A stretch of DNA of 64,000 nt. Source: Lentzea tibetensis (lineage in GTDB: Bacteria; Actinomycetota; Actinomycetes; Mycobacteriales; Pseudonocardiaceae). This document shows, piece by piece, positions 1 to 64,000 of this stretch (its first letter is position 1; each line of letters starts with the position of its first letter). The DNA is taken from assembly GCF_007845675.1 (NCBI RefSeq), contig NZ_VOBR01000032.1, forward strand, positions 1 to 64,000, given 5' to 3'. The position numbers were made by a program, and so were the translations under genes. The notes below the pieces were generated by a model. That model had not been told where the DNA came from. It made no database searches and was given only the letters and a program-made list of their open reading frames with translations.

Positions 1-338
1 TGGTTTGATCGCTCCAGACGGAATATGTCTGGCATCAATCTAAATTACTCAAAGGAACCTCTTGACGAGGTTCATATTACTGGCTGTGTTTCGGCACGCT
101 GTTGAGTTCTCAAAGAACACGCGCTCATCATCACTCACCGCAAACGCGGCTCGATCCGAGGCTTGTGTGTCATAAAGCTTTGTGTTGAAACCGGACGCCC
201 ATGGCTTCGAACTCAAGACGAGCTACCTGCTGGGTCTTCACGGTCTCGCGGTCACCCACTCTACCACGCTAGATGGGAGCTTGGTTCGTGACCTCCGCCG
301 CACTCCGTTCCGGTTTTCCCGGCCCGTTCCGTGCTGAC
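1..338 (-). other. pre-16S rRNA leader (rRNA operon enters from left edge)
   Basis: Read on the minus strand, positions 119-99 give the actinobacterial rrn antitermination boxA region, TGTTCTTTGAGAACTCAACA. Two small stems follow: GAACCTC/GAGGTTC at 55-61 and 67-73, and CCAGAC/GTCTGG at 14-19 and 27-32. This is the usual arrangement just ahead of a 16S rRNA gene, whose 5' end must lie within roughly 100 bases beyond position 1. No mature rRNA sequence is present in the window. The leader assignment rests on the boxA-like motif and the absence of any coding frame. Confidence 0.7.
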
Positions 339-345
339 ATGGAGA

Positions 346-374
346 AAGTTACACGCACGCCAACACAGGGTCAA
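346..374 (-). promoter_or_regulatory. candidate rRNA operon promoter
   Basis: On the minus strand there is TTGACC (374-369), a 17-base spacer and TAACTT (351-346). Transcription would start near 338, giving a leader of about 340 bases or more before the 16S gene. The site lies between the tyrS terminator and the boxA motif, where an rrn promoter is expected. Further rrn promoters may exist, but no other clear hexamer pair was found. Confidence 0.5.
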
Positions 375-393
375 ATCGGGGGCGCAGCAGTCC

Positions 394-415
394 CCTGCGG
401 TTATGAAACCGCAGG
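394..415. repeat. 9-bp perfect inverted repeat upstream of the rrn promoter
   Basis: CCTGCGGTT (394-402) and AACCGCAGG (407-415) form a perfect stem with a 4-base loop about 20 bp upstream of the candidate rrn -35. The 15-mer gaaaccgcaggtcag at 405-419 recurs at 557-571 beside the tyrS stop. This could be a protein-binding site of the rRNA promoter region. No function is known to me. Confidence 0.4.
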
Positions 416-512
416 TCAGCAGCCCCATCCAGGGCCTGCCAACAACGTATCTCACCCCTACTTGCCTGCACAGTGTGACCGCGATCACACCAAGAAACTT
501 GATCGCGACGAC

Positions 513-549
513 GAAGGGCCGCCGACCCACTCGGGATCGACGGCCCTTC
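513..549 (-). terminator. tyrS terminator hairpin
   Basis: GAAGGGCCG (513-521) pairs with CGGCCCTTC (541-549) just downstream of the tyrS stop on the minus strand. There is no U-run, as is common for actinomycete terminators. It separates tyrS from the rRNA promoter that follows in the same direction. Confidence 0.6.
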
Positions 550-567
550 GGACACTGAAACCGCAGG

Positions 568-1842
568 TCAGAGCTCTACCTGCACGCCTGCGTTGTTCCG
601 CTTGCCGCGGCGCAGCACGAGCCACTTGCCGTGGAGGAGGTCCTCCTTGGCCGGCTTCCACTCCTCGTCGGTCACCTTCGCGTTGTTCACGTACGCGCCG
701 CCCTCGTTGACCGTGCGCCGCGCGGACCCGCGGCTGTCGGCCAGCCCGGACGTCACCAGCAGGTCGACGATCGTCGGCTCGTCGGACATGCGGACCGTCC
801 CCGTCGGGGCCTCCGCCAGCGCCGCGTCCAGCGTCGACGCGTCCAGGTCACGCAGCTCCGCCCGCCCGAACAGGGCCTGCGACGCCGTGATCACCTGCTC
901 GGTCGCGCGCTCGCCGTGCACGATGTTCGTGAACTCCAGCGCCAGCCGCTTCTGCGCGGAACGCAGGTGCGGCTTCTCGGCCGTCTCCTGCTCCAGCGCC
1001 TCGATCTCCTCACGCGTGAGGAACGTGAACAGCCGCAGGTAGCGCAGCACGTCCGCGTCGCCGACGTTCACGAAGTACTGGTACCAGGCGTACGGCGAGG
1101 TCATCTCCGGGTCGAGCCACACGTTGCCGCCACCGGTGGACTTGCCGAACTTGCGCCCCTCGGCGTCCGTCACCAGCGGTGCGGTCAGCGCGTGCACCGA
1201 CGCGCCCTCGACGCGGCGGACCAGGTCGACGCCGCCGATGATGTTGCCCCACTGATCGGAGCCACCGACCTGCAACGACGTGCCGTACCTGCGGTGCAGC
1301 TGGAGGTAGTCGTTCGACTGGAGGAGCAGGTAGCTGAACTCGGTGTACGACATGCCGTCGCTCTCGAGCCGCCGCTTCACCGTCTCGCGCGACAGCATCA
1401 CGTTGATCGAGAAGTGCTTGCCGACGTCGCGCAGGAACTCGAGCACCGGCACCTGACCGGTCCAGTCCAGGTTGTTCGCGATGACCGCGCCCGTCTCCGA
1501 CTCGTCGAAGTGCACGAACCGCTCCAGCTGGCCGCGGATGCGGTCCGCCCACTCGGCGACCGTGTCGAGCGAGTTCAGCGTGCGCTCACCGGTGTCGCGC
1601 GGGTCGCCGATCATGCCCGTCGCGCCGCCCGCGAGCACCACGGGACGGTGCCCGGCGCGCTGGAACCTGGTCAGCATCAGCAGCGGCACCAGGTTGCCCG
1701 CGTGCAGCGACGGCGCGGTCGGGTCGAAGCCGCAATAGAGGGTGAGCGGGCCGGCGTCCAGATCCTCGCGGAGTGCGTCGAGGTCGGTGGAGTGCGCGAT
1801 CAGGCCGCGCCAGGACAGTTCGTCAAGGATGTGCTCGCTCAC
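568..1842 (-). CDS. tyrS: tyrosyl-tRNA synthetase
   Basis: A class I aminoacyl-tRNA synthetase that charges tRNA-Tyr in the cytoplasm. The 424-residue product shows the N-terminal Rossmann catalytic core with [15 protein letters not shown] (HIGH-type motif within HAGN, about residues 37-50), the tyrosine-binding region around [10 protein letters not shown], and the KFGKS version of the KMSKS loop at about 232. A C-terminal S4 RNA-binding domain carries [18 protein letters not shown]. The length is normal for bacterial TyrRS. The start is GTG at 1842. The SUKH-type gene lies 15 bp upstream in the same direction, so the two may be cotranscribed. tyrS is followed by a hairpin and then the rRNA operon. 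Confidence 0.97.
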
Positions 1843-1857
1843 GGGTCCGATTCTCCC

Positions 1858-3126
1858 CTACCAGCTCAAACGGCTTTCAACCCGGTTCAGCCGCACCGGT
1901 CCGCCCGTCCGGCGCGCCGCCCACCGGGCCAGCTCCGGCACGGACAGCTCGCCGCGCACCCCGGCCACCGCGGGCTTCGCCGTGGTCGACGCCCACTGCG
2001 CCGGGTTCAGGGTGAGGAACGACAGCGGCGGCAACTCGGCCACGTCGAGCACCGCGTCGCCGACGTCGAGCACCTTCAACGCGGGCAGGTGCGGCAGGCG
2101 CACCTCCGCTCCCCCGGTGACCGTGAGGGACGTCAGCGTCGGGTGTCCTTCGAGCGCACCGAGGTCGACCTCGGTGACGTTCAGCTCCAGTCGTTCGAGC
2201 GGGCACCGCGCCAGGTCGCCGATCCGCAGCGCGCCACCGCGGTCGATCTTCAGCTCGCGCAGCAGCGGCACGCTCGCCAACGGGCTCAGGTCGGCGTCCG
2301 CCACGTCGTTGAGCTGGAGTTGCTGGAGCCAGTCGCGGTCGGGGAACGACGCGACCGACTCGGCGAGGTCCCTCCTCCTGAGGTGGCCCATGTGGTCGAG
2401 GGTCTCGGGTACCGGCAGGTCGCGCCGCTCGAGGTAGTCCTGCAGCGACGGCCCCACGTACCGCGCGATGCGGTAGTCGAGCTCGAGGACCTGACCGACG
2501 ACTCCCGCCGGACCGGGGTCGAGGTCGATCGCCAGCTGCCTGCCGTCCTCGAAGTCACCGATCGGGATCCAGCGCGGGTTCCACCACATCCGCCGCACCA
2601 CGTCCGGTGGACCTTGGTAGAAGCAGGGTGCGCCCCACTCCGCGGGGTTCGCCGCGCGCTCGGCCTCCGACTGCGCCTCCGTCGCCAGGTAGCTCACGAT
2701 GAGGTCCGGTGGCACGACCTCCACCTCGTCGATGTCGTCCCCGAGGTCGAGGCTCGCGTCGAGGCGCAGCACCTCGTCGGGGATCACCAGATCGGGGTCG
2801 GGTTCGCGCGGCGGGACCGGGCGGTGGTGCGGGTCCAGCACGACGTGGTGCAGGTTCCGCTCGAACATCTTCGTTTCCGCGACCCCGTGCGCCACAAGCA
2901 ACTCGTACCTGCCGTCGGCGTCGAGGGTCAGGTCGACGCGGGCGCGGTCGGTGATCTTCAGCAGCTCCGGCACGAGCTGGTCGAACCGCCGGTCGCCCCG
3001 GCTCCGGCCACCCGATCTCACACTGGCGACGGAGTGCGCCGGACTGACGCTGGATCGCAGTTCGATGCGCTCCCACCCGTCGGGCCCCACCGACGCGAGC
3101 TCCCTGCACAGGTTCTCGATCATCAC
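1858..3126 (-). CDS. SUKH (SMI1/KNR4-like) protein with leucine-rich C-terminus
   Basis: Product of 422 residues. Residues about 20-130 hold a variable domain. Residues about 150-215 contain PPDLIVSYLATEAQ and then WWNPRWIPIGDFEDGRQLAIDLDP with GVVGQVLELD, the signature of SUKH-1 (SMI1/KNR4) domains. From about 270 the chain is a run of short leucine-rich segments (LQLNDVADADLSPLASVPLLRELKI and similar), consistent with a small LRR or TPR-free solenoid. SUKH proteins are widely immunity factors against polymorphic toxins, but some are housekeeping scaffolds, and no toxin gene is adjacent here. The start is GTG 3126 or ATG 3123, with AGGGGAG just upstream. It lies directly ahead of tyrS. Domain call is fairly sure; function unknown. 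Confidence 0.75.
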   Translation of the reverse strand: MMIENLCRELASVGPDGWERIELRSSVSPAHSVASVRSGGRSRGDRRFDQLVPELLKITDRARVDLTLDADGRYELLVAHGVAETKMFERNLHHVVLDPHHRPVPPREPDPDLVIPDEVLRLDASLDLGDDIDEVEVVPPDLIVSYLATEAQSEAERAANPAEWGAPCFYQGPPDVVRRMWWNPRWIPIGDFEDGRQLAIDLDPGPAGVVGQVLELDYRIARYVGPSLQDYLERRDLPVPETLDHMGHLRRRDLAESVASFPDRDWLQQLQLNDVADADLSPLASVPLLRELKIDRGGALRIGDLARCPLERLELNVTEVDLGALEGHPTLTSLTVTGGAEVRLPHLPALKVLDVGDAVLDVAELPPLSFLTLNPAQWASTTAKPAVAGVRGELSVPELARWAARRTGGPVRLNRVESRLSW

Positions 3127-3194
3127 TCCCCTTTGTTTCGTCCTGATCGCGCACGGGTAGGCCAGGGCCAGGGGACCCGGTGGAAGGACTTGAG

Positions 3195-3644
3195 ATGACC
3201 TACCCGCGCGAAGATCGTCCGGTCGAGCGCCGGACGGAGGTTATGCCGCAACAGCCCGACCCCGTGGTGGAACGCGAGGAGATCGTCGAACGCGCCGATC
3301 GCGTGGACAGCAAGATACGCGTGGTGCGGATGGTGTGCGCCGTCATCGACGTCATCTGCTGGGTGTTCGCGATCGTGCTGGCCGCACACATCTTCCTGGT
3401 GGTGGCGGGCGCCAACATGGCCAACGGGTTCGCCCAGTTCATCTCGGGCTTCGCCGGTGGCGTGAACCTCGGGCTGAGCGACCTGTTCGTGCCGGGCAGC
3501 GAGAAGGTCGCCGTGCTGCTCAACGAGGGCCTGGCCGCGATCCTCTGGCTGGTCGTCGGTGCCGTGCTCACGGGCCTGATCACTCGATTGGCGCTGCCGG
3601 TCGAGTACCGCCGCGCCTGGTACCGCCGCACCACGATCAGCTGA
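3195..3644 (+). CDS. small two-helix membrane protein
   Basis: Product of about 149 residues from ATG 3195, which has GGAAGG 8 bases upstream; a GTG at 3180 is in frame but overlaps that ribosome-binding site. The first 45 residues are charged and cytoplasmic (PVVEREEIVERADRVDSKIR). Two hydrophobic helices follow, at about 47-75 (VVRMVCAVIDVICWVFAIVL) and about 105-130 (LLNEGLAAILWLVVGAVLTG), with a glycine/phenylalanine-rich loop between. The pattern resembles YggT-type proteins of actinomycetes, but that is a loose likeness. It is divergent from the SUKH gene and 18 bp ahead of the acyl-CoA dehydrogenase. Function unknown. Confidence 0.7.
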   Translation: MTYPREDRPVERRTEVMPQQPDPVVEREEIVERADRVDSKIRVVRMVCAVIDVICWVFAIVLAAHIFLVVAGANMANGFAQFISGFAGGVNLGLSDLFVPGSEKVAVLLNEGLAAILWLVVGAVLTGLITRLALPVEYRRAWYRRTTIS

Positions 3645-3662
3645 CTCCGGCACTCTGGGGTC

Positions 3663-4781
3663 ATGACCGAGATCCTCGACGTGGCGGGACGGCTGGCCGA
3701 CCGGTTCGCGGAACGAGCGGCGCGGCACGATCGGGACAACACGTTCCCGCACGAGAACTACGACGACCTGCGAGAAGCCGGGTTCCTCCGGTTGTCCGTG
3801 CCGGAGGAGCTCGGCGGTCTCGGTGCCGCACAACGAGAAATCCTGGCCGTGCTGGAACGCCTGGCGATGGGCTGCGGCTCGACGGCGCTGGCGTACACGA
3901 TGCACGTGTCGCCGCTCGGGCAGTGGGCGAGCGTGTGGCGCCGCACCGGCAACCCGCGCCTGGCCGATCTGCTCCGCCTCGCCGCGGAGAACAAGCTCGT
4001 GTGGGCGTCGGTCACCAGCGAGATGGGGCTGACGAACCTCGTCACGGACGCGCGGACCAGAGCGGACAAGACCGAGGGCGGATACCGGGTCAACGGCCGG
4101 AAGTCCTTCGCCACCAACACTTCCGTCGCGACGCATTGCACGATCACGGCCCGCCACGACGACACGTTGCTGATCTGCCGGATCGCGCTGGACCAGCCCG
4201 GCGTGCGCGTCCACGACGTGTGGGACACGCTCGGCATGCGCGCCACCCGCAGCAACGACGTCGAGCTCGACGACGTGTTCGTGCGCGAGGAGGACGTGGT
4301 GCACTCGCTGCCCGCCGGGCACTTCGACCGGCGCGTGTTCGAGACGGTGTGGGCGTGGGCGATGCCGGCGTTCGCCGCCGTCTACACGGGGATCGCGGCG
4401 GGTGCGCTCGAGTGGGTGGCAACCAGGGCTGAGGACGACCCGCTCGTCAGGGACGCGTTCGGCGAGTGCACGGCGCTGCTGGAATCGTCGCGCGCGTTGA
4501 TCTTCCGGCACGCCGAGGAGGTCGACGGCGGCAGGCTGTTCGAGCTGGGCACGCAGGACGGCATCGCGCGGTGCGTGCTGGTCAAGTACGCGGCGACGAA
4601 CAACGCGGTGCGCGTGGTGCAGCGGCTGGTCGACGTCGCCGGTGGTGCGGCGTACGCCAGGGCACTGCCGTTCGAACGGAGGTGGCGCGACGTGCAGGCC
4701 GGGGTGGTCATGCCCGCGTCGAACCACCTGGCGCGCCAGCTGATCGGGGCGAGCCCGCTGGGCCAGGTTTTCACGCCTTGA
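3663..4781 (+). CDS. acyl-CoA dehydrogenase family flavoprotein
   Basis: Product of 372 residues with the full acyl-CoA dehydrogenase layout. It has an N-terminal helical domain (RLSVPEELGGLGAAQREILAVLERLA), a central beta domain with SVTSEMGLTNLVTDARTRADKTEGGYRVNGRKSFATN, the DTLGMRATRSNDVELDDVFV segment, and a C-terminal helical domain ending in a substrate/FAD region (VVQRLVDVAGGAAY). No catalytic glutamate can be placed with certainty, so it could be a dehydrogenase or one of the flavin monooxygenases of the same fold (DszC-like). Start ATG 3663. It converges on the glycosylase gene with a 25-bp gap and no obvious hairpin. Confidence 0.88.
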   Translation: MTEILDVAGRLADRFAERAARHDRDNTFPHENYDDLREAGFLRLSVPEELGGLGAAQREILAVLERLAMGCGSTALAYTMHVSPLGQWASVWRRTGNPRLADLLRLAAENKLVWASVTSEMGLTNLVTDARTRADKTEGGYRVNGRKSFATNTSVATHCTITARHDDTLLICRIALDQPGVRVHDVWDTLGMRATRSNDVELDDVFVREEDVVHSLPAGHFDRRVFETVWAWAMPAFAAVYTGIAAGALEWVATRAEDDPLVRDAFGECTALLESSRALIFRHAEEVDGGRLFELGTQDGIARCVLVKYAATNNAVRVVQRLVDVAGGAAYARALPFERRWRDVQAGVVMPASNHLARQLIGASPLGQVFTP

Positions 4782-4806
4782 ACCCCGTCACATGGTGAAG
4801 GGGAAC

Positions 4807-7975
<3,169 letters not shown>

Positions 7976-7983
<8 letters not shown>

Positions 7984-8475
7984 GACCGTTCTCCTTGAAC
8001 TCGTTGCCCGCGGCCATCGCGGTGATCCGCTCGGCCAGCTCCGCTCCGGTGAGCGGTTCCCTCGCCACGACGAGGATGGTGTCGTCACCGGCGATGGTGC
8101 CGACGATGTCGTTCAGCGCCGCCCGGTCCAGCGCGCTGGCGAGGAACTGCGCCGCACCCGGCGGGGTGCGCAGCACGGCCAGGTTGCCGGAGAAGTCGGT
8201 CGCCACCAGCAGTTCGTTCAGCAGCCGGACGAGCCGCGTCGTCCCGCCCTGCACCCCGCGGACCGGGCTGCCGTCCTCGGGGATCACGTAGATCGGCGCG
8301 CCACCGTCGGCGCCGCGCAGCTTCACCGCGCCCAGTTCGTCGAGATCGCGCGACAGCGTCGCCTGGGTGACCTCGATGCCTTCCGCGGCGAGGAGCTTCG
8401 CGAGCTCCGACTGGCTGCGGACGGCTCGCTGGCTGACCATCTCGACGATGCGTCCCTGACGCGCGGTGCGGGTCA

Positions 8476-8476
<1 letters not shown>
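7976..8476 (-). CDS. argR: arginine repressor
   Basis: Hexameric arginine-dependent DNA-binding repressor. The 166-residue product has an N-terminal winged helix ([48 protein letters not shown]) with the SRDL recognition segment. The C-terminal oligomerisation and arginine-binding domain carries [35 protein letters not shown], including the GTIAGDDT arginine-pocket motif. ATG 8476 overlaps the argF stop as TGATG. It lies inside the operon it is expected to control, so repression is autoregulatory; the likely operator is at the argC promoter (13630-13658). Confidence 0.96.
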
Positions 8477-10570
<2,094 letters not shown>

Positions 10571-10574
<4 letters not shown>

Positions 10575-11439
10575 AGGTTGTCCCCCAACACCATCGTTCC
10601 GACACCTTCGGACGTGAAGACTTCGAGCAGCACGGAGTGCGCGAGACGGCCGTCGATCACGTGCGCACGAGGAACACCGCCGCGCACGGCGCGCAGGCAC
10701 GCCTCCATCTTCGGGATCATGCCGCTGTCCAGCTCCGGCAGGAGCTTCTCCAGCTCCTCGGCGCGGATCTGGTGCAGCAGAGACGACTTGTCCGGCCAGT
10801 TCGAGTAGAGGCCTTCGACATCGGTGAGCACGACCAGCTTCTCGGCGCCCAGAGCGACGGCGAGAGCACCGGCCGCAGTGTCCGCGTTGACGTTGTGCGG
10901 CACGCCGTCGATGTCCGGCGCGACCGTCGAGACGACCGGGATGCGGCCGGCGCGCACGATGTCCAGCACCGCGTCCGGGTTCACCTCGGTGATGTCGCCG
11001 ACGAGGCCGAGGTCGACCTCCTCGCCGTCGATCACCGCACCGCGCTTCGTCGCGGTGAACAGGTGCGCGTCCTCACCGGAGATGCCGACGGCGTAAGGAC
11101 CGTGCTGGTTGATCAGGCCGACGAGCTCGCGCCCGACCTGGCCGACGAGCACCATGCGCACGACGTCCATCGCCTCGGGCGTGGTGACCCGCAGGCCGGC
11201 GCGGAACTCGCTCTCGATGCCCAGCCGGTCGAGCATGGACTTGATCTGCGGGCCGCCGCCGTGCACCACGACCGGGTGCAGCCCGGCGAGCCGCAGGAAC
11301 ACCATGTCCTCGGCGAACGCCTTCTTCAGCTCGTCGTCGACCATGGCGTTGCCGCCGTACTTGACGACGACGAGCGAGCCGCGGAACCGCTGCAGCCACG
11401 GCAGCGCTTCGACGAGGACTCCGGCCTTCTCCTGAGCGT

Positions 11440-11443
<4 letters not shown>
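10571..11443 (-). CDS. argB: acetylglutamate kinase
   Basis: Phosphorylates N-acetylglutamate. The 290-residue product has the N-terminal [10 protein letters not shown] glycine-rich loop, [20 protein letters not shown], the FRAGLRVT segment typical of arginine-sensitive enzymes, [28 protein letters not shown] and [14 protein letters not shown]. An N-terminal helix ([21 protein letters not shown]) is present, as in arginine-inhibited hexameric forms, so feedback inhibition by arginine is probable. ATG 11443 overlaps the argJ stop by 4 bp. Confidence 0.96.
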
Positions 11444-14458
<3,015 letters not shown>

Positions 14459-14471
14459 TCGCCGTCAGAGG

Positions 14472-14556
14472 CGTTTGCTCCGTGCACGGCAGCAAACGGA
14501 CATGACCCGACCGGCCCGCGCATCGTGGCCGATCGGCCATGCTGTGCGGGCCGGTC
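14472..14556. terminator. double hairpin after the beta-lactamase gene
   Basis: Two stems follow the bla stop. The first is CGTTTGCT/AGCAAACG at 14472-14479 and 14491-14498, whose loop contains the palindrome CCGTGCACGG. The second is GACCGGCCCGC/GCGGGCCGGTC at 14509-14519 and 14546-14556, enclosing the 14-bp palindrome TGGCCGATCGGCCA (14526-14539). They probably terminate bla transcription ahead of the kinase gene, although the second could also be a regulator site. Confidence 0.5.
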
Positions 14557-14596
14557 GGCGCTGTCGAACGCGGGCGGCGGAGGGTGAGATGACCGC

Positions 14597-16135
14597 GTGA
14601 CGGACGGAGACCTGGTGCGGCAGAAGATCAGACCCGGCGAGCTCGTGCTGGCCGTGCTGGCGTTGCTGGTCGGCCTGCTTCCGCTCGGCGTCCCGCTGCC
14701 GATCAGCACGCACCCGGCGATGGCGGTCGTGACCGCGATCTGCGCGGCGGCACTCGTCCCGCTCGCCCGGCGCAAGCCGGTGCTCGCGATGCTGGCCACC
14801 ACGCTGCTGTACGCCAGCACCAACTTCTGGGCGATCACCACCACGACGTTCGTCATCTTCACCGCCGCGCGGCTGATCACCCCGCGCGGCAGGCTGTGGC
14901 TGACGGTGCTCGGGACCGGCGTCGGGCAGGTGGTGTTCAGCAGCGTCAACTACCTGATCGTGCCGACGCCGCTGACACGGGCCGATGTCGTGGGCGGCAC
15001 CGTGTTCGGCCTGATCTTCCTGCTGTTGTTGCCCGCGCTGGCGGGCATGCTGCTCGGGCAGCGCAAGCCGTTGACCCGGCTGCTGCAGGAGCGCAACGAG
15101 TACCTCGAACGCGCGCAGGCGCTCACCGCGTCCAAGGCGCGCACCGAGGAGCGCTCGCACATCGCGGGCGAGATGCACGACATGCTCGGCCACCGGCTCA
15201 GCCTGATCTCCATCCACGCCGGCGCGCTCGAGCTCATGACCTCCAAGCAGGCGCCCGAGCTGCACGAGCAGGCCGAGCTGGTCAGGACGACCTCGTCCGT
15301 CGCGATGGCCGAGCTGCGCGAGATCCTCGGCGTGCTGCGCGCGAACACCGAACCGGAGACGCTCGACGAGAACGCGGGCACCCGCGAGGACGTGCTGCGA
15401 CTGGTCGAGTCGTCCTGCGCGGCGGGCATCTCGGTCCGGCTGGAGTGGCACGGCGACGACGTCGCCGACGCCGACCCCCGGTCGCGGCGCGCGATCCACC
15501 GCGTGGTCAGGGAGGGCCTCACCAACGTCCACAAGCACGCCCCGGACGCACGCGCTCGCGTGTCGGTGACCGTCTCGGACGGACGCGCGGAGGTGCTGGT
15601 GGTCAACAGCACCACCGACGCGCCGAAGGGCAAGGGCACCCGGCGCGGGCTCATCGGGCTGGAGGAACGCGTCGGGCTGATCGGCGGCCGCTTCGTCGCG
15701 GGCCCAGCGCCGGAGGGCGGTTTTCGGATCGCGGCCGACCTGCCGCTGCACCCGGCCGCGCTCGCCGACGCGGCGGTGACGGGCGACGCCGTGCCGGAGG
15801 TGCCGCCGGTACCGATCGTCGCCGAGTCGCTGACGTTGCCCCGCGTGGTCGCCTCGGGTTGCCTCGGCGCGATGGTCGGTGTGCCGGTGCTCGGCAGTCT
15901 CGTGGTGATCCTGGTGGTCAGCGCGGTGGGCGGTGGAGCCATGGACGCGGGCACCTTCGTGCAGCTGCAGCTCGGCACCGAGGAGACCACGATCACCGAG
16001 CAGTACGGCATCGGCACCGCGGACGCGGAGGGCTGCCTGCGGTACCGGCAGAACGACGGTGACCAGGGCCAGGAGTACAAGTTGTGCTTCCAGGACGGGA
16101 AGCTGGCGCGCAAGGACGTCGTCGCGGCACCGTAG
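14597..16135 (+). CDS. NarL-family sensor histidine kinase
   Basis: Membrane sensor kinase of 512 residues. Four to five hydrophobic helices fill residues about 12-155. A HisKA_3 dimerisation segment follows at about 185-205 (EERSHIAGEMHDMLGHRLSLISIHAGAL, phospho-acceptor histidine in EMHD). A HATPase region contains VVREGLTNVHKHAPDARARVSV (N-box) and GTRRGLIGLEERVGLIGG. After the kinase there is an unusual C-terminal extension with one more transmembrane helix (about 415-440, LGAMVGVPVLGSLVVILVV) and an extracytoplasmic tail with a cysteine pair (AEGCLRY, YKLCFQDG). The start is GTG 14597 with GGAGGG upstream. The response regulator starts 10 bp after its stop. Confidence 0.92.
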   Translation: MTDGDLVRQKIRPGELVLAVLALLVGLLPLGVPLPISTHPAMAVVTAICAAALVPLARRKPVLAMLATTLLYASTNFWAITTTTFVIFTAARLITPRGRLWLTVLGTGVGQVVFSSVNYLIVPTPLTRADVVGGTVFGLIFLLLLPALAGMLLGQRKPLTRLLQERNEYLERAQALTASKARTEERSHIAGEMHDMLGHRLSLISIHAGALELMTSKQAPELHEQAELVRTTSSVAMAELREILGVLRANTEPETLDENAGTREDVLRLVESSCAAGISVRLEWHGDDVADADPRSRRAIHRVVREGLTNVHKHAPDARARVSVTVSDGRAEVLVVNSTTDAPKGKGTRRGLIGLEERVGLIGGRFVAGPAPEGGFRIAADLPLHPAALADAAVTGDAVPEVPPVPIVAESLTLPRVVASGCLGAMVGVPVLGSLVVILVVSAVGGGAMDAGTFVQLQLGTEETTITEQYGIGTADAEGCLRYRQNDGDQGQEYKLCFQDGKLARKDVVAAP

Positions 16136-16145
16136 GCTGTCCCGG

Positions 16146-16784
16146 ATGATCCGGGTCCTGATCGCCGACGACGAGGCGCTGATGCGCGCCGGGATTCGGC
16201 TGATCCTGGACACCGCGGACGACATCACCGTCGTCGCCGAGGTCGCTGACGGACGAGCTGCCGTTTCCGCTTGCCGCGAAGCCGATGTGGCGTTGCTCGA
16301 CATCCGGATGCCCGGTGGGGACGGTTTGACCGCCGCCGCGGAGATCGTGCGGCTCGGCGTGCACGTCGTCATGCTGACCACGTTCGGCGAGGACTCCTAC
16401 GTGGCGTCCGCGATGCGCGCCGGCGCCACCGGGTTCCTGCTGAAGGACACTCCCCCGGCCGACCTGATCCACGCCGTGCGCGTCGCCGCGTCCGGCGAGC
16501 TGATCCTCGCGCCGCAGATCACCCGCCGGTTGGTCGAGCAGCACCTCGCCGCACCGTCCGGCTCGTCGAACGCGCGGGAGTTGGTGCGACAGCTGACCGA
16601 CACCGAACGCGGCGTGCTGCGACTGGTCGGCGCCGGCATGTCGAACGCCGAGATCGCCGCCGAGCTGTTCATGGGCGCGGGCACGGTGAAGGCGCACATC
16701 AGCCGCATCCTGCCGAAGCTCGACTGCGCGAACCGGGTGCAGGCCGCCATCGTGGCGCACGACAGCGGCCTGCTGGGGTCCTAG
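16146..16784 (+). CDS. NarL/LuxR-family response regulator
   Basis: Partner of the upstream kinase. The 212-residue product has a receiver domain beginning [16 protein letters not shown], the phospho-acceptor aspartate in [13 protein letters not shown], the switch threonine in [10 protein letters not shown] and the lysine in FLLKDTPP. The LuxR helix-turn-helix is at about 145-205 ([40 protein letters not shown]). Its stop TAG overlaps the sthA stop of the opposite strand within the four bases CTAG (16781-16784). Target genes are not evident. Confidence 0.95.
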
Positions 16785-18193
16785 GTGTTGAAGCGGTCCA
16801 GCGCGCGGATCTTGTTCGTCGCGTCGAGTGCCGCCACCTTGTACGCCTCGGACAGCGTCGGGTAGTTGAACACCGTGTCGACGAGGTAGTCGACCGTGCC
16901 GCCGCAGCCCATCACGGCCTGTCCGATGTGGACCAGATCGGTCGCACCGGTGCCGAACACGTGCACTCCCAACAACTTGCGATCCACAGTGGACACCAGA
17001 AGCTTCAGCATGCCGTAGGCGTCACCGACGATCTGGCCGCGCGCCAGCTCGCGGTAGCGCGCGATGCCGACCTCGTACGGCACGGCGGACGACGTCAGCT
17101 CGGCCTCGGTCGCGCCGACGTACGAGATCTCGGGGATCGTGTAGATCCCGATGGGCTGCAGGGCCGCCAGCTCGCGCGCGGGTTCGCCGAACGCGTGGTA
17201 GGCGGCCAGCCTGCCCTGGTCCATGGACGTGGCGGCGAGCGCGGGAAACCCGATCACGTCGCCGACCGCGTAGATGTGCTCGACGGGCGTGCGGTAGTGC
17301 TCGTCCACCGAGAGCCGGCCGCGGTTGTCCGCTTCCAGGCCGGCGTTCGCCAGGTCGAGGCGGTCGGTCGTGCCCTGTCGTCCGGCCGAGTACATGACCG
17401 CGGCGGCGGGGATCCGCTTGCCGCTCGCCAGTGTCGTGACGGTCTGCTTGTCGCCGACGGCGACGTTCACGACCTTCTCGCCGAAGCGGAACGTCACCGC
17501 CTGGTCGCGCAGGTGGAACTTGAGCGACTCGACGATCTCGGGGTCGCAGAACTCCAGCATCTTCTCGCGCTGCTCGACGACCGTGACCCGGCTGCCGAGC
17601 GCGGCGAACATCGACGCGTACTCGATGCCGATCACGCCGGCACCCACGACCACCAGCGAGGACGGGATCTCCTCGAGCGCGAAGACCTCGTCCGAGTCGA
17701 GAATCCGCTCCTCGTCGAAGTCCACCTGCGACGGCCGCGCGGGCGTGGTCCCGGTGGCGATCACGACGAACTCGCCGGTGATGCGCGTGTGGTCACCGCG
17801 GTGCGCGCCCTCGACCGAGATCGTGTGCGGGTCGACGAACCGGCCCATGCCGGTGATGAGGTCGACCTGGTTGCGGTGCAGCTGCGCTCGCACGACCTGG
17901 ACCTCGCGGCCCACCACGTGCTGGGTGCGGGACATCAGGTCGGAGATCGTGATGTCCTGCTTCACCCGGTAGCTGGCGCCGTACAGCTCCCGCTGGCTCA
18001 TCCCGGTCAGGAAGAGCACAGCTTCGCGAAGTGTCTTGCTTGGAATGGTTCCCGTGTTGGCGCAGACACCGCCGACCATGTCCGACTTGTCGATGATGGC
18101 AACGCGTTTGCCCAGCTTGGCACCCGCGATCGCGGCCTTCTGACCGCCCGGACCGGATCCGATCACGATCAGGTCGTAGTCGTACGACGTCAT
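16781..18193 (-). CDS. sthA: soluble pyridine nucleotide transhydrogenase
   Basis: FAD flavoprotein that moves reducing equivalents between NADPH and NAD+. The 470-residue product has the disulfide-oxidoreductase fold: [20 protein letters not shown] (FAD), [20 protein letters not shown] (NAD(P)), [14 protein letters not shown], and a C-terminal dimerisation domain. The first redox motif reads [17 protein letters not shown], where the second cysteine of lipoamide dehydrogenases is threonine. That is the hallmark of SthA, which lacks the redox disulfide. ATG 18193 begins it. It diverges from the ethylene-forming-enzyme homologue across 83 bp. Confidence 0.93.
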
Positions 18194-18276
18194 GGTCGCC
18201 AGCCTACTAAGACGAGAACGATTCCACCTTGAAACGAATTATGAACCTGTTCCGAGGCAACGACGTTAGTGCGGCC

Positions 18277-19320
18277 ATGACCGAACTTCGCACCTTCCGT
18301 CTGCCCGACACCGTCACAGGTTCGGACAGCGACATCGCGCTGGGCCGCCAGCTCATCGAAGCATGGCAGGCCGATGGGATTCTGCAGATCGCGACGGACG
18401 CGGTGCAGGACCAGAAGACCGAAGCCGCCATGCAGGCGAGCAGAAGCTTCTTCCACGACTTACCGTTCGAGGAGAAGTCCAGACTGGTCAGCGACCTCAC
18501 CTACGCCGGCTACATCGCGTCCGGCGAGGAGGTCACCGACGGCGTGGCCGACTACTCGGAGATCTTCACCGTCTGCAAGGACGTCCCACTCGACGACTCG
18601 CGCGTCGTCGACAAGTGGCCGTGCCACGGCCCGGTCCCGTGGCCGTCGGAGTCGTACCACCAGGCCATGCAGACCTTCATGGACTCGCTCGGCGAGCACG
18701 GCGAGAAGATCCTGCAGCTCACCGCGCTCGGCTTCGGCCTCGACATCGACACCTTCACCCGCCTGACGGTCGACGGCTGGCACCACATGCGCGTCCTCCG
18801 CTTCCCGGAGGTCAAGGAGGACTCCGACCGCGGCATCGGCGCCCACACCGACTACGGCATGCTCGTGCTCGCTGCCCAAGACGATGTCGGCGGCCTCTAC
18901 GTCCGCCCGCCGATCGAGGGCGAGGAGCGCCCCCGCAACTGGCTGCCCGACGAGAGCGCCGCGGGTTGCTTCCAGGAGGCCGAGGGCTGGACCTTCGTCA
19001 AGCCCGTGCCGAACGTGCTCACCGTGTTCCCCGGCGACATCATGCAGTTCCTCACCGGGGGTGCCCTGCTCTCCACGCCGCACAAGGTGCTGCTCAACAC
19101 CCGCGAGCGGTTCACCATGGCCTACTTCCACGAGCCCAACTTCGAAGCCGTGGTGCGCCCGTTGGACGAGCCCGCCGGGGATGACGTCATCCACTACGGC
19201 ACGCACTTCACCAACATGTTCATGCGTTGCTATCCCGATCGGGTGACGACGCAGCGGATCCACGCTGAGGATCGGTTGTCCGTGCTCGCCGAGCTGCGTA
19301 CCGGCGTGCGGCACAGCTGA
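18277..19320 (+). CDS. efe: ethylene-forming enzyme (EFE) homologue, 2-oxoglutarate/Fe(II) oxygenase
   Basis: By recalled comparison the 347-residue product aligns end to end with the 350-residue Pseudomonas ethylene-forming enzyme. That enzyme splits 2-oxoglutarate to ethylene and also hydroxylates L-arginine to guanidine and pyrroline-carboxylate. All key residues appear with a one-residue offset: iron ligands H190, D192 and H269, 2-oxoglutarate arginine R278 (NTRERF), and arginine-pocket residues E85, R172, Y193 and R317. The V197/A199/F251/F284 pocket is kept too. ATG 18277 gives MTELRTFRLP, matching the family N-terminus; in-frame TTG 18229 and ATG 18241 lie upstream. GTTAGT (18265-18270) ends 6 bases before the ATG, so it may be leaderless. 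A plain arginine hydroxylase is the alternative. Confidence 0.88.
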   Translation: MTELRTFRLPDTVTGSDSDIALGRQLIEAWQADGILQIATDAVQDQKTEAAMQASRSFFHDLPFEEKSRLVSDLTYAGYIASGEEVTDGVADYSEIFTVCKDVPLDDSRVVDKWPCHGPVPWPSESYHQAMQTFMDSLGEHGEKILQLTALGFGLDIDTFTRLTVDGWHHMRVLRFPEVKEDSDRGIGAHTDYGMLVLAAQDDVGGLYVRPPIEGEERPRNWLPDESAAGCFQEAEGWTFVKPVPNVLTVFPGDIMQFLTGGALLSTPHKVLLNTRERFTMAYFHEPNFEAVVRPLDEPAGDDVIHYGTHFTNMFMRCYPDRVTTQRIHAEDRLSVLAELRTGVRHS

Positions 19321-19409
19321 TTGCGGTGTTGGCCTCCGGCGGCCGGGGCTCCGCCCCGGACCCCGGCACCACCGGAGGCCCGTGCCTTCTTTTCGTAGTG
19401 GGTCGCCTT

Positions 19410-19542
19410 GGTGGTGGGGTCTCCGTACGACGCACCAGAGGCAGCCACATTTTGAGAGTGGGGTCAAGACGAAAAACGTGTCTTGACCCCACTCTCAAAA
19501 TGCAGCAGGGCTTCGCCTGCGCCGTACGGAGACCCCACCACC
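19410..19542. repeat. nested double inverted repeat (element A)
   Basis: Outer arms of 20 bp match perfectly (19410-19429 and 19523-19542, sharing GGTGGTGGGGTCTCCGTACG). Inside them are perfect 23-bp arms (19448-19470 and 19480-19502, beginning CATTTTGAGAGTGGGGTC) around a 9-base loop GAAAAACGT. The element sits between the convergent EFE and GH28 genes. The inner hairpin would be a strong bidirectional terminator; the nested outer pair is not explained by termination alone. Confidence 0.85.
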
Positions 19543-19633
19543 CACTGGTTTGTTGCGCCTTCGGCGCCTCTCGGTGCTCGCCTTCGGCTTCGCCGAGCGA
19601 AAGAGCCCCCGCAGTCCGGCGGCCGAGCCACAG

Positions 19634-19682
19634 AAGGAGCGCCCGCCGCACTCCCAACCCCCGCACTGCCCGGCGGGCGCGG
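19634..19682 (-). repeat. 49-bp terminator-like dispersed repeat, copy 1
   Basis: Copy 1 of a 49-bp sequence also found at 34171-34219 and 52607-52655, in the same orientation and length, with only a few substitutions among the three. It starts AAGGAGCGCCCGCCGCACT and ends GGCGGGCGCGG, so the ends pair (GCGCCCGCC/GGCGGGCGC). On the minus strand the stem is followed by TCCTTCT, like an intrinsic terminator. It lies 35 bp beyond the GH28 stop codon. Confidence 0.8.
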
Positions 19683-19717
19683 TCCCCGCCCCACCATCAA
19701 AGAAACGAGCCCAGACG

Positions 19718-21103
19718 TCAGGCGGGCTTGCCGTTGATCTTCGTGTTGGGGAACGTGACGTTCTGGGCGTTGGAGATCTTGTTGGCACCGCGGGAGATCG
19801 CGGTGAACGTGCTGCTGGAGACCACGACGTCGCTGACCTTCGAGGCGGCCAAGCCGTCCACCTCTACCGCGTATTCCTTGGAGCCCGCCACGGTCAGCCG
19901 GTCGACGGTGATGTTGCGGACCGTCGGGTTCGACACCGGGCCGGAGTTGCCGGAGCCCGAGTAGTTGAGGGTGATGAACACCGGGGACTTGGTGAGCTTG
20001 TTCGCGGTGATGTCGCGGAAGTGCACGCCGTCGATCGTGCCGCCCCGGTACTTGGACGTCTTGATGAACACCACGTACCACAGCTGGTCAGCAGCATTGG
20101 CCGGGTTCACGCGGCAGTTGCGGGCGTAGACGTTGCGGGCACCGCCGGACGCCTCGGAGCCGATGCAGATCGCGCCGCGGTTCGAGAACACGAAGGTGGA
20201 GTTCTCGACGACGATGTTCTGCGACGGCATGTTGACCCGGCGGCCGTCGACGTCGCGGCCCGACTTGATGGCGATGCAGTCGTCGCCGGTGTTGAAGGTG
20301 CAGTCGGTGATGTGGACGTCGGTGCAGCACTCGGGGTCGACGCCGTCGTTGTTGCCGCCGCCACCTCGTGAGTTGACCGTGATGCCGGAGACGGTGATGT
20401 TGCGGGACTTCACCGGGTGGACGCTCCACATCGGTGGGCGTTCGATGGTGATGCCGCTGATCAGGATGTTCGTGCACTCCACGAACTGGATCAGGTTGGG
20501 GCGCAGCTTGTGGCCCTCACCGAGGCGGCGCTGGGCGACCGGAGTGTTGTCGGCGCCCCACTTCTGCAGCTGGGTCCACGACCCGCCGCCCCCGCCCCAC
20601 GGCTTCCACGTCTGGCCCTGGCCGTCGAGCGTGCCCGCGCCGGTGACGGCGATGTTGGTGGCGTTGTTGGCGTAGAGGAAGGCCTGGTAGTTCAGGCATT
20701 CGATGCCCTGCCAGCGGGTCGGGACGACCGGGAGGTACTTCTTCGGGTCGGTGTGGAACCTGATCGTGGCGCCCTTGTCGACGAAGAGGTTCACGTTGCT
20801 CTGGAGGGTGATGCCGCCGGTGACGAACACGCCGCCGCGCACCACCACCCGGCCGCCGCCCGCCTCGGTGCACGCCTGGATCGCCTTGCGGAACGCGGCC
20901 GCGTTGTCCGTCGAACCGTCCGGCTTGGCGCCGTAGGCGGTGACGAGGAAGTCCCTGTCAGGGAACGTCGGGGGCTTGATCCTGGCCAGGATGCCGGGGA
21001 CCGCGTCCCACGGGTCGGCGGCGAGCGCCACGCCCGGTGTCGCGAGGAGGCCCGCGGCCACCAGGCCGGACACCTTCAGGAAGTCACGACGTGAACCGGA
21101 CAT
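19718..21103 (-). CDS. Tat-exported GH28 polygalacturonase-type glycosidase
   Basis: Exported right-handed beta-helix glycosidase of 461 residues. The N-terminus MSGSRRDFLKVSGLVAAGLLATPGVALA carries a textbook twin-arginine signal (SRRDFLK) with AxA cleavage. The GH28 motifs are GITVNSRGGGGNNDGVDPECC (NxD region), NTGDDCIAIKSG (catalytic aspartate pair) and FIKTSKYRGG (RIK region). The usual GHG motif reads GAICIGSEASGG, so the histidine is absent, as in some exo-acting or rhamnogalacturonan members. The ATG at 21103 has GGAGG seven bases upstream. A LacI-type operator sits 12 bp upstream, suggesting carbohydrate-controlled expression. Confidence 0.88.
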   Translation of the reverse strand: MSGSRRDFLKVSGLVAAGLLATPGVALAADPWDAVPGILARIKPPTFPDRDFLVTAYGAKPDGSTDNAAAFRKAIQACTEAGGGRVVVRGGVFVTGGITLQSNVNLFVDKGATIRFHTDPKKYLPVVPTRWQGIECLNYQAFLYANNATNIAVTGAGTLDGQGQTWKPWGGGGGSWTQLQKWGADNTPVAQRRLGEGHKLRPNLIQFVECTNILISGITIERPPMWSVHPVKSRNITVSGITVNSRGGGGNNDGVDPECCTDVHITDCTFNTGDDCIAIKSGRDVDGRRVNMPSQNIVVENSTFVFSNRGAICIGSEASGGARNVYARNCRVNPANAADQLWYVVFIKTSKYRGGTIDGVHFRDITANKLTKSPVFITLNYSGSGNSGPVSNPTVRNITVDRLTVAGSKEYAVEVDGLAASKVSDVVVSSSTFTAISRGANKISNAQNVTFPNTKINGKPA

Positions 21104-21115
21104 CAACACCTCCAC

Positions 21116-21129
21116 TGCAAACGTTTCCA
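21116..21129. promoter_or_regulatory. LacI-family operator upstream of the GH28 gene
   Basis: TGCAAACGTTTCCA matches the general LacI/GalR-family operator pattern TGnAAnCGnTTnCA and lies 12 bp upstream of the GH28 ATG, overlapping the expected promoter. No LacI-type gene is in the window, so the regulator is elsewhere. Confidence 0.65.
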
Positions 21130-21168
21130 GCGGCGGCACGGCCCAAAGTACACCTATACGGTGCGGAC

Positions 21169-21855
21169 GTGACCCCCAAGTCGTCGCTGATCGCCGCTGT
21201 GCGCGCCGGGCTCGCGGAGCTGGCGAACCCGGACAAGGCGCCGGACATGCAGGCGTACATGAAGTCGGACATGCCCTACCGGGGCGTGGCCAGGCCGCAG
21301 CGGGCCGCGTTGACGAAAGCGGTGTTCGCCGAGCACGTCATCGCGTCCGAAACCGACTGGGTCGACACGATTCTCGTGCTGTGGCGGGAGGCCGGGTTCC
21401 GCGAGGAGCGGTACGTCGCACTGGACCTCAGCGGCCAGCGGAGGTATGCCGCGTGGCAGAGCTCGGCGTTGCTCCCGCTCTACGACGAGCTGATCGTCAC
21501 CGGCGCGTGGTGGGACTACGTGGACGAGATCGCCAACCGGCGGATCGGGCCGCTGGTGCGCTCGGAGCCGGACGTGGTGAAGCCGGTCATGCGCGTCTGG
21601 TCGACCGACGACGACAAGTGGCGGCGCCGGACGTCGATCATCTGTCAGCTCGCCTCGAAGGCGGCGACGGACACCGTTTTGCTCACGGAGAGCATCGAAG
21701 CGAATATCACGGACCGTGACTTCTTCTTGCGCAAGGCCATCGGCTGGGCCCTGCGGGAGTACGCGAAAACTGAACCCGAATGGGTGAAGGACTTCGTGGA
21801 GCGGCACCCGGAGCTGTCCGGGCTGTCCCGACGCGAGGCGCTCAAGAACCTCTAG
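21169..21855 (+). CDS. AlkD-like DNA alkylation repair glycosylase
   Basis: HEAT-like helical repeat DNA glycosylase of 228 residues. Family segments are KAPDMQAYMKSDMPYRGVARPQRAALTKAVF, then LWREAGFREERYVALDL, TGAWWDYVDEIANRRIGPLV (the conserved WDxVD segment with the catalytic aspartate), MRVWSTDDDKWRRRTSIICQL, and FFLRKAIGWALREYAKTEPEWVKDFV. The start is GTG 21169 (VTPKSSLIAAV); TATACG ends 8 bases earlier, so a leaderless start is possible. Longer in-frame starts run into the GH28 promoter. Its stop TAG shares CTAG with the rho paralogue stop. Confidence 0.88.
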   Translation: MTPKSSLIAAVRAGLAELANPDKAPDMQAYMKSDMPYRGVARPQRAALTKAVFAEHVIASETDWVDTILVLWREAGFREERYVALDLSGQRRYAAWQSSALLPLYDELIVTGAWWDYVDEIANRRIGPLVRSEPDVVKPVMRVWSTDDDKWRRRTSIICQLASKAATDTVLLTESIEANITDRDFFLRKAIGWALREYAKTEPEWVKDFVERHPELSGLSRREALKNL

Positions 21856-22970
21856 GCGGCGAGCTGCGTCAGGAACTCGATGTTGGTGCGGGTCTTGCGC
21901 AGACCGTCGAGCAGCACCTCGACGTCGCGGCCGGCCAGTGCGCGGCGCAGCCTGCGCATCACGGCGAGCTCTTCCGGCGACAGCAGCAGGTCGTCCTTGC
22001 GGGTGCCGGACTGCTCCACGTCGACCGCGGGGTAGACCTGCTTGCCCGCGAGCTTGCGGTCGAGCTTGAGCTCGGCGTTGCCGGTGCCCTTGTACTCCTC
22101 GAAGATCAGCGTGTCGCCGACCGAGCCGGTCTCGACCAGCGCGGTCGCGAAGATGGTGAGCGAGCCACCGTCCTCGATGTTGCGCGCGGCGCCGAGGAAC
22201 CGCTTGGGCGGCAACAGGGTCGTCGAGTCGATGCCACCGGACAGGATGCGGCCGGACGCGGGTGCGGCCAGGTTGTAGGCGCGGCCGAGGCGGGTCAGCG
22301 AGTCGAGCAGGACCACGACGTCGCGGCCTTCCTCGACCAGGCGCTTGGCCCGTTCGACGGCGAGCTCGGCGACCGCGATGTGGTCGGCGGGCGAGCGGTC
22401 GAACGTCGAGGCGAAGATCTCGCCCGGCACGGTGCGCTGGATGTCGGTGACCTCCTCTGGACGCTCACCGACGAGCGCCACGATGAGGTGGCACTCGGGG
22501 TTGTTCTTGCTGATGGCGTGCGCGATCGACTGCAGCACAACGGTCTTGCCCGCCTTGGGCGGCGCGACGATCAACGCGCGCTGGCCCTTGCCGACGGGCA
22601 TCATCAGGTCGACGACGCGGGTGGTCAGGTCGTGCGGGCCGGTCTCGAGGCGCAGCCGTTCGGTCGGGTGCACGGGCACCAGGTCGGTGAACTCGGGACG
22701 GTGGCGGCCCGGCTCACCGCCGTTGACGGAGTCGAGGCGGACGAGCGGAGCGGCCTTCTGCTTGCCGCCCGGCTGCCCGGCGGCGCCGGAGACGACGTCA
22801 CCTCGGCGCAGGTCGTAGCGGCGGACGAGGTGCTGCGGCACGAACGCGTCCTTGGGGCCGGGCAGGTAGCCGGACACGCGGACGAAAGCGTTGGTGCCGT
22901 TGATGTCGAGGATGCCGGAGACAGGCACCAGCACCTCGGTTTCGGGTTCTTTGAACAGGGTTGCGGTCAT
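21852..22970 (-). CDS. short Rho-type transcription terminator (second Rho)
   Basis: Hexameric RNA-dependent ATPase of the Rho family, 372 residues. It has the cold-shock RNA-binding domain (VSGILDINGTNAFVRVSGYLPGPKDAFVPQHLVRRYDLRRGDVV, residues 17-60), Walker A APPKAGKT at 136-143, VALVGERPEEVTDIQ, the Walker B region VVVLLDSLTRLGRAYN, the R-loop SGRILSGGIDS, and ALVETGSVGDTLIFEEYKGTGN. The N-terminal Rho_N domain and the long basic insertion usual in actinobacterial Rho (about 600-700 residues) are missing. It is therefore probably a paralogue rather than the main Rho. ATG 22970 has GGAAAGGA upstream; the in-frame extension to 23132 overlaps the promoter. Confidence 0.88.
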   Translation of the reverse strand: MTATLFKEPETEVLVPVSGILDINGTNAFVRVSGYLPGPKDAFVPQHLVRRYDLRRGDVVSGAAGQPGGKQKAAPLVRLDSVNGGEPGRHRPEFTDLVPVHPTERLRLETGPHDLTTRVVDLMMPVGKGQRALIVAPPKAGKTVVLQSIAHAISKNNPECHLIVALVGERPEEVTDIQRTVPGEIFASTFDRSPADHIAVAELAVERAKRLVEEGRDVVVLLDSLTRLGRAYNLAAPASGRILSGGIDSTTLLPPKRFLGAARNIEDGGSLTIFATALVETGSVGDTLIFEEYKGTGNAELKLDRKLAGKQVYPAVDVEQSGTRKDDLLLSPEELAVMRRLRRALAGRDVEVLLDGLRKTRTNIEFLTQLAA

Positions 22971-23097
22971 GGTTGGTCGGTGTCCTTTCCGGACAGGTTC
23001 GGCACGAGGCCGAGGTGAAGGCGAACGCCGGAAGATCGGGGTTCTGAGCCTTGGAGAACTGCCGCGGGAGGCTGGGCCAACATCCGCAGGCATCTCC

Positions 23098-23127
23098 ACC
23101 GTACCCGGTCCGCGATCGATCGCGCAA
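23098..23127 (-). promoter_or_regulatory. candidate promoter of the short rho gene
   Basis: Minus-strand TTGCGC (23127-23122), an 18-base spacer and TACGGT (23103-23098). The spacer contains the perfect 12-bp palindrome GCGATCGATCGC (23112-23123), which may be a regulator site. The untranslated leader to ATG 22970 would be about 120 bases. Confidence 0.45.
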
Positions 23128-23150
23128 CGCATTCACCTCGGCGACGTGCG

Positions 23151-24305
23151 TCACCCCACCGGAACGGGCTGCGGGCGGCGGCTCGCCATGATCAGCAACC
23201 CGAACGCCAGCACCGCGATCGCGGCGGCGATCGGCGGCAGTGCCACCAGTCCCGCGGAGCTGACCACCAGCCCACCGAACACACCGGACAGCCCCACCCC
23301 GAGGTAGATGGCGGAAGCGTTGAGGGACAACAACAATCCGCTGCTCTCCGGGGCGAGCTCGATCAGCCAGTTCTGGATCGGCGGGTTGACCGACCAGGTG
23401 AACAGGCCCCACACGAACATCACCGCGCCCGCGGACCACGCGGTGGTCGCGGTGAGCGGCAACGTGGCCAGCACGACGGTGAACACGCTGAAGATCACCA
23501 GCAGCGGGCCGCGGCTGCCGTAGCGGTCGGTCGCCCGGCCGCCGAGCGCGTTGCCGAGCGCGCCGCCGACGCCGTAGACGAGCAGCAGGAGGCTGATCGT
23601 CGAGCCGTGCACGTCGGCGACCGCGGTCAGCAGCGGCGCGATGTAGGTGAAGACGGCGAACGCGGCGAGGCACGCGAGCACGGTCATGCCGAGCACGAGC
23701 CGCACCTGCCGGTCGCCCGCGACGGCGAACCGCTCGCGCAGGCCGACCACGGGCGGTGCGGCCATCCGCGGCACCCCGGCCAGCACGCTGACGGCGGCGA
23801 GCACCGACACGGCCGCGACCAGCGCGAACACCCCGTGGTACCCGATGGGCCCGCCCAGCACGTTGCCCGCGGGCACCCCGATGACCAGCGCGAACGTGAG
23901 GCCGCCGAAAACGATCGCGACCGCCCGCCCCCGCCGCTCGGGCGGGTTGATCACGGCGGCCACCGCGGTGGCGGCCGGCGTGAACATGGCCGCGCCGAAC
24001 GCGCTGAGCACCCGTGACGCGAGCAGCAGCTCGTAGGTCGGCGCGATCACCGCGAACGCGTTGCCCAGCGCGCTGACCAGCAGTGCGACCACGAGCAGCC
24101 GCCGCCGTTCCCAGCGCCCGGTCAGCGCCGCGAACAGCGGCGCCGCGAGCGCGTAGGCGACGGCGAAGGCGGTGACGAGCTGGCCCGCGGCGGCGGGCGA
24201 AACGGCGAGCTCCCGGCTCACCGCAGGTAGGACGCCCGTGACGATGTACCCGCTCGTGCCGACGGCGAACGCGCCGAAGGCGAGCAGGTAGGTGCGTGGC
24301 GACAT
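23151..24305 (-). CDS. MFS drug/sugar-type efflux transporter (DHA1 family)
   Basis: Twelve-helix major facilitator of 384 residues. It begins MSPRTYLLAFGAFAVGTSGYIVTGVLPAVSRELAVSPAAAGQLVTAFAVAYAL, typical of the AraJ/YdhP/Cmx group. The motif A-like segment ALTGRWERRRLLV follows helix 2. Motif C-type glycine-rich residues appear in helix 5 (GLTFALVIGVPAGNVLGGPIGYHGVFALVA). ATG 24305 has GGGGAGAG in front. It is divergent from the arsR-type gene, which probably represses it. The substrate is unknown; export of arabinose-like sugars or drugs is the family norm. Confidence 0.88.
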   Translation of the reverse strand: MSPRTYLLAFGAFAVGTSGYIVTGVLPAVSRELAVSPAAAGQLVTAFAVAYALAAPLFAALTGRWERRRLLVVALLVSALGNAFAVIAPTYELLLASRVLSAFGAAMFTPAATAVAAVINPPERRGRAVAIVFGGLTFALVIGVPAGNVLGGPIGYHGVFALVAAVSVLAAVSVLAGVPRMAAPPVVGLRERFAVAGDRQVRLVLGMTVLACLAAFAVFTYIAPLLTAVADVHGSTISLLLLVYGVGGALGNALGGRATDRYGSRGPLLVIFSVFTVVLATLPLTATTAWSAGAVMFVWGLFTWSVNPPIQNWLIELAPESSGLLLSLNASAIYLGVGLSGVFGGLVVSSAGLVALPPIAAAIAVLAFGLLIMASRRPQPVPVG

Positions 24306-24342
24306 GTCTCTCCCCAGTCGGAAGCTTGGTTCGACAGTCACC

Positions 24343-24383
24343 GTACTACGAGATTCATCGAACTACGACAAATCTCGTACTAT
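24343..24383. promoter_or_regulatory. overlapping divergent promoters of the MFS and ArsR-type genes with operator
   Basis: For the MFS gene (minus): TTGTCG (24371-24366), a 17-base spacer and TAGTAC (24348-24343). For the regulator (plus): -10 TACTAT (24378-24383), ending 7 bases before ATG 24391, so that mRNA is leaderless. The inverted pair TACGAGATT / AATCTCGTA flanks the centre, with a further TACGA copy between, which is a likely binding site for the ArsR-type repressor. Confidence 0.55.
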
Positions 24384-24390
24384 GGACCCC

Positions 24391-24699
24391 ATGAGCGACG
24401 TCCTGCCCCACCCCCTGCGCGACGAGATCCGCATCGAAGCGGTGCTGCACGCGCTCGCCGACCCGATGCGGCTGAGGATGGTGCGCGAGCTGGACCGGAT
24501 CGGCACGGGCGTCGCGTGCGGGGCGATCGACCTGCCGATCACCAAGTCGACGCGCACGCACCACCTGCGCACCCTGCGCGAGGCGGGCGTGATCCACGTG
24601 CGGCCGGACGGGACGTCGCGCATCACGACGGTGCGCCGCACGGACCTCGACGCCCTCTACCCCGGCATGCTCGACGCGATCCTCAAAGCCGAGCGCTGA
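24391..24699 (+). CDS. ArsR-family winged-helix regulator
   Basis: Small DNA-binding protein of 102 residues. It contains AVLHALADPMRLRMVRELDRIGTGVACGAIDLPITKSTRTHHLRTLREAGVIHVRPDGTSRITTVRRTDLDALYPGML, an ArsR/HTH_20 winged helix with the recognition helix around KSTRTHHLRTL. No metal-binding cysteine cluster is present, so it is not a classical metal sensor. ATG 24391 is chosen because the -10 TACTAT ends 7 bases upstream; ATG 24382 is the alternative. It is divergent from and probably controls the MFS gene. Confidence 0.88.
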   Translation: MSDVLPHPLRDEIRIEAVLHALADPMRLRMVRELDRIGTGVACGAIDLPITKSTRTHHLRTLREAGVIHVRPDGTSRITTVRRTDLDALYPGMLDAILKAER

Positions 24700-24709
24700 A
24701 CGCGCGACC

Positions 24710-25207
24710 CTAGCCGCGCATCGCCTGCCCCGAGTAGGTCAGCGGGAACACCAGGTCGGTGCACTCGAGCGGCACGTCCTTGGCGATGCGCACGACCATC
24801 TCGACCTCGACGGTGCCGCCCTGCGGGATCAGCATCGGCGTGGTCATCGGTTCGACGGTCAGCACGCCGGGCGGGCACTCCAGCACGCGCTGCTGGGCCT
24901 CGTCGACCGGCTGGCCGGGGACTGCGGAGAGCTGCTTGACGATGATGTCGACGCTGTTCGGGTTGGTCAGCCGGACCAGTCTGCTGCCCTCGGCACCCGG
25001 CCGGAGCTCGACCGCGGCGCCGGAGATGTCGTTGATCTCGAACGGCTTGAGGTCGCCGAGGCCCGACTCACCGCTGCTGACCGAGTAGGCCATCGCGGGC
25101 AGCTGAGGCGCCGGCCAGGTGAGGTGCATCGCGGCCACGACGGCCGCTCCCACCATCAGGATCGTCAACGAGACGGCGATCTCCAGCCGGGGACCCAAAC
25201 TTCGCAT
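24710..25207 (-). CDS. membrane-anchored protein of unknown function
   Basis: Product of 165 residues with one N-terminal transmembrane helix (about 9-30, IAVSLTILMVGAAVVAAMHL) and an extracytoplasmic domain rich in beta-type segments (GSRLVRLTNPNSVDIIVKQLSAVPGQP, LIPQGGTVEVEMVVRIAKDVPLECTDLVFPLTYSG). It has two cysteines (ECPP and ECTD) that could form a disulfide. The fold looks like a small immunoglobulin-type domain. ATG 25207 has GGAG 7 bases upstream. It converges on the arsR-type gene with a 10-bp gap. No known family recognised. Confidence 0.65.
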   Translation of the reverse strand: MRSLGPRLEIAVSLTILMVGAAVVAAMHLTWPAPQLPAMAYSVSSGESGLGDLKPFEINDISGAAVELRPGAEGSRLVRLTNPNSVDIIVKQLSAVPGQPVDEAQQRVLECPPGVLTVEPMTTPMLIPQGGTVEVEMVVRIAKDVPLECTDLVFPLTYSGQAMRG

Positions 25208-25572
25208 GGCGCAACTCCATACTTTGTTGCTCCAGGCGGTGGGTTCGCCTCTAGCTCCCCGCCGGACCGGCGACCATTCTCGCCCGACGGTTCATCGCTT
25301 CGCCCCTCGGCCCCAGCGGGCCGCGACGCCAATATTGGAGAACCTTCAACGGGGGCGCAAGCGGCTAGTGGGCGCCGAGATACCCTCAGAAGTCGGGACC
25401 TTCGGCACCTTGACAGCTACTCAGCGCCACCACCAGCACGTTTGATTCCAAACTCGACGGTAACTGGTTGTACCAACCGAGTGAACCTGTCTCAGCTGAT
25501 TCCGCCCCCGGTCACAGGCTTCAGCTCCGCTTCAGGAATCAACCGCCGGCGTCCCACCCAGTGACACGAAAA
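25208..25572. other. gene-free stretch between the membrane protein and pheT terminator
   Basis: About 365 bp with lower GC than its surroundings and no supported reading frame. It holds the palindrome GGTTG-TAC-CAACC (25466-25478) and presumably the promoter of the minus-strand membrane protein. No RNA gene was recognised. Confidence 0.5.
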
Positions 25573-25602
25573 GAGCCCGCGACTCAGCAGAATCGCGGGC
25601 TC
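25573..25602 (-). terminator. pheT intrinsic terminator
   Basis: GAGCCCGCGA (25573-25582) pairs with TCGCGGGCTC (25593-25602). On the minus strand the stem is followed by TTTTC, a proper U-run. It lies 15 bp past the pheT stop. Confidence 0.85.
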
Positions 25603-25617
25603 CTCTTCAGGAAACCA

Positions 25618-28095
25618 TCAGGAGCGGAGAGCCGCTCCGAACGCCTCGGCGGCGGCTGCGACAGCGGCGTCGCGCGCGACCGTCGCCTCCTCCACCGTCA
25701 ACGTGCGGTCCGGTGCGCGGAAGCGCAGGGAGTACGCCAGCGAGCGCTTGCCATCGCCGACCTGCTCGCCGGTGTAGACGTCGAACAGCCGGATGTCCTC
25801 CAGCAGCTCACCGGCACCGCCACCGAGCACCTCGGACACGGACGCGACCGGCACGGAGGCGTCCACGACGAGCGCCACGTCCAGCAGCACCGGCGGGTAC
25901 GCCGACACGGTCGGGGCGGGGCGGTGGTCGTCGAGCGGCAGCGCGTCCAGGTCCAGCTCGAACGCGACGGTGCGTTTGGGCAGGCCCAGCGCCTCGACGA
26001 CCTTCGGGTGCAGCTCACCGGCGTGGCCGACGGGCCAGTCGCCGACGCGCAGCTCGGCGCAGCGGCCGGGGTGCCACGGCAGGAGGTCCGACGCGACGAC
26101 GCGCAGCGTGACGCCGTACGCCTGGCCCACGAGGCGCGCGGCCTCGACGGCGTCCGCCCAGTCGGCCTGACGACCCTTGCCCCACCAACCGGCCAGCTCG
26201 CGGTGCCCGGTGAGCACACCGGCCACGTGCAGCGGCTGCACCGGCAGCGCGGCTTCCAGCGACGCGATCTCGGCCTTGGTCGGCGCCCTGTCGACGCCCA
26301 GCGCGGGCACCGGGATCTGCTGCGTGCGCGGCAGCGTCACCTGAGCGATGTTGTAGAGCGCCACGTCCTTCGCGCCGCGCGCCAGGTTGCGCAGCAGCGT
26401 CTCCAGCAGCGCGGGCAGCAGCGTGGTCGCGAGGACGTTCTTGTCCGCTTCCAGCGGGTTCAGCACGCCGACGGCGTTGCGGCGGACGTCGTCCGCGGAC
26501 AGCCCGAACGCGTCGAACACCGCCGGGTTGATGAACGGGAACGGCTTCACCTCGATGAACCCGTTCTCGGCCAGCGCGCGCCACACGGTGCGGCGGCGGC
26601 GCTGCTGCTCGCTCAAGCCGCGGCCGGGAGGCGCGGGCGGCAGGACGGACGGGATCGTGTCGTACCCCTCCAGCCGCAGCACCTCCTCCACCAGGTCTGC
26701 GGGCTGCACGAGGTCCGCGCGCCAGGTCGGCGGCACGGCCGTGACGATGGTCTGGCCGTCGTCGGACGTGGTGACCGCGACCTGGCAGCCGATCTGGCCG
26801 AGGCGCCGAGCCGTGACGCCACGGGCGTAGCGCACGCCCGCGACGCGGTCCGGCAGGTCGATCGGCATCGAGACCGGTAGCGGCAGCTCGGGCACGCCGA
26901 CGTCCGTGCGGCCGGGCTTGATGCTGCCGTCGCCGTAGTGGTTGAGCAGCTTCGCGGCCCGCTCCAGCGCGACCGGGGCCAGCGCCGGGTCGACCGTGCG
27001 CTCGAAGCGCTTGGCGGCCTCGGACGGCAGCTTGTGCCTGCGGACGGTCCGCGCGATGGACGCGGGGTCCCAGTTCGCGGCCTCCAGCAGGATGTCCGAG
27101 CTCTCGTCGCGGACCTCGGTCGACGCGCCGCCCATGACACCGGCGAGCGAGACCACGCCGCTGTCGTCGGAGATCACGATGTCGTCCGGGTCGAGCTCGC
27201 GGACCGTGTCGTCCAGCGTCGTGAGCTTCTCCCCCGCGGTCGCGCGGCGGACGACGAGCCCGCCCTGCAGCGCGGCGGCGTCGAACGCGTGCAGCGGCTG
27301 GCCCAGCTCGAGCATCACGTAGTTCGTGATGTCGACGGGCAGCGAGATCGAGCGGATGCCGGCGAGCATGAGCCTGCGGCGCATCCACCACGGCGTCGGC
27401 GCGGTCGGGTCGACACCCGTCACGCGGCGGGCCACGAAGCGGGAGCAGCCCGTGCGGTCCTCGATGTGGACGGGCCACACCTCGCCCTCGGCCTCGGGGA
27501 TCTCGGCGCCACCGGGGTCGCCGAACGGCGTCTCCAGCGCGCACGCGATCTCGCGGGCCAGCCCGCGCACCGAGAACGCGTAACCGCGGTCCGGCGTCGG
27601 GGCGACCTCGATGACCGTGTCGGTGAGGTCGAGCAGCTCGATGGCGTCGTCACCGGGCTGCGCGGTGCCGCTGGGCAGCACGAGGATGCCCGAGTGATCG
27701 TCGCCGATGCCGAGCTCGTCGGCGGCGCAGATCATGCCCTCGCTGGTGCGGCCGTACGTCTTGCGCGCGGTGATCGTGAAGTCGCCGGGCAGCACGGCGC
27801 CGGGCAGCGCGACCACCACGGTGTCGCCCTCGACGAAGTTCGTGGCACCGCAGATGACGTTGTTGACCTGGTCCGGGCCGACCTCGACCTTGACGTAGCG
27901 GATGGGCTTCTTGAACTCGGCGAGCTCTTCGATCTCCATCACTCGGCCCGCGACGATCGGGCCGGTCACCGGCCCGAGCGGCGTGACCTCCTCGACCTCG
28001 ATGCCGATCCGGGTGAAGGCGTCCGAGAGCTGCTCGGGCGTGGGTGTCTCGTCGAACTCGAGGTGCTCGACCAGCCAGGAAACCGGAATACGCAC
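25618..28095 (-). CDS. pheT: phenylalanyl-tRNA synthetase beta subunit
   Basis: Large subunit of the alpha2-beta2 PheRS. The 825-residue product has the N-terminal anchor MRIPVSWLVEHL, the tRNA-binding OB-fold (PIVAGRVMEIEELAEFKKPIRYVKVEVG...GATNFVEGDTVVVALPGAVLPG), and the B3/B4 editing region with RSISLPVDITNYVMLELGQPLHAFD. The B5 domain and a class II-like core follow. The C-terminal ferredoxin-fold anticodon-binding domain contains ISAYPPVLLDVALVVDASVP-type sequence and ends SLAYSLRFRAPDRTLTVEEA. GTG 28095 begins 3 bases after the pheS stop. Length is typical. Confidence 0.96.
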   Translation of the reverse strand: MRIPVSWLVEHLEFDETPTPEQLSDAFTRIGIEVEEVTPLGPVTGPIVAGRVMEIEELAEFKKPIRYVKVEVGPDQVNNVICGATNFVEGDTVVVALPGAVLPGDFTITARKTYGRTSEGMICAADELGIGDDHSGILVLPSGTAQPGDDAIELLDLTDTVIEVAPTPDRGYAFSVRGLAREIACALETPFGDPGGAEIPEAEGEVWPVHIEDRTGCSRFVARRVTGVDPTAPTPWWMRRRLMLAGIRSISLPVDITNYVMLELGQPLHAFDAAALQGGLVVRRATAGEKLTTLDDTVRELDPDDIVISDDSGVVSLAGVMGGASTEVRDESSDILLEAANWDPASIARTVRRHKLPSEAAKRFERTVDPALAPVALERAAKLLNHYGDGSIKPGRTDVGVPELPLPVSMPIDLPDRVAGVRYARGVTARRLGQIGCQVAVTTSDDGQTIVTAVPPTWRADLVQPADLVEEVLRLEGYDTIPSVLPPAPPGRGLSEQQRRRRTVWRALAENGFIEVKPFPFINPAVFDAFGLSADDVRRNAVGVLNPLEADKNVLATTLLPALLETLLRNLARGAKDVALYNIAQVTLPRTQQIPVPALGVDRAPTKAEIASLEAALPVQPLHVAGVLTGHRELAGWWGKGRQADWADAVEAARLVGQAYGVTLRVVASDLLPWHPGRCAELRVGDWPVGHAGELHPKVVEALGLPKRTVAFELDLDALPLDDHRPAPTVSAYPPVLLDVALVVDASVPVASVSEVLGGGAGELLEDIRLFDVYTGEQVGDGKRSLAYSLRFRAPDRTLTVEEATVARDAAVAAAAEAFGAALRS

Positions 28096-28098
28096 CGG

Positions 28099-29260
<1,162 letters not shown>

Positions 29261-29302
29261 GCATGATCGGCGGCCCGTCGGCTCCCTAGACTGGACGTCA
29301 CC

Positions 29303-31036
29303 ATGGGGCACACCTTCCGCGTCGATCTCCGCGGCATCATCGACCTGCTCAGTCACCACCTGTACAGCAGTCCGCGCGTCTACGTCCGCGAACTGCTGCA
29401 GAACGCCGTGGACGCGATCACCGCGCGCCGGGAGCTCGATCCCGGGGCTCCCGCGGACGTCGAGATCACGTTCGGCGAGACGCTGCGCATCACGGACACC
29501 GGGATCGGGCTGACCGAGACCGAGGTCCACGAGCTGCTGTCCGTGCTGGGACGCACGTCGAAGCGAGACGAGCTCGGTTTCGCGCGCGAAGGCTTCCTCG
29601 GCCAGTTCGGCGTGGGCATGCTGTCGTGCTTCCTGGTGGCGTCCCGGATCACGCTGGTGACGCGGTCCGCCCGCGGTGGCGCGCCGGTGCGCTGGAGTGC
29701 CGACGCGGAGGGGAACTACTCGGTTTCGGTTCTCTCCGAAGAGGTTCCGGTCGGCACGTCGATCGAGCTGACGCCCGCGCGCGGCGCCGAGCACTGGCTC
29801 GAGGCGGACATCGTGCGGCCGCTGGTGTCGGAGTACGGCGACCTGCTGCCCGCGCGGATCTCGGTGGCGGGCTCGGTGGTGACGACCGGGACGTTGCCGT
29901 GGGAGGACGACGAGCAGGACCTGATCGCGTACGGCGAGCGGGCGCTGGGGTTCAAGGCGTTCGAGGCGGTGCCGATCGAGGTGCCCGCAGTCGGGCTGAC
30001 CGGCGTGGCGTTCGTGCTGCCCGCCGGAGTGCATCCGGGGACGCGGCAGACGCACAAGGTGTACCTGAAGCGGATGCTCGTCGGTGACAACGTCGAGGGC
30101 CTGCTGCCGGACTGGGCGTACTTCGTGCGGTGCGTGGTCGACGTGACCGCGCTGCGGCCGACCGCTTCGCGCGAGTCGCTGTACCAGGACGAGACGCTGC
30201 TCGCGGTGCGCGAGGAGCTGGGCGACCAGGTCCGCGACTGGTTGATCCGGCTCGACGCGACCGAGCCGCGGCGCGCGGGCCAGCTGCTGGAGGCGCACCA
30301 CCTGGGCATCAAGTCGCTGGCGCGGGTGGACGACGACATGCTGCGGCTGGTCGAGCGGTGGCTGCCGTTCGAGACCACCGACGGGCCGATGCCGCTGAAG
30401 CAGTTCCAGCGCAAGCACGGCACCGTGCTCTACATCCCGGACGTCGACGAGTACCACCAGCTCGCGCCGGTCGCCGCCGCTCAGGGCCTCGGGCTGGTCA
30501 ACGCGGGCTACGCCTACGACGTCGAGCTGCTGGACCGGCTCGGGCCGTCCGCCGCGCGCCGGGCCGCGCCGTCCGAGCTGCTGGCCGCGCTCGGCGATCC
30601 GGAACCGGAGTTCCTGGCCGCGTTGCGGTCGCGGCTCGTCATGGGTGCCGGCGCGCTGGAGCGGCACGACTGCGACGCGGTGCCGCGCGACTTCGACCCG
30701 GTGTCGCTGCCCGCGCTGCTCATCAGCAACGCCGAGCAGCAGCGCCGCAAGGACACGTCCGAGGTGGGTGCCGAGGCCGACCCGCTGTGGGCGGAGTTGT
30801 TGTCCCAGTTGATGTCCGAGGAGTCGGGGCGCAGCGAGCAGCTGGTGCTGAACTGCCGCAACCCGCTCGTGCAGCGGCTCGCCCGGCTGACCGATCCGGC
30901 GCTGGTCGAGCTGACCCTGGAAAGCTTGTACGTGCACGCGGTGCTCCAGGCTCGTCGTCCGATGCGGCCGAAGGACACCGCCGCCTTGAACCGCTCGTTC
31001 CTGGAACTGCTGGACCGCGCCGTGGGGGGACGCTGA
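29303..31036 (+). CDS. HSP90-family (HtpG-like) ATPase
   Basis: Product of 577 residues with the GHKL ATPase of HSP90. The motifs are VYVRELLQNAVDAITARR (N-box with catalytic glutamate, about residues 27-44), LRITDTGIGLT (G1-type), FLGQFGVGMLSCFLV (G2-type) and GTSIELTP. The middle domain has THKVYLKRMLVGDNVEGLLPDWAYFVRCVVDVTALRPTASRESLYQD, matching the HSP90 GVVDSxDLPLNVSRE region with the catalytic arginine. It is shorter and more divergent than E. coli HtpG (624 residues), mainly in the C-terminal part. It is followed after 2 bp by a large TPR gene, so it probably works with that protein as a client or adaptor partner. Confidence 0.85.
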   Translation: MGHTFRVDLRGIIDLLSHHLYSSPRVYVRELLQNAVDAITARRELDPGAPADVEITFGETLRITDTGIGLTETEVHELLSVLGRTSKRDELGFAREGFLGQFGVGMLSCFLVASRITLVTRSARGGAPVRWSADAEGNYSVSVLSEEVPVGTSIELTPARGAEHWLEADIVRPLVSEYGDLLPARISVAGSVVTTGTLPWEDDEQDLIAYGERALGFKAFEAVPIEVPAVGLTGVAFVLPAGVHPGTRQTHKVYLKRMLVGDNVEGLLPDWAYFVRCVVDVTALRPTASRESLYQDETLLAVREELGDQVRDWLIRLDATEPRRAGQLLEAHHLGIKSLARVDDDMLRLVERWLPFETTDGPMPLKQFQRKHGTVLYIPDVDEYHQLAPVAAAQGLGLVNAGYAYDVELLDRLGPSAARRAAPSELLAALGDPEPEFLAALRSRLVMGAGALERHDCDAVPRDFDPVSLPALLISNAEQQRRKDTSEVGAEADPLWAELLSQLMSEESGRSEQLVLNCRNPLVQRLARLTDPALVELTLESLYVHAVLQARRPMRPKDTAALNRSFLELLDRAVGGR

Positions 31037-31038
31037 TC

Positions 31039-33744
31039 GTGAGCGACGAGAAGAAGGACGCCGAGAGACTCTTCGCCGAGGCGTACGAGATGCCGTCGGG
31101 CATGGCGCGCCACGAGGCGCTGGAACGCGCCGCGCGCGCGGCCGACGCGACGGACCACCTGCCGCTCGGGGTGTCGTGCCGGATCCAGCTGATCCGGTCC
31201 TGCTACGACCTCGACCGCTACGACCTGATGCTGGCGCCGTTCGCCTGGTGCATGGCCGCCGAGCAGCGCGACCCCACGTCGTTCGACGACTACGACCGCC
31301 ACACGTTCGACTGGGCCCACAAGTGGGTCCCCGGCGGCCTGCGCCGCGACCCCAGGTTCAGCCTCGCGCAGATCGAGTCCGTGATCATCCAGCTGGCCAC
31401 GCGCTACCAGCAGCACGGCTACTCGATGCAGCCCATCCACGGCGCACGGGCCGACCAGGCCTTCCACGTGGGTGACGCCGAGGCGTTCGCCGAGCACTTC
31501 GGCCGTTACCTGGCAACGGAGTCCGGCCCGATGAGCGACTGCGCGGCGTGCGTCGTCGAGGAGCAGGTGACGCACCTGGTGAACCAGGGCCGCCACGCGG
31601 AGGCCGTCGCGCACGCGCAGCCGGTACTGGGTTCCGACCAGGGCTGCGCCACGCAGCCGCAGGGCATCCTGACCGCCGTGCTGCCCGCGCTGCTGGAGAC
31701 GGGCGACCTCGCGGGCGCCGCTTCCGCGCACCTGACGGCGTACCGGCTGATCAAGGACGACACGACCACCGGCTACCTGAACGAGCACCTCGAGTTCTGC
31801 GCCGTCACCGGGAACATCGCGCGCGGCATCGAGATCCTGCAGCGCAACCTGCACCGCGTGCACGGCTCGGTGAGCCCGTCGGCCGAGATGCAGTTCGCCA
31901 TCTCCGCGTCCGTGCTGCTGTCCCGCATCGCCCCGGACTTCGCGTTCGACGTGCCGCTGACCGGCGCCGTCCCCACAGCCGACCTGCTGGACCAGCTGCG
32001 CGCCCGCGCGCTGGCGCTGGCCTCGGCCTTCGACGCCCGCAACGCCAGCACCGCGTGCACGTCCCGCACCCTGGAATCGTTGGCGCGCAAGGACTCCGTG
32101 CACGTGGAGCTCGCCGTCCCGGTAGCCGCGCCGGTGTTCGCACCGGAGCCGGTCGAGTCCGGCGACCCGGTGGAGATCGCCCAGGGCATGGTCGAGGCCT
32201 ACGACGCGGGCGACTTCGTCACCGGCCGCCGCCTCCTGGAGTCGCTGCCGTCGGACATGGACGCCCTGCTGCCGCAGGAACTGGCCGCGCAGACGTCGAT
32301 CCGCCGCATGATCTCCGGCAACGCCGAGTTCGACTACCCGCTGTTCGAGGCCGAGCTGGACCGCCTGTCCCCCGACCTGGCCTGCCGTTACCGCGCCAGG
32401 GTTTCCGTGTGGCTGCCGGACGGCCTGGCCATCGCCCGCACCTGCCTGGAGTCGGCGACCTCGGACACCACCAAGACCTTGGCCGCCTTGGCACTGGTCG
32501 AACTGCTCGACGCCCACCACGACCACGCGGCAGCGTCGTCGATGCTGGACCTGGCTTTCTCACTGGACGTGCCGTCCCTGCGCATGCGCGTACTGGTCGA
32601 CCGCGCCGAGCACTTGGCCCGCCAACAGGACCTGGACGCCGCCACCACTCTGGTTTCGCAGGTGCTGAGCACGTCGGCCGCACCCCCGAGCGTGTGGTTC
32701 GACGCCCAACGCATCCTGCTGCGCCTGCAGACCGTCACCGGCCAGGTGAAGTCAGCGATGACCACCGGCCAGTCCTTCGCGTCGTCGTTCACCGGCGCGG
32801 CGGGCGCCGAGGCCCTGTTCCTGTGGTCGCTGGCGATCGAGGAACTGGAACAGGAGGCCGAACACCTGGGCCCTCTGCGCACCACCGTGGCCGCGTCACG
32901 CGTCCACCTGACTCCCGTGCACACCGTGAAGTCGTGCCACATCCTGGGCGCGGGCTACCTGCGCTCGGAACGCTTCGTCGAGGCAGCCGAGATCCTCGAG
33001 GAAGCCCTGCGCCTGGTACCCGCCGACCAGGAGGATCTGGCCCTGCAGGTGACCTTCCGCCTGGGCCAGGTCTGCCGCCGCCTGGGAGAGTTCCCCTCAG
33101 CCGAACGCCACCTGCGCACCTCACTTTCCTTGCTGTCCCCGGACGACCACCCGCGCCGCGCCTTCACCCAGGACGCACTGGCCAACGTCCTGCACCGAGC
33201 AGGCGACGGCGCAACCGCCGCCTCGGTGTACGCCGCAGCCGCCCGCGACTGGGAAACAGCATCCGAGGTGGCCGAGGCAGTCAGCTCGTGGATCGAGGCA
33301 GCGGGCGTCCTACCCGCCGAGGAGGAAGCGGCCACACACGCCGCTCTAGCCGAGGCCTCGCGCCTACTACCCGGCGTCACGGACACGTCGGCACAACAGC
33401 GGCACACCGCCGAGATCGCGGCGATCCGGGCGTTCATGCACGGCCGTGCGGGCGACTTCGCCTCGGCGATGAAGGAGAACCGCACCGCCGAGTCACTCGC
33501 AGCCGCGCTGGCAGACCGGCCGTGGCAAGTGTTCCTCGTGACTCGTGGGGCGCGCCTGCTGCTGGACGCCTCAGACCCCGAGGGCGCCGAAGCCGAGGCC
33601 AGACGCGCCGCGTCTCTGCTGCCCGACGACTCGACGCAGACCGGGGACGTGCTGTCCATCCTGTCGGAGGCGTTGAAGCAACAGCACAAGGCGGCGGGGA
33701 CAGACCCGCTGGTGCGCTCGCTGACCGCAGCCCTGTCCCACTGA
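31039..33744 (+). CDS. large TPR-type protein paired with the HSP90-type ATPase
   Basis: Product of about 901 residues from GTG 31039. The start is only 2 bases after the HSP90-type stop, with GGGGGGA upstream. Most of the chain is all-helical with repeated 34-residue patterns. The clearest TPRs are at the C-terminal third (HILGAGYLRSERFVEAAEILEEALRLVPADQEDLALQVTFRLGQVCRRLGEFPSAERHLRTSLSLL and the following RAFTQDALANVLHRAGDGATAASVYAAAARDWE). The N-terminal 300 residues (DRHTFDWAHKWVPGG, RYQQHGYSMQPIHGARADQAFHVGD) look like a separate conserved module. No enzyme motif was seen. Function unknown; the tight coupling suggests a co-chaperone-like role. Confidence 0.8.
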   Translation: MSDEKKDAERLFAEAYEMPSGMARHEALERAARAADATDHLPLGVSCRIQLIRSCYDLDRYDLMLAPFAWCMAAEQRDPTSFDDYDRHTFDWAHKWVPGGLRRDPRFSLAQIESVIIQLATRYQQHGYSMQPIHGARADQAFHVGDAEAFAEHFGRYLATESGPMSDCAACVVEEQVTHLVNQGRHAEAVAHAQPVLGSDQGCATQPQGILTAVLPALLETGDLAGAASAHLTAYRLIKDDTTTGYLNEHLEFCAVTGNIARGIEILQRNLHRVHGSVSPSAEMQFAISASVLLSRIAPDFAFDVPLTGAVPTADLLDQLRARALALASAFDARNASTACTSRTLESLARKDSVHVELAVPVAAPVFAPEPVESGDPVEIAQGMVEAYDAGDFVTGRRLLESLPSDMDALLPQELAAQTSIRRMISGNAEFDYPLFEAELDRLSPDLACRYRARVSVWLPDGLAIARTCLESATSDTTKTLAALALVELLDAHHDHAAASSMLDLAFSLDVPSLRMRVLVDRAEHLARQQDLDAATTLVSQVLSTSAAPPSVWFDAQRILLRLQTVTGQVKSAMTTGQSFASSFTGAAGAEALFLWSLAIEELEQEAEHLGPLRTTVAASRVHLTPVHTVKSCHILGAGYLRSERFVEAAEILEEALRLVPADQEDLALQVTFRLGQVCRRLGEFPSAERHLRTSLSLLSPDDHPRRAFTQDALANVLHRAGDGATAASVYAAAARDWETASEVAEAVSSWIEAAGVLPAEEEAATHAALAEASRLLPGVTDTSAQQRHTAEIAAIRAFMHGRAGDFASAMKENRTAESLAAALADRPWQVFLVTRGARLLLDASDPEGAEAEARRAASLLPDDSTQTGDVLSILSEALKQQHKAAGTDPLVRSLTAALSH

Positions 33745-33988
33745 CGCGCCGCTGAGGGGCCGCCTGCCATCGCTGACGCAGGCGTCCCCGCACGCGAGAC
33801 CCCCGGAATCGATGCTCCCAGCCAGCACCGACATTCCCGGCCCCGCAGCATGGCCAACCCCCAAACCCCGCAGAATCCAAGGCCCGCCACACACCTACCG
33901 GCACGAGGCGCGGCGGACACGACCGAACACGCAGGCACCAAGGGAGCACCGCCCAGCCCGCCAGCGACAGGCACCGCCATCAACCACA

Positions 33989-34056
33989 GCAGGTCAGAGC
34001 TCGTGAGTGATTAGGAGTGCCATAGGCCTCCTAATCACTCACGAGCCCTGACCTGC
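33989..34056. terminator. 29-bp inverted repeat, bidirectional terminator
   Basis: Arms 33989-34017 and 34028-34056 pair over 29 bp with one mismatch (left arm begins GCAGGTCAGAGCTCGTGAG), around a 10-base loop TGCCATAGGC. It lies 245 bp after the TPR stop in the convergent region and should terminate transcription from the left. Confidence 0.8.
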
Positions 34057-34090
34057 CAACCTGACCGCACGGCCCAAGCGAGCACGGCCC

Positions 34091-34170
34091 AAACCGGCAG
34101 ATACCAAGAGAGCCCGACGAAACCGGCAGATGCCAAGGGAGCCCAGCGAAAACCGGCAGATGCCAAAAGA
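34091..34170. repeat. tandem 29-30 bp repeat, three units
   Basis: Units start at 34091, 34120 and 34150, each with the core AAACCGGCAGATxCCAAx and, in the first two, GAGCCC near the end. The third unit runs straight into the 49-bp repeat. The part AAACCGGCAxxxxCCAAAAG also precedes the 49-bp copy at 52607, so the tandem unit seems to have grown from the flank of the dispersed repeat. Confidence 0.75.
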
Positions 34171-34219
34171 AAGGAGCGCCCGCCGCACTCCCAACCCACG
34201 CACTGCCAACCGGGCGCGG
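34171..34219 (-). repeat. 49-bp terminator-like dispersed repeat, copy 2
   Basis: Same length and orientation as 19634-19682, starting AAGGAGCGCCCGCCGCACT and ending AACCGGGCGCGG. The GCGCCCG/CGGGCGC ends pair, and on the minus strand the stem is followed by TCCTTTCTTTT. It lies 200 bp beyond the stop of the minus-strand methyltransferase gene. Confidence 0.8.
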
Positions 34220-34269
34220 CCCCCGAGCACAAACCGGCAAGCCGAACGATCCCAAGCATCCGGACGGCC

Positions 34270-34403
34270 GGGGCGGGGAGGGTCTCGCTGATCAGGCGCA
34301 GCCTTGCCACATCGAAAAGCCCCTGTCAAGGCAGCTTTTCCGCCTTGACAGGGGCTTTTCGATGTGGCGACCGTGAGGTGATCAGCGAGACCCTCCCCGC
34401 CCC
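34270..34403. repeat. nested double inverted repeat (element B)
   Basis: Outer arms of 25 bp are perfect (34270-34294 and 34379-34403, beginning GGGGCGGGGAGGGTCTCGCT). Inner arms of 25 bp are also perfect (34307-34331 and 34343-34367, beginning CCACATCGAAAAGCCCCTGT) around the 11-base loop CAGCTTTTCCG. The architecture is the same as element A at 19410-19542. On the minus strand it is the first structure met after the methyltransferase stop at 34419. Confidence 0.88.
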
Positions 34404-34418
34404 CCGCACACCAAACAC

Positions 34419-35120
34419 CTAACGAACAGACCGCTGACTACGAGCAGACGCGTAGAGACAAACCGCAGCAGCGGTAGCCAGATTGAGACTCTCGGCCCCA
34501 CCGTAGATGGGCACCCGCATAGAAGTGTCCAAACTAGACACAACAGCGTCAGGCAACCCGTGCGCCTCACTGCCGAACACCCAAGCAGTGGGCTGCTCAA
34601 GATCCCCGTTCAACGAGGCGGCATCAAGGTCGTGCTCGGCGTACCCATCAGCAGCGACCAGCCGAAGCCCAGCAGCACGACAGGCGGCGAACACCTCGTC
34701 GGCGTCACGCGAACGCGCAATGGGCAGGTGGAACAACGACCCGGTGGAAGCACGCACACACTTGCCGTTGTGCGGATCAACGGTGTCACCAGCAAAAATC
34801 ACCGCGTCAGCACCAGCGGCGTCGGCAACACGAACCACGGTGCCGGCATTACCCGGATCAGTCACGCCGAGAAGCACGGCGACGAGCCGAGGAGCGCCGC
34901 CCAGCGCGACAGCCAGCGGCTGCGGCACGGTGTCGCACACGGCGACGAGCCCTTGGGGCGTCACGGTTTCCGAGAGGCCTGCGGCGGCTTTCTCGGACAC
35001 CTCGCTGATCCGGACACCGGCGTCGATCGCGGCGTTGATCAGGTCGGCGTTGCGCTCGGCCGCGGCGGAGGTGACGAACAGCTCGTGCACGTGACCCGGC
35101 CACGCCAGCGCCTCGCGCAC
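34419..35120 (-). CDS. TrmH/SpoU-family RNA 2'-O-methyltransferase
   Basis: SPOUT methyltransferase of at least 233 residues. Knot motifs are RLVAVLLGVTDPGNAGTVVRVADAAGADAVIF (motif 1, DPxNxG), TAWVFGSEAHGLPD (motif 2, GxExxG) and VPIYGGAESLNLATAAAVCLYA (motif 3). It is the gene commonly found after rplT in actinobacteria. The first ATG/GTG/TTG in frame is GTG 35120, but the frame stays open upstream. There it encodes family-like residues (FTERTPRVVAARHLTRRQGRDRADRFLAEGAQA in two stretches from about 35219), so the real protein is probably longer. A CTG at 35180 is one candidate start. Confidence 0.85.
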   Translation of the reverse strand: MREALAWPGHVHELFVTSAAAERNADLINAAIDAGVRISEVSEKAAAGLSETVTPQGLVAVCDTVPQPLAVALGGAPRLVAVLLGVTDPGNAGTVVRVADAAGADAVIFAGDTVDPHNGKCVRASTGSLFHLPIARSRDADEVFAACRAAGLRLVAADGYAEHDLDAASLNGDLEQPTAWVFGSEAHGLPDAVVSSLDTSMRVPIYGGAESLNLATAAAVCLYASARSQRSVR

Positions 35121-35193
35121 GGCCTGTGCGCCTTCGGCGAGGAAGCGGTCCGCGCGATCCCTGCCCTGACGCCGCGTCAGGTGGCGAGCAGCA

Positions 35194-35238
35194 ACGACCC
35201 GAGGGGTCCGTTCGGTGAACGGAGCCGCCTCGGGTCGT
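35194..35238 (-). terminator. rplT operon terminator
   Basis: ACGACCCGAG (35194-35203) pairs with CTCGGGTCGT (35229-35238), and inside it CCGTTC/GAACGG forms a second stem. It lies 20 bp past the rplT stop and overlaps the frame that would encode the N-terminus of the downstream methyltransferase. Confidence 0.7.
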
Positions 35239-35257
35239 CGGGCGCGGGAGTTCCCGC

Positions 35258-35647
35258 TCAGGCCTTGTCCTCGACCGGCGCGTTCACGTCGGTCGGGAGG
35301 GCGTTGCGCGCGATCTCGACCAGCGCGGAGAACGCGTTGGCGTCGGTGACGGCGAGGTCCGCGAGGATCTTGCGGTCGACCTCGACACCCGCGAGCTTCA
35401 GGCCCTGGATGAAGCGGTTGTAGGTGATGCCGTTCTGGCGCGCACCGGCGTTGATGCGCTGGATCCAGAGCTTGCGGAAGTCACCCTTGCGCGCACGACG
35501 GTCGCGGTACGCGTAGTTGAGCGAGTGGAGCACCTGCTCCTTGGCCTTGCGGTACAGCCTCGAGCGCTGGCCGCGGTAACCGCTGGCCAGCTCAAGGGTG
35601 GTACGGCGCTTCTTCTGGGCATTCACAGCCCGCTTGACGCGTGCCAC
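35258..35647 (-). CDS. rplT: 50S ribosomal protein L20
   Basis: Binds 23S rRNA early in 50S assembly. The 129-residue product has the basic N-terminus [70 protein letters not shown] and the globular [26 protein letters not shown] 35647 starts it. It is the last gene of infC-rpmI-rplT; L20 often represses this operon through its leader. Confidence 0.97.
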
Positions 35648-35707
35648 GGGTCCATCCTGTCGATCTCAAGGGCGTCGGGGGCCCGGATTGCTAAAGGGGA
35701 TCGCTGG

Positions 35708-35902
35708 TCAGAGACCGAGCAGCTTCTTGATGCGCGGAGCGTCGTGCGGGGTGACCTCGGCCGTACCGCTCAAACGCCGCGTCACACGGCTGGACTTCTT
35801 CTCCAGGATGTGGCGCTTGCCGGCCTTCTCACGAACCAGCTTGCCGCTGCCGGTGACCTTGAACCGCTTCGAGGTCCCGCTGTGCGTCTTGTTCTTCGGC
35901 AT
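35708..35902 (-). CDS. rpmI: 50S ribosomal protein L35
   Basis: Product of 64 residues, [46 protein letters not shown] and so on, a complete L35. It lies between infC and rplT in the usual order. Confidence 0.97.
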
Positions 35903-35951
35903 TTCCGTCCTCGTCTCGTGCTGCCACCGGGTCGGGGGCGGCCATGCGTCC

Positions 35952-36566
35952 TTACTCTTCGGAAGCGGTGTCGGTCTCGGTGTCCGAGACCTGGTCCTCT
36001 TCCTGCTTGACCGGACGCGCCTTGATGTTCTTGTGCGGCGCCAACACCATGATCATGTTGCGGCCGTCCTGCTTGGGGTTCGACTCCACGAAGCCCAGCT
36101 CCGCGACGTCCTCCGCCAGCCTCTGCAAGAGGCGGTAACCGAGCTCGGGGCGCGACTGCTCGCGACCGCGGAACATGATGGTCACCTTGACCTTGTTCCC
36201 GTGCGAGAGGAAGCGGGCCACGTGGCCCTTCTTCGTCAGGTAGTCGTGCGGGTCGATCTTCGGGCGGAGCTTCTGCTCCTTGATGACCGTCAGCTGCTGG
36301 TTCCGACGCGACTCGCGAGCCTTCTGCGCGGTCTCGTACTTGAACTTGCCGTAGTCCATGAGCTTGCAGACCGGCGGTCGAGCCTGCGCGGCGACCTCGA
36401 CGAGGTCCAGATCCGCTTCCTGCGCGAGTCGGAGCGCGTCCTCGATGCGAACGATCCCGACCTGCTCACCATTCGGCCCGACAAGACGGACCTCCGGCAC
36501 CCGAATGCGGTCGTTGATGCGCGGCTCGGTGCTGACGGGAGCACCTCGGTTCGAGGGACTTGTCAT
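35952..36566 (-). CDS. infC: translation initiation factor IF-3
   Basis: Prevents 70S association and checks initiator tRNA pairing. The 204-residue product has the N-terminal domain ([24 protein letters not shown]...[28 protein letters not shown]) and the C-terminal domain ([52 protein letters not shown]). An acidic tail ([16 protein letters not shown]) extends it beyond the E. coli protein. ATG 36566 has AAAGGA upstream, so initiation here is conventional rather than the AUU of enterics. Confidence 0.97.
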
Positions 36567-36603
36567 TCACGTCCTTTGCGACTCGTTGTGCGCCAAAAGA
36601 CAA

Positions 36604-36633
36604 GAGCCCCACGTCATCACTGACGAGGGGCCC
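36604..36633 (-). promoter_or_regulatory. infC leader attenuator hairpin
   Basis: GAGCCCCACGTCA (36604-36616) pairs with TGACGAGGGGCCC (36621-36633) around TCAC. On the minus strand the stem is followed by TTGTCTTTT, so it forms a complete intrinsic terminator about 40 bases ahead of infC. A terminator in this leader fits L20- or translation-controlled attenuation of infC-rpmI-rplT. Confidence 0.75.
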
Positions 36634-36776
36634 GCTTCCGACCGATCGCACACCGCACAAGGACACGTGTCCCCTAGTGGGATGGACCGGACCCGGCCAC
36701 CTGAAAACGGTGGTCGCGGGTGGGAGCGGGGCTCCACTTGCCGCCCCCGCACTAACGAGGGCTGGTCGCGCCGGAA

Positions 36777-36785
36777 ATAGTAGCA
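36777..36785 (-). promoter_or_regulatory. candidate infC operon promoter (extended -10)
   Basis: Minus-strand TGCTACTAT (36785-36777) is an extended -10. A perfect TTGACA lies just upstream but with only 11 bases of spacing, so it probably is not the -35 used. The leader to the infC ATG would be about 200 bases and includes the attenuator. Confidence 0.4.
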
Positions 36786-36836
36786 GACGGACTTGTCAAC
36801 CCCCGAATCGCCGGGTGGTCGGAGCCGCTTGCTTGA

Positions 36837-37187
36837 ATGGTGCGCGTGACCGACCAGCAGGAAGACAGCGTGCGCGACCTCGGCGACGTCCCCAGCATCG
36901 AGGTGATCAGCCGGGCCGCGGTGATGCTGCTCTCGGCCTCAGCGGAACGCCTGGGGCTCGCCGACCCGGACCCCGACAACTCGCCCCGCCGCGACCTCGA
37001 CGAGGCCCGCAGGCTCATCACCGCGCTCGCCGGGCTCGTGACCGCCGCGTCCGAGTACCTCGGGCCGCACGCCGCTCCGCTGAAGGACGGCCTGCAGTCC
37101 GTGCAGCGCGCGTTCCGCGAGACCTCCGCCGTGCCGGACGAGCCGGGCCAGGGCCCCGGCGAGAAGTTCACCGGTCCCGTTTACTAG
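36837..37187 (+). CDS. DUF1844 family protein
   Basis: Product of 116 residues with the DUF1844 pattern DVPSIEVISRAAVMLLSASAERLGLAD...RRDLDEARRLITALAGLVTAASEYLGPHAAPLKDGLQSVQRAFRE, a small helical soluble protein of unknown role that is regularly found beside infC in actinobacteria. ATG 36837 or GTG 36846 could start it; no clear ribosome-binding site is visible. Its stop shares CTAG with the convergent membrane protein. Confidence 0.85.
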   Translation: MVRVTDQQEDSVRDLGDVPSIEVISRAAVMLLSASAERLGLADPDPDNSPRRDLDEARRLITALAGLVTAASEYLGPHAAPLKDGLQSVQRAFRETSAVPDEPGQGPGEKFTGPVY

Positions 37188-37777
37188 CGCAAGCCCAGAG
37201 CGGACAGTTCGCGGCGCGCGAGCGCCGCGATCACCTCGTCGTCCCCGCGCCGCCACGCCTCCGCGGGGTCGTCGGAGAACCGCGCCAGCTGACGAGCGGG
37301 CAACGAGCTCAACGCGCGCAGGGCCAGCAGGTCCGAGAACCCGGCGACCTGCAGCCGTCGCGCCGCGCCCGCGCGCAGTGCGAACCGCAGCCGCAGCGGC
37401 AACCAGGTGATCAGGAGGAACGCGAGCGGCAACGCGATCAGCGCCACCTGGAGCCAGAACGCCGTGTCCTGCACCACAGAGATCTGCGCGTTCCCCGCAC
37501 CGATCAACGTCTCCCCCGCTCGGGTGCCTCCACCCAGAGCGCCGGACAGATCATCACCCACCAGCGGCACCCCGCGGGCCTTGTCCGCGGCACCGGTGAA
37601 CGCGTCCCTGATGCCGGATCCCGCGTTCACCAGCCCGTCGCCCGGCGCGCGCAGGTCCAGCACCGCGTCGTGCGCCGTCACGGCGATCCAGATCCACAGC
37701 GCCGCCCAGCCGAGCGCGACGAGATCGAAGATCACTTGCAGGCCGAAGCGGGTCGGGTTGTCGGCGTACCACTTCAC
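37184..37777 (-). CDS. two-helix membrane protein of unknown function
   Basis: Product of 197 residues from GTG 37777 (VKWYADNPTRFG), which has GGAGG 7 bases upstream; an in-frame start at 37843 lies across the promoter. Helices are at about 12-36 (FGLQVIFDLVALGWAALWIWIAVTA) and about 105-130 (FWLQVALIALPLAFLLITWLPLRL). The 70-residue loop between is glycine-rich, and the C-terminal cytoplasmic tail is arginine-rich (AARRLQVAGFSDLLALRALSSLPARQL). The architecture is common in actinomycetes but unassigned. Confidence 0.7.
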   Translation of the reverse strand: MKWYADNPTRFGLQVIFDLVALGWAALWIWIAVTAHDAVLDLRAPGDGLVNAGSGIRDAFTGAADKARGVPLVGDDLSGALGGGTRAGETLIGAGNAQISVVQDTAFWLQVALIALPLAFLLITWLPLRLRFALRAGAARRLQVAGFSDLLALRALSSLPARQLARFSDDPAEAWRRGDDEVIAALARRELSALGLR

Positions 37778-37818
37778 GGTTGGGCCTCCTGGACGATCTT
37801 TTCGAAAACCAGTGATGC

Positions 37819-37831
37819 GGAAGCGCTTTCC
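37819..37831. promoter_or_regulatory. palindromic operator-like site ahead of the subtilase
   Basis: GGAAGCGCTTTCC, near-perfect around AAGCGCTT, resembles LacI-family sites of actinomycetes. It lies in the intergenic region shared by the subtilase (plus, ATG 37878) and the membrane protein (minus, GTG 37777), and could act on either. Confidence 0.45.
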
Positions 37832-37877
37832 CCATACCCTCACGCGCGGTAGATCACTACACGATGGGGGATCCCTG

Positions 37878-39371
37878 ATGGGGAGTTTTCACAGACGGCT
37901 CGCCGGTGCGGGTGCGATCGCGATCGCGCTGACCGCCTTCGCGACCGTTCCCGCGTTCGCGGCGCCGGCTGAGGCCAAGAGCACCGCGATCGACGGCAGC
38001 TACATCGTCGTGCTGAAGGACGGCCCGCAGACCGCGGACGCGCTCGCGGCGAAGGTGGACGCCAAGATCGAGCACAGGTACAGCAGCGCGCTGCACGGCT
38101 TCGCCGGCAAGATGACGGCGGATGCCGCCGCGAAGCTCGCAGCCGACCCGGCGGTCAAGTCCGTCGAGCAGAACCAGACGGTCCAGCTGGCCGCCGACAA
38201 GCAGACACCGACGCCCAGCTGGGGTCTCGACCGGGTGGACCAGCGGTCCAAGAACCCGACGAACACCTACGGCTACCGCGGCACCGCGAGCAACGTGCAC
38301 GCGTACATCATCGACACCGGCATCAAGGTCGACCACCCCGAGTTCAGCGGCCGGGCGACCTGGAACTTCAACGGCGTCGACACCAACAACACGGACTGCA
38401 ACGGCCACGGCACGCACGTCGCCGGCACCGTCGGCGGTTCGTCCGTCGGCCTGGCGAAGGCCGTGAAGCTGCACGCCGTCAAGGTGCTCAACTGCAGCGG
38501 CGGTGGTGACTGGGCAGGCGTCATCGCCGGCATCGACTGGGTCACCGCGAACGCCGTCAAGCCGGCCGTCGCGAACATGAGCCTCGGTGGCAGCGCCATC
38601 GCGGCCGTCGACACCGCGGTGCGCAACTCGATCGCCTCCGGCGTCACCTACGCGGTGGCGTCCATGAACTTCGGCCTGGACGCCTGCAACTACTCGCCGG
38701 CCCGCGTCGCCGAGGCGATCACCGTCAACGCGACGGACAACCAGGACAAGCGCGCGTCCTTCTCCAACTACGGCGCCTGCACCGACCTGTTCGCGCCGGG
38801 CGTCGACATCACGTCGTCGTGGAACAACAACGGCTACCTGACCATCAGCGGCACGTCGATGGCGACGCCGCACGTGGTCGGCGCGGCGGCGCTGTACCTG
38901 GCCGACAACCCCGCTGCCACGCCGCAGCAGGTGTCGGACCACATCACCAACTCCGCCACCAAGAACGTGGTCGTCGACCCCGTCGGCTCGCCGAACAAGC
39001 TCCTGCACGTCAACGGTGAGCCCGACCTCGTCTCCGGCCCGGACCGCCTGGTCCCCGGTGACAGCCTGGAGGCCGACGAGCGCATCACGTCGCCCAACGG
39101 CCAGCACTTCCTGATCCTGCAGAACGACGACAACCTGGTGCTGTACAACAACGGCACCCCGAAGTTCGCCACCGCGACGAACAACCAGGGCTCCAAGCTG
39201 GTGTTCATGCAGCACGACGGCAACTTCGTGCTGTACGACGAGAACGGCCGCCCGCTGTGGGCGACCGGAACCGGTGGCACGTCGGGCACGCGGATCATCG
39301 TCGAGGACAACGGCCAGCTCGTGCTCTACGGCGAGAGCTACGCCAAGGTGTGGGTCTCCCACACGGTCTAG
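37878..39371 (+). CDS. secreted subtilisin-like protease (S8) with bulb-type lectin domain
   Basis: Exported serine protease of 497 residues. The signal peptide is residues 1 to about 29 (ends VPAFAAP). An I9 propeptide follows at about 40-104 (GSYIVVLKDGP...SVEQNQTVQL). The proteinase K-like domain has D146 (IIDTGIKVDHPEF), H177 (NGHGTHVAG) and S327 (SGTSMATPHVVG). The oxyanion asparagine is N264 in AVASMNFG, where the usual AAGN context is altered. From about 385 a B-lectin (mannose-binding bulb-type) domain has the repeated QxDxNxVxY pattern (QNDDNLVLY, QHDGNFVLY, EDNGQLVLY), suggesting glycan targeting. ATG 37878 is the start. Confidence 0.93.
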   Translation: MGSFHRRLAGAGAIAIALTAFATVPAFAAPAEAKSTAIDGSYIVVLKDGPQTADALAAKVDAKIEHRYSSALHGFAGKMTADAAAKLAADPAVKSVEQNQTVQLAADKQTPTPSWGLDRVDQRSKNPTNTYGYRGTASNVHAYIIDTGIKVDHPEFSGRATWNFNGVDTNNTDCNGHGTHVAGTVGGSSVGLAKAVKLHAVKVLNCSGGGDWAGVIAGIDWVTANAVKPAVANMSLGGSAIAAVDTAVRNSIASGVTYAVASMNFGLDACNYSPARVAEAITVNATDNQDKRASFSNYGACTDLFAPGVDITSSWNNNGYLTISGTSMATPHVVGAAALYLADNPAATPQQVSDHITNSATKNVVVDPVGSPNKLLHVNGEPDLVSGPDRLVPGDSLEADERITSPNGQHFLILQNDDNLVLYNNGTPKFATATNNQGSKLVFMQHDGNFVLYDENGRPLWATGTGGTSGTRIIVEDNGQLVLYGESYAKVWVSHTV

Positions 39372-39386
39372 CCAACAGGGCGTGAA

Positions 39387-39420
39387 GAAGGGGGGAGCTT
39401 CCGCGGAAGCTCCCCCCTTC
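39387..39420. terminator. perfect palindromic bidirectional terminator
   Basis: A 34-bp perfect palindrome centred on CCGCGG (left half GAAGGGGGGAGCTTCCG). It sits between the convergent subtilase and RidA genes. Confidence 0.85.
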
Positions 39421-39432
39421 GGCGTTTCCCAG

Positions 39433-39816
39433 CTAGTCCAGCACGGCCAGCGCGTCGATCTCGACGAGCAGGCCCGCGGGCAGGCCGACGTAGATGGTCG
39501 TGCGAGCCGGCGCGGCGGGACCGGTGAAGATCTCGTCCCACACGCCGTTCATCTCACCGAACTGCGACACGTCGGTGAGGAACACGCGCAGCATCACGAC
39601 GTCGTCCAGCGACGCGCCGCCCGCCTTCAGCACGGTCTCGATGTTCTTGAACGTCTGCCGCGTCTGCTCGGCGACGGTCGTGCCCACGACGGTGCCGGTG
39701 GCGGCGTCGAACGCCACCTGGCCGGCCACCTGCAGGATGTTGCCCTTGCGGACGCCCTGCGAGAAGTTCGCCGGCGGCTTGGGCGCGTCGTCGGTGCGGA
39801 TCTCGGTCTTGGACAA
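39433..39816 (-). CDS. ridA: RidA/YjgF-family enamine deaminase
   Basis: Trimeric hydrolase of reactive enamine/imine intermediates released by PLP dehydratases. The 127-residue product has SQGVRKGNILQVAGQVAFD, QTRQTFKNIETVLKAGGASLDDVVMLRVFLTD and PARTTIYVGLPAGLLVEIDALAVL with the key arginine and glutamate. It starts at TTG 39816 preceded by AGGGGAG. It is the third gene of the kinase-iclR-ridA operon. Its presence beside a PLP ammonia-lyase supports a role in clearing that enzyme's enamine product. Confidence 0.93.
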   Translation of the reverse strand: MSKTEIRTDDAPKPPANFSQGVRKGNILQVAGQVAFDAATGTVVGTTVAEQTRQTFKNIETVLKAGGASLDDVVMLRVFLTDVSQFGEMNGVWDEIFTGPAAPARTTIYVGLPAGLLVEIDALAVLD

Positions 39817-39831
39817 GACAAACTCCCCTAA

Positions 39832-40581
39832 TCAACGTGGTGGCGCGTAACCACACTCAACCGATGCCTCCTGCGCGGTGGCGAGCAGGTCGGGCAGGTG
39901 GCCGATGAGCCCGTCGAAATCGAGCAGGACCTTCGGCACGGACATGGAAACCGCGGCGAGCACCTCGCCGCGCGCACCGCGGATCGGCGCCGCGATGCAG
40001 TGGATGAAGTCCTCGTGCTCGGCGTTGTCGACGGCGTAGCCCTTCTTCCGCACCTCGGCGAGGACGGCCAGGTACTCCTCCGGACCGGAGATCGTGTTCG
40101 CGGTCAGGCGGGGGAACTCCATGCCCGCCATGACCTTCTGCAACGCGGCGGGCGCCAGGTCGGCGAGCAGGACCTTCGCCACGGCCGTGCAGTGCAGCGG
40201 CGCGCGGCGGCCGATGCGCGAGTACATGCGCATCGGGTGGGTGCTGTCGTACTTGTCGATGTAGATCACCTCACCGTCCTCGTAGGACGCGAGGTGCACC
40301 GTGTAACCGAAGCGCGCGTTGAGCTCCCGCAGTGCGTTCTCGGACGAACGTCGCACGTCGCGCTCCTCGAGAGCGCGGTTGGCGAGGTCGAACAACGCGG
40401 TGCCGAGCCGGTAGTGGTGCACGCCGTCGCGTTGCACGAACCGGTGCGTCTCCAGGGTGCGCAGCAGCCGCAAGGTGGTCGACTTGTGCACACCGATGAC
40501 GCCCGACAGCTCGTCGAGCGTCTTCGGCCCCGTGGCGAGCTGACTGACCAGCGTCAACGCGCGGTCGAGGCTTTGACTCAT
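39832..40581 (-). CDS. IclR-family transcriptional regulator
   Basis: Product of 249 residues from ATG 40581 with GGAGG in front. The N-terminal winged helix is SQSLDRALTLVSQLATGPKTLDELSGVIGVHKSTTLRLLRTLETHRFVQRD. The C-terminal effector domain has RIGRRAPLHCTAVAKVLLA, KKGYAVDNAEHEDFIHCIAAPIRGARGEVLAAVSMS. It overlaps the kinase stop by 4 bp. It probably controls the two divergent operons; GTTGCA-AAATA-TGCAAC at 41624-41640 is the best operator candidate. Confidence 0.93.
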   Translation of the reverse strand: MSQSLDRALTLVSQLATGPKTLDELSGVIGVHKSTTLRLLRTLETHRFVQRDGVHHYRLGTALFDLANRALEERDVRRSSENALRELNARFGYTVHLASYEDGEVIYIDKYDSTHPMRMYSRIGRRAPLHCTAVAKVLLADLAPAALQKVMAGMEFPRLTANTISGPEEYLAVLAEVRKKGYAVDNAEHEDFIHCIAAPIRGARGEVLAAVSMSVPKVLLDFDGLIGHLPDLLATAQEASVECGYAPPR

Positions 40582-41546
40582 GAAACCTCCAGGCGGGCGG
40601 CGGCCCACACTTCCGGATCCGCTTCCAGCAACGGGTCCGTGACGTGGGCGGGCAGCGGTGAGCCCACGTCTTCAGTGGTCAACAGTGCGGCCGCGGCCTG
40701 CAGGTGCCCGGCGCGCAACCGGGTGCGCGAGGAGCACCCGGCGAGTGTGGCGGCGAGGAAACCGGCCGCGAACGCGTCGCCCGCGCCCACGGGCTCGACC
40801 ACGTCGACCCGCAGCGCGGGTTCGAAGTGGGAGCAGCCGTCCTCGACGAGCGTGGCGCCCGCGGATCCCTGCTTGACGACGATGCTGCGCGGGCCGGGCA
40901 GGTAGGCGCGCAGCCGCGCGGGATCCCCGGTGCCCCAGACGATCTCGGCCTCGTCGGCGCCTGCCAGCACCACGTCGGCCATGTCGGCGAGCTCGCGCAG
41001 CACGGACGGATCGCGGTCGGCCCACAGCGCGGGCCGCCAGTTGAGGTCGAACGAGATCTGGAAACCGTGGCGCGGTCTGCGCAGCAACTCGCGCAGCATC
41101 GCCAGGCATGTGTCGGACAGCGCCGGGGTAATTCCACTGACGTGCACCAACCGCACCGAGCCGAGACTGAGCCGGTCGATCATCTCCAGACCCATGCCGG
41201 AGGCCGCCGACCCGCGCCGGTAGTACCGGACGGCGCTGCCCGCGGCGGACGCTTCCTTGACGTAGAGGCCGGTCGGCCTGGTCGGGTCGATCCGCACGAG
41301 GGAGACGTCGACGCCCGCAGCGCCGACGGTGTCGAGCACGGCCCGGCCGAACGCGTCGTCACCGACCGCGCTGACCCAGCTCGACTGCACACCGAGACGG
41401 GCGAGGTGGCAGGCGACGTTCGACTCGGCTCCCCCGATCGCGCGATGCCACGTGCGCACCTCGTGCACGGGACCGGGTTCTGCCGGGACCATCACCACCA
41501 TGGTCTCGCCGAGACACACCACGCCGCCAACCTGCTCGAACCGCAT
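40578..41546 (-). CDS. kdgK: PfkB-family sugar kinase, 2-keto-3-deoxygluconate kinase type
   Basis: Ribokinase-fold kinase of 322 residues. It begins VVCLGETMVVMVPAEPGPV and has AIGGAESNVACHLARLGVQSSWVSAVGDDAFGRAV, GLYVKEASAAGSAVRYYRRGSAAS (YYR as in KDG kinases), FDLNWRPALW, IVVKQGSAGATLV, and the PfkB signature VVEPVGAGDAFAAGFLAA with the catalytic aspartate. KDG kinase is the most likely activity; other keto-sugar kinases are possible. ATG 41546 has GGAG upstream. It is first in the kinase-iclR-ridA operon and divergent from the ammonia-lyase operon. Confidence 0.85.
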   Translation of the reverse strand: MRFEQVGGVVCLGETMVVMVPAEPGPVHEVRTWHRAIGGAESNVACHLARLGVQSSWVSAVGDDAFGRAVLDTVGAAGVDVSLVRIDPTRPTGLYVKEASAAGSAVRYYRRGSAASGMGLEMIDRLSLGSVRLVHVSGITPALSDTCLAMLRELLRRPRHGFQISFDLNWRPALWADRDPSVLRELADMADVVLAGADEAEIVWGTGDPARLRAYLPGPRSIVVKQGSAGATLVEDGCSHFEPALRVDVVEPVGAGDAFAAGFLAATLAGCSSRTRLRAGHLQAAAALLTTEDVGSPLPAHVTDPLLEADPEVWAAARLEVS

Positions 41547-41568
41547 GCGTTCTCCAGTACTCGTTCCG

Positions 41569-41597
41569 TTGACGGCGGAGCACCTGAATGCTACACA
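41569..41597 (+). promoter_or_regulatory. promoter of the ammonia-lyase operon
   Basis: TTGACG (41569-41574), a 17-base spacer and TACACA (41592-41597) would start transcription near 41604, 30 bases before the ATG at 41634. Confidence 0.5.
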
Positions 41598-41623
41598 CTC
41601 CAACATCACATCGCGCAATGGGA

Positions 41624-41640
41624 GTTGCAAAATATGCAAC
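41624..41640. promoter_or_regulatory. candidate IclR operator over a start codon
   Basis: GTTGCA-AAATA-TGCAAC is a perfect 6-bp inverted repeat with a 5-bp centre. It covers the ATG at 41634 and lies within the 87 bp that separate the two divergent operons, one of which encodes an IclR-type regulator. Confidence 0.5.
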
Positions 41641-42929
41641 AAGTCGGGATCAACTCGTCCGCAGTAGCCGCGATCGGAGACGAACGCGTCGGCTGGCGCT
41701 TCAAGGGCCTGCCGTCGGACGCGTTCGGCCAGAGCATCCGCGAGACCGCCGGTCAGCGTCTCGACCTGTTCGCCGACGAGTTCGTCGGCCCGCTGGTCGT
41801 GCTCGACGCGGCGGCCCTCGACCACAACCTGACAACGATGGCGAAGTGGTGCGCCGCGCACGGCGTCGAGCTGGCGCCGCACGGCAAGACGACGATGGCG
41901 CCGCAGCTGTTCCAGCGGCAGCTCGAACACGGCGCGTGGGGCATCACGGCCGCGAACGCGAGCCAGCTGCGCGTGTACCGGGCGTTCGGGGTGAGTCGGG
42001 TGCTGCTCGCCAACCAGCTGCTCGACCCGGCCGCGCTGCGCTGGGTGGCCGCCGAGCTGGACCACGACACGAGCTTCGAGTTCTCCTGCTGGGTCGACTC
42101 GGAGGCCGGCGTCTCGCTGATGGCCGAGACGCTGCAGGAGATCTCCCCCGGCCGCCCGATCGACGTGCTCGTCGAGCTCGGCGCACCCGGCGGACGAACC
42201 GGCGCGCGTGACGTCGACACCGCGCTCGCCGTCGCGCGCAAGGTCACCCAGTACCCGCAGCTGCGCCTCGCGGGCGTCGGAGGCTACGAGGGCGCGCTGG
42301 CGCACGACGCGTCCGAGTCGTCCCAGTCCATTGTGGATCGCTACTTGACGGAACTGCGGGCGCTCGCGCTCCGGCTCGCCGACGACGGCCTGTTCGACGA
42401 GCTGGAGCAGGTGATCGTCACGGCGGGCGGCAGCGCGTACTTCGACCAGGTCGCCAGCACGATCACGCAGCCGTGGCCGAACGGCCTGCCGGTGGTGCCG
42501 GTGCTGCGCAGCGGCGCGTACGTCACCCACGACGACGGCTTCTACCGCGGCATCTCGCCGTTCGGCCGGATCGCGGACGCCGCGCCGTTCCGCCCGGCGC
42601 TCAAGGCGTGGGCGCAGGTGACCTCACGGCCGCAGCGCGACCTGGCGCTGCTGACGATCGGCAAACGCGACGCGTCGTTCGACGAGGGCCTGCCGGAGCC
42701 GCAGGTGCTGCGCAGGCGCGACGGCGCGACCGTTCCGCTCACCGACGCGAGGATCACCGCGCTGAACGACCAGCACGCGTTCATGGCGCTGGGCGCGGAG
42801 GCGACGGTCCGCGTGGGCGACTGGATCCAGCTGGGGCTCTCCCACCCCTGCACGGTCTTCGACAAGTGGCAGCTCATCCCCGTCGTCGACGGCACGACAG
42901 TCGTCGACCTGATCCGCACTTACTTCTAG
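41634..42929 (+). CDS. PLP-dependent D-amino acid/amino-sugar-acid ammonia-lyase (DSD1/alanine racemase fold)
   Basis: Fold-type III PLP enzyme of 431 residues. It has FVGPLVVLDAAALDHNLTTMAKWCAAHGVELAPHGKTTMAPQLFQRQL, with the Schiff-base lysine in PHGKT. Next come TAANASQLRVYRAFGVSRVLLANQLLD, LVELGAPGGRTGARDVDTAL, GVGGYEGAL and TAGGSAYFDQV. The C-terminal domain has the zinc-type ligand pattern of D-serine dehydratases and D-threonine aldolases (DQHAFM and LSHPCTVFDKW). Substrate could be D-serine, D-threonine or D-glucosaminate; the KDG-type kinase next door favours the last. ATG 41634 has GGGAG 9 bases upstream. The deacylase follows after 11 bp. Confidence 0.82.
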   Translation: MQQVGINSSAVAAIGDERVGWRFKGLPSDAFGQSIRETAGQRLDLFADEFVGPLVVLDAAALDHNLTTMAKWCAAHGVELAPHGKTTMAPQLFQRQLEHGAWGITAANASQLRVYRAFGVSRVLLANQLLDPAALRWVAAELDHDTSFEFSCWVDSEAGVSLMAETLQEISPGRPIDVLVELGAPGGRTGARDVDTALAVARKVTQYPQLRLAGVGGYEGALAHDASESSQSIVDRYLTELRALALRLADDGLFDELEQVIVTAGGSAYFDQVASTITQPWPNGLPVVPVLRSGAYVTHDDGFYRGISPFGRIADAAPFRPALKAWAQVTSRPQRDLALLTIGKRDASFDEGLPEPQVLRRRDGATVPLTDARITALNDQHAFMALGAEATVRVGDWIQLGLSHPCTVFDKWQLIPVVDGTTVVDLIRTYF

Positions 42930-42940
42930 GGGGCGGCGAA

Positions 42941-44521
42941 GTGGACATCGTCATCCGAGGGGCACGCATCGCCGACGGCACCGGCACGCCGAGCTACCGG
43001 GCGGACGTCGGTGTCCACGAGGGCAGGATCGCGGAGATCGGCGACGGCCTCACCGGCACGCGCACGATCGACGCGGACGGCCTGGTGCTGGCGCCGGGGT
43101 TCATCGACATGCACTCGCACTCCGACCTGCGGGTGCTGGCCGAGCCGGACCACCTGGCGAAGGTGTCGCAGGGCGTCACGACCGAGGTGCTCGGCCAGGA
43201 CGGCCTGTCCTACGCGCCGGTGAACGACGAGGTGCTGGCGACGTTGCGCGGCCAGCTCGCCGGGTGGAACGACGACCCGCCCGGCTTCGACTGGAACTGG
43301 CGCTCGGTCGGCGAGTACCTCGACCGGCTCGACCGGGGTATCGCGGTGAACGCCGCGTACCTCGTTCCGCAGGGCACGCTGCGGATGCTGTGCGTCGGCT
43401 GGGACGACCGGCCGGCCACACCGTCCGAACTGGACCGCATGAAGGAAGTGCTGGCCCAGTCGATCCGCGAGGGCGCGTGCGGCATGTCGTCCGGGCTCAC
43501 CTACACGCCCGGCATGTACGCCGAGACCAGTGAGCTGGTCGAGCTGTGCCGGGTGGTCGGCGAGCTCGGCGGGTTCTACAGCCCGCACCACCGCAGCTAC
43601 GGCGCGGGCGCGCTGGAGGCGTACGCCGAGATGGTGGACGTCTCGACGCGCTCCGGCTGCCCCCTGCACCTCGCGCACGCGACGATGAACTTCCCGGTGA
43701 ACAAGGGCCGCGCGCCGGAGCTGCTGGCGCTGCTGGACGAGGCGATCTCCGGTGGCGCGGACATCAGCCTCGACACCTACCCGTACCTGCCGGGCGCCAC
43801 CTACCTGTCCGCGCTGCTGCCGAGCTGGGCGACCGAGGGCGGGCCGGAGGCGACGCTGCGCCGGTTGTCCGATGTGGACACCCGCGAACGGATCAGGGTG
43901 GAGATCGAGGAGATCGGCTCGGACGGCTGCCACGGCGTGCCGGTCGACTGGGACTCGATCGAGATCAACGGCGTGCGCAACGCGGACAACTCGCACCTCG
44001 TCGGCAACAGCGTCGCCACGTCCGCGGACATCGCCCAGAAACCCCCTGCCGACCTGTACTTCGACGTGTTGCTGGACGAGCGGCTGGGCACCTCCTGCCT
44101 CATGCACGTCGGGCACGAGAGCAACGTGCAGGCGATCATGAAGCACCCGGCGCACACGGGTGGCAGCGACGGGCTGCTCGTCGGCGACCGGCCGCACCCG
44201 CGCGCGTGGGGCACGTTCCCGCGCTACCTCGCGCGCTACGTCCGCGAGCTCGGCGTGCTGGGCCTCGAGGAGTGCGTCTCGCACCTCACCTCCCGCGCCG
44301 CGAAGCGTTTGCGGCTCACCGACCGGGGTCTGGTCCGCGCTGGCTTCGCGGCCGACCTGGTGCTGTTCGACCCCGCGAACGTCACGGACACCGCGACCTT
44401 CGACGAGCCTCGGCAGCAGGCAACCGGCATCCCGTTCGTGCTCGTGAACGGTGTTCCGGTGATCGACGACGGAACCGCCACCGGCGCCCTGCCGGGCCAC
44501 TCACTCAGGAGCCGCCCGTGA
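42941..44521 (+). CDS. N-acyl-D-amino acid deacylase (amidohydrolase)
   Basis: Metal-dependent amidohydrolase of 526 residues in the D-aminoacylase family. It starts VDIVIRGARIADGTGTPSYRADVGV with the N-terminal beta segment. The metal motif is GFIDMHSHSDLRVL (HxH), followed by GQDGLSYAPV, GMSSGLTYTPGMYAETSELVELCR, the YSPHHRSYG histidines, LHLAHATMNFPVNKGRAPELL, and HVGHESNVQAIMKHPAHTGGSDGLLVGDRPHPRAWGTFPR with the catalytic aspartate. GTG 42941 has AGGGGG upstream; the stop shares GTGA with the permease start. It would release a free D-amino acid or amino-sugar acid from its N-acyl form. Confidence 0.9.
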   Translation: MDIVIRGARIADGTGTPSYRADVGVHEGRIAEIGDGLTGTRTIDADGLVLAPGFIDMHSHSDLRVLAEPDHLAKVSQGVTTEVLGQDGLSYAPVNDEVLATLRGQLAGWNDDPPGFDWNWRSVGEYLDRLDRGIAVNAAYLVPQGTLRMLCVGWDDRPATPSELDRMKEVLAQSIREGACGMSSGLTYTPGMYAETSELVELCRVVGELGGFYSPHHRSYGAGALEAYAEMVDVSTRSGCPLHLAHATMNFPVNKGRAPELLALLDEAISGGADISLDTYPYLPGATYLSALLPSWATEGGPEATLRRLSDVDTRERIRVEIEEIGSDGCHGVPVDWDSIEINGVRNADNSHLVGNSVATSADIAQKPPADLYFDVLLDERLGTSCLMHVGHESNVQAIMKHPAHTGGSDGLLVGDRPHPRAWGTFPRYLARYVRELGVLGLEECVSHLTSRAAKRLRLTDRGLVRAGFAADLVLFDPANVTDTATFDEPRQQATGIPFVLVNGVPVIDDGTATGALPGHSLRSRP

Positions 44522-45921
44522 TCGACTGGTTGCAACACACCACCGGGGGTCTGCTGACCCTCGCGGCGCTCAGCATCGCGGTGCTGCTGCTGCTGATCAT
44601 CAAGTTCAAGGTCGAGCCGTTCATCTCGCTGCTCGTCGTCGGCCTGCTCGTCGCGCTCGCGTCGGGCCTGCCGACGGAGACGCTGGTCGGCTCGGCGCAG
44701 AAGGCATCGGACTCGCTGCTGGAGAAGGGTTTCGGCGGCATCCTCGGGCACATCGCCGCGATCATCGGGCTGGGCACGCTGCTCGGCGCGATACTCGAGG
44801 CGTCCGGCGGCGCGCAGGTGCTGACGGAGAAGCTGCTGCGGGCGTTCGGTGAGAAGCGGGCACCTCTCGCCATGGGCCTGGCCGGTCTGATCTTCGGCGT
44901 GCCGGTGTTCTTCGACATCGGCATCTTCGTGCTGGCACCGCTGGTGTACGTGGCGGCGAAGCAGAGCGGCAAGTCGATCGTGCTGTACAGCATGCCGCTG
45001 CTCGCGGGCCTGTCCGTGATGCACGCGTTCATGCCGCCGCACCCCGGTCCGGTCGCCGCGGCCGGCCTGCTCAAGGTGTCGCTCGGCTGGATCATCATCA
45101 TGGGTCTCGCGGTCGCGATCCCGGCCTGGCTGGTCGGTGGCGTGCTCTACTCGTCGTGGATCGGCAAGAAGATCGTCGTGCCGGTGCCGGAGGAGATGCT
45201 GGAAGCGGCCGAGAAGGCGCGCGTCGACGCGTCGACGAACGGCCGGGAGGCGCCCCCGCTGGGGCTGGTCCTGGCGATCATCGGGTTGCCGCTGGTGCTG
45301 ATCCTGTCCGGCACGTTCGGCAGCATCCTGCTGCCCAAGGGTTCCGCGCTGCTGGGCGTCACGACGTTCTTCGGCACGCCCGCGGTGGCGCTGACGATCG
45401 CGGTGCTGCTCGCGTTCTGGCTGCTCGGGTTCCGCCGCGGCATGACCCGCGACCAGATCGCCGAGCTGTCCGGCGCGTCGCTGCGGCCGGTGGCGATGAT
45501 CCTGCTCGTCGTCGGCGCAGGCGGGTTCTTCGGCGCGGTGCTCTCGGCGACAGGTGTCGGCAAGGCCCTCGCGACCGAGCTGTCCGATCTCGGACTGCCG
45601 GTGATCGCGCTGTCGTACGTCATCAGCTGCGTCATCCGAATCGCTCAAGGATCGGCGACCGTGGCCATCGTGACGACGGCGGGCATCGTCGCCCCGGTGC
45701 TCGCGGACCTCAACTACTCGCAGCCGCAGCTGGCGCTCGTGGTCATGGCGATCGCGTCTGGTTCGATCATCGCGTCGCACGTCAACGACGGTGGGTTCTG
45801 GATCGTCTCGCGGTACTTCGGGCTGTCGGTCAAGGAGACGTTGCAGACCTGGACCGTACTGGAGACGATCTTGTCCGTGGTGGGTTTCATCGTCGCCGGG
45901 TTGCTCAGCCTGGTCATGTAG
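44518..45921 (+). CDS. GntP-family gluconate-type H+ symporter
   Basis: Inner-membrane permease of 467 residues with about 12-14 helices. GntP-family segments include GFGGILGHIAAIIGLGTLLGAILEASGGAQVLTEKLL, GLAGLIFGVPVFFDIGIFVLAPLVYVAAK, PLLAGLSVMHAFMPPHPGPVAAA, IRIAQGSATVAIVTTAGIVAP, and IASGSIIASHVNDGGFWIVSRYFGLSVKETLQTW. Members carry gluconate, idonate, D-serine or related sugar acids. GTG 44518 overlaps the deacylase stop. It supplies the substrate for the two preceding enzymes. Confidence 0.93.
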   Translation: MIDWLQHTTGGLLTLAALSIAVLLLLIIKFKVEPFISLLVVGLLVALASGLPTETLVGSAQKASDSLLEKGFGGILGHIAAIIGLGTLLGAILEASGGAQVLTEKLLRAFGEKRAPLAMGLAGLIFGVPVFFDIGIFVLAPLVYVAAKQSGKSIVLYSMPLLAGLSVMHAFMPPHPGPVAAAGLLKVSLGWIIIMGLAVAIPAWLVGGVLYSSWIGKKIVVPVPEEMLEAAEKARVDASTNGREAPPLGLVLAIIGLPLVLILSGTFGSILLPKGSALLGVTTFFGTPAVALTIAVLLAFWLLGFRRGMTRDQIAELSGASLRPVAMILLVVGAGGFFGAVLSATGVGKALATELSDLGLPVIALSYVISCVIRIAQGSATVAIVTTAGIVAPVLADLNYSQPQLALVVMAIASGSIIASHVNDGGFWIVSRYFGLSVKETLQTWTVLETILSVVGFIVAGLLSLVM

Positions 45922-45930
45922 AAGTACTCA

Positions 45931-46040
45931 AGATCAAACACAGTTGCGCCCAATCTGTCCAGATTCGACAGGTATGTGCGGCTTGACACCGTGACATGAG
46001 ACATCGGACGATCGCAGCAATGTTCGTTTGTGTTTGATCT
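45931..46040. promoter_or_regulatory. paired 12-bp operator-like sites upstream of the alpha-galactosidase
   Basis: AGATCAAACACA (45931-45942) and its exact inverse TGTGTTTGATCT (46029-46040) bracket the upstream region 17-126 bp before ATG 46057. The TGTTTGATC core is like DeoR-family sites. A good -35 TTGACA lies between at 45983-45988, but no clear -10 was found. DNA looping by a DeoR- or ROK-type sugar regulator is a reasonable reading. Confidence 0.5.
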
Positions 46041-46056
46041 GTAGACGAGGGACTAC

Positions 46057-48147
46057 ATGAGCAACACGGAGGTCGTGCACCTGCACGACAGCGTCTCCAG
46101 CATCGTGGTCGACATCGGGGGCAACGGCGCCCCCGTGATCGCGCACTGGGGGCGGGCGCTGGGCGATCTCGACCAGGAGTCGCTCACCGCACTGGTCCAG
46201 GCAATTCGAGCGCCGGTGCCGCACAACTCACCGGACTCGGCGGTGCCGCTGTCGCTCTTACCGGAAGCGGCGGCCGGACACTCGGGTCGTCCCGCGTTGC
46301 GCGGTCACCGCTCGGGCGAGCACTTCGCCCCGGCGCTGACCGTCGACGAGGTCGAAACCTCCGACCGGTCGCTGCACTACACCGCACGGGATGCCGCCGC
46401 GGGCATCACCGTGACGGGCACGCTGGAGCTGACGCCGTCCGGGCTCCTGCGAACGCGCCACACGGTCCGCAACGACGGCGACAGCCCCTACAGCGTCGAC
46501 GCACTGGAAGCCGCGCTCCCGGTGCCCGCACGAGCGACGGAACTGCTCGACTTCACCGGGAGGCACTGCCGGGAACGCCAGCCGCAGCGGCGTTCGTTCG
46601 ACCACGGCACCTGGGTCCGGGAGAGCAGGCGGGGCCGCACCGGGCACGACGCGACGATCGGGCTGCTCGCCGGCACCGCCGGGTTCGGGTTCCGCACCGG
46701 CGAGGTGTGGGCGTTGCACGTGGCGTGGAGCGGGAACCACGTCACGTACGCGGAGCACTTCCCCGAGTCGAACCCGGTACTGGGTGGCGGCGAGCTGCTG
46801 CTGCCCGGCGAGGTGACGCTCGGGCCTGGTGAGGAGTACACGACGCCGTGGCTGTTCGCGGCCTACTCCCCCGACGGCATCGACGGGATCAGCGCGGCGT
46901 TCCACCGCTGGCTGCGCCAGGGCCGTCCGGACAAGCCGCGTCCGGTCGTGCTGAACACCTGGGAGGCCGTGTACTTCGACCACGATCTCGACCGGCTCGC
47001 GTCGCTCGCGGACACCGCCGCCGCGGCGGGTGTCGAGCGGTTCGTGCTGGACGACGGCTGGTTCCGGCACCGCCGCGACGACCACGCCGGGCTCGGCGAC
47101 TGGTACGTCGACGAGACGGTGTGGCCGGAGGGCCTCAACCCGCTGATCAAGCACGTGCGCGAGCTCGGCATGGAGTTCGGTCTCTGGTTCGAACCGGAGA
47201 TGATCAACCCCGACTCCGACCTGTTCCGGGCCCACCCGGACTGGGTGCTCGGTCCGCGCCAGGGCGTCCTGCCACCGTCCTGGCGCAACCAGCAGGTGCT
47301 GAACATCGCGCACCCCGGTGCGTTCGCGTACATCCTCGAACGGCTGGACACGGTGCTGTCCGAGCACGACATCTCGTTCGTGAAGTGGGACCACAACCGC
47401 GATCTCATCGGCTCACGGGTGCACGAGCAGACGCTCGCGTTCTACCGGCTGCTCGACGAGCTGCGGGCGCGGCACCCCAACGTCGAGATCGAGAGCTGTT
47501 CGTCCGGTGGTGCGCGCATCGACCTCGGTGTGCTGGAGCGCACGGACCGGGTGTGGACGTCGGACTGCAACGACGCGCTGGAACGCCAGATGATCCAGCG
47601 CTGGACCGGTGTCTTCCTGCCGCCCGAGCTGATGGGCGCGCACGTCGGGCCGACCAGGTCGCACACGACCGGGCGCGTGCACGACCTGTCGTTCCGCGTC
47701 GCGACGGCGTTGTTCGGGCACTTCGGGATCGAGTGGGACATCAGCTCGGCGACGTCGGAGGACCGCGCGGGGCTCGTCGCGGCGATCGAGTACTACAAGG
47801 GCGTGCGTTCGTTGGTGCACACGGGTTCCGTGGTGCACACCGACCACCCGGACCCGTCGGCGTGGGTGCACGGTGTCGTGGCTGAAGACCGTTCGGAGGC
47901 CTTCTTCTGCTATGCCCAGCTAGCGACGCCGATCGGGAACAAGCCGGCCCGCGTGCTGCTCCCCGGTCTTGATCCCGCGCGGTCCTACCGGGTGTCGTTC
48001 GACGCTCCGGCCGGACGGCCGCGGCTGCACCAGCGTGCCGCCGTGTCGTGGGATCCGGTGGTGCTGCCGGGTTCGGTTCTGACCGAGGTGGGCATCCAAC
48101 TCCCGGTCATCGAACCCGAACAGGCAATCCTGCTCCGCCTGTCCTGA
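46057..48147 (+). CDS. GH36 alpha-galactosidase
   Basis: Cytoplasmic retaining glycosidase of 696 residues. It has an N-terminal beta-supersandwich (to about 290, including FDHGTWVRESRRGRTGH and WALHVAWSGNHVTYAE), a TIM barrel and a C-terminal beta domain. Barrel motifs are VLNTWEAVYFDHD, FVLDDGWFRHRRDDHAGLGDWYVDE, FGLWFEPEMINPDSDLFRAHPDW, FVKWDHNRD with nucleophile D445, ESCSSGGARIDLGVL and VWTSDCNDALERQMIQR with acid/base D503. No signal peptide is seen. It lies after the sugar-acid cluster but has its own promoter region. Substrates would be raffinose-type or galactomannan oligosaccharides. Confidence 0.95.
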   Translation: MSNTEVVHLHDSVSSIVVDIGGNGAPVIAHWGRALGDLDQESLTALVQAIRAPVPHNSPDSAVPLSLLPEAAAGHSGRPALRGHRSGEHFAPALTVDEVETSDRSLHYTARDAAAGITVTGTLELTPSGLLRTRHTVRNDGDSPYSVDALEAALPVPARATELLDFTGRHCRERQPQRRSFDHGTWVRESRRGRTGHDATIGLLAGTAGFGFRTGEVWALHVAWSGNHVTYAEHFPESNPVLGGGELLLPGEVTLGPGEEYTTPWLFAAYSPDGIDGISAAFHRWLRQGRPDKPRPVVLNTWEAVYFDHDLDRLASLADTAAAAGVERFVLDDGWFRHRRDDHAGLGDWYVDETVWPEGLNPLIKHVRELGMEFGLWFEPEMINPDSDLFRAHPDWVLGPRQGVLPPSWRNQQVLNIAHPGAFAYILERLDTVLSEHDISFVKWDHNRDLIGSRVHEQTLAFYRLLDELRARHPNVEIESCSSGGARIDLGVLERTDRVWTSDCNDALERQMIQRWTGVFLPPELMGAHVGPTRSHTTGRVHDLSFRVATALFGHFGIEWDISSATSEDRAGLVAAIEYYKGVRSLVHTGSVVHTDHPDPSAWVHGVVAEDRSEAFFCYAQLATPIGNKPARVLLPGLDPARSYRVSFDAPAGRPRLHQRAAVSWDPVVLPGSVLTEVGIQLPVIEPEQAILLRLS

Positions 48148-48152
48148 AATGA

Positions 48153-48201
48153 CATGAGGGGAGCTTTCCCGGCGTTGACCGCTGGGAAAGCTCCCCTCAT
48201 G
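48153..48201. terminator. 18-bp inverted repeat, bidirectional terminator
   Basis: Left arm 48153-48170 (CATGAGGGGAGCTTTCCC) and right arm 48184-48201 are exact inverses around a 13-base loop. It lies 5 bp after the alpha-galactosidase stop and 9 bp from the stop of the convergent lipoprotein. Confidence 0.88.
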
Positions 48202-48210
48202 GCGTTGGTG

Positions 48211-49407
48211 CTACTTGCCTGCGCGGGTGCCGTCCGGCTTGGTGGCCCACCAGGTGCCGCCGACGCCCTGGCCGTTGGCCTCACCGCACAGCTTGTCGCC
48301 GGCGAAGCGGTACTGCGGCCAGCCGTCGATCGTCAGCTGCTTGGTGCCGTCCGGGCGGGTGATCGTGCCGACGAGCTTCTTGTCGACGCCCTGGACCTCG
48401 AAGTTGTCACCGGCGACGAGAGCGGGCGGCCACTTCGCGGCGCAGTCGCCGACGCAGTTGGTCTTGCCCTTCTCATCCTTGTCGAACCGGTAGAGCGTCA
48501 TGCCGTCCTTGTCGGTCGCCAGCACGCCCAGGTCGCCGACGGTCGACGTGGTGAGCTCGATCCCCTTGTTCTCCTGCGCCTTCTTGCCGTCGAGCGCGGT
48601 GGCGAACCAGGTCCCCTGCACGCCCTGGCCCTTCGCCTCGCCCGGCTTGGTGTCCTTGGCGAAGTAGTACTGCGCCCAGCCGGCGATGGTCAGCTGACGG
48701 CTGCCGTCCTTGCGGGTGAGGGTGCCGACGAGCTTCGGGTCCACGCCTTCGACCTTCGGCTTCTCCGCGGTGACGAGCAGCGGCGGCCACGCGGTCGCGC
48801 AGTCACCCTCGCAGTTGGAGACGCTCGGGTTCGTCGTGTCCTTGTCGAAGCGGTAGAGCGTCTTGCCGTCCGGCCCGGTGACGACCGTGCCGAGCCCGCT
48901 CACGACACCGGTCGCGGCGACGGCCTCGTCCTGGTCCGCGCGGCTGCCCTGCGGGGTGGTCGCCCACCAGACGCCGCCGACCTTCTGGCCCTTGGCCTCA
49001 CCCGGCGCGGTGTCCTTCGCGAAGCGGTACTGCGGCCAGCCCGCGATGACGAGCTGGCGGCTGCCGTCCTTGCGGACGATCGTGCTCACGAGCGCCTTGT
49101 CGACGCCGTTGACCGCCACGTCCTCGGACGGCACCGTGGCAGGCGGCCAGGCCGCCGCGCACTCACCCTCGCAAGTGGACACCGTCGGGTTGGCCGTGTC
49201 CTTGTCGAAGCGGTAGAGGGTGAAACCCTTCTCGTCCGTCGCAACAGGACCGAGGTCCTTGATCTCCGCCACGTTCACCGCGGCGACCTGCCCCTGCTGG
49301 GCGGCGGGCGTGACCGGGGCGCCTGATTCCTTTGCGCCACAAGCGGACAGCGAGATCAGCCCGATCGCGGTAGCTGCCGCGAGGACCGCAACACGCGTGC
49401 GGGTCAT
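48211..49407 (-). CDS. lipoprotein with repeated Yx(F/W/Y)xxD domains
   Basis: Lipoprotein of 398 residues. The signal peptide ends LISLSAC with lipobox cysteine C23. The mature part is three copies of a domain of about 120 residues, each with LGxVxTDxxGxTLYRFDKDxxxP, then C-x3-C in CEGECAAAWPP (also CEGDCATAWPP and CVGDCAAKWPP), then SRQLxIAGWxQYxFAKDxxPGEAKGQxVxGxWWA. This is the COG4315/secreted-repeat family, in which tandem motifs form the unit. The paired cysteines and aromatic residues suggest redox or metal handling at the cell surface, which is inference. ATG 49407 has AGGAGGAA upstream. Confidence 0.9.
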   Translation of the reverse strand: MTRTRVAVLAAATAIGLISLSACGAKESGAPVTPAAQQGQVAAVNVAEIKDLGPVATDEKGFTLYRFDKDTANPTVSTCEGECAAAWPPATVPSEDVAVNGVDKALVSTIVRKDGSRQLVIAGWPQYRFAKDTAPGEAKGQKVGGVWWATTPQGSRADQDEAVAATGVVSGLGTVVTGPDGKTLYRFDKDTTNPSVSNCEGDCATAWPPLLVTAEKPKVEGVDPKLVGTLTRKDGSRQLTIAGWAQYYFAKDTKPGEAKGQGVQGTWFATALDGKKAQENKGIELTTSTVGDLGVLATDKDGMTLYRFDKDEKGKTNCVGDCAAKWPPALVAGDNFEVQGVDKKLVGTITRPDGTKQLTIDGWPQYRFAGDKLCGEANGQGVGGTWWATKPDGTRAGK

Positions 49408-49498
49408 TGTTCCTCCTGAAGGGTTCCGGCCCGAGCTGGCCGGGAGATGCCCATGACACGGACAGCCCTCCGAGAAGGTTCACGGCAATTTTCGATCT

Positions 49499-50698
49499 TC
49501 AGTCGAGGCCGTGGCCGGCGAACATCTTGCGCTTCACCGGCGGCACCGCCTCAGCGAACCTCAGCACCGCCTTGAACATGGTCCTAGCTGCGGCGTTGCC
49601 CTTCGCGAACTGCTTCGCGCTGCGCAGCGAGTCGCGAACGGCGGCGAACCCGTACTCCCTCATCCGCTCCTCGTATCGCCCGATCGCGTGAACGACCTCA
49701 CAGTCCTCGGTCAGCGCGTGGACGAGCAGCCGGGCGTCCCGCAGCGCCGTGTTCGCCCCGATGCCGCGCATCGGCGTCATGCTGTGGATCGCGTCGCCGA
49801 GCAGCGTGACAGTGGAGCTCGGCCACGGGTCGACGGGCACCGACGTGTGGATCGGCCACCACGACACGGCGTCCACGTGCGACTCGCGCACGATCCGCGC
49901 CAGGTGCGGGTGCCAGCCCCTGATCCGGTCCGCCACCAGGGCGCGCTGGTCCACGCCATCCACAACGGACAGATCAGCCGCCGCGTACGCCCACATCAGG
50001 TACGGCCGCGTGTTGTCGAACAGCGCGCCGTCCCGTTCGCTGACGCCCTGCCCGTCGTGCGGCGCGAGGAACATCCCGCAGTCCTTCGGCGCGATGATCG
50101 AGTGCGCCCGCACCTTGAGGTCCTCCGGCAGCCAGCCCGCCTCGTCGAGGAACAGCTTGCCCGCGATCGCGACCACGCCGGTGTCGACGACCTCGGCGTG
50201 CGGCAGGTACTGCGCCCGCACCCTGGAGTTCAGCCCGTCCGCGCCGACGAGCACGTCGCACGTTTCCGTTGTGCCGTCGGCGAAGTGCAGCGTGATGCCG
50301 TTCGCGGTCCGCTCGTAGCGCTCGAACCTCCGGTCGAACCGGACCACGTCGCCCAGCCCGTCGAGCAGGATCTGCCGCAGCGTGATCCGGCTGACCGAGT
50401 AGTGCCCCTCTGCGGGCTCGATCGTGAGGAGGTTGCGCAGCTTCTCATCCGCGAAGCTGAACCCCGCGCCACCGCTGCTGCCGTGCGTGTCGAGGAACGT
50501 CCGCCAGTTCTCCGCGGGCAGGCAGTCGTGCAACGCCCGCGCGCCGTGCGGGTTGATGTGCAGGCGGTACCCCTGCAGCCGGTCGGTCCGCGACCGGTCC
50601 CGCTCGTACACCGCGACGGGCACGCCCGCCTTCTTCAGCCCCTGCGCCAGGCAGAGCCCGCCAAGTCCGCCACCGATCACCGCAACTCGTCTCGTCAT
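49499..50698 (-). CDS. FAD-dependent aromatic monooxygenase
   Basis: Class A flavoprotein monooxygenase of 399 residues. It has VAVIGGGLGGLCLAQGLKKAGVPVAVYERD (FAD Rossmann), LQGYRLHINPHGARAL, the DG motif VLVGADGLNSRVR, and VTLLGDAIHSMTPMRGIGANTALRDARLLVHAL (GD motif). These proteins hydroxylate or inactivate aromatic compounds, including antibiotics; the substrate is unknown. Promoter TTGACT-17-GATAGT ends 6 bases before ATG 50698, so the mRNA should be leaderless. Two TetR-type palindromes cover that promoter, and the divergent tetR gene is the likely repressor. Confidence 0.92.
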   Translation of the reverse strand: MTRRVAVIGGGLGGLCLAQGLKKAGVPVAVYERDRSRTDRLQGYRLHINPHGARALHDCLPAENWRTFLDTHGSSGGAGFSFADEKLRNLLTIEPAEGHYSVSRITLRQILLDGLGDVVRFDRRFERYERTANGITLHFADGTTETCDVLVGADGLNSRVRAQYLPHAEVVDTGVVAIAGKLFLDEAGWLPEDLKVRAHSIIAPKDCGMFLAPHDGQGVSERDGALFDNTRPYLMWAYAAADLSVVDGVDQRALVADRIRGWHPHLARIVRESHVDAVSWWPIHTSVPVDPWPSSTVTLLGDAIHSMTPMRGIGANTALRDARLLVHALTEDCEVVHAIGRYEERMREYGFAAVRDSLRSAKQFAKGNAAARTMFKAVLRFAEAVPPVKRKMFAGHGLD

Positions 50699-50704
50699 GA
50701 GACC

Positions 50705-50745
50705 ACTATCAACCCATCGGTTGATTAAGTCAACCCTATGGTTGA
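50705..50745. promoter_or_regulatory. monooxygenase promoter with two TetR operators
   Basis: Minus-strand promoter: TTGACT (50733-50728), a 17-base spacer and GATAGT (50710-50705). The operators are TCAACC-CATC-GGTTGA (50709-50724) and TCAACC-CTAT-GGTTGA (50730-50745). They are perfect 6-bp inverted repeats whose centres are 21 bp apart, two helical turns. They overlap the -10/spacer and the -35 respectively. Confidence 0.8.
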
Positions 50746-50772
50746 TTAACGGGCTGCACTAACCTGTGGATC

Positions 50773-51393
50773 GTGGATCACCAGACACGCCGCTCCCCCG
50801 CGCCAGGCGAGCGCAAGCGGGATCCCGAGCGCACGAAGGCGCGGATCGTCGAGGCGGCGATCGCCGAGTTCGGCGCGAAGGGCTACGCCGCGACCCGCAT
50901 CAGCGACATCGCGGACCGCGCCGGCGTGAACAAGCAGCTGATCTCGTACTACTTCGGCGGCAAGGAAGGCCTGTACAACGAGATCGCCCGCGCGTGGCAC
51001 CAGCGCGGCGGCGAGATGATGGACCCGGACCAGCCGCTGGCCGACGTCGTCGCGAGCTTCGTGATGACCACGGCCGAGCAACGCGCCCAGGGCAAGCTGA
51101 TGGTGTGGGCGAACCTGGCCGACGGCACACCGGAGTCGGGCGACGCCGAGTTCATGCGGGGCCAGGTGGCCCGCTTGGCCGAACGCCAGGCTGCGGGCGA
51201 GCTCCCGCCGGACATCGACCCGGCGTTCCTCATGCTGGTGCTGATGGCCGCCGCGAGCGCCCCGCTGGTGCTCCCCCAGGTCGCGCGCCAGATCACCGGC
51301 GAGGACCCCGAGTCACCCGAGTTCGCCCGCCGCTACGCGGACCAGCTGGCCCGCGTCGTGCGCCACCTGTCAGGTGGCGGCGCGCACGGTTAG
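50773..51393 (+). CDS. TetR-family transcriptional regulator
   Basis: Product of 206 residues. The N-terminal helix-turn-helix is RTKARIVEAAIAEFGAKGYAATRISDIADRAGVNKQLISYYFGGKEGLYNEIARAW, a canonical TetR domain. The C-terminal helical ligand domain has no enzyme motifs. GTG 50773 is the start. It is divergent from the monooxygenase gene, with two identical-arm operators between them, so it very probably represses that gene and itself. Its 3' end overlaps the convergent SRPBCC gene by 24 bp. Confidence 0.95.
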   Translation: MDHQTRRSPAPGERKRDPERTKARIVEAAIAEFGAKGYAATRISDIADRAGVNKQLISYYFGGKEGLYNEIARAWHQRGGEMMDPDQPLADVVASFVMTTAEQRAQGKLMVWANLADGTPESGDAEFMRGQVARLAERQAAGELPPDIDPAFLMLVLMAAASAPLVLPQVARQITGEDPESPEFARRYADQLARVVRHLSGGGAHG

Positions 51394-51825
51394 GTACTCG
51401 CGCAGCCCGCGCTCACCGCTGCGCATCATCATCTCGTGGTTGGCCCGGAACAACGGCCGGGCCACCAGCGCGGTCCGGCGCAGCACCGGCTTGCGCGCCT
51501 CGACCTCCTGGTCGAACAACAACTCGGTACCCCCGGCCCGCCCCGTCAGCTCCCAGCTCGCGTACCCCTCGAGGTCGCCGGTGAGCCGAGCCCGCAACAA
51601 CCCGGCCTGCCGGTCGCGCGTGCTGTGGTTGGCCTGGAACACCAGGTCGAACGGCAGCACCGACCGGCACCGCAGCTCAGCGCACTCGTCGTGCACCTCG
51701 GTCGCGCCCTTCACCTCGGGCCACCAGACGGGATAACTGCCGATGTCGGCCAGCACGTCGAACACGAACGACGGCGCCGCGTCGACGTGCCACACGCTCC
51801 GAAAGCGGTAGGTGTTGAGTGCCAC
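51370..51825 (-). CDS. SRPBCC (polyketide cyclase/dehydrase-like) protein
   Basis: Product of 151 residues with the START-type hydrophobic-cavity fold: YRFRSVWHVDAAPSFVFDVLADIGSYPVWWPEVKGATEVHD, DLVFQANHSTRDRQAGLLRARLTGDLEGYASWELTGRAGGTELLFDQEVEARKPVLRRTALVARPLFRANHEMMMRSGERGLREYL. It binds small hydrophobic ligands; the role is unknown. ATG 51825. It converges on and overlaps the tetR gene. Confidence 0.88.
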   Translation of the reverse strand: MALNTYRFRSVWHVDAAPSFVFDVLADIGSYPVWWPEVKGATEVHDECAELRCRSVLPFDLVFQANHSTRDRQAGLLRARLTGDLEGYASWELTGRAGGTELLFDQEVEARKPVLRRTALVARPLFRANHEMMMRSGERGLREYLTVRAAT

Positions 51826-51848
51826 TTACACAGTATCCCTCGTCTTGG

Positions 51849-52541
51849 TTACTGATGAACGGCGCAACGTCCGCCACCGGTGGCGACCCCGCACGGCTCG
51901 CCGTTCTTCTTGCGCGCACCGCACTGCAACGCCGGGTCGTGGACGTGGCAGTACCCCGAGTCGCTGGCCCCGATCGGGCACGGCTTACCAGCCTTGGTCG
52001 TGGCCTGGCAGCTTCCGGTCAGCTCGCGCTTGACCTTGGGCGCGGCCTTGACCTTCGCCGCGGCGGGTTGCTTCTCCTGGTACTTCGGGTTGGCCTCCTG
52101 GGACCCCTTCACGGCGAGCCGGTCGGCCCGCTCGTTCTCGGGGTGCCCGGCGTGCCCCTTGACCCAGTGCCACTCGACGTCGTGCGTCCCGGTCGCCTCT
52201 TCGAGCCGCCGCCACAGGTCGGCGTTCTTCACCGGCTGCTTGGCACTGGTCATCCAGCCGTTGCGCTTCCAGTTGGCGAGCCAGCTGAGGATGCCGTTCC
52301 GGACGTACGTGCTGTCCGTGTAGATGCGCACGGTCGAGGGCCTGGTGAGGCTCTCCAACGCCTGGATGGGAGCCATGAGCTCCATCCGGTTGTTGGTCGT
52401 GGTCGAGGGCTCACCTCCGTAGAGGTCCTTCTCGTACTCGCCGTACCGAAGGACAGCACCCCAGCCACCGGGACCGGGGTTGGGGCTGCACGCACCGTCG
52501 GTGTAGATCTCCACGACCTGTTGTTCCACGCGAGGCAACAT
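51849..52541 (-). CDS. rnhA: RNase HI with tandem Cys/His C-terminal motifs
   Basis: Cleaves RNA in RNA-DNA hybrids. The 230-residue product has the RNase HI domain (residues about 9-145): [25 protein letters not shown] with D15, [16 protein letters not shown] with E54, [12 protein letters not shown] with D76, and [19 protein letters not shown]. After a basic linker ([15 protein letters not shown]) come two tandem C-x9-C-x8/9-C-x2-H motifs: C178-C188-C198-H201 and C207-C217-C226-H229. These look like zinc-binding knuckles, unusual for RNase HI. ATG 52541 or GTG 52529 could start it. The 49-bp repeat copy 3 lies upstream. Confidence 0.9.
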
Positions 52542-52606
52542 ACCGAAGCGAGGAAAGACACGACCCAACGGAAGGCGGGCACAACGAAACCGGCACGAAC
52601 CAAAAG

Positions 52607-52655
52607 AAGGAGCGCCCGCCGCACTAGCAACCCCCGCACTGCCAAACGGGCGCGG
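52607..52655 (-). repeat. 49-bp terminator-like dispersed repeat, copy 3
   Basis: Same 49-bp length and orientation as copies at 19634 and 34171, starting AAGGAGCGCCCGCCGCACT and ending AAACGGGCGCGG. On the minus strand GCGCCCG/CGGGCGC forms the stem and TCCTTCTTTT follows it. It lies 75 bp beyond the uvrA stop, in the position of a uvrA terminator. Confidence 0.8.
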
Positions 52656-52729
52656 CCCAACTACGAAACCGCCGGCCGGACCGTCCTGAACAGATCTTTC
52701 CCCCGGCCCGGCCCCAGCCCCAACCTCAA

Positions 52730-55606
<2,877 letters not shown>

Positions 55607-55635
55607 TGGGGTCCCTTCGGCTGCGATCTTGCGGC

Positions 55636-55651
55636 CCGAACAAGCGTTCGA
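55636..55651 (-). promoter_or_regulatory. LexA SOS box upstream of uvrA
   Basis: Minus-strand TCGAAC-GCTT-GTTCGG matches the actinobacterial/Gram-positive SOS box TCGAACnnnnGTTCGA in 11 of 12 conserved positions, 30 bp upstream of the uvrA start. This makes uvrA damage-inducible through LexA. Confidence 0.8.
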
Positions 55652-55805
55652 AAGACTACTAGCACGCATCCAGACGACGCGACCGGGCCACCGACCATGC
55701 TAGGTGGGAGGTCCGACAAAAACGGACGGCGCGAGCTCTACCGGCCGGTATTGATCCCTCCTAGGCTGGTTGCTTTCCAGCCTCAACGTCGGGGAGAGGC
55801 AGCAC

Positions 55806-56555
55806 ATGACATCCACTTCGTCCACCCAGCACACCTCCGTACCCGCGCCGCGCGGCGTGCCCAAACGCATCGTCGACGCGGTCGAGCACGCGACAGGTGT
55901 GCTGTACGAGCTGGTGGAGGCCATCGACCAGGTCGCCGTCCGCAGGCCGTCACTGCTGCCCGGCTGGAGCCGCGCGCACGTGGTCACGCACCTCGCCCGC
56001 AACGCGGACGCGCTGGTCAACCTACTCACGTGGGCTCGAACCGGGGTGGAGCACCAGGCCTACGCGAGCCGCGCGGACCGGGACGCGGACATCGAGGAGG
56101 GCTCGGGCAGGCTGCTGCAGCTGCTGCGCGCGGACCTGGACTCGGCGTGCGCCCGCTTCACCACCGCGTGCCGCGAGCTGCCCGCGTCGGCGTGGCAGGC
56201 CGAGGTCGCCACACCGCGCGGCCAGCCGATGAGGGCGGACCTCGTCCCGTGGCTGCGCCTGTGCGAGCTGTGGATCCACATGGTCGACCTCGACCTCGGC
56301 GTCACGTTCGCCGACCTGCCGGACGAGCTCGCCGAGAAGTTGATCGACGACTCGGTCGAGCGGTTCGCCGGCCGGGGCCCGTCGTTCGACGTCGAGGCGA
56401 CGTTCCCCGACGGCCGTCAGCGCAGGTGGACGTTCAACAGCCCGGCGAGCGCGGCCGTCGCCGGGTCGTCCGCGGACGTCCTGGGCTGGCTGACCGGCCG
56501 GACGCGCGGCGAAGGCCTGCGCGGCGACCTGCCGGACCTGCCTTCCTGGGGCTGA
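55806..56555 (+). CDS. mycothiol-dependent maleylpyruvate isomerase-family protein
   Basis: DinB-like four-helix metalloenzyme of 249 residues. It contains LLPGWSRAHVVTHLARNADALVNLLTWARTGVEHQAYASRADRDADIEEG, which has the first metal histidine and the mycothiol-site pattern, and LRLCELWIHMVDLDLGVTFADLP with the second (ExxxH) metal pair. A C-terminal SCP2-like region ends GSSADVLGWLTGRTRGEGLRGDLPDLPSWG. These proteins use mycothiol, the actinobacterial thiol. The actual substrate is unknown. ATG 55806 has GGGGAGAGG 8 bases upstream. The 3' 139 bp overlap the acyltransferase gene on the other strand. Confidence 0.9.
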   Translation: MTSTSSTQHTSVPAPRGVPKRIVDAVEHATGVLYELVEAIDQVAVRRPSLLPGWSRAHVVTHLARNADALVNLLTWARTGVEHQAYASRADRDADIEEGSGRLLQLLRADLDSACARFTTACRELPASAWQAEVATPRGQPMRADLVPWLRLCELWIHMVDLDLGVTFADLPDELAEKLIDDSVERFAGRGPSFDVEATFPDGRQRRWTFNSPASAAVAGSSADVLGWLTGRTRGEGLRGDLPDLPSWG

Positions 56556-57556
56556 GTCAACAGCCGGTACGCGGGGCGTTCGACGTACTTCGTGAGCAGC
56601 CAGCCGAGCACGACGGCCGAGGTCAGGAAGCCCGCCAGCAGCGACCACGACCCGAAGCCGTGCGCGGCGAGCCGGTCCATCACGACCGTGCCGATCTGCT
56701 CGTGCACCAGGTACACGCCGTAGGAGATCCCGGCGAGCCAGGTGATGACGCGCGAACGCCCCCAGTCCGGCCCCTTGGCGGCCGCGCAGACGAGCGCGAG
56801 CAGCACGCCGAACCCGACCGTCGACGCGGTCTCGTTCGTGTGGAAACCCTGCGCCAGCAACGCCGCGACCAGCAGCGCGACCAGGTGCTTCGCACCGAGC
56901 CGGTCCTTGGACCACAGGTAGATCGCGACGCCGGCGGCGAACAGCTGCGCGCGGTGCAGCGCGAACCCGTTGTAGACCGTGAACAGCACCGATGAGTGGC
57001 TGACCAGCGGGCTGAGCAGCAACGGCGTGACGATCAACGCCCACAGCAGCGCCCTGAGCCCCCGCCCGCGCAGGAATCCGACCAGCACGGCGCCCGCGAT
57101 GAACGCCGCGACCTGCACCGGAACCGTCCAGTACGCGAAGTCGACGATGTTGACGTCCGGGAACCACTGCGGCACCAGCAGCAGGTTGTAGACCAGGTCA
57201 CGCCCGTCGAGCTGGCTCCAGCCGTCCGGCGCGACCCAGCGCTGGACGGAGAACGTGAGCACGACCGCCGCCATGTACGCGGGCAGCAGCCTGGCGAGTC
57301 TTCTGCGGAGAAACCGTCCCGAACGTCCGCCTTCGAGGGACGTGCACGCGAAGAAGGCCGAGATGACCATCAGCGTGCTGGCTCCCATGGAGAGCGGGAA
57401 GACGAACGGTGGCGCGCCGAGCTGCGGGTGACTGCTGATGCTGGTCTGCGTCGCGTGGTGCAGCAGCACGCACGCGATCGCGACGACCCGGAGGACGTCC
57501 CAGCTGACCCTGCGGGCGGACCGTTGGGACGGTTCGGTTCGCTGAGCTGGAATCAC
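56417..57556 (-). CDS. acyltransferase family 3 (OafA/NodX-like) membrane protein
   Basis: Ten-helix acyltransferase that O-acylates cell-surface or secreted glycans. It begins near VSWDVLRVVAIACVLLHHATQTSISSHPQLG, which includes the catalytic histidine region (HH), and continues STLMVISAFFACTSLEGG, RFLRRRLARLLPAYMAAVVLTF, DFAYWTVPVQVAAFIAG, and AGISYGVYLVHEQIG. GTG 57556 is chosen; a TTG at 57628 would add 24 residues with no family match. The last 45 residues are basic and proline-rich (RSGRSPRRPSPRVRPVSQPR) and are encoded antisense to the 3' end of the mycothiol-enzyme gene. Conserved sequence ends about where that overlap starts. Confidence 0.82.
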   Translation of the reverse strand: MIPAQRTEPSQRSARRVSWDVLRVVAIACVLLHHATQTSISSHPQLGAPPFVFPLSMGASTLMVISAFFACTSLEGGRSGRFLRRRLARLLPAYMAAVVLTFSVQRWVAPDGWSQLDGRDLVYNLLLVPQWFPDVNIVDFAYWTVPVQVAAFIAGAVLVGFLRGRGLRALLWALIVTPLLLSPLVSHSSVLFTVYNGFALHRAQLFAAGVAIYLWSKDRLGAKHLVALLVAALLAQGFHTNETASTVGFGVLLALVCAAAKGPDWGRSRVITWLAGISYGVYLVHEQIGTVVMDRLAAHGFGSWSLLAGFLTSAVVLGWLLTKYVERPAYRLLTQPQEGRSGRSPRRPSPRVRPVSQPRTSADDPATAALAGLLNVHLR

Positions 57557-57676
57557 GAGATGGGGGGACCTGTTCGAGGTTGCCGGTTGTTGATCGTTGT
57601 CTACCCTAAGAAGGCAACCTTTATGCAACCTGAAGGGTGTGCCTCCTCACCCCGGTTCCGACTACCGTCTGCCACC

Positions 57677-58354
57677 GTGGACGTACTCGAGGACTACACC
57701 GGTCACGTGGATCCAGGCGGCCCCGCCGCCCGCCGTGTTCTGGACGCGCTGACCATCACGAAGATCTCCGTCGGTCCGATGGACAACAACGCCTACCTGC
57801 TCGTTTGCCGTACGACCAACGAGGCGTTGCTCATCGACGCGGCCAACGACCCGGAGCGGATCGGCGATCTGCTCGGCTTCGAGCCGCAGCGCCCGCGACT
57901 GCGCACGATCGTGACCACCCACCAGCACGCCGATCACTGGCAGGCGTTGGGCGCGGTGGCCGGAGCACACGGTTCGAACACCGCCGCACACCCGCTCGAC
58001 GCCCCCGTCCTGCCCGTTCCGCCGGACTTCCTCGTGGAGCACGGCGACACCGTTGACGTGGGCGAAGCCCAGTTGTCGATCATCCACCTGCGCGGGCACA
58101 CGCCGGGGTCGATCGCGCTGCTCTACCGGGACCCGGCCGGGCACCCGCACCTGTTCACCGGAGATTCACTCTTTCCGGGGGGTGTGGGCAAGACCACGTC
58201 GGCCGACAACTTCGCGTCGCTCATCAACGACGTGGAGGACCGGATCTTCGGCACGCTGCCCGACGACACGTGGTTCTACCCCGGTCACGGGGACGACTCG
58301 ACGCTCGGCAAGGAGCGGTCGAACCTCGCGGAGTGGCGCACCCGCGGCTGGTGA
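57677..58354 (+). CDS. metallo-beta-lactamase-fold hydrolase (glyoxalase II-like)
   Basis: Product of 225 residues from GTG 57677. The metal motif THQHADH is at residues 81-87, followed by the downstream histidine in LRGHTPGSIALLY, the aspartate in HLFTGDSLFPGGVGKTTSADNF, and YPGHGDDSTLG. The length and GHTPGS/TGDSLF pattern match glyoxalase II-like thioester hydrolases, which in actinobacteria may act on mycothiol adducts. It is the last high-GC gene before the low-GC island; the next gene's stop is 10 bp away. Confidence 0.9.
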   Translation: MDVLEDYTGHVDPGGPAARRVLDALTITKISVGPMDNNAYLLVCRTTNEALLIDAANDPERIGDLLGFEPQRPRLRTIVTTHQHADHWQALGAVAGAHGSNTAAHPLDAPVLPVPPDFLVEHGDTVDVGEAQLSIIHLRGHTPGSIALLYRDPAGHPHLFTGDSLFPGGVGKTTSADNFASLINDVEDRIFGTLPDDTWFYPGHGDDSTLGKERSNLAEWRTRGW

Positions 58355-58363
58355 CGAATCGAA

Positions 58364-59758
58364 CTAGGTGGGTACGCCCCGGTTGCGCTCAATCAGCCTG
58401 CTTAGCCGGGGCTCGTACTCGCGAACAGCTCGATCGAACTGGAAGCTGTCGAGACTGATCTTACGACCGAGTTCAATCACCCCCTTGATAGTACTGACAG
58501 AAACAGAGAAGTCGCGCTCAAGCAGGAATTTGTATACAGTCTCCAACCATTCTGTACCGGCTCTAGCCATCACCACAAAACTATGCTCAGAAGAGGTTCC
58601 CCGCGTTCGGCAGACATCGTCGAGCGCCTTCAATGCAGCTATCGCGGCTTGACGTTTATCCGAATCGCTCGAATCCTCTGCCGACCTCCTCAAGGTCACG
58701 GACGCCCAACCGGTTTCAACTTTATAATCACCTTCACCACCGCACCCACGCGCGGACTGGAAATAGTTTGCAGCAATTCCAAGATGGTTGCGCTGAAGTT
58801 CAAACTCACCGCGCTGCAACCAGTAGTGGAAGTCGTAGTCCAAGAATTCTTGCACCGAATCATATATTTCCCTGACCGTGTCATCCGGTAGTCGAAATTC
58901 GATCATCAGGGCATGATTGAGAAGACGCACCATAGTTCGCCGATAGGGATTGTTACTGTCATCTATATGCCCCGCATAGCCCGCGTAAAAACGGATCAGC
59001 GACTTCATGACTTCACCCAACAATGACGTGCGCTTTTTGAGTACCACTTTGATCACAGTGTCGGCGATCGTCCGCTGCCTGCAGCGGATCATGCCATTGG
59101 AGCCCCGTACAACCAAGCGCATATGAATCAGTGAGGCTATAGCGCGTTCCATTCGAGCGCTCGGAGCTCCGGGCGACACGATCTGCAACAGATCCACAGA
59201 ATCGACGCCACGCCTTTTGAACACCTCGGCTGACTCAAGAACACAAATCGTCGCATAGACCAATGCCTGACCATCATCTAGTTGCTCGAACTCGCTGCGA
59301 ACCTTATCCTCAAATAATTGCCCTGTCACCACCTGAATCATGGCAACGAGCAGACTATGTTCACACATGCGGCGCAATTCTTCGAGACGCCTGAAAGGCC
59401 ATCGATGCTGCTTGAGCACACCAAGAAGGCCATGCGTCTTGAGCACCTTGATGAGCGATCTCAGGTCGTCGTCGGATAGAGGGTCATCAGCAGAAACATC
59501 GGCCGCCCGAAGGGTGCTGGGCACAAAATCGAGCTTTGTATTGCGTACTGCGGCAACCACCACCGTCTTGCCACCTCTGGTCAACTCCCGCAGTAGAGAT
59601 GCGGCACGGCTACCGAAGATGTCAACATCATCGACGAATATCGCGTCGAGCTCGAGTTCGAGGGCTTCAGCAAGGATCATCTCCAATGATTTAGTAGCCG
59701 ATCGATCCACCCAGCCGACGACGCTCCCCTCCTGATGGAGGCGATATGCACATTGCAT
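58364..59758 (-). pseudogene. STAND-type P-loop ATPase, C-terminal part of a frameshifted gene
   Basis: This frame continues the ATPase begun in 59758-61740. Before the break it reads KTTTLMQCAYRLHQEGSVVGW; then come Walker B LDAIFVDDVDIFGSRAASLL, a sensor-like VVVAAVRNTK, winged-helix-like segments (SLLVAMIQVVTGQLFEDKV, LVYATICVLESAEVFKRRGVD) and a long helical C-terminus (YWLQRGEFELQRNHLGIAANYFQSARG, TPR-like). The only start that could be used is ATG 59758, overlapping the upstream stop as TGATG, and it lies after the Walker A residues. A reinitiated product of 464 residues would therefore lack the P-loop. GC is clearly lower than in flanking genes. Confidence 0.75.
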
Positions 59759-61740
59759 CAATGTCGTCGTCTTGCTGAGCCAGCGGCTCCGCGCAGGATG
59801 ACGATGCTTCGACTTTCTCCGCCGAACTTGCGCGTCTCGTCGAGCACACGGTCCGACACCGAGAGCCGGGCAGCGTAATTCCCGGTGATGTCTCCCCACT
59901 CGGGCTCACTGCCTTTAAGGAATCCTTTTGACCCCTTAGCCAACTTGTCGATCATGGTCGATACCAGGGACATTCCTGTCGCCGCGTCGCGAACAGCCAG
60001 TGACTCGGCTAGCCGTCTTTTGCCCTGCTCAAGTCTCTGGTTGCCCGGCCGAAGCCGCGCATCTGCAAAGGAGGTGGGCGACTCACAGATGTGACGTAAT
60101 CCGCTGTGGTGGATGCGGGCGCGCTCGGAGGAACCCGCTTCGGGAGCAACGATAAAGCGAGGGTAACTGCCTGAGCCTGACGGGAGGTTCAACGACGATA
60201 GGACTCGCCACAATGCGACGCTGTGGGCCGACTCGGCGAAGAACACCACCGGGTGGTAAACGATCTCCGCTCGCAAGCGGTTGAACCACAGCGCTCGCGC
60301 CGATGGCGTATCTGCGGCAGGCACGCTGAAGTCAACAGAGATCGAGCTGCCATCGAAGCAGCCGTTCATCGCGGTGACCTCGCAGGCATTTTGCCGGTCT
60401 CCCGGCTTCTTCGTCAGCGCGCTCGTCAGTATCACGGGCGTCAGCTTGCCCTCGGCGAGCACTTTGATAGCGCCAGACGCGGAGAAGTCGTAGACCCGCC
60501 ACCACGGGCTGCTCAGTACCCGGTGAAGGTCGGGATAGAGTGAGTCCACATCACCCCGCAAACCGTTGAGCGTATTCTCCAAGCGGTTGGCGGGCAGGTG
60601 GGCCTGCGCTGCGGACCAAATCTCGTCCATACTCGGCTCCGGCTGTGGAACCTGGCCGAACACGTCCACCGCGAGCTGTCTACTGAGCGTGTCAAGGTCG
60701 ACCACCGCCCCACCTCCGGGGAGGCCGGATACCAAGACAGCGATCATCTGACCGGACTCAACCTGGCGATAGAAGTCCGACAACACCTGCGCAGCGTCGC
60801 AATCCTCCACGAGGGCATCAACGGGCGCGGGCGCAATAGCCAAGGAATTGTGAAAGGAAAGCGACGACAGCGGGATGGCAGACTTTCCAGCCCGTTTAGC
60901 CGAGTCCTGCACCACCGGTACACCCTTGTGATCGAAGCCGATCTTCATGCAAACAGGCTTTTTAGGATCAGCTACAAACCAGCCTCTCCGTTTAGGCGAT
61001 GGTTCGAGCCTCGCATTCCCACCTGAGATCAGTAGAGTCGACGACCGGGCATCCAACAGCCTCGGAGGAGGAGCTGATAAACCCGAGACAATCAAAGTGA
61101 GTGCGTTGGAGTTGGCCCACTCCTTCCAAGACTCGCCAACAGCGTGCTGCAGTTGTTCGCCGGCCAGCACGACGTGGTCGAGGCTTAGTTCCGGGCCAAC
61201 TCCGCGGAAGATCGAGTTGACCACCACGAGCCCGATCTGATGGTTTCCCGTCTTGACCGTGAGCGACCCTTCTCCCGGTAACACTCCCTGGTGCCAGTCC
61301 GGCAACTCCGCGACGACTGGTCGTTGCCACGCGAGGTAGTCGGGGAAAATCTTGTGCTCGAGAGCCTCGATGACATCTTCCTGTTCTCCGGCCCACACAC
61401 CCTGATCTACCTCGTGCCATCTTCGCACGAGAGTATCGACGAGCATGTGGCGTGACGGAATCGAGCGCATGTCTCCTAGCCCAGGCACTGGCACTACAAG
61501 CGGAAAGTCGGCGGCCCCAGCATCAAGACACCCCTCCTGGACGGCGTCTATCAACTGGTTGCCAGCGATGTAAATGCTGGAGTCAGGGGTACTCCCACCG
61601 ATGAGAACAACCAGGTCGAGTTCACCACCTACCTGACGAGCACTTTCGACAGAACGAGCAGTGAACCTCTGTAGCTCCTCGCACCACCCCTCATCCACCT
61701 TGTCGATGACAAGCGGCAGGACGTGCACAACCGGATCCAC
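59758..61740 (-). CDS. degenerate metallophosphoesterase plus SIR2-like protein, N-terminal part of a frameshifted gene
   Basis: Product of 660 residues from GTG 61740, preceded by GAAGGTG. Residues about 1-230 follow the calcineurin-like phosphoesterase pattern, but the catalytic sites are lost. VVHVLPLVID replaces the DxH strand, DLVVLIGGS replaces the TGD motif, VPVPGLGDM replaces PGNHD, and LTLIVSGLSAPPP replaces the THHP motif. Residues about 300-560 resemble a SIR2-like domain, also degenerate (VLVSGLPGGG for GAGAS, CEVTAMNGCFDGSS for the HG loop, PVVFFAESAHSVALWRVL for the final strand). The frame ends SIVILRGAAGSARRRH, where GAAGSGKTTT is expected: one G is missing near 59775. Restored, the protein would be about 1125 residues. 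Confidence 0.75.
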   Translation of the reverse strand: MDPVVHVLPLVIDKVDEGWCEELQRFTARSVESARQVGGELDLVVLIGGSTPDSSIYIAGNQLIDAVQEGCLDAGAADFPLVVPVPGLGDMRSIPSRHMLVDTLVRRWHEVDQGVWAGEQEDVIEALEHKIFPDYLAWQRPVVAELPDWHQGVLPGEGSLTVKTGNHQIGLVVVNSIFRGVGPELSLDHVVLAGEQLQHAVGESWKEWANSNALTLIVSGLSAPPPRLLDARSSTLLISGGNARLEPSPKRRGWFVADPKKPVCMKIGFDHKGVPVVQDSAKRAGKSAIPLSSLSFHNSLAIAPAPVDALVEDCDAAQVLSDFYRQVESGQMIAVLVSGLPGGGAVVDLDTLSRQLAVDVFGQVPQPEPSMDEIWSAAQAHLPANRLENTLNGLRGDVDSLYPDLHRVLSSPWWRVYDFSASGAIKVLAEGKLTPVILTSALTKKPGDRQNACEVTAMNGCFDGSSISVDFSVPAADTPSARALWFNRLRAEIVYHPVVFFAESAHSVALWRVLSSLNLPSGSGSYPRFIVAPEAGSSERARIHHSGLRHICESPTSFADARLRPGNQRLEQGKRRLAESLAVRDAATGMSLVSTMIDKLAKGSKGFLKGSEPEWGDITGNYAARLSVSDRVLDETRKFGGESRSIVILRGAAGSARRRH

Positions 61741-61742
61741 TT

Positions 61743-62429
61743 CTATTCACCTTCTAAGCTGACAGCTAGGATTTCACCCTTCGGAATGTGCAGCGCAAAC
61801 TTCTCGGCTGCGCACCCAGACTGGGTCAACTCGATCTCCACAAATTGAGTGACGAGAGATTCCTTGTTGATGTCGCCCACCAGTCTCTCGGTCAACAACG
61901 GACACAGCTTTTGCAACTCCACTACGTACTTCGCACTGACGAGCACATCACCGCGACCAGTCCGGCCAGATGAGCTAAATAGAAACAGCGCGAAGGTAAG
62001 CATCGTCAGTAAGACGGCGCCTACAACTGCAATATTCGCCCACTTCTGCCGGCTATCGATCTGCTCAGCCTCGTTTTGCGCCTTCTTGAGGACCAGATTA
62101 ATTAGGTCGAGACGGTTCTTTACATGGCTGGTATCTGTCCAGGCGCGCACTGGGACCGCTACCGCTCTCAAGTAGAGGATGCCCGCGCATAGCCACAACA
62201 CAACCGCAGCGAGACCTGCTACACGGATAAGTGGCGGCCTTTCCGCCAATGCGGTGAAGGTGAACGCTGCCACAAGGCCACCCGAAAAAACTGTGATGGT
62301 CGACTGCGCAGCCTGCGCTCGCACGCGAGCAGCACTACTCGAGCGCACACGATCGGAGTAATACGCCTCACTAGCAGGTCCGATCACCGCATCGATGAGG
62401 AGTTCTTGTTCAGAGTTCTCCGACGTCAC
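61743..62429 (-). CDS. three-helix membrane protein of the island
   Basis: Product of about 228 residues from GTG 62429 (VTSENSEQELLIDAV). A longer start at 62513 is possible but adds sequence without pattern. Helices lie at about 45-65 (STITVFSGGLVAAFTFTALA), 72-95 (VAGLAAVVLWLCAGILYLRA) and 128-150 (WANIAVVGAVLLTMLTFALFLF). The loop between the second and third is charged and helical (SHVKNRLDLINLVLKKAQNEAEQIDSRQK). The C-terminal 75 residues form a soluble domain. Its stop is 2 bases before the start of the large three-domain gene, so the two form one operon. The layout is like SLATT/effector-type membrane proteins of bacterial conflict systems, but no family match is certain. Confidence 0.72.
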   Translation of the reverse strand: MTSENSEQELLIDAVIGPASEAYYSDRVRSSSAARVRAQAAQSTITVFSGGLVAAFTFTALAERPPLIRVAGLAAVVLWLCAGILYLRAVAVPVRAWTDTSHVKNRLDLINLVLKKAQNEAEQIDSRQKWANIAVVGAVLLTMLTFALFLFSSSGRTGRGDVLVSAKYVVELQKLCPLLTERLVGDINKESLVTQFVEIELTQSGCAAEKFALHIPKGEILAVSLEGE

Positions 62430-62831
62430 CCGAACACCACCTTCGAACCAAGGTCTACCCAGATCAACCAACCAGGCGAATCTGAAGCGGTGGCGTTCCG
62501 GGAGCTGGCGCACGCTAAATCGACCGCGAAGGCATATGCGTTACACGGTTATGAATTCGAGACCATCTTGAGGAGAGTTCGGCACGGTTTCACATCGCCG
62601 CCCAAGCTAGGTTTGACGCAGGGTGGGCAATCGGTCACGCACTGGGTATCACATGAAGACCTGACTGTATTCAAGCGACTCTGTACGCAACCGCCCATGA
62701 ACCACTCTCCCGCATTTGCTGATCCACACCGAGGCCTCAAGGTCAAAACCGTCGACCCACTGACAATCGAGCTCGCACAGGCCAGCTGCAGGACTTGACC
62801 TCCAGCGCGGTGGAGACCGCACGATCGGGTC
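62430..62831. other. gene-free stretch upstream of the island operon
   Basis: About 400 bp of lower GC without a convincing gene; open frames on either strand have no family features and overlap each other. It should contain the promoter of the minus-strand island operon, but no clear hexamer pair was found. No RNA gene, att-like repeat or tRNA was recognised. Confidence 0.45.
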
Positions 62832-63158
62832 ATGTCGACGAACCTGGTGTTACGCGCGGACCAACAGTCGCTCTGGCTGTGCTTCGAGCCGTGGGCGACG
62901 GAGTACACCGCCCTGCCCGGCACAACGATCGTCATCCGCTTCCACAACGAGACACCGGTCGAGGTGGCCCACCACCGCGACGGGATGACGTTCTTCACCC
63001 TCGGCCGGCACCCGGACCTCTACGCCGAGGACGGCACACCGGTGGAGATCTACAGCGAGTACCTGCCCGAGACGCCGAAAGGGGTCCCGATCAGCGGGTT
63101 CCGGTTCATCATGGAGGCGGTCCCGCCCGTCAGGAGCGAGCCGGACCGCCTGAACTAG
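62832..63158 (+). CDS. hypothetical protein (108 residues)
   Basis: A small soluble protein, MSTNLVLRADQQSLWLCFEPWATEYTALPGTTIVIRFHNETPVEVAHHRDGMTFFTLGRHPDLYAEDGTPVEIYSEYLPETPKG and so on, with normal high GC and codon use. It is mostly beta, with no signal peptide and no known motif. ATG 62832. Its TAG stop directly abuts the stop of the convergent RCC1-type gene (63156-63161, no gap). Confidence 0.65.
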   Translation: MSTNLVLRADQQSLWLCFEPWATEYTALPGTTIVIRFHNETPVEVAHHRDGMTFFTLGRHPDLYAEDGTPVEIYSEYLPETPKGVPISGFRFIMEAVPPVRSEPDRLN

Positions 63159-64000
63159 CTACTTGAGAACGGCGTTGAAGTACCCGCCCGCGGAAATGGC
63201 CGTCACGCCGGACTTCGCGGTGACCGGTACGTCGCTCTGCCCGGAGTGGTTGTGCCACCAGGCGATGACCTCGCCGTTGTCCTTGAGCGCCAGGCTGTGT
63301 TGCGAGCCCGCGCTCACCGCGACCACGTGGTCGTCGACCTCGATGGGCATGTCGAGCTGGTGGTAGGCGTTGTTGCCCCAGCCGATGACCCGCCCGTTCT
63401 TGACGGCGACCGTGAACGACGCGCCCGCCGACACGGACGTGACGCCGGACTTCGCTTCCTCCGGGACGTCGCACTCACCGAAGTTGTTCGGCCCCCAGCA
63501 CAGCACCTCGCCGTCCTTCAGCGCCACGCTGAAGTACATGCCGGCGGAGATCGCGTCCACACCCGACTGCGCCTCGAGCGGAACCTTGAGCTCGCCGTGG
63601 TTCCCCATGCCCCACGCGATGACCTTGCCGTCGGTGTCGAGCGCGAGGTTGTGCAGGTAGCCCGCGGCGACGTGGGTGATGCCGGACTGCGTCTCGGGCG
63701 GCGGCGCCAGCACCTGGCCGGGCCCGGTGTACCGGCCCCACGACCAGACCTTGCCGTTCTTGATCGCGAGGCTCTGGTGGTTGCCCGCGGCGACCTCGGT
63801 GACGCCGCCGCGGCGCAGGTCGATCGGCACGAACGCCTTGTCCTCGGACGAGTCGCCCCAGTGGATCGGCACGCCGTTCTTGAGCGCCAGACCGTGTGCG
63901 AGGCCCGCGGAGACCATGGTGACGCCGTCCGCCGTGGTGGCGGGCGGCGTGGACTGACCGTAGTAGTTGCTGCCCCACGCGACGACCTGTCCGGTCGCCG
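63159..64000 (-). CDS. RCC1-repeat beta-propeller protein (partial, 5' end beyond window)
   Basis: At least 280 residues of tandem RCC1-type blades, about 38-45 residues each, with the pattern GVTxVSAGxxHSLALKxGxVIxWGxNxxGQxxVP. Examples are VAVSAGSQHSLALKDNGEVIAWWHNHSGQSDVPVTAKSGVTAISAG, SVSAGASFTVAVKNGRVIGWGNNAYHQLDMP and HVAAGYLHNLALDTDGKVIAWGMGNHGELKVPLEAQ. The frame stays open through 64000 (VVAWGSNYYGQSTPP), so the gene starts outside the window. An internal ATG at 63917 is not the true start. About six blades are visible, enough for most of a propeller. Bacterial RCC1 proteins are often secreted; the signal region is not in view. Confidence 0.85.
   Translation of the reverse strand, partial: ATGQVVAWGSNYYGQSTPPATTADGVTMVSAGLAHGLALKNGVPIHWGDSSEDKAFVPIDLRRGGVTEVAAGNHQSLAIKNGKVWSWGRYTGPGQVLAPPPETQSGITHVAAGYLHNLALDTDGKVIAWGMGNHGELKVPLEAQSGVDAISAGMYFSVALKDGEVLCWGPNNFGECDVPEEAKSGVTSVSAGASFTVAVKNGRVIGWGNNAYHQLDMPIEVDDHVVAVSAGSQHSLALKDNGEVIAWWHNHSGQSDVPVTAKSGVTAISAGGYFNAVLK

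Follow-up and report, generated by a model that had tools for sequence, protein, structure and literature searches.

The window, a 64,000-nucleotide stretch of Lentzea tibetensis DNA, contains two genes that, on balance, probably form one operon for a horizontally moving STAND-type anti-phage (or anti-mobile-element) system, in which two dead enzyme domains would provide a scaffold and a membrane protein would act as the effector, with a putative role in defence and putative damage to the membrane. It is quite possible, if slightly short of probable, that the STAND sensor has thereby retained a phosphoesterase and a sirtuin, effectors that served one after the other, as a dead scaffold, killing having passed to a membrane protein that is encoded separately and otherwise unknown; a single polypeptide would then preserve the replacement of its effectors. 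Calcineurin-like phosphoesterase and SIR2 figure among the exchangeable effector domains listed for conflict proteins of the STAND, TRADD-N and related kinds (eLife 2021, PMC8195603); the excerpted portions of that account of STAND conflict systems contain no description of both domains in one protein, of a degenerate form or of this membrane partner.

Layout of the gene pair and its broken frame

Features of the locus and its neighbours (positions in the window)
Feature	Position	Strand	Remarks
Membrane protein gene	61743..62429	(-)	ORF, 228 aa
Large MPE-like/SIR2-like/nSTAND5/helical-tail gene	58364..61740	(-)	two ORF pieces; ~1125 residues once frame restored
Degenerate metallophosphoesterase (MPE) domain	60859..61740	(-)	residues 1-294 of large protein
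Degenerate SIR2 domain	60025..60813	(-)	residues 310-572 of large protein
nSTAND_NTPase5 domain	59534..59925	(-)	PF25199; split by frame break at about 59760-59776
Putative sensor region (C-terminal helical tail)	58364..59533	(-)	family-wide conservation; weak Avs5/TPR matches
MBL-fold hydrolase gene, left neighbour	57500..58354	(+)	Lactamase_B E 3.2e-14 (Pfam)
Small ORF, right part of insert	62832..63158	(+)	host-like codon composition
RCC1-repeat protein gene, right part of insert	63159..64000	(-)	RCC1 Pfam matches; runs to contig position 64073

The low-GC island described in the sequence-only reading, an earlier account of this DNA, lies below every stretch with which it was compared: positions 58364-62429 have a GC content of 0.570, versus 0.692 elsewhere in the window, and the lowest value among 1086 other 4066-bp windows (50-bp steps, none touching the pair) is 0.664. 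The open reading frames confirm the reported pair of adjacent genes with a 2-bp gap, the membrane gene lying upstream and its ORF ending 2 bp before the large ORF starts at 61740 (-). The same account placed the pair between high-GC housekeeping-type genes; the high GC of the surroundings stands, but the flanks are more than plain housekeeping genes, the left neighbour being an MBL-fold gene with an integration site and the right part belonging to the insert, where a codon-position-3 GC of 0.94-0.96 at 62832-64073 is host-like. DNA homologous to the small ORF also occurs elsewhere in the right flank of genomes G001, G005 and G019.

The large gene is split over two frames (59758-61740 and 58364-59899), and its total span of 3377 bp is no multiple of three. 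Both pieces match nSTAND_NTPase5 (PF25199; 60.2 bits for the C piece and 32.3 for the N piece, with a Pfam cut-off of 34), which places the break within the P-loop. The proposal of a STAND-type P-loop ATPase is thus substantiated, the C piece scoring above the cut-off, and a frame-restored protein of about 1125 residues is supported by the two pieces and by the unbroken frame of the 18 other paired loci. Broken in its P-loop by a real mutation or an assembly error, the window copy may be non-functional. That it is a dying pseudogene without function in this strain is a real possibility, if the lesser one; this matter is independent of the role of the family, and its probability is not to be added to those of the readings weighed below. 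The broken P-loop and the 18 intact relatives favour such decay, whereas 468 codons still open past the break and an intact membrane gene point to a recent break or an assembly error.

Domain architecture and loss of catalytic residues

MPE-like and SIR2-like folds had been proposed for the large protein, and the predicted structure of residues 1-600 gives both in that order, with re-ranked Foldseek candidates matching phosphoesterases at 1-294 and defence SIR2 domains at 310-572. Pfam detected neither domain in the window copy, and a PDB sequence search with the N piece gave no match; both domains were revealed by structure, by profile comparison with relatives, and by way of those relatives in which Pfam does recognise them. 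Of nine relatives scanned with PF25199, eight scored above the cut-off (86.7-131.7 bits) and the truncated L043 reached 17.9 bits. A phylum-level survey with this profile proved unselective at its default threshold (292/296 and 14/14 controls positive); above the cut-off, 13 of the 296 and none of the 14 controls remained. The C-terminal helical tail is conserved across the family, with weak matches to Avs5 (E 0.004 in PADLOC, 0.021 in NCBIfam) and, in relatives, weak TPR matches. Searched against PADLOC, the window proteins gave weak partial matches only.

In its order of a SIR2 fold, then a STAND NTPase, then a putative helical tail at the C-terminus, the large protein resembles Avs5 (AVAST type 5, SIR2-STAND), which ends in a TPR/Sel1 sensor tail, and the model of the N part matches EfAvs5 and AVAST5 filament structures. 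Unlike Avs5, the large protein has lost its SIR2 residues, carries an extra N-terminal MPE domain, is accompanied by a separate membrane gene and belongs to nSTAND5 by profile. It scored 12.7 bits over 28 residues against the NCBIfam Avs5 model NF041814, versus a cut-off of 1000 (the two pieces were scanned apart), and plain membership in Avs5 was rejected on both profile score and SIR2 residues.

The metal-ligand motifs of calcineurin-like metallophosphoesterases are DxH, GDxx, GNHD, HHP and GHxH. With L071 and L040, unpaired pieces from Nocardia wallacei in which DxH, HHP and GHxH are present, serving as references, DxH, GNHD, HHP and GHxH were found in none of the 17 aligned paired loci, and no metal-ligand motif is intact in the window. 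The GD of motif II is retained in five of the 17 (L031, L028, L029, L030 and L016), and the H-D of GNHD (motif III) in five (L038, L034, L035, L033 and L039). In the SIR2 domain, GAGxS, TxN, D and E are missing from all 17, window included, and the NG/HG motif is retained in 16. Two further loci, L074 and L075, which were searched by pattern only and kept out of the aligned residue table, also lack GAGxS. The SIR2 domain of Avs5 has GAGxS, TTNxD and a catalytic Glu; NG is an active variant of the NG/HG motif there, and alanine at N110, D112 or E202 abolishes PaAvs5 immunity (PMC12931631). The residues therefore argue against SIR2 catalysis in paired members, as far as sequence can tell. The suggestion that both enzymatic domains look dead is accordingly upheld residue by residue, with the caveat of the retained NG/HG motif.

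Four unpaired relatives have one working-looking effector each: SIR2, with its catalytic residues present, in L042, L044 and L072 (the last with a broken tail), none of which has the partner gene, and MPE in L040/L071. Among the relatives examined, no large-gene homologue with both enzymes dead lacked the membrane gene. The PADLOC candidate PDC-S60 matches the MPE part of L040 (E 2.5e-8, positions 158-251 of 1027), with no match in five other members scanned or in the window pieces; a literature search on that name found no paper. Purifying selection acts on both genes among relatives, with dN/dS values of 0.09-0.41 across all segments in five close pairs, including 0.12-0.22 for the C-terminal tail. 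A chance overlap of ORFs was rejected, since Pfam, selection and synteny are all against it.

The membrane protein, its pairing and the insertion sites

The three-helix membrane protein of the sequence-only reading is recovered both as three predicted transmembrane segments (about residues 44-62, 67-85 and 133-151) and as three long helices in an AlphaFold2 model (mean pLDDT 72.9, pTM 0.46). A C-terminal alpha/beta domain (157-225) carries two cysteines, 176 and 206, invariant in 15 homologues. The model has no structural match above helical background, so a pore role stays putative. For the window copy, Pfam gave no match above cut-off, and PADLOC gave none at E<=1; among 15 members, TrbL_3 was the top Pfam match (E 5e-4, 2/15). 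No SLATT model appeared among the Pfam families at E<=1 for the 15 members, nor was there a PADLOC model; the topology presumably resembles SLATT-type effectors only loosely.

In all 19 full-length loci, window included, from five genera, the large gene has the membrane gene as its immediate upstream neighbour, and in the 14 loci from the genome contig collection the gap measures -8 to +8 nt; the pairing is thus as conserved as had been anticipated. Among 168 genomes in one sample and 169 in another, only the two known to have the large gene contained the family, and a lone membrane gene was never seen; scoring covered the top 16-17 candidates in each genome and could have overlooked a divergent lone copy. 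A first scan of the genome contigs with the N piece found nothing, and a second, with an alignment of the C half, found 18 loci. The weak matches G068, G038, G189, G621 and G502 were checked for motifs and none was counted: G189 is an open-frame SIR2-STAND protein with intact motifs (GAGAS, TTNFD and Walker A) and no membrane homologue, and the other four, lacking SIR2 and Walker A motifs, look spurious. Both pieces of the large gene were without a match in the plasmid collection, as were both proteins without a relative in viral contigs. Duplicates were counted once (L017=L031, L018=L028, L020=L029, L021=L030, L073=L038); the tree was built without L043 (truncated) and L072 (read for motifs only), and alignments A4 and A5 (the latter of the membrane protein) without L016, L019, L074 and L075.

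All 19 paired loci are from actinomycetes, and their occurrence is patchy (1/199 other related genomes; 4/343 Streptomyces, query genome included), making this a rare gene pair of soil actinobacteria. In the tree, the window copy groups with Streptomyces and Nonomuraea and not with Micromonospora of its own order. The paired loci form one clade; the combination of partner present and enzymes dead may therefore have arisen in a single event.

The variable genomic sites that the sequence-only reading would lead one to expect were found in the genus itself and in Micromonospora. The MBL-fold gene is found in 25/25 same-genus genomes, and serine-integrase elements of the genus have their attachment site in its 3' part (core about 58153-58179); G001, G017 and G024 show this 3' end both replaced and displaced. 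Across 24 same-genus genomes, the site holds almost nothing (nearly empty in G020 and G006) or inserts of about 1-33 kb; in this survey, G015 lacks a right flank, its contig ending there. The inserts include a DISARM set, PD-Lambda-2_B, a SAVED protein (CBASS-like), serine integrases and a relaxase, as judged from 19 distinct proteins (10 scanned with PADLOC and 10 with Pfam, four in both, plus three). Four of the proteins (L091:11702-13405, L093:16318-16779, L078:14193-14627 and L091:5492-6781) had no match in the libraries each was scanned against. The Micromonospora copies share one gene order at a single site, between pheT and argC, so inheritance there looks partly vertical; the site is variable, being near-empty in close relatives.

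Proposed mechanism and its rivals

In the mechanism that we propose, a phage product would be bound by the C-terminal helical tail, and ATP-driven oligomerisation of the nSTAND5 module would then cluster the N-terminal MPE and SIR2 folds, which, having lost catalysis, would serve as a scaffold. The cluster would recruit or open the three-helix partner, and this putative effector would damage the infected cell's membrane and thereby keep the phage from finishing. A comparable arrangement is known from catalytically inactive long-B Argonautes, which pair with nucleases, SIR2 or trans-membrane proteins (PMC10620215). The likeness to long-B Argonaute with BPAM lies in the arrangement, an inactive sensor with a separate candidate-effector membrane protein; the sensor there is an unrelated guide-RNA Argonaute (PMC10620215).

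If correct, this mechanism would show how NLR-like bacterial sensors change weapons, with old enzyme domains retained in the part of structural adaptors and their task handed to a membrane protein acting in trans, as for inactive Argonautes with membrane partners, and it would add an effector family absent from the profile libraries searched. The relatives would form a natural series on one NTPase chassis (SIR2 working-looking, MPE working-looking, both dead with a membrane partner), in which effector coupling is testable by part swaps. The docking site in the 3' part of the MBL gene is likewise a starting point for locating further defence cargo in the genus.

Other roles for the pair deserve consideration. 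It is unlikely that the membrane protein is an anchor, sensor or inhibitor that holds the STAND protein at the membrane, through an exported C-terminal domain or through its helices, while the output lies elsewhere, for example in a nucleotide-sensing pseudo-SIR2 or a third protein. Such a role would fit a topology that, from the charge pattern, would place the Cys-containing C-terminal domain outside, the gathering of Avs5 at membrane-associated phage compartments (PMC12931631), and the lack of a third conserved gene by eye in seven loci with ORFs listed; it would, however, leave the paired members effector-less, whereas unpaired L040/L071, L042, L044 and L072 each have an effector with intact motifs. 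Very improbable is a SIR2 or MPE domain still active by an altered mechanism, which would make the pair a standard NADase of the Avs5 type plus an accessory membrane protein. Against such activity stand the loss of GAGxS and the catalytic Asn, Asp and Glu in 17/17, alanine at N110, D112 or E202 having abolished PaAvs5 immunity (PMC12931631), and the loss of DxH, HHP and GHxH in 17/17; in its favour are the NG/HG motif, functional as NG in Avs5 (PMC12931631), the purifying selection on both domains and the MPE motif remnants, GD in five loci and H-D in five others.

A role outside defence in the physiology of actinomycetes, for instance in envelope stress or in signalling during development, at a variable locus seems scarcely more probable than persisting catalysis. 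The restriction of all paired loci to actinomycetes and the single pheT-argC site in Micromonospora would suit it; against it are the very patchy distribution, the near-empty sites in close relatives, a phylogeny in conflict with taxonomy, and a same-genus docking site that houses known defence systems.

A low-GC gene pair and its relatives

GC content is 57.0% across positions 58364-62429, whereas the remainder of the window averages 69.2% and the lowest value among 1086 other same-length windows is 66.4%. This region comprises a membrane-protein gene and a large gene encoding MPE-like, SIR2-like and nSTAND5 modules followed by a helical tail. According to the Pfam nSTAND_NTPase5 model, the frame junction of the large gene lies inside the P-loop, with the N piece matching model positions 2-52 and the C piece matching 54-136. 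An RCC1-repeat protein gene of host-like composition (window 63159-64000, running to 64073 on its own contig) adjoins the pair within the insert, the DNA between the conserved flanks.

A single further match was found in 200 related genomes: G145, from the same order, carries a 1120-residue homologue with an unbroken frame. Around G145, full-length unbroken homologues occur in six of 201 genomes, all from one genus, and three more genomes gave weak partial matches. Scanning an 84,980-species collection with an alignment of the C-terminal half retrieved 18 loci from Micromonospora, Actinoplanes, Streptomyces, Nonomuraea, Nocardia wallacei and three MAGs outside Actinobacteria; in a Streptomyces sample, four of 343 genomes were positive, one of them being the query genome. 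After duplicate removal, 19 distinct full-length paired loci were obtained (the window, L016, L019, L027-L039, L041, L074 and L075). The minus strand of L024 (G189) encodes, near 7973, another SIR2-STAND protein that is distinct from these and more distantly related; its GAGAS, TTNFD and Walker A motifs are intact.

A homologue of the membrane gene lies directly upstream of the large gene in all 19 full-length loci, with an intergenic gap of -8 to +8 nt in the 14 genome_contigs loci, given the start codons that we chose. A membrane-family profile was run against 168 genomes of the class, where the window genome alone matched, and against 169 Streptomyces genomes, where the L041 genome alone did (samples that may overlap, with the best 16-17 candidates per genome scored); both genes recovered adjoin the large gene. 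The window membrane protein has no Pfam match above cut-off and none in PADLOC, and the top Pfam match across 15 family members is TrbL_3 (E 5e-4, in two of the 15). Structure prediction gives it a long N-terminal helix that passes into TM1; after TM2, a charged helical loop leads to TM3. A small alpha/beta domain follows, which carries two invariant cysteines and is predicted, from the charge pattern, to be exported.

Coordinates of the gene pair, the attachment site and cargo features
Feature	Location	Strand	Remark
Membrane-protein ORF	61743-62429	-	GTG start, agreeing with alignment start
Large gene	61740 down to 58364	-	open in two successive frames
MBL attachment site	window 58153-58179; also L078/L079, L090/L091, L092/L093		resident 3' end differs, usual end at far side of element
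DISARM set DrmD, DrmMI, DrmA, DrmB	L092:6017-18491 and L093:3-2750 (G001)		PADLOC
SAVED-domain protein (CBASS-like) and PD-Lambda-2_B protein	L078:8468-9934 and L078:12836-13924 (G024)		

Active sites and candidate effectors

A report on the antiphage system Avs5 gives GAGxS and TTNxD as the defining SIR2 motifs, states that N110, D112 and E202 are needed, and notes that NG can stand in for HG (PMC12931631). In all 17 aligned paired loci, the SIR2 GAGxS motif, Asn, Asp and Glu are gone, and NG or HG is retained in 16. The MPE DxH, exact GNHD, HHP and GHxH motifs are likewise absent from all 17; GD is kept in five, and the H-D of GNHD in another five. A pattern search of L074 and L075, paired loci outside the alignment, found no GAGxS, GNHD, DxHFG or GHxH. 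The complete SIR2 motif set is present in the unpaired relatives L042, L044 and L072, in which neither a recognised MPE nor a partner gene was found; L072, from the genus Nocardia, has a tail interrupted by stops. In N. wallacei, the MPE motifs are divided between two contig pieces that have an identical 141-bp end in common: DxH, GD and GNHD are on one, HHP and GHLH on the other. The SIR2 part is degenerate, and no partner gene was found near either piece. Each of the 23 judgeable members thus has a single candidate effector, which is SIR2, MPE or the membrane partner. The end of L070 (N. wallacei contig C378) repeats the 141-bp start of L040, one of these pieces, followed by G-rich low-complexity sequence, and is probably an assembly artefact.

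Rooting the tree on the SIR2-intact L042 and L044 unites the paired loci in a single clade, to which N. wallacei is sister (support 0.947); thus, the combination of a partner with dead enzymes may reflect one evolutionary switch rather than many. The tree separates the window copy, together with those of Streptomyces and Nonomuraea, from the Micromonospora and Actinoplanes loci (support 0.998). By taxonomy, however, the window genome shares its order with Micromonospora, and this discordance fits horizontal transfer. Among five close pairs of relatives, drawn from loci other than the window and with some members common to several pairs, dN/dS was 0.23-0.41 for the MPE-like domain, 0.21-0.35 for SIR2-like, 0.09-0.23 for the NTPase, 0.12-0.22 for the tail and 0.13-0.32 for the membrane gene. 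Selection maintains the dead MPE and SIR2 domains, the MPE least tightly.

The results bear on anatomy and evolution; as the mechanism, we propose that the helical tail would sense, after which the nSTAND5 module would switch, the retired MPE and SIR2 folds would cluster, and the membrane partner would then be activated. The closest precedent in logic is provided by catalytically inactive long-B Argonautes, which are paired with membrane or other partners (PMC10620215). A literature search found no description of this make-up, most subscription journals being outside its reach and absence thus unproven; we rate the pair as a variant within STAND-type defence, new to the literature searched.

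Insertion sites and neighbouring cargo

At the Micromonospora loci, pheT and argC flank the pair. A survey of 30 argC loci from 41 genomes, with at most 1.5 kb of flank fetched, found the pair at two, and pheT 145-177 bp away at three and 743 bp away at one; 24 showed no pheT inside the fetched flank, one of these ending at a contig end. The pheT-argC junction (L016 5456-9735; argC loci L137-L166) varies between species.

All 24 other genomes of the window's genus conserve the left flank as far as the stop of the MBL-fold hydrolase gene, and 23 also conserve the right flank (a DUF7711 gene), the exception being a contig end in G015. The flanks are about 7 bp apart in G020, about 15 bp in G006 and about 1 to 33 kb in the remaining genomes. 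Additional copies of the MBL 3' end, present in nine of the 24, suggest serial accretion of cargo. The resident MBL gene of G001, G017 and G024 has had its 3' end replaced, and the usual end recurs about 23-29 kb farther on. This displaced copy is about 17 bp from the start of a serine-recombinase-type gene in both G001 and G017. The recombinase genes of G001 and G024 match Pfam Resolvase and Recombinase, and that of G017 was judged by eye. In this genus, the 3' part of the MBL gene therefore serves as an attachment site for serine-integrase elements, which measure about 23-29 kb.

The cargo scan covered 19 distinct insert proteins (see table for features), and the G001 insert contains a relaxase. 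By eye, ORFs at L099 in G015 resemble the G001 DISARM set. In G017, a single ORF (L090:1-2898) combines a caspase-like N-terminal match with HamB-like helicase matches.
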